From Desulfuromonas sp. (GTDB lineage: Bacteria; Desulfobacterota; Desulfuromonadia; Desulfuromonadales; UBA2294), in contig PKTZ01000209.1 of NCBI GenBank assembly GCA_002868925.1, forward strand, positions 1 through 32,423: a stretch of DNA of 32,423 bases, given 5' to 3'. Positions 1 through 32,423 of this stretch are shown here, in pieces (positions within the stretch are counted from its first letter, which is position 1; every line of letters starts with the position of its first letter). The notes under the pieces are model-generated. The model did not search any database. It was not told the DNA's origin and saw only the letters and a list, made by a program, of their open reading frames with translations. Made by a program: the position numbers and the translations under genes.

Positions 1-1
1 C

Positions 2-337
2 GACAAAAAGGCTTTTAATCTCAAACTTTTCAAGGTCAAGGAGCTCTCCTCCCTGACCGATTTTATTCTGATCGCAACCGGCCGCTCCGACCGCCAGGTA
101 CAAGCGATCGCCGAGGGAGTACGACTCGGCATGAAACAGGAGCACGCCGAGGAGCCGATGGCGATCGAGGGTATGACCGAAGGACGATGGGTTCTTCTCG
201 ACTACGGAAACGTCATGGTCCACGCCTTTCAGGAGCAGGTCCGAGAGTTCTACGATCTCGAAGGTCTCTGGTGTGACGCCCCCGAGATTGACCTGTCCGG
301 GCTGGAGACCGAAGAGCGGGCCGCTGCTGAATCGTGA
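2..337 (+). CDS. rsfS: Ribosomal silencing factor RsfS, 5'-truncated by window edge
   Basis: The reading frame is open from base 2 and ends at TGA 335-337, so the N-terminus lies outside the window; 111 residues are visible. The sequence has the RsfS/DUF143 pattern: a segment ending TDFILIATGRSDRQVQAI, then EGMTEGRWVLLDYGNVMVH and FREFYDLEGLW-like residues. RsfS binds ribosomal protein uL14 on the 50S subunit and blocks subunit joining when nutrients are scarce (family knowledge). The stop overlaps the GTG start of rlmH in a GTGA arrangement, which suggests translational coupling. The rsfS-rlmH pairing is a common gene order and supports both calls. Confidence 0.93.
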   Translation, partial: DKKAFNLKLFKVKELSSLTDFILIATGRSDRQVQAIAEGVRLGMKQEHAEEPMAIEGMTEGRWVLLDYGNVMVHAFQEQVREFYDLEGLWCDAPEIDLSGLETEERAAAES

Positions 338-807
338 AACTTTCACTTTTCTGCATTGGCAAGCTGTCTGCCGCCTGGCTGCGCGACGGAGCAGAGGATT
401 ACCACAAGAGGATCGGTCGCTATCTTCCCTGCAACATCACCGAGCTGAAAGAGTGCAAACAGGGAAAAAAAGCCGATTCACGGAGAATTATTGAACTGGA
501 GGGGGAGCAACTTCTTGCCAGAATCACTCCGGGCGCCTATACTGTTGCACTTGACGAAAAGGGGAAGCTGTTCGACTCAGAGCAGTTGGCCCATTTCATC
601 GAACGACACATGCTGGAAGGGGCACCGGAGATCGCATTCGTTATCGGCGGCCCGTACGGTCTGAGTCGGGACGTTAAACAGCGTGCCGACATGACCCTGT
701 CGCTGACACCGATGACCCTGACACACCAGATGGCCCGACTGCTGCTATTCGAACAGGTTTACCGGGCGATGACGATTCTGCGTAACGAGCCCTACCACAA
801 CCGCTGA
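334..807 (+). CDS. rlmH: 23S rRNA (pseudouridine1915-N3)-methyltransferase RlmH
   Basis: A 157-residue SPOUT-class methyltransferase, the usual RlmH length. It methylates pseudouridine 1915 in helix 69 of 23S rRNA using SAM (family knowledge). The SAM-binding knot region shows FVIGGPYGLS at about residues 102-111, and the protein ends LRNEPYHNR, close to the conserved YHR/YHH tail. The start is GTG at 334, overlapping the rsfS stop. No other start fits, because the conserved N-terminus KLSLFCIGKL begins immediately after it. Confidence 0.95.
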   Translation: MKLSLFCIGKLSAAWLRDGAEDYHKRIGRYLPCNITELKECKQGKKADSRRIIELEGEQLLARITPGAYTVALDEKGKLFDSEQLAHFIERHMLEGAPEIAFVIGGPYGLSRDVKQRADMTLSLTPMTLTHQMARLLLFEQVYRAMTILRNEPYHNR

Positions 808-820
808 ACAGGGAAGTTTG

Positions 821-1174
821 ATGAAGAAAAAACAGATCGAAAAAGCAAAAGAAGAACTGCTTAAAATGCGTAACGAAGTCCTGTCCGAAGTCCAGGAAAA
901 TTACGCCGCCTCACGGGAGATCGGCGAGAGCAACGTGCCCGACCTGGCCGACATGTCGAGCAACGCCTACAGCCGGGAGATGCTGCACAACCTGAACGAT
1001 GCCCAGCATCGCAAGCTGCAGGATATCGACGCGGCGTTGGAACGGATCGAGCAAGACGAATACGGCGTCTGCGCTGAATGCGGCGAGGAGATCGCCCCCC
1101 GGCGTATGGAAGTAAGACCTTTTTCCCGGTACTGCATCGAATGCAAAACCGAGATTGAAAAATTTGGAGAATAA
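821..1174 (+). CDS. DksA/TraR-type zinc-finger transcriptional regulator
   Basis: A 117-residue DksA/TraR-family protein. The N-terminal half is a charged coiled-coil hairpin (KKKQIEKAKEELLKMRNEVL). The C-terminal half has a C4 zinc finger (CAECGEEI, then YCIECKTEIEK at the end). Members bind the RNA polymerase secondary channel and alter promoter response, often together with ppGpp (family knowledge). A TTG codon lies directly upstream, but ATG 821 is preceded by AGGGA at a good distance and is preferred. The gene sits 13 nt after rlmH. At 117 residues it is shorter than E. coli DksA (151), so it may be a DksA-like paralogue, and no gene symbol is given. Confidence 0.88.
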   Translation: MKKKQIEKAKEELLKMRNEVLSEVQENYAASREIGESNVPDLADMSSNAYSREMLHNLNDAQHRKLQDIDAALERIEQDEYGVCAECGEEIAPRRMEVRPFSRYCIECKTEIEKFGE

Positions 1175-1219
1175 CCTGCCGTCGCCAGTTGACGAGACTG
1201 GCGGACCTGGAGAACGCTC

Positions 1220-2587
1220 ATGATTACAATCGCCCTCTTCATGTTTGTTTTCATCATTTTTGCCTTCTGCTTCCTCTACTTCTGGGGCATCAACCCGGGA
1301 GACCTGACGGTCTTCCTCGCCGATGATTACAGCATCACCTTTCCGATCCCGATTATCCTGATCAGCACGATTTTGATCGGCCTGCTACTCGGCAACGGTG
1401 TACACATCTTCAGCCTGATCGGTCACACCCTGAGCCACTGGCGGCGTGACCGCAAGGAGAAGAAGGTACAGGAGATCGGATCGATCTATCGCGAAGGGGT
1501 CGGTCGCCTCCTTTCCGGCGACATCAAGAAAGCACACAGCCTGCTGCAAAAAGCCCTCGACAAGGATCCCGCCCGCGCCGAAACCTACATCGCCATGGCG
1601 AGCGTGCTGCTGCAGGAAGGGAAGAGCGAAGAGGGGGTCAACCTCCTGCTCAAGGCGAAGAACATCGACCCGAAGAGTCTCGAAGTGCTGTTCAAGCTGG
1701 CAACGACCTACGAAGAGATCGGCCGCTTCGATGCTGCTGCCGAGGCGTACCAGGATATCCTCTTGATCGAGAAGGACAACCGCAAGGCGCTGCGCTGCCT
1801 GCGTGAACTTCACATCGCCCACAATCGCTGGGCCGAAGCTCTCGAACTGCAGAAGCAGGTCCTCAAGGTCGGACCCGGGAGCAACCGTCTCGCCGAGGAG
1901 AAGGAGAAGCTGCTCTCCCTGCGCTACGAAGTCGCACGCCAGGCTCTGGAGGACGAGGAGATCGACAAGGCAAAAAGCGAATTCAAGGATCTTATCAAGG
2001 AAGACTCCAAGTTCGTTCCGGCCCGGGTTTCGCTCGGCGATGCCTACCTGGCCCAGGAGCGGACCGACGACGCGATCAAAGTCTGGAAGGAAGGGTATCT
2101 CGCCCTCGGCAAGTCGGTCTTCCTTTCACGACTGGAAGATTATTTCCTGAACGCCGAAGACCCCTCGGCCCTGCTCGGCGTCTACAAGGAGTTCATCGAT
2201 CAACGCGACAACGATCTCGTCCTGCAGCTTTTCTACGGCAAGCTCTGCCTCCGCCTCGAGATGGTCGATGATGCGCTGGAACAGCTCTTCGCCGTCGAGA
2301 GCAGTGGTGTCGAAACCCCGCAACTCCACCTGCTGCTGGCCGAGGCACACCGCCGCCGCAACCGGATCGACGAGTCGGTCGACCAGTACAAGAAAGCACT
2401 CGGCATCGATGGCCGCCTCAATATCAATTACGTCTGCGATAAGTGCAATACCGTCGCCGAGACCTGGCAGAGCCGTTGCCCCGGCTGCGGTTCCTGGGGC
2501 AGCTTCAGTGTCGCCGGTCGCCAGCAGATCCTGAGTGCCGCTGCCCCGATCGAGGCTCGCCCCATCCACCACGGCGAACGGGAATGA
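1220..2587 (+). CDS. lapB: LapA-LapB fusion: membrane-anchored TPR protein with C-terminal rubredoxin-like zinc domain
   Basis: A 455-residue protein. Two N-terminal membrane helices (about residues 2-23 and 42-65) flank a loop with [11 protein letters not shown], which resembles LapA/DUF1049. The middle (about 85-400) is made of tetratricopeptide repeats. The end carries CDKC and CPGCG, the metal-binding tail typical of LapB/YciM. In E. coli, LapA and LapB are separate proteins and LapB recruits FtsH to degrade LpxC, setting LPS level (family knowledge). Here one chain appears to combine both. GGAG precedes ATG 1220. The stop overlaps the gpmI start (ATGA). The regulatory role is inferred from family resemblance. 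Confidence 0.85.
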
Positions 2588-4125
2588 CCGCGGCCCGGAA
2601 AAAGCCGGTCGTCCTGATGATCCTCGACGGCTGGGGTTACAATCCGAACTGCGACAACAACGCCGCCTGCATGGCGAACACCCCGGTCCTCGATAGCCTT
2701 CTCGAAAAATACCCTAACACCCTGATCGGAGCTTCCGGCCAGGATGTCGGCCTGCCGGACGGCCAGATGGGCAACTCCGAGGTCGGCCACCTCAACCTCG
2801 GGGCCGGTCGCATCGTCTACCAGGATCTGACCCGGATCAGTCTCGCGATCGAAGACGGTTCCCTGTTTGAAAACCGGGTGCTCACCACGGCACTCGATAA
2901 GCTGAAAACCACCGGCGGCAAGCTCCACCTGATGGGGCTGCTCTCGGACGGCGGCGTCCACTCCCATAACAGCCACCTTTACGCCCTGGTCGAAATGGCC
3001 AACCGGGCCGGCATCGCCGATATCTGCATCCACCCCTTCCTCGACGGACGCGACACTCCACCCAAAAGCGGCGGCGGCTACCTGCAACAGCTCGAGCAGG
3101 AACTGGACCGCATTGGCAACGGCAGAATCTGCACCGTCACCGGGCGTTTCTATGCCATGGACCGGGACACCCGCTGGGACCGGGTCGAACGCGCCTACCG
3201 GGCCATGACCGAGGGCGAAGGGCTCAAGGTTGTATCCAGCGCCGAGGCGATCGAATCAGCCTACGGCGCCGACCAGACCGATGAATTTGTCGAGCCGCGG
3301 GTTATCTGCCATAACGGGAAACCGCTCGGCACGGTCGATGATGGTGATGCCATCCTCTTTTTTAATTTCCGGGCCGACCGGGCACGGGAAATCACCCGCG
3401 CCTTCACCGAAAAAAATTTCGACGGCTTCTCCCGGCAAAAAGAGCCGGAGCTGTCCGAATTCGTCTGCCTCACCGAATACGACGAGACCTTTGATCTGCC
3501 GATCGCCTTCCCGTCGGAAGAGCTGCACAACATCCTCGGCCAGGTCGTCGCCGATGCCGGACGCAAGCAGTTGCGCATCGCCGAAACTGAAAAGTATGCC
3601 CATGTTACCTTCTTCTTCAACGGAGGGAGTGAAGAACCGTTTGCCGGCGAGGAGCGGGTGCTGATCCCTTCACCGAAGGAAGTCACCACCTACGACCAGA
3701 AGCCGGCGATGAGCGCCCCCGAAGTGACCGAAGAGGTGGTCCGCCAGATCGAATCGGGCAAGCATGACCTGATAGTTCTCAATTTCGCCAACCCCGACAT
3801 GGTCGGCCACACCGGCATCCTCGATGCCGCAATCGCCGCCATGGAGACGATCGACCGTTCGGTCGGACAAGTAGTCGAAGCGGTCCAGGCCGCCGGCGGC
3901 TGCCTGCTGATCACCGCCGACCACGGCAACTGCGAACAGATGGTCGATGCCAGCGGCCAGCCTCACACGGCCCATTCGACCAATCCGGTCGCCCTGCTGT
4001 TGATCGGCGCCGATGACGGTGTCGGCCTGAAACAGGGGATCCTGGCCGATATCGCACCGACCCTGCTTGAGCTGCTCCACCTCGAAAAACCGATGGAGAT
4101 GACGGGGGCAAGCCTGTTGACCTGA
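2584..4125 (+). CDS. gpmI: 2,3-bisphosphoglycerate-independent phosphoglycerate mutase
   Basis: A 513-residue cofactor-independent phosphoglycerate mutase of standard length, interconverting 3- and 2-phosphoglycerate in glycolysis and gluconeogenesis. The N-terminus has [12 protein letters not shown] with a metal-binding Asp. The catalytic serine is Ser65 in [17 protein letters not shown]. Further conserved blocks are [45 protein letters not shown] and ITADHGNCE, the last holding metal ligands near the C-terminus. The frame is open further upstream, but ATG 2584, overlapping the preceding stop by 4 nt, gives the conserved N-terminus. Confidence 0.97.
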
Positions 4126-4159
4126 CCGGTCGACCGTACTCACAATAACGGAGGGGGAA

Positions 4160-4897
4160 ATGCGGTTCGGAGCCTGGTTGCGCCGGGAGACAGACGGTTT
4201 GTGCAACCTTTTACTGCCGCCGGCCTGCGCCTTCTGCCTCGAACGACTCTCTCCGCCCGACCCCGATAATTTCTGCCCAAGCTGCCACGACAAGATCCTG
4301 CCGATTTCAGGCCCGAGCTGTCGCCGTTGCGCTCTTCCGTTTCAGGCCACCGACGGCGATGACCACTACTGCCAGACCTGTCTCACCGAGAAGCGACCGC
4401 TTTTCAGCGGGGTCACCCCGGTCGGACACCACGATACGCTTTTGCGCGAAGCGATCCATCGTCTCAAATACCGCAACGACATCAGCCTGGCCCGTCCCCT
4501 GGGCCACCTGCTGACCAGTCGTTTACGCGACGAGAACTCCAATTTCGACCTCATACTGCCGGTGCCGCTGCACCGCAGCCGTCTGCACGAAAGGGGCTAC
4601 AACCAATCGGTGCTGCTGGCCCGCCAGCTCGGCCGCAGACTGCAACTTCCGTTCGAACTGAACCGCCTGCAGCGGATTCTGCCGGGGCCACCGCAACAGG
4701 GACTGTCGGCCCGTGAGCGCAGCCGGAATGTCCGCAACCACTTCAAAACCGCTTCACCACTGAACGGTGAAGCGGTTTTACTGGTCGACGATGTCATGAC
4801 CACCGGCGCCACGGTACGGGAATGCGCCCGAACCCTGATGAAGAACGGGGCCGGTTCGATCCATGTCGCCATTCTTGCCCGGGCTGCGCTTCAATGA
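4160..4897 (+). CDS. ComF-family phosphoribosyltransferase-like protein
   Basis: A 245-residue ComF-family protein. An N-terminal cysteine-rich zinc region (pairs in CAFC, CPSC, CRRC and CQTC, about residues 15-78) precedes a phosphoribosyltransferase fold. That fold has LPVPLHRSRLHERGYNQ and the PRPP-binding loop LLVDDVMTTGATV near residue 215. ComF proteins are linked to DNA uptake in transformable bacteria, but the biochemical role is unsettled in most species. The start is ATG 4160, with GGAGGGGG just upstream. A perfect 14-bp inverted repeat lies inside the gene at 4745-4779. Confidence 0.9.
   Translation: MRFGAWLRRETDGLCNLLLPPACAFCLERLSPPDPDNFCPSCHDKILPISGPSCRRCALPFQATDGDDHYCQTCLTEKRPLFSGVTPVGHHDTLLREAIHRLKYRNDISLARPLGHLLTSRLRDENSNFDLILPVPLHRSRLHERGYNQSVLLARQLGRRLQLPFELNRLQRILPGPPQQGLSARERSRNVRNHFKTASPLNGEAVLLVDDVMTTGATVRECARTLMKNGAGSIHVAILARAALQ
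4745..4779. repeat. Perfect 14-bp inverted repeat inside comF-like gene
   Basis: The left arm AAAACCGCTTCACC (4745-4758) and right arm GGTGAAGCGGTTTT (4766-4779) are exact reverse complements with a 7-nt loop. The arms begin with four A and end with four T, so it resembles a bidirectional intrinsic terminator, although it lies in coding sequence about 120 nt before the stop. It could attenuate transcription into the downstream kinase gene or stabilise a 3' end. No function is demonstrated. Confidence 0.75.
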
Positions 4898-4957
4898 AAT
4901 TGATACGTTCGAAGCTCAGTTATGTTATGATTCATTAATTCAACTGACAGAATAATC

Positions 4958-6436
4958 ATGGCCGAAAAAGCAGACAAAATAATTAACGCGCTGAGTCGCA
5001 ACCAGCTCCTCGGCACTATCCCGAGCGGCCTGTTCCTCGTCAATCGGGAGAAAACAATCCTCTATTGGAACCCCGAGGCGGAGCGGATTACCGGTTATTC
5101 AGCCAGCGACGTAATCGGACAGCACTGCTCCATCCTCGAGGGAATCGAGTGCGGATCCGGGTGCCGCCTGTTCGATCCCGGCACTCCGGAAAAGCCGATC
5201 ATCAATGCCGAGTGTGTCATTTCGACCAAGAGCGGTGACAGGATCATCATCTCGAAGAACGTCGACCTGCTCTACGAAGACGGAGAAGTTATCGGCGGCA
5301 TTGAATCGTTTATCGATATCACCCGGCAGAAAAAACTGGAGGAAAAGCTGCGCCGGCATGGTGAAGAACTGGAAGAGACGGTTCGCCAGCGCACCGCCGC
5401 CCTCGATGATGAACGGACCCGACTCAGGTCGGTACTCGACGCCATGGGTGATCCGGCCTATATCGTTACCGCCGACTACCGGATCGACTTTCTCAATAAA
5501 GCGATGGAGAAGCTCGTCGGCAATGCGACGGGGAAAAGCTGCCACCAGACGATCTACGATCTCGATTCCCCCTGTCCCGAATGCCCCTGGGAGGAGATCA
5601 GAAAGAGCCGATCGATCCATAACGAGCAGCGGTTCGGTCGCAATGACCGGGTTTACGAAATCCTGCATACGCCGGTCTATTCACCACAGGGGGAGTTGGA
5701 GAAACTGGCGGTCTGCCGCGACATCACCGAGCGCAAAGAAGCAACGGAAAAACTTCAGGAGTTGAACCGCCACCTCGACTCGTTCGTCTACACCGTCTCC
5801 CACGACCTCCGCTCGCCGCTGACCCCGATTATCGGTTTCGCTGAATTCCTGCAGGACGAATACCGCGATAAGCTTGACGACCAGGCGATCAGCCTGTTGA
5901 AGGAGATCGAGAGTCAGGGCGGGCGCATGCTCAAACTGATGGAAGACCTGCTCCAGCTCTCGCGGGTTGGACACCTCCCTCCGCCGGACGAGCCGGTTGA
6001 TGTGAAAAAAATCATCGGCCAGCTCATTCTCGAAAATCAGCTTGAAATGTCCGACCGTAACATCCGTTTCACTGTCGGCGAAATGCCGAAACTGAGGATA
6101 CCGGAGTCCCTGATCTCTGAGCTCTTCGGCAACCTGATTCATAACGCCATGCGCTACGGCTGCCAACCGGGCGACTCCATAGAGATCGAGAGTGACCCCT
6201 CATCTGCCAACACGATCCGTGTTATCGACCACGGCCCCGGCATCCCGGAAAAGGAGCGGGAGAAGGTCTGCAATGTCTTTTTCCGAGGTACCACCTCGAA
6301 GGATATCGCCGGCACCGGCATCGGCCTGGCGACCGTGCACAAGATCGTCCGCCTCTATGACGGCAGCATCCGGATCGAGGAGACTCCGGGCGGCGGCTGC
6401 ACCTTCGTCATCCAGTTCCCCGACAATCAAGATTGA
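4958..6436 (+). CDS. Cytoplasmic PAS-PAS sensor histidine kinase
   Basis: A 492-residue kinase without membrane segments. PAS 1 spans about residues 15-125 (ending in the typical DITRQKKLEEKL) and contains an ECGSGCRLF cysteine pair. A coiled coil leads to PAS 2 at about 155-262, with SPCPECPWEE. The HisKA phosphoacceptor is about His282 in VSHDLRSPLTP, followed by a HATPase domain with the N box (NLIHNAMRYG), DHGPGIP and GTGIGLA. It should autophosphorylate and pass phosphate to a response regulator, but no partner regulator is adjacent. The cysteine motifs in both PAS domains could bind a metal or sense redox state (inference). ATG 4958 has only a weak ribosome-binding site. Confidence 0.92.
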   Translation: MAEKADKIINALSRNQLLGTIPSGLFLVNREKTILYWNPEAERITGYSASDVIGQHCSILEGIECGSGCRLFDPGTPEKPIINAECVISTKSGDRIIISKNVDLLYEDGEVIGGIESFIDITRQKKLEEKLRRHGEELEETVRQRTAALDDERTRLRSVLDAMGDPAYIVTADYRIDFLNKAMEKLVGNATGKSCHQTIYDLDSPCPECPWEEIRKSRSIHNEQRFGRNDRVYEILHTPVYSPQGELEKLAVCRDITERKEATEKLQELNRHLDSFVYTVSHDLRSPLTPIIGFAEFLQDEYRDKLDDQAISLLKEIESQGGRMLKLMEDLLQLSRVGHLPPPDEPVDVKKIIGQLILENQLEMSDRNIRFTVGEMPKLRIPESLISELFGNLIHNAMRYGCQPGDSIEIESDPSSANTIRVIDHGPGIPEKEREKVCNVFFRGTTSKDIAGTGIGLATVHKIVRLYDGSIRIEETPGGGCTFVIQFPDNQD

Positions 6437-6439
6437 GGC

Positions 6440-7108
6440 ATGCCCCCTTCGCTGACTGAACTCTTCGAAAAACTCCACGTTCATTTCGGCCCGCAGCAGT
6501 GGTGGCCGGCCGACTCCCCCTTCGAAGTGATCGTCGGTGCCATCCTGACCCAGAACACCAACTGGACCAACGTCGAAAAAGCAATCGCCAACCTTAAGCA
6601 GGCCGACGCCCTGGATATCGAATCGATCACCTCACTTCCACAGGAAAAACTCGAGGAGCTGATCCGCCCCTCCGGCTTCTTCCGGCAGAAAGCGGTGCGG
6701 CTCAAACACTTTACCCGCGTCCTGATCGAAAATTATGACGGTCACCTCGACCGGCTCTTCGCACTTGATAACGACGGACTGCGCACAACCCTGCTCGCCC
6801 TTCCCGGTATCGGCCCGGAGACCGCTGACTCGATCCTGCTCTACGCCGCCGACCGGCCGAGTTTCGTCGTCGACGCCTACACCCACCGCATCCTGGAACG
6901 GCTCGGCATCCAGCAGGGCAAGCAGAATTACGAACAGACCCGTTCTCTGTTCATGCGCAAGCTTCCGGCCGAAACTGACGTGTTCAACGAGTACCATGCC
7001 CTGATCGTCCAGCTCGGCAAGCAGTTCTGCCGCAAATCGAAACCGCGATGTAGCGACTGTCCACTGCTCTCCTGCTGCCGGTTCGGTAATTCGACGACAA
7101 AGGATTGA
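6440..7108 (+). CDS. Endonuclease III-like DNA glycosylase (HhH-GPD, FeS) lacking the catalytic lysine
   Basis: A 222-residue HhH-GPD glycosylase. The helix-hairpin-helix reads LPGIGPETADSILL (about residues 121-134). The catalytic aspartate is Asp145 in VVDAYT. A C-terminal C-X6-C-X2-C-X5-C array binds a 4Fe-4S cluster as in Nth. At the position of the Nth catalytic lysine there is Glu127, exactly 18 residues before the Asp, as in E. coli Lys120/Asp138. This points to a monofunctional glycosylase without beta-lyase activity, perhaps resembling MagIII-type 3-methyladenine glycosylases (inference). The gene begins 3 nt after the kinase stop, so the two are probably co-transcribed. Confidence 0.88.
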   Translation: MPPSLTELFEKLHVHFGPQQWWPADSPFEVIVGAILTQNTNWTNVEKAIANLKQADALDIESITSLPQEKLEELIRPSGFFRQKAVRLKHFTRVLIENYDGHLDRLFALDNDGLRTTLLALPGIGPETADSILLYAADRPSFVVDAYTHRILERLGIQQGKQNYEQTRSLFMRKLPAETDVFNEYHALIVQLGKQFCRKSKPRCSDCPLLSCCRFGNSTTKD

Positions 7109-7163
7109 CCAACCGTCTTATTTCGATTAATTTTATTTACGATGCCCGACAGGAGTAACGCCG

Positions 7164-8474
7164 ATGCCAATGATTAAATTTTCCAACCTGATGCGCCCCT
7201 TTGAGGATTTCTTCAAGAACCAGGCGTCCGGCGGCATTATCCTGTTGGCAACAACAATCCTCGCCCTCATTTTGGCCAACTCTCCACTTTCCCACTTCTA
7301 TCACTACTTCTGGGAAATCAAGTTCACCATCGGAACCGAAGCCTTCGGCCTGACCAAGAGCCTTCACCACTGGATCAACGATGGTCTGATGGCGGTCTTC
7401 TTCTTTGTCGTCGGGCTTGAGATCAAACGCGAATTCCTCGCCGGCGAGCTGGCGAGCGCCCGCAAGGCAGCCCTGCCGATCGCCGCCGCCCTCGGCGGCA
7501 TGATCGTGCCGGCGGCGATCTTTGCCCTGATAAATCTCGGTGGCAAAGACATTCACGGCTGGGGTATCCCGATGGCGACCGACATCGCCTTCGCCCTCGG
7601 AATTATCGCCCTGCTCGGCAACCGCATCCCGCGCTCGCTGGCGATCTTTCTGACTGCCCTGGCCATCGTCGATGACCTCGGCGCTGTTGTCGTCATTGCC
7701 ATTTTCTATACCGGCCAACTCTCCTATCCCGCTCTCGGCATGGTCGCGGTCTGCTTCATCCTCCTCTGCCTCGGCAACCGGATGGGGCTGCAGCATCCGA
7801 ACTTCTACGCCCTGGTCGGCCTCGTCCTCTGGATCTTCCTGCTCAAATCGGGGGTGCACGCCTCGATCGCCGGGGTCCTGATCGGCGCCACCATCCCGGT
7901 GCGGGCGAAACACCAACACGACGAATTCCTCTCCAAGTCGGAGCAGCTGTTCGATCGCTACCGGGAATCCGGCACCATCCCCGGCCCCTTCCATACCGGC
8001 CAACGCCTCGGCACATTGCTCGCGCTCGAGCACATCACCCATGACGCGATGAGCCCGCTGCAACGGATGGAGCATGAGATGAACCCCTGGGTTATTTACG
8101 GCGTCATGCCGATCTTCGCCCTCGCCAACGCCGGTATCACCCTGAGCGCCGCCGAACTCGGCAGCGCCATCTCCCACCCGATCACCCTCGGTGTCGGCCT
8201 CGGCCTGCTGGTTGGCAAGCCGCTCGGCATCTTCCTCTTCTCATGGCTGGCGGTCCGTTTTAAGCTCTGCGACCTGCCGAACGGCGGCGGTTGGCTCGAC
8301 GTTATCGGCATCGGCACCCTCGCCGGCATCGGATTCACCATGTCGATGTTTATCACCAATCTTGCCTACGTCGATGCCGCCCGTATTGCCAACGCCAAGG
8401 TCGGTATCTTCGCCGCTTCGATCCTGGCCGGTGTCATCGGCTACGTCCTGATGGCCCGGCGCAAGTCCAGTTGA
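7164..8474 (+). CDS. nhaA: Na+/H+ antiporter NhaA
   Basis: A 436-residue, strongly hydrophobic NhaA antiporter that exports Na+ (or Li+) in exchange for protons across the inner membrane. Visible transport residues are Asp140 in ATDIAFALG, the Asp170-Asp171 pair in AIVDDLGAVVV, and Lys352 in VGKPLGI, matching the E. coli Asp133, Asp163/Asp164 and Lys300 motifs. The N-terminal FFKNQASGGIILL and FVVGLEIKREFL segments are typical. It is longer than E. coli NhaA (388), with a hydrophilic stretch of about 45 residues in the middle (KHQHDEF... to the MSPLQRMEHEMNP region). AGGAG lies 7 nt before ATG 7164. Confidence 0.96.
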   Translation: MPMIKFSNLMRPFEDFFKNQASGGIILLATTILALILANSPLSHFYHYFWEIKFTIGTEAFGLTKSLHHWINDGLMAVFFFVVGLEIKREFLAGELASARKAALPIAAALGGMIVPAAIFALINLGGKDIHGWGIPMATDIAFALGIIALLGNRIPRSLAIFLTALAIVDDLGAVVVIAIFYTGQLSYPALGMVAVCFILLCLGNRMGLQHPNFYALVGLVLWIFLLKSGVHASIAGVLIGATIPVRAKHQHDEFLSKSEQLFDRYRESGTIPGPFHTGQRLGTLLALEHITHDAMSPLQRMEHEMNPWVIYGVMPIFALANAGITLSAAELGSAISHPITLGVGLGLLVGKPLGIFLFSWLAVRFKLCDLPNGGGWLDVIGIGTLAGIGFTMSMFITNLAYVDAARIANAKVGIFAASILAGVIGYVLMARRKSS

Positions 8475-8516
8475 TCTTCGGATCGCCGCAAACCCTCCGA
8501 AAACCCCTGTTTCTCC

Positions 8517-8544
8517 TTGACTTATGTGGCTGTTTTGCTACCTT
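8517..8544 (+). promoter_or_regulatory. Putative sigma70 promoter for ileS
   Basis: TTGACT at 8517-8522 and TACCTT at 8539-8544 are separated by 16 nt, with TGC just before the -10 (extended -10 form). It lies in the 112-nt gap between nhaA and ileS, about 40 nt before the ileS start. Called from consensus only. Confidence 0.45.
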
Positions 8545-8586
8545 ACATAATTCTATTTTTTGCGCAAAACCCTGTTGGAGGACGTG

Positions 8587-11370
8587 ATGGATTACAAGGA
8601 GACACTCAACCTGCCGCAAACCGATTTCCCGATGCGGGGCAACCTGCCGAACCGTGAGCCGGAAACCATCGAGAAATGGCAGCAGATCAAGCTCAACGAT
8701 AAAATCGAAGCGGCCGGCGAGGGGCGCCCCAACTTCACCCTGCACGACGGCCCGCCGTACGCCAACGGCAACATCCATATCGGTCACGCCCTCAACAAGA
8801 TCCTCAAAGACATCGTCATCAAGAGCAAGCGGATGCAGGGTTTCTACACCCCCTACGTCCCGGGCTGGGACTGTCACGGCCTGCCGATCGAGCTCAAGGT
8901 CGACCAGGAGCTCGGCAAAAAGAAGCGGGAGATGACCAAGTCGGAGATCCGCAAGGAGTGCCGCCTCTACGCCGAGAAGTGGATCAACATCCAGAGCAAG
9001 GAGTTCCAGCGCCTCGGCATCTTCGGCGACTGGGAGCACCCCTACCTGACCATGACCACCGACTACGAGGCGGCAACCGCCCGCGAACTGGCCCGTTTCG
9101 CCGAGCGCGGCGGCATGTACAAGGGGAAGAAGCCGGTCCACTGGTGCCCGAGCTGCGTCACCGCCCTGGCCGAGGCCGAGGTCGAGTACGACGATCACAC
9201 CTCCCCTTCGATCTTCGTCAAGTTCCCTTTTGCCGACGAGCTACCGGAAGAACTGTCCGAACTGAAAGGGAAGAACCTCTCCTTCGTCATCTGGACCACC
9301 ACCCCCTGGACTATCCCGGCCAATCTCGGCGTCTGCCTGCACCCGGAGCTGCCGTACGTCGCGGTCGAAACCGGGGACGATGTTCTGGTGCTCGCCGAAG
9401 GGCTGTACGAGCAGGTTCTGAAGGATCTCGAAATCGAAGACTTCAAGGTGCTCGCAACCTTCCAGGCGCCGATCTTCGAGAAGAAGAACTGCAAGCACCC
9501 GCTCTTTGAGCGCAACTCGCTGCTGGTGCTCGGCGACCACGTCACCCTCGAGGCGGGGACCGGCTGCGTCCATACCGCCCCCGGCCACGGCCAGGACGAC
9601 TACATCGTCGGCCTCAATTACGGCCTCGAGATCTACAATCCGGTCAACGACTACGGCCGCTACCGCGACGATGTCGAATTCTTCGCCGGCCTCAATGTAC
9701 AAAAGGACGCTAACGACGCGGTCAACGCCAAGCTTGACGAGGTCGGTGCGCTGCTCCGTTCCGACAAGGTCTCGCACAGCTATCCGCACTGCTGGCGCTG
9801 CAAGAAACCGATCATCTTCCGCGCCACCGAGCAGTGGTTTATCTCTATGGAGGCGAACGATCTGCGCCAGAAATCGCTTCAGCACATCAACGACGTGCAG
9901 TGGATCCCGCACTGGGGTCGCGACCGTATCTACAATATGATCGAGAACCGCCCCGACTGGTGCATCAGCCGTCAGCGGACCTGGGGCGTACCGATCACCG
10001 CCTTTAGCTGCAACAAGTGCGGCGAGGCGTTTGCCGACGGCAAGGTCATGCACCACGTCGCTGACCTGTTCGAGGAAGGCGGCAGTGACATCTGGTTCGA
10101 AAAGGAAGTGAAGGAGCTGGTTCCGGCCGGCACCGTCTGCCCGAAGTGCGGACACGACGAACTGCAGAAGGAGATGGACATCCTCGATGTCTGGTTCGAC
10201 TCCGGCGTCTCGCACGCCGCGGTGGTCGAGAAGCGCGACAACCTGCAGACCCCGGCTGACATGTATCTCGAAGGGAGTGACCAGCACCGCGGCTGGTTCC
10301 ACTCGAGCCTCCTCGCCTCGGTCGGCACCCGCGATACTGCTCCTTACAAGGCGGTGCTGACGCACGGCTTCGTGCTCGACGAAAAAGGTCGGCCGATGTC
10401 GAAGTCGGTCGGCAACGTCGTCGCCCCGGAGAAGGTCATCAACAAGTTCGGCGCCGAGATCCTGCGCCTCTGGGTCGCCACCCAGGACTACCGCAACGAC
10501 ACCCGGGTCGGCGATCATATCCTGCAACAAGTCTCTGAAGCCTACCGCCGCATCCGCAACACCGCCCGCTACATTCTCGGCAACCTCAGCGACTTCGATC
10601 CGGCGACCGACCGCGTTGCCGTAAGCGAGATGCAGGAGATCGACCGCTGGGCCGTTTCACGTCTCGAAGACCTGGTCGAACGGGTCGAAAAATCGTACGA
10701 CAGCTATGAGTTCCACGTCCTCTATCACGCCGTGCATAACTTCTGCTCGGTTGATATGAGTTCGTTCTACCTCGACATCCTCAAGGACCGGCTCTACACT
10801 GCCAAATCCGACAGCCCGGAGCGGCGCAGCGCCCAGACCGCGATGTACATGATCATCGACTCGCTGACGCGGATCATCGCCCCGGTCCTCACCTTCACCG
10901 CCGACGAGATCTGGTGGCAGATCCCGGGTGAGCGCGAAGAATCGGTCCACCTCGCCTCGTTCCCGCGCTTCGAATCGAAGCTGCGCGATACCGAGCTCGA
11001 AGATCGCTACAAAAAGCTGATCGCCATCCGCTCTGATGTCACCAAGGCACTGGAGCAGGCGCGCAGCCAAAAGGTGATCGGTCACTCGCTCGACGCCAGG
11101 GTTTCACTCGCCGCCGAAGCAGGCGAGATCAAGGACTTGATCGACCAGTACCGCGACCAGCTCGCCACCCTGTTCATCGTCTCCCAGGCCGAGGTCGTCG
11201 ACAAACTCGGTGCCGACGCTTACAAAGGTGAAGAGGTTGAAGGTCTCACCATCGCCGTTGCCAAGGCGGAAGGCGAGAAGTGCGAGCGTTGCTGGAACTA
11301 CGCCACCACCGTCGGCGAGGACGACCAGCACCCGACCGTCTGCGACAAGTGTCGCGCCGCCCTCGGGTAG
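8587..11370 (+). CDS. ileS: Isoleucyl-tRNA synthetase
   Basis: A 927-residue class I aminoacyl-tRNA synthetase charging tRNA-Ile. The HIGH motif is in [17 protein letters not shown] (near residue 60) and the KMSKS-type motif is [10 protein letters not shown] (near residue 602), the same positions as in E. coli IleS. The editing-domain region contains [11 protein letters not shown]. The C-terminus has the zinc finger [11 protein letters not shown]...CDKCRAAL. The frame is open 27 nt further upstream, but ATG 8587 is preceded by TTGGAGG at optimal spacing and gives the family N-terminus [11 protein letters not shown]. It is followed 20 nt later by lspA, a frequent pairing. Confidence 0.98.
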
Positions 11371-11390
11371 AAAAAGGTATCATCATCAAC

Positions 11391-11885
11391 ATGGCCATCC
11401 GCTACCGGATACTGCTCGCCGTTACCGTTATCTCGGTCGTTCTCGACCAGTGGACCAAGTACCTGGTCGACAAGACCTTCGAGCTGCACGAGTCGGTTTC
11501 GCTGATCGACAACTTCCTGGCGCTGACCTACGTCCGCAACAAGGGGGCCGCCTTCGGCATCCTCGCCGACAGCGCGATCCGGATCCCCTTCTTCATCACC
11601 GTCTCGATCGTTGCGTCTTGTGCCATCTTCTGGTACTACCGTAAAACCACCGAGCAGCAGCGTCTGCTGCACTGGTCGCTGTCGCTGATCTTCTCCGGCG
11701 CCATCGGCAACCTGATCGACCGGATCCGCTTCGGCGAGGTCGTCGATTTCGTCGATGCCCACTGGTACCAGCACCACTGGCCCGCGTTCAATGTTGCCGA
11801 TTCGGCGATCTGCATCGGTGTCGGACTGCTGCTGATCGAGTTCTGGCGGGACGAGAAACGGAAAAAAGCTGAAAGCAAAAAATAG
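11391..11885 (+). CDS. lspA: Prolipoprotein signal peptidase (signal peptidase II)
   Basis: A 164-residue, four-helix inner-membrane aspartyl protease that cleaves the signal peptide from diacylglyceryl-modified prolipoproteins. The two catalytic aspartates are in GNLIDRIRFG and NVADSAICIG. The N-terminal VVLDQWTKYLV and the NKGAAFGIL motif (NxGaAFg) are diagnostic. The frame is open upstream, but ATG 11391 gives the family-typical N-terminus. An AAGG sits rather far upstream (about 13 nt), so translation may rely on coupling to ileS. The lysine-rich tail is normal. Confidence 0.96.
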   Translation: MAIRYRILLAVTVISVVLDQWTKYLVDKTFELHESVSLIDNFLALTYVRNKGAAFGILADSAIRIPFFITVSIVASCAIFWYYRKTTEQQRLLHWSLSLIFSGAIGNLIDRIRFGEVVDFVDAHWYQHHWPAFNVADSAICIGVGLLLIEFWRDEKRKKAESKK

Positions 11886-11893
11886 CACCTGAA

Positions 11894-11922
11894 TTTACTT
11901 GCGAAAGCGGTCGGATTATGTT
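11894..11922 (+). promoter_or_regulatory. Putative promoter for tRNA-Pro
   Basis: TTTACT (11894-11899) and TATGTT (11917-11922) are spaced by 17 nt and lie about 35 nt upstream of the tRNA 5' end. Each hexamer matches consensus at four of six positions. This is a consensus-based call only. Confidence 0.4.
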
Positions 11923-11957
11923 AGAAATCCGGCTTGCGTTTGTACATAGAAACAAGT

Positions 11958-12035
<78 letters not shown>

Positions 12036-12039
12036 TCAT

Positions 12040-12076
12040 AAAAAGAGCGATCCTTTTCAGGGTCGCTCTTTTGTTT
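12040..12076 (+). terminator. Intrinsic terminator of tRNA-Pro
   Basis: The stem AAAGAGCGATCC / GGGTCGCTCTTT (one G-T wobble) with a short TTTTCA loop is followed by TTTTGTTTT. It starts six bases after the tRNA 3' end. The same hairpin recurs near 14.86 kb, and in altered form near 17.09 kb. Confidence 0.88.
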
Positions 12077-12146
12077 TGCCCTCCGGTCCATGTCCGGTCC
12101 GGACACATCCCCAAACTACATATTTAGAAACTGCTGAAATGTTGTT

Positions 12147-12195
12147 ATGGCCACTCCGGTCCCGGTATTTCTCTCCGGGGCCCATCCGGGGCGGG
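12147..12195 (+). repeat. 49-bp direct repeat, copy 1 (flanks receiver gene)
   Basis: It begins ATGGCCACTCCGGTCCCGG and ends CATCCGGGGCGGG. It matches 12736-12784 at about 45 of 49 positions in the same orientation. Each copy contains a GTCCCGG ... CCGGG(A/G)C inverted repeat and so may fold as a GC-rich hairpin. The pair encloses about 590 bp holding one minus-strand receiver gene. Confidence 0.85.
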
Positions 12196-12228
12196 GTGGG
12201 GGGTACGAGAGGGGAACATATGAATATT

Positions 12229-12648
12229 TCAGTGGGGCTGGCTATCACACAACCTTTGACCACACTCATCTACCCAAGTCAAAAGGTCAGCCATCTTGAA
12301 TGGTTTTCCTATGAGATGACAACCCAAATCGTCTATCTCGTGTTTCATTTCTTTGATCAAAGGAGAACCTGACATCAGTGCTTTGTTTTTATCTACTAAT
12401 TTACATCCTCGTTTTCGCTGTAGTTTGAAAAAATCTAAACCCGTCATTCCGGGCATTTGGAAATCAGAAATAATAACATCAGCACAGCGGCAATTCTGGG
12501 AACATTGCATTCCGTGATCCTTAAATACGGGACAGCTTGTTGGTCTAGGGAACACACGAACTTCATGACCTGCATGCAACAATACTTCTTCTATCAATAT
12601 TGCCAAAACAGCCTCATCTTCGAAAACAAAAACATTAAGTTTCTGCAT
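12229..12648 (-). CDS. Stand-alone response regulator receiver with cysteine-rich insert
   Basis: A 139-residue CheY-like receiver with no output domain. The acidic pocket is Glu10-Asp11, the phosphoacceptor is Asp62 in [17 protein letters not shown], a Ser sits in ALMSGSP, and the conserved Lys is in IGKPF. Between strand 2 and the phosphoacceptor lies a cysteine cluster (Cys39, Cys49, Cys53, Cys55; CSQNCRC), which is not part of a normal CheY and could bind metal or sense redox state (inference). The frame stays open upstream into repeat copy 2, but the ATG at 12648 has AGGAGG close by and gives the receiver N-terminus. No cognate kinase is adjacent. Confidence 0.85.
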
Positions 12649-12735
12649 GCTCCTCCTACTATCATTAGAGATAGCCAATATAATGCCTTGCACGCAACAC
12701 CTAATCAATACTCTTTCAAGAATTACCATCCAGTG

Positions 12736-12784
12736 ATGGCCACTCCGGTCCCGGGATTTCCCTCCGGGACTCATCCGGGGCGGG
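12736..12784 (+). repeat. 49-bp direct repeat, copy 2 (flanks receiver gene)
   Basis: Second copy of the 12147-12195 repeat, with a perfect 7-bp GTCCCGG/CCGGGAC inverted repeat inside. It lies about 90 nt upstream of the receiver start codon, so it could also affect that gene's expression. Confidence 0.85.
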
Positions 12785-12786
12785 TG

Positions 12787-13089
12787 GAAAATCAGTTGTC
12801 TTGTTCCCTAGGCTTGGAGGAGTCCGGAACTTTTGTGAGGCCAAAAACCTCAAGCTCTCCGTGATATTACTGAAAATCCCAAAAATATACGGCAGTTGCC
12901 TTCATCAATATGCCTTCATCATTTACTATTCTTTAAAGGGTCCGCTGAACATTATTTAGATTACATCGACATAGGATAATCAGAACATAGAAAAATGATT
13001 GTGATTTAAGGACGTTACAAGTTATGGTGAGGTATCCGCAAATTAGATAGCAAGAAAACAGACTATTAGGTATATCAATTGCTAATTGC
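12787..13089. other. Gene-free AT-rich stretch
   Basis: I see no convincing gene here. It starts just after repeat copy 2 and runs to the inverted repeat before the riboswitch. Open frames on either strand lack ribosome-binding sites and recognisable protein features. The promoter for the downstream riboswitch transcript must lie in its right part. TTGTGA and TATGGT near 13.0 kb are weak candidates. Confidence 0.5.
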
Positions 13090-13135
13090 CACTTAGATGT
13101 AAACCTGTAAATACGAGGATGTTTACATCTAAGTG
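13090..13135 (+). repeat. 15-bp perfect inverted repeat abutting the riboswitch
   Basis: CACTTAGATGTAAAC (13090-13104) and GTTTACATCTAAGTG (13121-13135) are exact reverse complements with a 16-nt loop. The right arm ends in AAGTG, which is also the probable 5' strand of aptamer stem P1. If transcribed, this hairpin could compete with aptamer folding; if upstream of the transcription start, it could be an operator. Confidence 0.8.
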
Positions 13136-13200
13136 CCAAACCTGCTGTGAGGCAGGGACGGAAAGCCACGGGTCTTTTTATAAGACAGCCGGGTTGCATT
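13131..13200 (+). promoter_or_regulatory. Cyclic di-GMP-I (GEMM) riboswitch aptamer
   Basis: The GEMM-I core is readable. CCAAACC opens stem P2 (CCTGCT/GGCAGG) with a GTGA tetraloop at 13147-13150. It is followed by GGGACGGAAAGCC and stem P3 (GTCTT/AAGAC), closing with CAGCCGGGTTGC. Compared with the Vibrio Vc2 aptamer, GGCAAACC/GACGCAAAGCC has become GCCAAACC/GACGGAAAGCC, a compensatory G-C to C-G swap supporting real structure. The nucleotide at the specificity position (20 in Vc2 numbering, from memory) seems to be G, which favours c-di-GMP over cGAMP. The 3' strand is shared with a terminator, consistent with a ligand-dependent ON switch. Confidence 0.85.
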
Positions 13201-13225
13201 CAAATAAATGCGACTCGGCTTTTTT
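13187..13225 (+). terminator. Riboswitch expression-platform terminator
   Basis: AGCCGGGTTGCATT (13187-13200) pairs with AATGCGACTCGGCT (13207-13220) using two G-T wobbles, followed by TTTTT. The left arm is the 3' strand of the GEMM aptamer, so aptamer and terminator are mutually exclusive. Ligand binding should favour read-through. Confidence 0.85.
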
Positions 13226-13232
13226 GCGTTCA

Positions 13233-13319
13233 ATGATGGGACTTGTGGACGATGATAATTTCCCCAATGACCACTTGCTGAACAAAGTAAACATACAAAC
13301 TGTGAAAGAAGAGAATTGA
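13233..13319 (+). CDS. Possible 28-residue leader peptide after the riboswitch
   Basis: A short frame starting ATG ATG directly after the riboswitch terminator and ending in TGA that overlaps the ATG of the next gene (TGATG). The peptide begins MMGLVDDDNFPN and is acidic. There is no clear ribosome-binding site. The overlap would allow translational coupling to the Cys-rich protein, but it could be chance. Confidence 0.25.
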   Translation: MMGLVDDDNFPNDHLLNKVNIQTVKEEN

Positions 13320-13540
13320 TGGTATGTGAAAGATTCGAGCAATGCTCTTTTTATAATGGCAAAAAGTTCAAACTTAGTAAAAAGGAGTTTGACCTTTTTG
13401 TCTCTACTTATTGTTGTGATGGTAATTTGCAGTCAGTATGCAAGAGACGCCAATGGCGGAATGAATACGGCACTGAGCCACCCGAGGAATTGTGCCCAAA
13501 CGGGTATTCCGCAATTTCTAGAGCAAAAATTTATCAATAG
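13319..13540 (+). CDS. Small Cys-rich protein under c-di-GMP riboswitch control
   Basis: A 73-residue cytoplasmic protein. Its pattern CERFEQCSFYN, then TYCCDGNLQSVCKRR and PPEELCPNGY, resembles a group of small Cys-rich proteins I recall from Geobacter-like bacteria, with an early C-X5-C-x-F-Y-N, a middle YC-x-G(D), CxR, and a P-x-x-L-x-PN ending. Function is unknown; the cysteines may bind metal. ATG 13319 is used because the TTG just upstream adds nothing; the ribosome-binding site (GAAGAG) is weak. It is the first substantial gene downstream of the riboswitch and is closed by its own terminator, so it looks like the sole target. An overlapping frame (13356-13544) would encode a membrane-like peptide but is less convincing. 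Confidence 0.6.
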   Translation: MVCERFEQCSFYNGKKFKLSKKEFDLFVSTYCCDGNLQSVCKRRQWRNEYGTEPPEELCPNGYSAISRAKIYQ

Positions 13541-13548
13541 ATGATGCC

Positions 13549-13580
13549 AAGCCCCAGCCACCTCCGGTTGGGGCTTTTCA
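13549..13580 (+). terminator. Intrinsic terminator after the Cys-rich gene
   Basis: AAGCCCCAGCC and GGTTGGGGCTT form a stem with one G-T wobble and a 6-nt loop, followed by TTCATTT. It closes the short riboswitch-controlled unit. Confidence 0.8.
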
Positions 13581-13704
13581 TTTACTCTCAAATTTACCTC
13601 CCTCCCCCCCCTAGCCCCCCCTCGTGACCAGAGCAGAACCGGACTCCCTGACCAGCCTTTCAGGAATTCACTCTTGAAAACAAATGGATAACTGCATATA
13701 TACA

Positions 13705-13733
13705 TTGACATCGTGTGTCGATTTTAATAAGTT
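13705..13733 (+). promoter_or_regulatory. Putative sigma70 promoter for exported-protein gene
   Basis: A consensus -35 TTGACA (13705-13710), a 17-nt spacer and TAAGTT (13728-13733), about 60 nt before the start codon at 13792. The -35 is perfect and the -10 is weak. Confidence 0.45.
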
Positions 13734-13791
13734 TTTACTAATTTTATTTCAGATTTACAACTAATGCCTATGGAAAAGGAGGGGAATATTC

Positions 13792-14736
13792 ATGAAAAAT
13801 CTACTTTTCACTTTTCTACTCTCGGGGTGGATGCTAGCCAACGTCACTCATTCCAATGCCGCACTAGTAACGGGTGGCATCCAATATGACCCAGAAAAAA
13901 TGGCTATTTCTATCGACTTGAATCATCCTGAGTGGGATCAGTTCAATCGGTTGGAGATTGACTTCAACAACGATCACACCTGGGCTCAAATTATCGATGG
14001 GAGTGAACGAGTCTTCCGAGATGGGCAACAAGTACGCCGTTTCGAATTCGGAATCTATCGAAACCTAAACTTTCCTGACGGACGCACCGTCCGGTATTTT
14101 GGCTGGAGCCATAACCCGCTGTTTGAAAATGAGCCCCGACTCTCCTGGTTAGCTTTTGTCGATAAGTTGTACTATGGTGAAGTATCACCGGACAAACTCC
14201 AATGCTACACCGATGAATGGACACCACTTACCGGAGCGATGAGCGTCTATTGCCAGCGGGTTGATGAAACAGGCAACAGCATACCTGTCCTTCCGGACGA
14301 TCTCGACCAGACTTTTGTTCGCCTTTCGGAAACCGAATGGATCTCCCTCTCTGCCCTTCAAGTTCAAAACACACCTCCTCTACTTGCTGAAATGACAGTT
14401 TCACCCAGTAGCATCAACCGGCGTAGCAAAGGGAAAACCATTCTGGTCAAAATAGATCTTCCGGCAAACCAGGCGCATGAATTGAGCAACGTGGATATTA
14501 ACGTCGCGGTAAATCCGGCCAATGATTCGGGCGATGTGCCGATCGAAGTCCACCTCAAACCTCTCAAATGGTGTGGCAAAATCTACGGCAGCAGTGAAGG
14601 CAGAGATCATGTCATCTTTAAAATTTCTCGCAGTGAATTGGTCAACCTGCCGGCAGGTGATGCGTCACTCACGTTGACCGGCGAGCTCGAAGGCGGGGAG
14701 CGAGTCAGAGCTGAAGGGCAGATCACTTTGCAATAG
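13792..14736 (+). CDS. Exported protein of unknown function
   Basis: A 314-residue protein with a clear signal peptide (MKNLLFTFLLSGWMLANVTHSNA, cleavage probably after about residue 23), so it is exported. The first half is rich in aromatic and acidic residues (HPEWDQFNRLEIDFNNDHTW). The second half, from about residue 200, looks like beta-sandwich material (MTVSPSSINRR, then ILVKIDLP and SLTLTGELEGG). Two cysteines in the middle and one near residue 263 are visible. I do not recognise the family. The ribosome-binding site AAGGAGGGG is strong and sits before ATG 13792. It is the last gene of island A, 70 nt before the decayed tRNA-Pro end. Confidence 0.75.
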   Translation: MKNLLFTFLLSGWMLANVTHSNAALVTGGIQYDPEKMAISIDLNHPEWDQFNRLEIDFNNDHTWAQIIDGSERVFRDGQQVRRFEFGIYRNLNFPDGRTVRYFGWSHNPLFENEPRLSWLAFVDKLYYGEVSPDKLQCYTDEWTPLTGAMSVYCQRVDETGNSIPVLPDDLDQTFVRLSETEWISLSALQVQNTPPLLAEMTVSPSSINRRSKGKTILVKIDLPANQAHELSNVDINVAVNPANDSGDVPIEVHLKPLKWCGKIYGSSEGRDHVIFKISRSELVNLPAGDASLTLTGELEGGERVRAEGQITLQ

Positions 14737-14805
14737 CACCCTGCGGCGACGCTCCCCTGGTACGTATTGTCACCGGGAAGTGAACTTAGTGAACGGACAC
14801 CATTA

Positions 14806-14894
14806 CTTCAGGAACAAGGTATGGTGATTCCTCCTCTCGCCCCGACCAATTATAAAAAGAGCGATCCTGATCAGGGTCGCTCTTTTGTTTTACC
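14806..14894 (+). repeat. Decayed tRNA-Pro 3' half plus terminator, copy 2 (putative attachment-site remnant)
   Basis: CCTCTCGCCCCGACCAAT (14833-14850) is identical to the 3' end of tRNA-Pro at 12019-12036. The following TATAAAAAGAGCGATCC ... AGGGTCGCTCTTTTGTTTT is nearly identical to the native terminator. Upstream, CTTCAGGAACAAGG still resembles the anticodon-arm region CTTCGGGAGCAAGG, while the T-arm is broken. The spacing to the native copy is 2.81 kb. Confidence 0.88.
14855..14892 (+). terminator. Intrinsic terminator (second copy of tRNA-Pro terminator)
   Basis: AAAAGAGCGATCC (14855-14867) pairs with GGGTCGCTCTTTT (14874-14886) around the loop TGATCA, followed by GTTTT. It should still work and may terminate transcription from the exported-protein gene. 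Confidence 0.82.
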
Positions 14895-15063
14895 CAACGA
14901 AACGCACCCGGGGGCTGCGAGAGGACATTCAGTGCGGCACGAATTGCAACTTGTAAGGTCTTAAATTGCTGATAATGTTAATAAGTAGCCACAACAATAT
15001 AAAAAGCATGCATAGAGCAGATCATCTACTTATGAGTTAATTTGCACGAGGAACAAGAAAGGC

Positions 15064-16005
15064 ATGATCATGCCGAAGTTAGCTGTTGTGCAAAAAGCAC
15101 CCTCCTTTCTGAATAAAGAACAATCCATAAACATTGCAGTCGAGAACATACAAGAAGCGGCCCGGCAAGGAGCGGATATCATTGTCTTCACCGAAACCTT
15201 CATCCCGGGGTATCCAGCCTGGATATGGCGACTCAGACCAGGAGTTGATTGGAATGTATCTGAAGAACTTTATCGTCGTTTGCTAAATAATGCGGTGACG
15301 ATCGAAAAGGATCTTGAACCCCTCTGTGACGCCGCCCGAGAAAGTCATACGATAGTGGTCTGCGGTATTGAAGAGAGGGATAGTCAACTGAGCCGATCCA
15401 CACTCTACAACACCGCTGTTGTTATCGGACCGGATGGGACGGTACTTAATAAACACCGGAAATTAATGCCAACGAACCCGGAAAGAATGGTCTGGGGCTT
15501 TGGTGATGCTTCCGGGCTGAAAGTCGTTGACACTCCTGCCGGACGCATCAGCACGTTGTTGTGCTGGGAGAATTATATGCCCCTGGCACGGTATGCACTG
15601 TATTCCCAGGGAGTAGAAATCTACATTGCCCCAACATACGACAGTGGAGACAATTGGCTCTGCAGTCTTCAACACATCGCAAGGGAGGGGAGATGTTGGG
15701 TCGTCGGTTGCGGCAACCTCATACAGGCCAGGAATTTACCCGCCGACTTCCCTGAAAAAGAAACTCTGTATCCGGATGTTGACGAATGGATAAACCCGGG
15801 CGACTCGATCGTTATCGCACCGGACGGAGAGATTTCGTCCGGTCCTTTGAGAAAAGAAGAAGGCATCCTCTATTGTGACATCGATCTCGAGACAGTTGCG
15901 ACTGCAAAACGGACTTTGGATGTCGCCGGACATTATTCACGACCTGATATCTTCACATTACATATCAACAATAAGCGTCAAACGCCTGTAAAATTTAACG
16001 ACTAA
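15064..16005 (+). CDS. Nitrilase-family C-N hydrolase
   Basis: A 313-residue nitrilase-superfamily hydrolase with the full Glu-Lys-Cys triad: Glu44 in VFTETFIPGYP, Lys133 in HRKLMPT and Cys167 in LLCWENYMPLAR. The CWEN-MPLAR context and FIPGYPAWIW resemble true (branch 1) nitrilases and cyanide hydratase-type enzymes rather than amidases. The likely reaction is nitrile to carboxylic acid plus ammonia; the substrate cannot be read from sequence. ATG 15064 and ATG 15070 are both possible; AAAGG is better placed for the second. A GFA-family gene follows 41 nt later, and both lie in island B. Confidence 0.9.
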   Translation: MIMPKLAVVQKAPSFLNKEQSINIAVENIQEAARQGADIIVFTETFIPGYPAWIWRLRPGVDWNVSEELYRRLLNNAVTIEKDLEPLCDAARESHTIVVCGIEERDSQLSRSTLYNTAVVIGPDGTVLNKHRKLMPTNPERMVWGFGDASGLKVVDTPAGRISTLLCWENYMPLARYALYSQGVEIYIAPTYDSGDNWLCSLQHIAREGRCWVVGCGNLIQARNLPADFPEKETLYPDVDEWINPGDSIVIAPDGEISSGPLRKEEGILYCDIDLETVATAKRTLDVAGHYSRPDIFTLHINNKRQTPVKFND

Positions 16006-16046
16006 CCACTTGTTTCTTAAACTATCAAGCTGACAGGAGAAAACCA

Positions 16047-16502
16047 ATGAGCCAATCAGACAACTACAAAGGAAGCTGCTTTTGTGGAGCAGTCGAATTC
16101 TCTTTGAGTGGCAAACCGGAGCTCATGGCGTATTGCCACTGCAACTCCTGCAGGAAATGGTCTGCGGGGCCAATAAATCCTTTTACCTTATGGCAACCAA
16201 GTTGTTTCAAGATCACGAAGGGTGAAAACTATATTGATCAATATGACAAAACGGCCGCAACGAAAGGCGAGACCGGCTTCAGCAATCGCAAGTGGTGCAA
16301 GAAATGTGGAGGGCATGTTTACATCGACCACCCACCTGCCGGGCTCGTTGATATCCCTGCTGTGCTTATCGAAGGATTTAACTTTGAACCGGCATTTCAT
16401 GTTCACTACCAGGAATCGGTCCATAGAATGAAAGACGGATTACCTAAATTCAAAGACATGCCCGAACCGGCTGGTGGTTCCGGAGAAGAAATCCCTGAAT
16501 AA
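16047..16502 (+). CDS. GFA-family (glutathione-dependent formaldehyde-activating enzyme-like) zinc protein
   Basis: A 151-residue protein of the GFA/CENP-V fold. Zinc-binding cysteines are in GSCFCGAVEF (residues 10-19), YCHCNSCRKW (about 29-38) and WCKKCGGHVYI. Family members bind zinc and a few act on S-hydroxymethyl-glutathione, but most are uncharacterised, so the name indicates fold only. CAGGAG sits well before ATG 16047. It is probably co-transcribed with the nitrilase, which hints at a shared substrate pathway (inference). The C-terminal tail is acidic and Gly/Pro-rich. Confidence 0.85.
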   Translation: MSQSDNYKGSCFCGAVEFSLSGKPELMAYCHCNSCRKWSAGPINPFTLWQPSCFKITKGENYIDQYDKTAATKGETGFSNRKWCKKCGGHVYIDHPPAGLVDIPAVLIEGFNFEPAFHVHYQESVHRMKDGLPKFKDMPEPAGGSGEEIPE

Positions 16503-16555
16503 CAAAAAATGCAACAAAAAAAGCTCTACAGAAAACACTCAGTAAGGGGCTCAAC

Positions 16556-16584
16556 TTAAAGTCAAATGTCGTTCGTGCTATAAT
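16556..16584 (+). promoter_or_regulatory. Putative extended -10 promoter for the zinc-ribbon gene
   Basis: TGCTATAAT, a perfect extended -10 with TATAAT at 16579-16584, is preceded 17 nt upstream by the weak -35 TTAAAG. It lies about 45 nt before the start codon at 16631. Confidence 0.55.
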
Positions 16585-16630
16585 TGTGCGGTCTATATAA
16601 AGTTAATTTCTACCTTGAGGAGATTAGCAA

Positions 16631-17017
16631 ATGAAATGTCCATTGTGTAAAAGCAGGGAACATGTCGAGATCGATTTACATTCGGATGGATTCGCTCAGG
16701 ATGTTCGCGAGTGCGGTGATTGTGGGGCTGTTTGGACTTTCGTTGGCGATGCAATAAGGATCATCAAGGGGAAAGTTGACAAGCGCCAAAAAGTCAGCAC
16801 AAAATTTGTCTGCACTACCTGCAGATGCATGGTCAGCCATGAAACTGATCTGGATGCATTTCAATTCCACGAAGAACAGTATGAGTGCACTGTGTGTGGG
16901 ACTATTTGTTCTGTTGCCCACAACCAGGTTGAAGTCGTAAAGGATTCTCAGAAAGGTTCATTCCTCGACTCGACAGGGGATCTGGTTGAGGCAGACGACT
17001 ACAACACCATTAAATAA
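16631..17017 (+). CDS. Two-zinc-ribbon protein of unknown function
   Basis: A 128-residue protein with two cysteine tetrads, each like a zinc ribbon: CPLC ... CGDCGAVW in the first 35 residues, and CTTC ... CTVCGTIC at about residues 60-98. There is no signal peptide, so it is probably cytoplasmic. Similar ribbons bind nucleic acid or act as redox-insensitive structural zinc sites; no specific role is readable. TTGAGGAG precedes ATG 16631, and its own extended -10 promoter suggests separate expression from the nitrilase/GFA pair. It is the last gene of island B. Confidence 0.75.
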   Translation: MKCPLCKSREHVEIDLHSDGFAQDVRECGDCGAVWTFVGDAIRIIKGKVDKRQKVSTKFVCTTCRCMVSHETDLDAFQFHEEQYECTVCGTICSVAHNQVEVVKDSQKGSFLDSTGDLVEADDYNTIK

Positions 17018-17055
17018 CATTCGTTACAGGTATTATATTCCGAGAAAGAGGGAGT

Positions 17056-17086
17056 AAAGGTTCCTCCTCTTTCCCCGGCCGATCAT
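17056..17086 (+). repeat. Decayed tRNA-Pro 3' end, copy 3 (putative attachment-site remnant)
   Basis: AAGGTTCCTCCTCTTTCCCC followed by GGCCGATCATAAAAAGAGC aligns with the native GGTTCAAATCCTCTCGCCCC and GACCAATCATAAAAAGAGC. It is more diverged than copy 2. The spacing to copy 2 is 2.23 kb. Together the copies bracket two small gene sets. Confidence 0.7.
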
Positions 17087-17122
17087 AAAAAGAGCTCCCG
17101 GAAAATCTGGGGGCTCTTTTAA
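17087..17122 (+). terminator. Intrinsic terminator at the right end of island B
   Basis: AAAAGAGCTCCC (17087-17098) pairs with GGGGGCTCTTTT (17109-17120), one wobble pair, with a 10-nt loop. The stem base is shared with the tRNA-Pro terminator but the upper stem differs. Confidence 0.82.
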
Positions 17123-17272
17123 GCTTTTCCTTCCGGACAAATTTTCCCGCCTGTTTTTTAAGGCATGAAACCTTCCCTCGATAAATGGGGGGCGCATTTC
17201 ACAAAATATATTTATAAATATGCTGATCTATGCTCCCAAGATTGGAGATAATTATTTCCGGAGGAGCAGATT

Positions 17273-17449
17273 ATGATTCGCACACAGTTTTTGTTCATTT
17301 TTCTTCTTTTAACCGGCACCTGCAACCTTCCAGTACATGCAGGTTTTGTCGCAGGCTTTTCCGAAAAAGGCCCGCCGGGAAGGTTTACAGCCGACAACAC
17401 GTCAAGTTTCGGGAACCAGGATTTGGTCATGTCAACCCTTGCAAATTGA
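17273..17449 (+). CDS. Small secreted protein (58 residues)
   Basis: An ATG at 17273 preceded by CCGGAGGAG opens a 58-residue frame with a convincing signal peptide (MIRTQFLFIFLLLTGTCNLP, then VHA before the likely cleavage). The mature part is only about 35 residues, starting GFVAGFSEKGPPGRF. It is followed by an intrinsic terminator, so this is probably a complete monocistronic gene. The mature N-terminus faintly recalls the start of small OB-fold (BOF) periplasmic proteins, which would make this a truncated copy; that is speculative. No frame continuing such a domain was found downstream. Confidence 0.55.
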   Translation: MIRTQFLFIFLLLTGTCNLPVHAGFVAGFSEKGPPGRFTADNTSSFGNQDLVMSTLAN

Positions 17450-17468
17450 GCAGCTTTCAAATTCAAAG

Positions 17469-17502
17469 CCCCCGCCCCGTTGGCTGGGGGATTTTTCTTG
17501 CA
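17469..17502 (+). terminator. Intrinsic terminator after the small secreted protein
   Basis: CCCCCGCC and GGCTGGGGG form a GC-rich stem with one bulged T and a CCGTT loop, followed by ATTTTTC. It separates this gene from the glycan locus. Confidence 0.75.
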
Positions 17503-17642
17503 TCCCCTTCCCCAATCCATCCATAACCTGAAAGATAAATTGAGCTACTAATATATTCATGTTAGCCTTGCCAGCGTTGACATCCCCTCAGTTCTATTTC
17601 CCTGAGGAGGTGACTTTATAAAGGAGTCAAAAAAAAAGACCC

Positions 17643-19073
17643 ATGCTCTTCAATTCAGGCCAATTTCTGTTCTTTGCCATTCCGGTTTTCGCCGCTTATT
17701 ATCTGCTACCACATCGCGCCCAAAATGTCCTACTGCTGGTTGCGAGCTACTACTTTTATGGATCCTGGGACGATCGTTTCCTCAGCCTCATCCTGATATC
17801 CACCCTGGTTGATTACTTTGCCGCGCTGGGGATAGAGAACGCGCGCAGGGGAAACAAACAAAAAACGGCTCACCTCTGGCTGACGACCAGTGTACTCGTC
17901 AACCTGGGAATCCTTGCAACCTTCAAGTACTTTAATTTTTTCACAGAAAGCTTTGCGGCATTCGCACAAATGTTCGGCTGGTCGGTCTCTGCATTTAGGC
18001 TCGACATCATTCTGCCGGTCGGGATATCATTCTACACCTTTCAGACTATGAGCTACACCATCGACATCTTTCGTGCTCGCCAGCAACCGACACGGAACAT
18101 CCTTGACTTTGCTGTTTATGTCGCATTTTTCCCCCAACTAATGGCCGGGCCGATTGAGCGTTCCAAAAAACTTATTCCCCAGCTGGAAAAACCACGAACA
18201 GTCAACGCTGATGGCATCTGTCGGGGATCCTGGCTGATCCTGTGGGGCCTCTTTAAAAAGGTTTACATTGCCGACAACCTGGCTGTCTACTGCGGGTGGG
18301 TTTTCGACCGCCATGCAGACCTCGGCGGGCTTGACATTATACTCGGCCTTTTTTCTTTTTTGATACAGATATATTGCGACTTTTCCGGCTATTCCGACAT
18401 GGCCGTGGGACTAGCTCTGCTGCTCGGGATTAAACTGAGTCTGAATTTCCATCTCCCTTTCTTCGCCAGCAACCCGGGTGAATTCTGGCGCAGGTGGCAC
18501 ATCACCCTCGGCAACTGGTTTCGAGATTACGTCTACGGGCCAATCAGCCGGAAGTACAATCATTTCTGGTCGAAACATGCCGCCCTGATACTCACTATGC
18601 TACTGATCGGATTATGGCATGGCGCAGACTGGCATTTTGTTGTATTCGGTGGTATATGGGGCGTGTGTATGGTCGGACATTTATTGTTCAGACCGAAAAT
18701 TTCAGCTATTTCGAGAAGGTATCGGGACATTAAACCGACCATACATGCCTTGGGAATTCTTTTTACACTCTATTTCGTAATTATGAGTGTCGCCTTTTTT
18801 CGCGGACATACCCTGCAACAAGCAACCGAGCTTCTGCTTCGGACTCACACCAACTTCACGTCATCCGTAAACTTCTGGCTCGATTTCAAGTCGGTTATGT
18901 TCTACGTCCTGCCATTGATCATTCTCCAAATTTGGCAGTACAAAAAAAGAACACTGGATGTCCTCAAAACAGCGCCATTCCCGATGCGCCTAGGTATCCC
19001 CCTGATCCTTTTTCTTCTGTTGGTCACAAATGGAGAACTGGTGGACAATGCGTTCATTTACTTCCAGTTTTAA
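17643..19073 (+). CDS. MBOAT-family membrane O-acyltransferase (AlgI-like)
   Basis: A 476-residue polytopic membrane protein of the AlgI-type MBOAT family, which moves acyl (usually acetyl) groups across the membrane to a glycan or other extracytoplasmic acceptor. It begins with the characteristic MLFNSGQFLFF. It carries FHLPFFASNPGEFWRRWHIT and the invariant His in LIGLWHGADWHF (about residue 320). An AAGGAG lies about 16 nt upstream, with a TTGACA hexamer at 17577-17582 lacking a good -10. Its end overlaps the SGNH gene, a pairing typical of polysaccharide O-acetylation systems. The acceptor is probably made by the converging minus-strand operon (inference). Confidence 0.93.
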   Translation: MLFNSGQFLFFAIPVFAAYYLLPHRAQNVLLLVASYYFYGSWDDRFLSLILISTLVDYFAALGIENARRGNKQKTAHLWLTTSVLVNLGILATFKYFNFFTESFAAFAQMFGWSVSAFRLDIILPVGISFYTFQTMSYTIDIFRARQQPTRNILDFAVYVAFFPQLMAGPIERSKKLIPQLEKPRTVNADGICRGSWLILWGLFKKVYIADNLAVYCGWVFDRHADLGGLDIILGLFSFLIQIYCDFSGYSDMAVGLALLLGIKLSLNFHLPFFASNPGEFWRRWHITLGNWFRDYVYGPISRKYNHFWSKHAALILTMLLIGLWHGADWHFVVFGGIWGVCMVGHLLFRPKISAISRRYRDIKPTIHALGILFTLYFVIMSVAFFRGHTLQQATELLLRTHTNFTSSVNFWLDFKSVMFYVLPLIILQIWQYKKRTLDVLKTAPFPMRLGIPLILFLLLVTNGELVDNAFIYFQF

Positions 19074-20097
19074 AGCCTTTGTCAGCGAATACCGAGTCGG
19101 TTTGGCCTTGGTTCTCCTGCTTGTCGGCGCTGAATTAATCTTCAGGGTGACCACCTTCGGGCCGACTTCAGTAATAAAACCCTGGCAGTACCTCCCTTTA
19201 AGACTTCAATTTTCCGGACTCAAGGAACACGGTGGCAAAAAAGACCCCATCCCCAAACTTGTCGCGAACAGGAATTCGTACTTCAAAGGTGCACCATTTT
19301 CGACAAACAGTTTTGGCTTCAGAGACCGTGAATTCAACGTTGTCAAGCCCGAGGGAACTATCCGGATCGCAGTGCTTGGAGCATCTATTACGATGGGTTC
19401 CGGCGTAAAGGATCAGGAAATCTACTCCCGGGTGCTTCAAAATTTGTTCACACAGGACGAGCACCCGCAGGTGGAGATCCTCAACTTCGCCATCGGGGGT
19501 TATAATTCATCGGATATCATTGCTGTCTACGAAACGCATATCACCCGTTTTAAAGTGGATGTCGTTGTGTTGAATTTCTACCCGGAAAAATCTGATTTTG
19601 TGGCAAGAAACTACCGGGACAAGTCCAAGCGGGTAGAATGGCATCACCTGCAACAATATCTCGGCTATTCCTTCATTGCCAACTGGCTTCGCGTCGACAT
19701 GAACAACTGGCGCAGACACAACCTGGCAAAGGACTGGAAAAAGAGGGGGATCGAGAGTCGTGAAAAAGAGGTCGTGGACAAGCTGGATCTCATAAAAACT
19801 TTCAATGCAAATCTCGCCGCAACAGGAATCGATCTTTTTTTGATCAGGCTTCCTCTCCCGGAGAAAGAGGATCAACTTCCGACATCTGTATCATACAACG
19901 ATAAAAGACAGTCAACCCTCGATTGGCTGCAACGTTTCGATGATGTCTCCTACGTGGACTACGAACAACAACTGGCAGGCAGGATTTCCGATAAAGACAT
20001 TATCTACCCGGGAGACAATCACCCGAATGCACGCGTCCATCGGCTCTATGCAGAAGCGATCTACGAAGACCTCGAACCGTTCTTGTTCAGTCGATAA
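19030..20097 (+). CDS. SGNH/GDSL-type membrane-anchored protein, partner of MBOAT
   Basis: A 355-residue protein with one N-terminal membrane helix (about residues 22-40) and an extracytoplasmic SGNH-hydrolase-like domain. Block I is VLGASITMGSGV (GAS in place of GDS, nucleophile Ser kept), block II is NFAIGGYNSSD, and block V is DNHPNARVH with the catalytic Asp and His. Such proteins often complete acyl transfer begun by an MBOAT (compare AlgI with AlgJ/AlgX). ATG 19030 overlaps the MBOAT gene by 44 nt; ATG 19048 is an alternative. It ends 37 nt from the converging glycosyltransferase gene, with no clear terminator between. Confidence 0.85.
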   Translation: MENWWTMRSFTSSFKAFVSEYRVGLALVLLLVGAELIFRVTTFGPTSVIKPWQYLPLRLQFSGLKEHGGKKDPIPKLVANRNSYFKGAPFSTNSFGFRDREFNVVKPEGTIRIAVLGASITMGSGVKDQEIYSRVLQNLFTQDEHPQVEILNFAIGGYNSSDIIAVYETHITRFKVDVVVLNFYPEKSDFVARNYRDKSKRVEWHHLQQYLGYSFIANWLRVDMNNWRRHNLAKDWKKRGIESREKEVVDKLDLIKTFNANLAATGIDLFLIRLPLPEKEDQLPTSVSYNDKRQSTLDWLQRFDDVSYVDYEQQLAGRISDKDIIYPGDNHPNARVHRLYAEAIYEDLEPFLFSR

Positions 20098-20134
20098 ATA
20101 AGCTATTCTGAAACAATGGTTTTTTGTCGATCGT

Positions 20135-21256
20135 TTAATTGAAATTGAATTGATTGAGGATTGTATTGACGTGTTGGGTGAAAGATTCCCTGAAATTCTG
20201 GATAGAGAATTGTATCGCGTTTTGCTGGCAATCATATGGAGAGATTGAAAGGCTTTCAAAATCCTCGATAGCCTGTCGCAGTGACGCTTCCGTTTGCTCT
20301 CCAAAGAAGACACCTGTCGGACTTGAGACCTGCCCCCCACTTATGGTTTCAAGAGCCCCGCCTTTTCCGAATGCGATTACCGGCGTTCCGCATGCCTGGG
20401 CCTCGACGGGAGTGATGCCGAAATCCTCCTCCGCGGCAAAAATAAAGGCATTAGCTCTTTGCATGTGATCGCGGAGAACTTCGAAAGGCTGGTAGCCCAT
20501 AACGTTAACGTTTCTGGTTGCGATCTTCCTGACCAGTTCATACTCGGGGCCGTCACCGATAACAACGAGTTTTTTGTCGGGAAAATTGGCAAATGTTTCG
20601 ACGATGAGGCGAGTCTTCTTGTAAGGAACCATCCTTCCGGCCGCCAGGTAAAAGTCTTCCTTCTTCTCAACCAGCTCAAAGCTTCCGGTATCGACAGGCG
20701 GGTAGATCGTTTCGGCGTCACGTCCGTAGCATTGCCTGACCCGTTCCGCGACAAAATCGGAGTTGGCGATGAAAGAGTTAACCCGTCCCGAATTGTTTTT
20801 ATCCCAGGTACGAAGTCGATTCAGGACCGCATCCAGGAAAAAGCGCTTCATCCCCCTGCCGTAATTGTATTCCTGCAAATATTGATTTCGAAAAAACCAG
20901 GCGTAGCGCATGGGAGTATGGATATAGCAGATATGGGGTTGATCCTTGCGGGTCACAACACCTTTGGCGATGGAATGGGAGCTTGAGAGAACAACATCGT
21001 AACCGGACAAGTCGAGGCGTTCGATGGCTCTGGGCATCAGAGGGAGGTATTTACGAAAGTGAGTGCGGGCCAGGGGCAGGTTCTGGATGAACGTGGTCGC
21101 AACCGGCTTATTCTGTATGAAATGTCTTTGGCCTTCCGGCAAAAAATCGACGAGGCTGAACAGGTCGGCCTCCGGAAAGCAGTTAAGCATCTGTTCCAGG
21201 ACCTTTTCCGCACCTGCGTAGGTGACCAGCCAGTCATGAACGATAGCGATCTTCAT
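20135..21256 (-). CDS. GT4-family glycosyltransferase (WbaZ/mannosyltransferase-like)
   Basis: A 373-residue GT-B glycosyltransferase. The N-terminus MKIAIVHDWLVTYAGAEKVL and HICYIHTPMRYAW are typical of O-antigen mannosyltransferase-like enzymes. The C-terminal donor-binding half has YLAAGRMVPYKK and the EX7E-type motif in EEDFGITPVEAQACGTPV. It is cytoplasmic and probably transfers a sugar from a nucleotide-sugar donor to a lipid-linked acceptor; the sugar is not readable. It is the last gene of the minus-strand glycan operon, starting 6 nt after the preceding glycosyltransferase stop. Confidence 0.92.
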   Translation of the reverse strand: MKIAIVHDWLVTYAGAEKVLEQMLNCFPEADLFSLVDFLPEGQRHFIQNKPVATTFIQNLPLARTHFRKYLPLMPRAIERLDLSGYDVVLSSSHSIAKGVVTRKDQPHICYIHTPMRYAWFFRNQYLQEYNYGRGMKRFFLDAVLNRLRTWDKNNSGRVNSFIANSDFVAERVRQCYGRDAETIYPPVDTGSFELVEKKEDFYLAAGRMVPYKKTRLIVETFANFPDKKLVVIGDGPEYELVRKIATRNVNVMGYQPFEVLRDHMQRANAFIFAAEEDFGITPVEAQACGTPVIAFGKGGALETISGGQVSSPTGVFFGEQTEASLRQAIEDFESLSISPYDCQQNAIQFSIQNFRESFTQHVNTILNQFNFN

Positions 21257-21262
21257 GACATG

Positions 21263-22627
21263 TCACGCCTGCGTCTTGTCGGATAAAGACAATACGATCT
21301 GAACAAACTCTTTTGTGCTTTCCTCCCAGTTTGGCCACTGAAAGTCTTTTTTCTCGACCTTCACCCCCATGTTCTTATCTCTGACCCATTGTTCAAGCTG
21401 ATCGGCCAAAGACTCCGGAGAAGTGAGATCGAAAAAATGGCAATGCCCTTTGCCGATTTCGACAAAAGACGGTATCTCACTGGCAAACATTTCGAGCCCC
21501 TGCATCAAACCTTCGACGACGGGGAGACCGAAACCTTCGGCGATCGACGGGCACACCATGCAATCGGCCCTTTTTATCGTTTCGGCCAAGTCATTGTCAT
21601 GGGCATTGGCAAGGTGCAACAGTCGCGTGCCGAAATCTTCGTGTCTCTCGATGCGTTCAATGATATCGGTGTTTTTCCACCCTCTCCGGCCGACAATAAT
21701 CAGGGAAACATTGACATCTCTTTGGCGCAGGATGTCATAAACATCAAGCAGGAACGCGTGGTTCTTACGCGGTTCGATTGTGCCGACGGTCAGCATGGCT
21801 CTTCCCGGTGTATTCCAGATCGGCTGAAGATACCCGGGATTCACATTTGATGAAGAGACCAAGTCGAGCTCGGCCCCGAGCCGGAATGAACCGCTCTGAT
21901 GCTTTTTCTCGCGGAGATCGGGGTGCTCTATTAAATATTTTTCCAGGGAATCCCGTGTCGCTTCGGAGTTTGTGATAAAGAAATCCGCCATCGGGACAAT
22001 ACGTTTAAACCAGTCGACATATCCCCTTCTCGTAATTTCTTCACACGTTTCAGGGAGCAGCAAGGGGAACAGGTCATGGAACATGGCGCCAACCTGGATA
22101 CCCTGTTCGCTTTGCGCTTCCGCCAAAGCCTCCAGCATATCGTGAGATCGCCATGTCGAATCGACCAGGGCAACGATATCCCCGCGGCGAAAATTCACGA
22201 ACCGTCCTCGCAAAACGTTTATTGGATTATGCAACAGCCCCATCAAGAAATAGGGCAGCTCCAACTTGAGTGAAGATTTCACCTCGTCGGAGGCCGTCTC
22301 ATTAGAGATCGTTTCTGCTGCACCGAATTTTTCTGCAAGTTTTCTTTTCAGAAGTACCGGATTTAACAAGTGGATATGGAGGGCATGAAAAAGGAGACGT
22401 CGGACTATTCTATTTAACCTTGCAAAAAAGTAGGGCTTTACCTTGATTTTTGAGTCGAGGCTGCAAAATCCGAAACCTGTCCAGATGATCGGCTTGATCT
22501 CAAGCTCAGCACCCCCCATATCAAGGCCGTGATTGGCAAGATTCCTGACGACCCGCTGGATGCCGCTGTTTCCACCATTGTAGTAGGTATGAGTACACTC
22601 GATAAAAAGTCTTCGTTTGTTTTCCAT
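21263..22627 (-). CDS. GT4-family glycosyltransferase
   Basis: A 454-residue GT4 glycosyltransferase. The N-terminal half starts with RLFIECTHTYYNGGNSGIQRVVRN, a form common in glycosyltransferases of surface-glycan clusters. The C-terminal half contains LTVGTIEPRKNH and the donor-site motif CPSIAEGFGLPVVEGL. It is longer than usual because of a spacer at about residues 75-150. A GTG start 18 nt upstream (22645) is an alternative; ATG 22627 has GGGGAAA at moderate spacing. It lies between the fifth sulfotransferase and the second glycosyltransferase, so chain building and sulfation appear co-regulated. Confidence 0.9.
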   Translation of the reverse strand: MENKRRLFIECTHTYYNGGNSGIQRVVRNLANHGLDMGGAELEIKPIIWTGFGFCSLDSKIKVKPYFFARLNRIVRRLLFHALHIHLLNPVLLKRKLAEKFGAAETISNETASDEVKSSLKLELPYFLMGLLHNPINVLRGRFVNFRRGDIVALVDSTWRSHDMLEALAEAQSEQGIQVGAMFHDLFPLLLPETCEEITRRGYVDWFKRIVPMADFFITNSEATRDSLEKYLIEHPDLREKKHQSGSFRLGAELDLVSSSNVNPGYLQPIWNTPGRAMLTVGTIEPRKNHAFLLDVYDILRQRDVNVSLIIVGRRGWKNTDIIERIERHEDFGTRLLHLANAHDNDLAETIKRADCMVCPSIAEGFGLPVVEGLMQGLEMFASEIPSFVEIGKGHCHFFDLTSPESLADQLEQWVRDKNMGVKVEKKDFQWPNWEESTKEFVQIVLSLSDKTQA

Positions 22628-22660
22628 GATCAGTTGTTTCCCCACTCCCCAAATTGCAGA

Positions 22661-23614
22661 TTACAGCGGATAGCCATGTTTTGCGAGGTCAAGGTTGAAC
22701 GTTTCGGCAAGCCAACGGTTTCCGGATTTTGTGGTCTCCGAAATTTCCTTTTTCCAATGCGGGGACAGGGTCGCCTTGGCAGGGACATCATCCGAGTTCG
22801 TTTCAAACAGTTGCTTGCGGTATTTTCTGCCTTTGCAAGTGGCCACAAGCCTGGCTAAGGGCTGATGGTTCAACTTCATCAAGAAATCAAGCTGCCCTTT
22901 CGTGGTTCGTTTATTGTTGTGCTTGTCGCTGGCCAGAGTAACCCCAAGATCACTGTCGATGCCGATAAATTGGCAGATGTCGGAGTAGTATTGCTCCGAG
23001 TTTGCTATCAGTTCCTCGAAAACAAAAACACCGACATTCTCCCGGCCGAACAGCTCCAGCGCGGTTTCGATGTTTCGGCTGTAGGTCAGAACATTTTCCA
23101 GGCCATCGTGGCGGGCCACCCTTTTTTCGAACCATTGATCGACGTCAATATAAGGTTTCATCCCCATCCAATGTCTGTTCCTTTTCACGAAGTTGCCGCC
23201 GATATCCTGGAGATATTCTGAAGGGACCTGCGTCAGCGGGTTACGGAGGGTCAGCATAATGCGGCAATTTTCGAATACCGAAGAGATCAGCTTCATTCGC
23301 AGCAAATGTTTTTCGATGGGGACATTTCCCAACCCCTCCCAGGACCCGAGCATCACCTTGAACGAACCTGTTTTTGCAGAAAGAATCTCTTGGAAAAAAT
23401 CTTTTTTCTCTTCAATGTTCGTACGGTCGGATGTTTTCCAGACCAAAGGGCTCAGATTTTCAAAAATTTCTTTTGTCGCACACCCTTTGGGGTGGCTGCT
23501 TTTGACGTCCTTTCCCAGGTAGAACACTTCCGGGTGTTTGGTAAAGAGCGCCTTCTGCAACGTTGCTGTTCCCGTCTTGGGCAAGCCGATATGAAAAACA
23601 AAAGGTACGTCCAT
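22661..23614 (-). CDS. Sulfotransferase-like protein 5 (subfamily A)
   Basis: A 317-residue sulfotransferase-like protein. The 5'-phosphosulfate loop is FHIGLPKTGTATLQ near the N-terminus, and the 3'-phosphate motif is MLTLRNPLTQVPSEYLQD, with Arg and Ser kept. Other shared blocks are ENVGVFVFEELIA and the ending SGNRWLAETFNLDLAKHGYPL. Expected reaction: transfer of sulfate from PAPS to a glycan hydroxyl or amine (family inference). The frame is open 159 nt further upstream, but that would overlap the preceding gene; ATG 23614, 1 nt beyond that gene's end and preceded by GGGGG, gives the family N-terminus. Most like sulfotransferases 2 and 3. Confidence 0.85.
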   Translation of the reverse strand: MDVPFVFHIGLPKTGTATLQKALFTKHPEVFYLGKDVKSSHPKGCATKEIFENLSPLVWKTSDRTNIEEKKDFFQEILSAKTGSFKVMLGSWEGLGNVPIEKHLLRMKLISSVFENCRIMLTLRNPLTQVPSEYLQDIGGNFVKRNRHWMGMKPYIDVDQWFEKRVARHDGLENVLTYSRNIETALELFGRENVGVFVFEELIANSEQYYSDICQFIGIDSDLGVTLASDKHNNKRTTKGQLDFLMKLNHQPLARLVATCKGRKYRKQLFETNSDDVPAKATLSPHWKKEISETTKSGNRWLAETFNLDLAKHGYPL

Positions 23615-23615
23615 T

Positions 23616-24755
23616 TTATTCCCCCGGGTTGAAATAACCGTTTTTGCGCAATTCAAGCCCGCAATTCTCTTCCAGCCAAAGATTGCCGGCTCTCGTTGTT
23701 TCGTAGACCCTGTCCTGCCATTCCTGTGAAAGTGGGGCGTGGGCTTTGTCGCCGATGACAACAGGCGAGCCATCCTTGCCGAGTCCGATAAGTTCCCGGC
23801 GGCTCTTTTTATCTGCCATCCGGAACTGGAGAGACCTCACCGCTGACGAAGTGATCTCCTTGAGAGTTTGAATCTGGTGAGTGGTCCAGCGGCTGTTATC
23901 CACGTTCGCCTTGACCAGGGAAAGACCTTCTTCGGCATCGATTTCCATCGTTTCGCTGATGTTTCTGAAGAAGCGATCATGGTCCGCAATCAGTTCTTCG
24001 AACAGAAAGACATGGACATTTTCAACTCCGAATTGCTCGGCATATATCTGGATGGTCTCCGGGTACTGGAGGTGTGGAAGAACCTCGCCGTGAAAATTTT
24101 CGTCCATCCATTGATCGATCGTTCGATAATAAGGGGGGCGTCCTCTCTTGGCCCGCGCTCCGATATTGTCTCTTTTCAATTGCTGAAAGTATGCCGATTC
24201 CAGCAAGGCGATCGGTTTGCGCAGGGTCATGATGATTTTCGCTTCGCCAAAGACCTCTTTAAGGTTCCTCGCTCGAACTTTTCGTTTCTCAAGGGTGTCG
24301 GTCGAGTACGATTCCCATGACCAGACCGGCAGCAGGTTTTGCTTTTCTGCCGGTTCCATGATCTTTGCCAGGAGCTCTTTGCAGGCCGGGAAGTCCGGGT
24401 TGTTCAGATCGCCATACACGGTACGACGAACCAACGCCTTGAGCGACGGAGATTTTCCAAAACCGGCCCGACGCTTTTCACTTTTCAAAAAGAATTCCTT
24501 CAGCGATTCCCGGCAGGCGTCGAAATCGAGTTTATAAAGATTTCCATAGGCGATCTGCTGCATCAGGTCGCAAACCTGACGATTGAGGCAGAAATTGTAT
24601 TTCCGGTAGCCTTTGAAAATATGCCCATCAAATCGCCCCAGATAATAGATCTCACTATGATTATTGAACAACCGCCACTGCAGAGTCTTGGTGGCGGTTT
24701 TCGGCATCCCGATATGGATAACCGGGATGCGCTCTTTTCCTTGATTCGGTGTCAT
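23616..24755 (-). CDS. Sulfotransferase-like protein 4 (subfamily B, with internal duplication)
   Basis: A 379-residue sulfotransferase-like protein. PAPS loop: VIHIGMPKTATKTLQWRLF; 3'-phosphate motif: IIMTLRKPIALLESAYFQQL. Later blocks are ENVHVFLFEELIAD, DNSRWTTHQI and GNLWLEENCGLELRKNGY. It is close to sulfotransferase 1 throughout but about 47 residues longer, because a helical segment (IAYGNLYKLDFDACRESLKE) recurs as TVYGDLNNPDFPACKELLAK about 50 residues later, a tandem duplication just before the VWSWESYSTD block. AGGAG is ideally placed before the ATG at 24755. It is separated by 41 nt from gene 3. Confidence 0.85.
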   Translation of the reverse strand: MTPNQGKERIPVIHIGMPKTATKTLQWRLFNNHSEIYYLGRFDGHIFKGYRKYNFCLNRQVCDLMQQIAYGNLYKLDFDACRESLKEFFLKSEKRRAGFGKSPSLKALVRRTVYGDLNNPDFPACKELLAKIMEPAEKQNLLPVWSWESYSTDTLEKRKVRARNLKEVFGEAKIIMTLRKPIALLESAYFQQLKRDNIGARAKRGRPPYYRTIDQWMDENFHGEVLPHLQYPETIQIYAEQFGVENVHVFLFEELIADHDRFFRNISETMEIDAEEGLSLVKANVDNSRWTTHQIQTLKEITSSAVRSLQFRMADKKSRRELIGLGKDGSPVVIGDKAHAPLSQEWQDRVYETTRAGNLWLEENCGLELRKNGYFNPGE

Positions 24756-24796
24756 CTTTACTCCTGTATGGACCTCAACATAAACTTTATCTGGAC

Positions 24797-25774
24797 CTAC
24801 ACGGGGTAGCCGAGCTCCTCGAGAGGGAGGTTGAATTCATCGGCGATCCAGCGATTTCCTGACCGTGTCGCGTTACGTATATTCTTATCAAGAGACGGAG
24901 GCAGCGAAACCTTGGCAGGGGTTCCATCTCCGATATTTCGTCGGTACATCTGACGACGATATTTTTCCCCACCCATCATCATGAACAGGTTGCGCCAATA
25001 GGATTTCCCGATCTTCTGCATATATTTCAACTGCCCCTGGGATGTCCTTTTGTTTTTGTGAACAGATTTTGTCAACCGGACGCCCTCAGCAGGATCAACT
25101 CTTATAAATTCGCAGATCCGTTGATAATAGAGATCGGGGTCCTTTATCAGGTCTTCGAACAGAAACACCCCGACATTTTCTCTCCCCAAAAGCTCAACTG
25201 CGGTTTGAATGTTTTTCGCGTAGGCAAAAACACTTTCCAGCGAACCTTCTTCACTTTTTTGTCTATCAACTTTACGGCTGAACCACTCTTCTAAACCAAG
25301 ATATGAGGCATTCCCCATCCACTTGCGTTTTCTTTTTATAAAATTACCTTCAATGTTCTGCAGGTATTCGGAAGGAATTTGAGTTAAGGGATTTCGTAAA
25401 GCAATAATTAAACGGCAGGAACCAAATACAGCCTTGATTCTCTTTAGCCTCTTCTCGTGCCGCTTTGAACCGGCGTTCCCGAGGCTCTCCCAGGAGCAGA
25501 CCAGCTTTTTGGAAGGATCGACATCCTTGAGAAGATCCTGATGCAACGTCTTTTTCAAATCCGTCACATTCTGTTCTTTTGAAAAATCCCACAGCAATGC
25601 CTTGAAAAAACGATAATGCTCCTGAGTCAGGCAACCCTTCGTAATGTTGTTTTTAATATGCTTGCCGAAAAATTCAATTTCCGGATGCCCTGGGAAAAGC
25701 GATTCCTGAAGTGTTGTCGTACCGGTTTTGGGCAAACCGACATGAATCAATAGCTCCCTGTCTTCAAATTGCAT
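24797..25774 (-). CDS. Sulfotransferase-like protein 3 (subfamily A)
   Basis: A 325-residue sulfotransferase-like protein. PAPS loop: LIHVGLPKTGTTTLQESLF; 3'-phosphate motif: IIALRNPLTQIPSEYLQN. It shares CSWESLGN, ENVGVFLFEDLIKD, NKRTSQGQL and the ending SGNRWIADEFNLPLEELGYPV. The frame extends 18 nt upstream to 25792, but the ATG at 25774 has AGGAG at ideal spacing and is preferred. It is close in sequence to sulfotransferase 5, sharing IKRKRKWMG versus VKRNRHWMG blocks, which suggests recent duplication. Confidence 0.85.
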   Translation of the reverse strand: MQFEDRELLIHVGLPKTGTTTLQESLFPGHPEIEFFGKHIKNNITKGCLTQEHYRFFKALLWDFSKEQNVTDLKKTLHQDLLKDVDPSKKLVCSWESLGNAGSKRHEKRLKRIKAVFGSCRLIIALRNPLTQIPSEYLQNIEGNFIKRKRKWMGNASYLGLEEWFSRKVDRQKSEEGSLESVFAYAKNIQTAVELLGRENVGVFLFEDLIKDPDLYYQRICEFIRVDPAEGVRLTKSVHKNKRTSQGQLKYMQKIGKSYWRNLFMMMGGEKYRRQMYRRNIGDGTPAKVSLPPSLDKNIRNATRSGNRWIADEFNLPLEELGYPV

Positions 25775-25810
25775 ATACACTCCTGAAGTCAATCTGATCC
25801 ATTTTTTTGG

Positions 25811-26779
25811 TTAAATCGGGTATCCGTATCTTTCGAGGGGGAGGTCGAAGTTATCGGCAAGCCATCGATGTCCCTCCCCGACGGCGCTCTTGATCTCTTC
25901 CACCAAACCTTCCGGCAAAATCGTTTTTGCCGCCTCCCCCCCGGAGAATCTGTTGAAACTTCTCCTTCTCGACTTTTTCGGCAAGAGCCACGTGCCATAT
26001 CTCTTTAGCCAGGAGGAGTTTATTCCCTTCAAAAAATCGATCTGCGCTTCCTTGATTCTTTCATGGAGGTGGCTTTGACTGGTCAACTCAATTCCGATAC
26101 TCGTTTCAACAGCCATGAACTCGCAAATAGAACGGTAATATTCGGCAGGATTTTCCTTCAATTCCTCAAAAAGAAAAACGCCGACATTCTCTTCACCCAG
26201 CAGTTCGACGGAGGCACGAATACATTCCGGGTAATTAAGGAGTGGCGCGGCTTTCGGCCCGAACATTTTTCTCCGTTTGTACCAATCGTCAATGGACAGA
26301 TATGTGCTGGGCCCCATCCAGGGCTTTGCGCTTTTGATATAGTGCCCTTTCAGGTTCTGCAAATACTCAGATGGCAACATTTTCAGAGGATTTCGCAACG
26401 TGATCATTATACGGCAACGACCGAAAACAGCGACGGCCTTCTTGAGCATTTCAATATGCCTGTCCGTTGATAGTTGACCGAGTTCTTCCCAGGAAGCGAC
26501 GAGGTGCTGGCCCGGCTGAACATCGGGGAGGAGCTGGTCCCGTACGAGCCGTTCGACCTTGTCCTGGTCAACGGGCTTGTTGTAATTCCAGAGGATGTTT
26601 TCGAGGACCTGGTAAACGAGATCGTTACGACATTTTTGTTTCGACCTGTTTTCCTTATTGATGACCTTCCCCATATAATAGATCTGGGGATGCTGCAGAA
26701 ATAACGCACGCTGTATCGTGGTCGTACCCGTCTTCGGCAACCCGAGATGGAGGAGTATCCCTTTGCTTTCAGGGGTCAT
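25811..26779 (-). CDS. Sulfotransferase-like protein 2 (subfamily A)
   Basis: A 322-residue sulfotransferase-like protein. PAPS loop: LLHLGLPKTGTTTIQRALF; 3'-phosphate motif: IMITLRNPLKMLPSEYLQN, followed by IKSAKPWMGPSTYLSIDDWY. It has ENVGVFLFEELKEN and ends EGHRWLADNFDLPLERYGYPI. Its start overlaps the stop of sulfotransferase 1 by 4 nt (ATGA), so the two are translationally coupled. The C-terminal third is more basic than in its relatives (LPKKSRRRSFNRF), possibly for binding an anionic acceptor (inference). Confidence 0.85.
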   Translation of the reverse strand: MTPESKGILLHLGLPKTGTTTIQRALFLQHPQIYYMGKVINKENRSKQKCRNDLVYQVLENILWNYNKPVDQDKVERLVRDQLLPDVQPGQHLVASWEELGQLSTDRHIEMLKKAVAVFGRCRIMITLRNPLKMLPSEYLQNLKGHYIKSAKPWMGPSTYLSIDDWYKRRKMFGPKAAPLLNYPECIRASVELLGEENVGVFLFEELKENPAEYYRSICEFMAVETSIGIELTSQSHLHERIKEAQIDFLKGINSSWLKRYGTWLLPKKSRRRSFNRFSGGEAAKTILPEGLVEEIKSAVGEGHRWLADNFDLPLERYGYPI

Positions 26780-27774
26780 TCGCCCCCCCCTGAATTGTAA
26801 TACCCGTATTCCTTAAGCGGCAGTTCGAACAGCTCCTCGAGCCACAGGTCTCCGGGGTGAACAACGGCCCGGATCTTTTCCCGCCATTCCTTGGGGATCG
26901 GCGCCTTCGCAACTTTTTCACCGACAACGGGGATCCCTTTTTCAGACAATCCGAGCAACCGGTTTCGCATCCCCCTGCCGGCACATTTGAATATCAGGGA
27001 TTGCGCCGTTGACGACCGGAACTTCTTCAGCGTTTCAATTTGGTGCGTTGTCCACCTGCTGTTGTCTTTGCTCCCCTGCAGAAGGCGCAGACCTTCCTCC
27101 TCGTCAACACTCATTATCCGGCATATTTTTTTGAAGTAGCGTTCAGGGTCAGCAATGAGTTCTTCGAACAGCAGGACATGCACGTTATCCTTGCCGAACA
27201 GGTCGACATAAGCCTGGATGGTTTCCGCGTATTGCAGGTGCGGAAAAATTTCCCCCTCGTAATTTTCACGCAGCCAGTCATCGATACTCCGATAATAAGG
27301 TCTGTCGCTGAACTTAGAGGCCCGGTAAACATTGTCGCGTTTGAGCTGTTCGAAGTAAGCAGACTCGAGAAGTGCCATCGGTTTACGGATGGTCATGATG
27401 ATCTTTGCTTCAGCGAACACTTCTTTGAGATTTTTCGCCCTGAACCGTCGCTTGGAGAGGATGTCGGTCGAATAGGATTCCCAGGACCAGACCGGCAACA
27501 GGTTTTCCTCACCGGCCGGCTCGAGGATCTGGCGCAACTGTTCACGACATGCGGGGAGGTCGGCATAAAACACGTTGTCGTACGCGATTTGCTGCATCAA
27601 CTTTTGAACGGCTTTGTCCCGGCAGCAATCGAGTCGCAGGTATTTATTGTCGAAGTGGGGGCCGTCGAAACGGCCGAGGTAAAACACCTCGCTGTGATTG
27701 GCAAACAACCGCCACTGCAGTGTCGTCGTGGCGGTTTTAGGCATTCCGATATGGATGACAGGAACTCTGCTCAT
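26776..27774 (-). CDS. Sulfotransferase-like protein 1 (subfamily B)
   Basis: A 332-residue sulfotransferase-like protein. PAPS loop: VIHIGMPKTATTTLQWRLF; 3'-phosphate motif: IIMTIRKPMALLESAYFEQL. It has VWSWESYSTDILSKRR, DNVHVLLFEELIADP, KDNSRWTTHQIETLK and ends GDLWLEELFELPLKEYGYY. There is no signal peptide or membrane helix, so it is cytoplasmic, where PAPS is available. It starts 5 nt after the ABC transporter gene. It is the near twin of sulfotransferase 4 but lacks that protein's duplicated segment. Confidence 0.85.
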   Translation of the reverse strand: MSRVPVIHIGMPKTATTTLQWRLFANHSEVFYLGRFDGPHFDNKYLRLDCCRDKAVQKLMQQIAYDNVFYADLPACREQLRQILEPAGEENLLPVWSWESYSTDILSKRRFRAKNLKEVFAEAKIIMTIRKPMALLESAYFEQLKRDNVYRASKFSDRPYYRSIDDWLRENYEGEIFPHLQYAETIQAYVDLFGKDNVHVLLFEELIADPERYFKKICRIMSVDEEEGLRLLQGSKDNSRWTTHQIETLKKFRSSTAQSLIFKCAGRGMRNRLLGLSEKGIPVVGEKVAKAPIPKEWREKIRAVVHPGDLWLEELFELPLKEYGYYNSGGGE

Positions 27775-27779
27775 GAAGG

Positions 27780-29603
27780 CTAAACCCTGACCGATTCTTT
27801 TTGATGCTTGACCATGGCGGCATAGTAGCCATTGATCTTCATCAGTTGTTCATGGGTGCCATCCTCAACCAGCTGGCCTTCATCCAGCACGAGGATTCTG
27901 TCGGCTTCGTTGACCGTCGAAAAGCGGTGTGAAACAAACAGTACGGTTCTGTCCTTGGCATATTCCCTGATCGCCCGGAACATCGACGCCTCGGCATTCA
28001 TGTCGAGGTTTGAGGTCGGTTCGTCGAGAATCAGGATAGCGTCTTCGCGCGCCATGGCCCGGGCGACGGAGAGCAGCTGCCACTGTCCCCCCGACAAAGT
28101 CACTTCACCGAACATTTTGCCGAGGTGGGTATCAAAACCGTGTGGAAGTTTTTCGATAAAATTCAACAGGCCGACTTTGGCGGCAAGATCCTTGACGGTT
28201 TCCGGTTTGTCATGGAGTTCCTCCCAGTTGCCAAAAGCGATGTTTTCGTAGACGGTCGCTTCGAACTGGATCGGTTTTTGGAACACCATGGCGATGTGAT
28301 CGTGCAGCCAGCGCAATGAAAGATCCCTTGAATCGACCCCGTCGATTATGATTTTTCCCTGTTCGATATCGTAGAGGCGGGAGATCAGCTTGCTCAAGGT
28401 ACTCTTCCCGGCTCCGTTGTTGCCGACGATCGCGACTTTCTCACCCGGGGAGATCTTTAAAGACAGGTTACTGATAACCTGTTTGCTCGTCTCCGGATAA
28501 ACAAATGAGACATCCTCGAGGACAATTTCACCCCGGATCTTCCCGGGGGAAACCCCTCCTTCCAGTATCTGTCGGGGCTTTTCATCGAGAAATTCAATCA
28601 GGGGTACAATCAGGAAGGCGGCATCGGCCCCGGACGCCAATGAGTTTGAGACATTGGTCATGCTTCTCAATGTCCGCAAGGTCGCCATCATGAAAGCGAC
28701 CATAGCGCCCGCCTCCATGGCCCCCAGGCTGAATTGATAAGTCAGCCAGACAACACCCGATACCAGCACACATAGATAGAACAAGGCCGCGATGACAAGT
28801 CGAACGGATACTTTCTTCAGGATCTGGATCTTTTCCAGGATGATCGAACGTGAGTTTGTTTCGAAGCGTTCGATCAATTCCCCGGCCAGCCCCAGGATTT
28901 TTGCTGCCGAGGTACTTTCGGCATCGGTAAGAAGCGTAGTGAAGTACCTGGAAAGACGCTTTTTCTGGGTCGTTTTAATCTCGAGGTTATACTTTTCGAC
29001 AGCGCTTAAACTCCGGATAAAAAGAAGCGGGATCCCCGCGACAAAGAGCAACACTGCGAGTAAGGGTTGCAGATACGCCATCAACCCGAACAGGGAGACG
29101 ATCTGGACACATCCCGAAAGGCTTGAAAGTGCCGTCTGTGCCGGGCCGAATGCTCCGTTTCCACCGCCGCTGCTGCCAGCCCTGAAAAGCTTGTTGAGGG
29201 CGCTGCTTTGCTCAAAGAAAACCACGTCCATGTTAGCGGCGTGAGAATACAATTCCTTTTGCAGGCCAACGCTGGTTTCATCAGCCAGACGATAACGATT
29301 GAAGTTCCTTACCTCTGCCAAGATAAATTCCAAAGTCAGCAGAACAATAACAATTCCCAGCCAGCCGAGGAGCGTTTCGAAACCTCCGGGTTCCTGGGGG
29401 CCCATGTCCTTGAACTTGCCGACCAGGATTCCGATGGCTCCGGTTGCGGCCACAGGGATGACGGATTCGATGGCAAAACAACAAATAATGGTGACTAAAA
29501 GTTTGCGCGAAGTTTTCCAACAGAAGCTAAAAGACCAGAAAAATGCCTTTTTGAACTTGCTTAACGTTTCAGAATTGACTGTTAATTTTTTTTTCTTTTG
29601 CAT
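27780..29603 (-). CDS. ABC exporter half-transporter (MsbA-like permease-ATPase fusion)
   Basis: A 607-residue fusion of a six-helix membrane domain (about residues 30-330) and an ATPase domain. The ATPase has Walker A GNNGAGKST (about 394), a Q-loop FQKP, signature LSGGQ, Walker B ILILDEPTSNLD and the H-loop SHRFST. It should work as a homodimer exporting a lipid-linked or glycan substrate; the locus suggests a sulfated oligosaccharide-lipid (inference). It is the first gene of the operon. The ATG at 29603 lacks a recognisable ribosome-binding site. Glycine-rich GSSGGGNGAFG in the membrane domain is unusual. Confidence 0.92.
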   Translation of the reverse strand: MQKKKKLTVNSETLSKFKKAFFWSFSFCWKTSRKLLVTIICCFAIESVIPVAATGAIGILVGKFKDMGPQEPGGFETLLGWLGIVIVLLTLEFILAEVRNFNRYRLADETSVGLQKELYSHAANMDVVFFEQSSALNKLFRAGSSGGGNGAFGPAQTALSSLSGCVQIVSLFGLMAYLQPLLAVLLFVAGIPLLFIRSLSAVEKYNLEIKTTQKKRLSRYFTTLLTDAESTSAAKILGLAGELIERFETNSRSIILEKIQILKKVSVRLVIAALFYLCVLVSGVVWLTYQFSLGAMEAGAMVAFMMATLRTLRSMTNVSNSLASGADAAFLIVPLIEFLDEKPRQILEGGVSPGKIRGEIVLEDVSFVYPETSKQVISNLSLKISPGEKVAIVGNNGAGKSTLSKLISRLYDIEQGKIIIDGVDSRDLSLRWLHDHIAMVFQKPIQFEATVYENIAFGNWEELHDKPETVKDLAAKVGLLNFIEKLPHGFDTHLGKMFGEVTLSGGQWQLLSVARAMAREDAILILDEPTSNLDMNAEASMFRAIREYAKDRTVLFVSHRFSTVNEADRILVLDEGQLVEDGTHEQLMKINGYYAAMVKHQKESVRV

Positions 29604-30094
29604 AGTTTTTTTATTCGCACAAACTCAGTCGAGTGCTTTAAAAAAAGTTGGGGCGGCAACCATTTCTCTGGCTAGAAATTTTTATGGAATCAAGATTTGT
29701 CGGAAAGGGAATGAAACCAAGCTGGCTTTTAAGAGATTTGTTCCTAAACCCATCAATTTTTTCAGAAGCTGGTGCTTAATCGACCATTTTCAGTGCCGTA
29801 ACTGCCACCCCTCGCTAATATGTTGAAAATCTCGAGGAATGTAGCATATTGGGGGTCTCCATTGCACTTAAAATATTTGTCCATATTTCGAGAATCGACT
29901 ATTAAATCAGGGAGAGATCTGAATGGAAGCGGCTTTTCTGGCGTGCTAGTGCGCGTAAGCACACCCTACCAGAACGAAAACTGGGAAAACAATATACACG
30001 TTGTCCAAACCGACGTATCGCCTCCCATCAAAGGCTGCACACTGAAAGTAAAGAGGAACAGATAAAAGCCATCAGGGAAAAACGAATGGCTGAA
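29604..30094. other. Intergenic region upstream of the glycan operon
   Basis: This 491-bp AT-rich stretch has no gene I can support. Frames on both strands (66-81 codons) lack ribosome-binding sites and recognisable features. It must contain the promoter and any control sites for the minus-strand operon starting at 29603. I found no clear promoter hexamers. A small GTGCT/AGCAC hairpin near 29.95 kb has no T-tract. Confidence 0.55.
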
Positions 30095-31291
30095 CTACGC
30101 ACAGACCCGGTTCCGCCCAAGTTTTTTGGCTCTTTCGAGCCTCTTATTGGCCGCGGATAAAATACGATCTGCCTCTTTTATATCGGTAAGATTTTCGACC
30201 ACACCGAAGCTGGCCGTAATTTGAAGCTCACCCGGCTTCTGCTTGTTTTGGACCGGCTCTTCCGGCCGCTTGCGGGGACGGCCAGGTCGGCGCAGCAGAA
30301 AGGTTCTCGAAGCGATCGATGAGCGCAGCATATCCAGCGCCGGGAGAAGCAGGGAAGGCCTCTTGCCGGGGAAGACCATAGTAAATGTCTTGCCTTCATT
30401 GCGAAACAGCCTGCCGCCGTAATGAAACTTGTAAAAACGGTTGGCCATCATCCGCAAGACCTGATCTCCAACCTTGCGCCCGTGAACAGAATTGATCTCC
30501 TGCAGATTATCAACTTCGGCAACGACCAGGGTATAACTCGAGCTGAGTTTTCCCAGGTATTCGTATAGCGCTTTTTTACCGGGCAGCCCGGTCACCTCAT
30601 CGCTGTAAGAGACGAAATGGCGTGCTGTCAAAGTTCCCAGGGTCGAAGCAAGGGCAGCACCAGTGAACCAGAAAGCGGCTTCCTCCGGCCGTACCAGCGC
30701 TAACGCCATGGCGATGTAAGACCAACACAGTGTTCCCTCAAAGGTCGAAGGTTTGATAACGGCGCGCCAGACAACAGCCATTCCGCACAACAACATGGCC
30801 ACCCAACCGGCCTGGGTCAGCACATCGGGAATCGCCCACGGCAAAGCCAACCACTCTCTTGACAGAACCGACACTGTTTCCGTCATATACGTGCGCCCGA
30901 GCCAGATCAGCCCCGCTACCTCGGCTGCCATCGTAGCGATGAAGAGAGGAGCGACGATGCTGGCCAGGCTCCGCTGCTCCTTCATCCGCGCAATCCAGGC
31001 AAAGTTGAAGGGAAGTGCGATGCTGGAAACCAGCAGGACAAACAGGGTCGGCTCACCGGCCGGCATGAATTGCACCGCCCCGGCAAAAGACATGAACAAC
31101 AGCAGCAGAAACACCAGGCGCGCCCGGCGGTAATGAATCCCGCAGTATATCCCGACGACAAAGACAAACAGGCCGACAGCCTGCCAGAGCGGAGTCAACG
31201 TCGCCGTCTCAGGTGCACCGAAACTCAGGGCAAATATTGCCAGGAACACCGCGCCGCCGGGGTACAGGTACATCCAGAAAAAACGTTTCAT
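30095..31291 (-). CDS. Membrane protein with degenerate GGDEF domain
   Basis: A 398-residue protein. About residues 1-225 contain roughly eight membrane helices. The C-terminal part is a GGDEF domain, starting DEVTGLPGKKALYEYL. The signature that reads YRYGGEEFTILF in active relatives reads FRNEGKTFTMVF here, so the catalytic GGEEF is EGKTF. Cyclase activity is unlikely; it may bind GTP or c-di-GMP, or be a scaffold (inference). An Arg/Pro/Lys-rich insert (RRPGRPRKRPEE) precedes ITASFGVVENL. The ribosome-binding site GAGGAGG lies just before the ATG at 31291. Confidence 0.88.
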   Translation of the reverse strand: MKRFFWMYLYPGGAVFLAIFALSFGAPETATLTPLWQAVGLFVFVVGIYCGIHYRRARLVFLLLLFMSFAGAVQFMPAGEPTLFVLLVSSIALPFNFAWIARMKEQRSLASIVAPLFIATMAAEVAGLIWLGRTYMTETVSVLSREWLALPWAIPDVLTQAGWVAMLLCGMAVVWRAVIKPSTFEGTLCWSYIAMALALVRPEEAAFWFTGAALASTLGTLTARHFVSYSDEVTGLPGKKALYEYLGKLSSSYTLVVAEVDNLQEINSVHGRKVGDQVLRMMANRFYKFHYGGRLFRNEGKTFTMVFPGKRPSLLLPALDMLRSSIASRTFLLRRPGRPRKRPEEPVQNKQKPGELQITASFGVVENLTDIKEADRILSAANKRLERAKKLGRNRVCA

Positions 31292-31502
31292 GGAGCCTCC
31301 TCTCTGCCCGAATATCCGGAGGGCTCAGATCCTACGAACTTCTATCCTAGCGTTATGTCAAAAGAATTTTGTTAACTTCTGAAATCTCTTTTTGTCTTCT
31401 TTTAATTTTTTCACAAAATCGACCATTTGCAAGCAAATCCATATAAATTTATGCGCAAAATTAGACACATACCCATTTTTCAGGCTCAACCCTCCAACAA
31501 AC

Positions 31503-31531
31503 AAAAGGGACCGCTCGAAGCGGCCCCTTTT
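31503..31531 (-). terminator. Intrinsic terminator of the FN3 protein gene
   Basis: AAAAGGG-A-CCGCT (31503-31515) and AGCGG-C-CCCTTTT (31519-31531) form a stem with one mismatch and a 3-nt loop. Read on the minus strand it ends in TTTTGTTTGTT, about 25 nt after the stop of the FN3 gene. Confidence 0.82.
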
Positions 31532-31554
31532 ATCGTTAATTTTTCAGAAAATAA

Positions 31555-32423
31555 TTACTGAAGCGTAAAGTCGGTCGACAGACTGTTGCCATCCCAGTTG
31601 TAGCCATCGAGGACGACATTGGACACACTTGCACTGTAATTCCCGGTTGGTGTCCCGCCGACACCTCGCTTGTTCGGCGTCGACGTCTTCCATGTCGCCT
31701 CGGCATAGCCGTCGGCATCACTCGGCCCGGTAGTGAGAGACAGGCTCTGAGGCCCGCTGATTGCAAAGTCAGCTACCGCGTTAGACAGCGGCAGACCAGT
31801 AGCCTGGTCGACCATTCGAACCCGGATGACGATACTGTCACCAGCGGAGAACGTCGTAGCAACGACCCATACCGTTGTCGAGTTCTTCCCTTTACCGCTC
31901 TTGACGTAACTCCCGGTCTCGAGTGAAGTCGCCGAGATTACAGCCTGTCCCTGGGCATTCGGAACAGCACAGAGGATATTGCTGAAACCGGACTCGCAAC
32001 CGGCATACAGAGTCGTGACCTTGTAGCAGACCTCCGAGCCGTTGGTCAGTCCGGTGTCGGTGTAGATCGTCGACTTGCCGACTTCGGCAACCAATTGCGA
32101 CTTTCCGGCCTGGTCGTAATAGATACGGTAGCCGGTCACCTGCGGGTCGTTACTGTGCTCGTCGCTCCAGGTAATGGTCACTTCACCGTTACCCGGCGTA
32201 GTCGAAACCAATACCGGAACCGGCGGGGTGCAGGAAGATGGAGGCGAACCCCAGGTGGCGCCGGTCATGGCAACCGGCACGATGCCGGCCACGGCGACGC
32301 CGCTGCCGTCAAGGCCGTGATTGTGGAACCAGAGGTCCCATATAGTGTCGCCCCATGCCTTGAGCTTGGCAAAAAACGGATCGCTCTGGATAATGTAGGT
32401 TTCGTTCCCTCCGGCCGGGTTGA
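31555..32423 (-). CDS. Fibronectin type III surface protein, N-terminus beyond window
   Basis: The frame is open from the right window edge to the stop at 31555, giving 289 residues of the C-terminal part. An internal GTG at 32292 is not a real start, because conserved-looking sequence (ETYIIQSDPFFAKLKAWGD) continues upstream. About residues 65-160 form a fibronectin type III domain (VTITWSDEH, TGYRIYYD, YKVTTLYAGCESGFSN). The last 130 residues look like a further Ig-like domain (DSIVIRVRMVDQATGLPLSNAVADF, then DADGYAEATW). Such domains are usual in large extracellular or adhesion proteins; the specific role is unknown. A terminator follows. Confidence 0.8.
   Translation of the reverse strand, partial: NPAGGNETYIIQSDPFFAKLKAWGDTIWDLWFHNHGLDGSGVAVAGIVPVAMTGATWGSPPSSCTPPVPVLVSTTPGNGEVTITWSDEHSNDPQVTGYRIYYDQAGKSQLVAEVGKSTIYTDTGLTNGSEVCYKVTTLYAGCESGFSNILCAVPNAQGQAVISATSLETGSYVKSGKGKNSTTVWVVATTFSAGDSIVIRVRMVDQATGLPLSNAVADFAISGPQSLSLTTGPSDADGYAEATWKTSTPNKRGVGGTPTGNYSASVSNVVLDGYNWDGNSLSTDFTLQ

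Follow-up and report, generated by a model that had tools for sequence, protein, structure and literature searches.

A GEMM-I riboswitch with a shared-strand terminator upstream of a small four-cysteine protein gene in Desulfuromonas sp.

Organisation and genomic surroundings of the locus

The window, i.e. the whole stretch of DNA analysed, comprises 32,423 nt of contig PKTZ01000209.1 from Desulfuromonas sp. (assembly GCA_002868925.1). It carries a GEMM-I (c-di-GMP-I) aptamer at 13125–13202 (+), located with Rfam covariance models and an alignment. An intrinsic terminator obtained from a terminator search and folding overlaps its 3′ end at 13187–13220 (+; 14 bp, loop of 6, U-tract). The downstream gene at 13319–13540 (+) encodes a protein of 73 aa belonging to a four-cysteine domain family (P0001). 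A purine-rich stretch resembling a ribosome-binding site, AAGAG, precedes its ATG, and both the gene start and the position of C3 agree with the family alignment. The gene is followed by a second intrinsic terminator with 11 pairs at 13549–13576 (+). An earlier note on this DNA, which had described a 73-residue gene closed by its own terminator, was thus correct on this point. It did not mention the tRNA flanks of the unit, the inverted repeat in front of the aptamer, the weakness of P1, the base change at A18, or the family of the encoded protein and its fusions to PilZ and to chemoreceptors.

A tRNA-Pro gene is located on the upstream side of the riboswitch unit at 11958–12034. Its 3′ end together with a terminator (12018–12081, +) is repeated at 14832–14895 (94%) and partially at 17061–17095, and the first two of these copies flank the riboswitch unit. 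Fragments of the tRNA-Pro 3′ end were also found elsewhere in the same genome (C58, C150, C18 and C159), dispersed and of several lengths; those checked lacked an intact tRNA gene. On C150, a phage-type integrase adjoins another GEMM-I, and at a locus from another family (L053) a GEMM-I and a four-cysteine gene directly follow tRNA-Pro. The fragments look like serial islands inserted at tRNA-Pro. Based on the fragments, the C150 integrase and the arrangement at L053, the riboswitch unit may be cargo of such tRNA-targeted islands. A separate 52-nt repeat (90%; 12144–12195 and 12733–12784) flanks a response-regulator-like gene at 12229–12774 (−). Its third copy was observed at C58:36585, where a tRNA-Pro fragment likewise precedes it by about 130 nt.

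Aptamer, ligand and switching

The earlier note had assigned the element to the GEMM-I class and named a covariance-model search as the check. This search yielded 61.1 bits for RF01051 at 13125–13201 (+), with the full model covered and a curated cut-off of 35, which confirms the class. The interval given before, 13131–13225, starts too late and clips the 5′ end of the aptamer, since the Rfam matches begin at 13125 or 13126. The c-di-GMP-I-GGC model (RF03167), reported first by cmscan, scored 60.2 bits at 13126–13202 (+), a margin of 1.2 bits above its cut-off of 59, yet the aptamer has A13162 where the consensus of that model has G (model position 37, equivalent to A47). The score therefore does not make it a GGC variant, and this label was rejected.

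The aptamer shares P2, P3, a GNRA-type loop and the ligand-contacting bases G20 (G13135), A47 (A13162) and C92 (C13197) with RF01051. P2 forms a hairpin of 6 bp at 13141–13156 (+; 13141–13146 with 13151–13156) according to sequence and folding, and its GUGA tetraloop at 13147–13150 is the one noticed before. Differences from RF01051 are a weak P1, G (13133) at the A18 position and a C-G pair at 21-46 (C13136-G13161), next to the pair 22-45 (C13137-G13160). The compensatory pair change that had been placed in the tetraloop receptor is present, but it is this pair 21-46 at the base of the aptamer core, a flip which marks a whole GEMM-I subtype. The description of the aptamer as well formed goes too far: the 5′ strand is overlapped by an 18/19 inverted repeat, the Rfam P1 positions are unpaired and the base at A18 is G.

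A at position 20 is the base change known for cGAMP-type GEMM-I riboswitches (GEMM-Ib). The window aptamer has G13135 at this position, and c-di-GMP is the likelier ligand because the pocket consists of G20, A47 and C92. The preference for c-di-GMP over cGAMP that had been predicted from a specificity nucleotide G agrees with the c-di-GMP-type pocket suggested by G20 and C92. That the aptamer instead responds to 3′,3′-cGAMP is highly unlikely given these two bases, even though 13 of the 26 GEMM-I matches in the same genome carry A at position 20 and cGAMP-binding GEMM-I riboswitches predominate in Geobacter sulfurreducens (PMC8835794). Twelve of the remaining matches have G20 and one has C20; since A20 and G20 aptamers coexist, both messengers are probably used in this genome.

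Several of the GEMM-I copies in this genome precede cytochrome-like, response-regulator or secreted-protein genes. The aptamer with C at position 20 (L010) is located before a multiheme cytochrome-like gene. Four aptamers (L003, L203, L210 and L196) combine G20 with U at position 92. A U here could form a pair with adenine or a wobble pair with guanine, so that an altered ligand choice is possible. Tandem double or triple GEMM-I with a shared-strand terminator on each were observed at L187, L188, L189, L191 and L204.

When folded alone, the terminator at 13187–13220 has an energy of −21.6 kcal/mol (z −6.6). The aptamer's 3′ strand, C92 included, doubles as the 5′ arm of this terminator, and C13197 pairs with G13210 in the 14-bp stem. 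The 14-bp terminator sharing the aptamer 3′ strand, proposed earlier, was thereby recovered with all 14 pairs and with C92 sequestered. In the absence of ligand, 13187–13200 would pair with 13207–13220 and RNA polymerase would stop at the U-tract. Upon binding of c-di-GMP, G20 would contact G-alpha and C92 G-beta, with A47 between them. The 3′ strand would then be kept in the aptamer, the terminator would not form and the 73-aa protein would be made.

An equivalent arrangement was described for the pilM riboswitch of Geobacter metallireducens, a GEMM-I cGAMP ON-switch that can form either the aptamer or the terminator but not both, C75 being taken by G102 in the latter (PMC9262584). In both cases the terminator is made from the 3′ strand of the aptamer itself and sequesters the ligand-pairing base (C75 in pilM, C92 in the window). 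The window riboswitch differs from pilM in its c-di-GMP-type pocket base G20, in its 5′ strand lying inside an inverted repeat and in its target, a small four-cysteine protein. Because aptamer and terminator are mutually exclusive, an ON switch is predicted, and the sequence backs the earlier prediction to that effect. We infer the ligand identity from the pocket bases and the switching direction from the sequence and the likeness to pilM. Related C21-G46 GEMM-I riboswitches with CGGAAAG were found in many of the order's genomes. A terminator of this shared-strand kind is present in most of them, and several occur in tandem; they were picked by DNA similarity, and this type is over-represented among them as a result. 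Since it uses the expression platform already known from pilM, the riboswitch itself is not new but an ordinary one of known architecture.

Taken together, the locus probably encodes a pilM-like c-di-GMP-I riboswitch that turns on transcription of a single gene, whose product would be a standalone four-cysteine signalling protein.

The upstream inverted repeat

A peculiarity of the window copy is an inverted repeat with arms of 19 nt, TTGCCACTTAGATGTAAAC at 13086–13104 (+) and GTTTACATCTAAGTGCCAA at 13121–13139 (+), which are complementary at 18 of 19 positions. The 3′ arm covers the P1 5′ strand, J1, G20, C21 and C22. In the alignment, the Rfam model's P1 positions showed no pairing. The sole P1 found is shifted and weak, lies within the repeat and pairs GUUUACAU (13121–13128, +) with AUUCAAAU (13198–13205) at 6 of 8 positions. 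It is about 2 kcal/mol dearer than no P1 and competes with the inverted repeat.

None of 2000 shuffles reached the score of the repeat, which is hence not a chance feature. Among 87 GEMM-I scored alike (the window copy and 86 others), it scored 16.5 compared to 9.6 for the next. It is also not a general feature of GEMM riboswitches, as it was seen neither in the 86 other aptamers nor in a DNA search of 136 genomes, a search of limited sensitivity for diverged DNA. Nearly all matches of that search begin in the G20 region (query 75–76, corresponding to 13134–13135) and none extends to the 5′ arm, indicating that the repeat is private to the window copy as far as visible. A role as terminator of the upstream gene was rejected, since no U-tract follows it. 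Another strong hairpin with 19-nt arms is located about 60 to 20 nt 5′ of the L003 aptamer, which belongs to the same GEMM-I subtype and the same genome, and does not overlap that aptamer.

Whether the 5′ arm would be part of the RNA depends on the promoter. GEMM-I relatives usually have a TTGACA-type promoter, with the −10 end preceding the aptamer by about 7–50 nt (median about 23). Only two promoter candidates, both weak, were found in the window. The better-scoring one is sigma70-like (TTGTGA-18-TATGGT, 12999–13028, +) and reaches a score of 8.8, while relatives often score above 10; if used, it would lead to transcription of the repeat. The other one (TTGCCA-16-TAAATA, 13086–13113, +) lies within the repeat, has a score of 7.5 and fits the relatives in position; if used, it would leave the 5′ arm outside the transcript.

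Step-wise folding predicts that a transcribed hairpin forms first, persists and dominates each step from 13130 on. The energies obtained were −24.1 kcal/mol for the core without the hairpin, −44.5 kcal/mol for the best fold preceding the terminator and −58.5 kcal/mol for hairpin plus terminator. In these models the hairpin, if transcribed, would block P1, and its most likely effect is a weakened P1 that raises the ligand level needed. The repeat is either such a weakener of the switch, or promoter DNA, or a mark of decay.

As promoter or operator DNA, the repeat would never be represented in the RNA by its 5′ arm: transcription would start near 13120, and a dimeric regulator that recognises the palindrome may add a second level of control to an otherwise normal riboswitch. 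We regard this as doubtful, albeit the least improbable of the alternatives. For the TTGCCA-16-TAAATA candidate, the distance of 10 nt between the end of its −10 element and the aptamer falls into the range seen in relatives, but this element is weak and the better-scoring candidate is located 85 nt farther upstream. In addition, arms of 19 nt exceed those of usual operators, and no regulator was identified. Decay of the aptamer is quite unlikely by comparison. In that case a local inverted duplication by template switching would have created a hairpin of about −20 kcal/mol and abolished P1, and the gene would be mostly off whatever the ligand level. The restriction of the repeat to one copy out of 87 (16.5 against 9.6 for the next), the start of the block conserved among relatives near G20 and not in the 5′ arm, the prevalence of the hairpin at every folding step from 13130 on and the A18G change would all fit with decay. 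However, when shortened to 13 bp the hairpin still allows the core to form with its pocket bases free (−41.4 kcal/mol, compared with −44.5 kcal/mol for the best pre-terminator fold), and core, terminator and reading frame are all intact.

The four-cysteine family and its association with GEMM-I

The family alignment features four invariant cysteines together with invariant R, P and G residues. In the window protein these correspond to C3, C9, one of C32/C33, C41, R43, P60 and G62. A profile search detected the family in 48 of the 136 genomes examined from the order, with up to 10 copies per genome, and in 21 of 297 genomes sampled phylum-wide, including that of the window. Named relatives come from Desulfuromonadales/Desulfuromonas or Deltaproteobacteria assemblies. 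Comparison of a narrower family alignment with genome contigs yielded 10 loci, the last of which (L120, Mucilaginibacter) lacks the cysteine domain.

The four-cysteine domain gave no Pfam or NCBIfam score above the curated cut-off and no sequence match in the PDB. No Pfam family matched any of 27 members or the chemoreceptor-fused copy of L232. S-100 was rejected for the 73-aa protein, as it scored far below its cut-off, and a literature search found no paper naming this small family. The structure model of the protein is helical but too poor to use (mean pLDDT 61). Owing to this low confidence, it is the four invariant cysteines that argue for metal binding; they suggest a metal site or a redox pair.

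The family members nearest in sequence to the window protein are longer by about 100 residues, which Pfam assigns to PilZ with E values of 3e-4 to 2e-3, below the curated cut-off. The model of one such fusion has a mean pLDDT of 68 and six strands, and its first eight PDB matches in Foldseek are PilZ domains or PilZ-containing complexes. PilZ is a c-di-GMP receptor fold. The closest relatives (L052, L101, L103–L105, L122 and others) thus resemble PilZ proteins (PF07238) in having a C-terminal PilZ-like barrel, whereas the window protein consists of the four-cysteine domain only and stops before this domain. The PilZ fusions L052, L101 and L122 have a GEMM-I about 35 nt upstream; that of L104 is weak.

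In two distant members (L232 and L233), the four-cysteine domain is found at the C-termini of chemoreceptors with HAMP and MCPsignal domains. Chemoreceptor zinc-binding (CZB) domains are likewise small, contain cysteine and are attached to chemoreceptors. The CZB site of three His and one Cys differs from the four invariant Cys of the present family.

By the model built in this analysis, a GEMM-I is located 30–330 nt upstream on the same strand at 12 of 107 family loci. At the Rfam cut-off, a GEMM-I lies within 330 nt upstream at 11 of 107, the riboswitch of L104 not being reported at that cut-off and thus excluded. Based on 16–38 GEMM-I per genome and assuming about one gene per kilobase, the expected rate is about 0.8% of genes. 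The binomial probability is 8e-11 for 12 of 107, and 3e-5 when the loci are collapsed to about 7 lineages. The family-associated riboswitches include both G20 and A20 types. In the window's own genome, a second member (L074/L019) has an A20 riboswitch in front of it and a third (L081) lacks one. A single small gene of this family under GEMM-I recurs in about 7 lineages, and the locus is therefore not the unusual minimal regulon that the earlier note had taken it for.

As judged from its sequence, the 73-aa protein is probably a metal-binding one (Zn or Fe-S) that serves the cyclic-dinucleotide and chemotaxis network as a small adaptor or as a redox-sensitive output. This role is proposed on account of the fusions of this domain to PilZ and to chemoreceptors and of its repeated occurrence under GEMM-I. 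What the switch would deliver in its ON state is accordingly an undescribed four-cysteine domain in standalone form, with such a putative adaptor or output function.

This family looks like an unnamed output module of the c-di-GMP signalling network. A more far-reaching reading joins two proposals. The domain would be an undescribed metal- or redox-sensing output module for cyclic dinucleotides, occurring standalone under c-di-GMP- or cGAMP-type riboswitches, fused to PilZ or fused to chemoreceptors. The window riboswitch would at the same time be controlled by a 5′ hairpin in its transcript that takes the place of P1, and would need both ligand and hairpin opening. We consider this combination unlikely. 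If the repeat over the aptamer is transcribed, it offers a test of whether GEMM-I works without P1. The family itself, nameless so far, is tied to c-di-GMP or chemotaxis in three ways, namely by RNA control, PilZ fusion and chemoreceptor fusion, and is a testable candidate for a missing cyclic-dinucleotide output in metal-reducing relatives of Geobacter.
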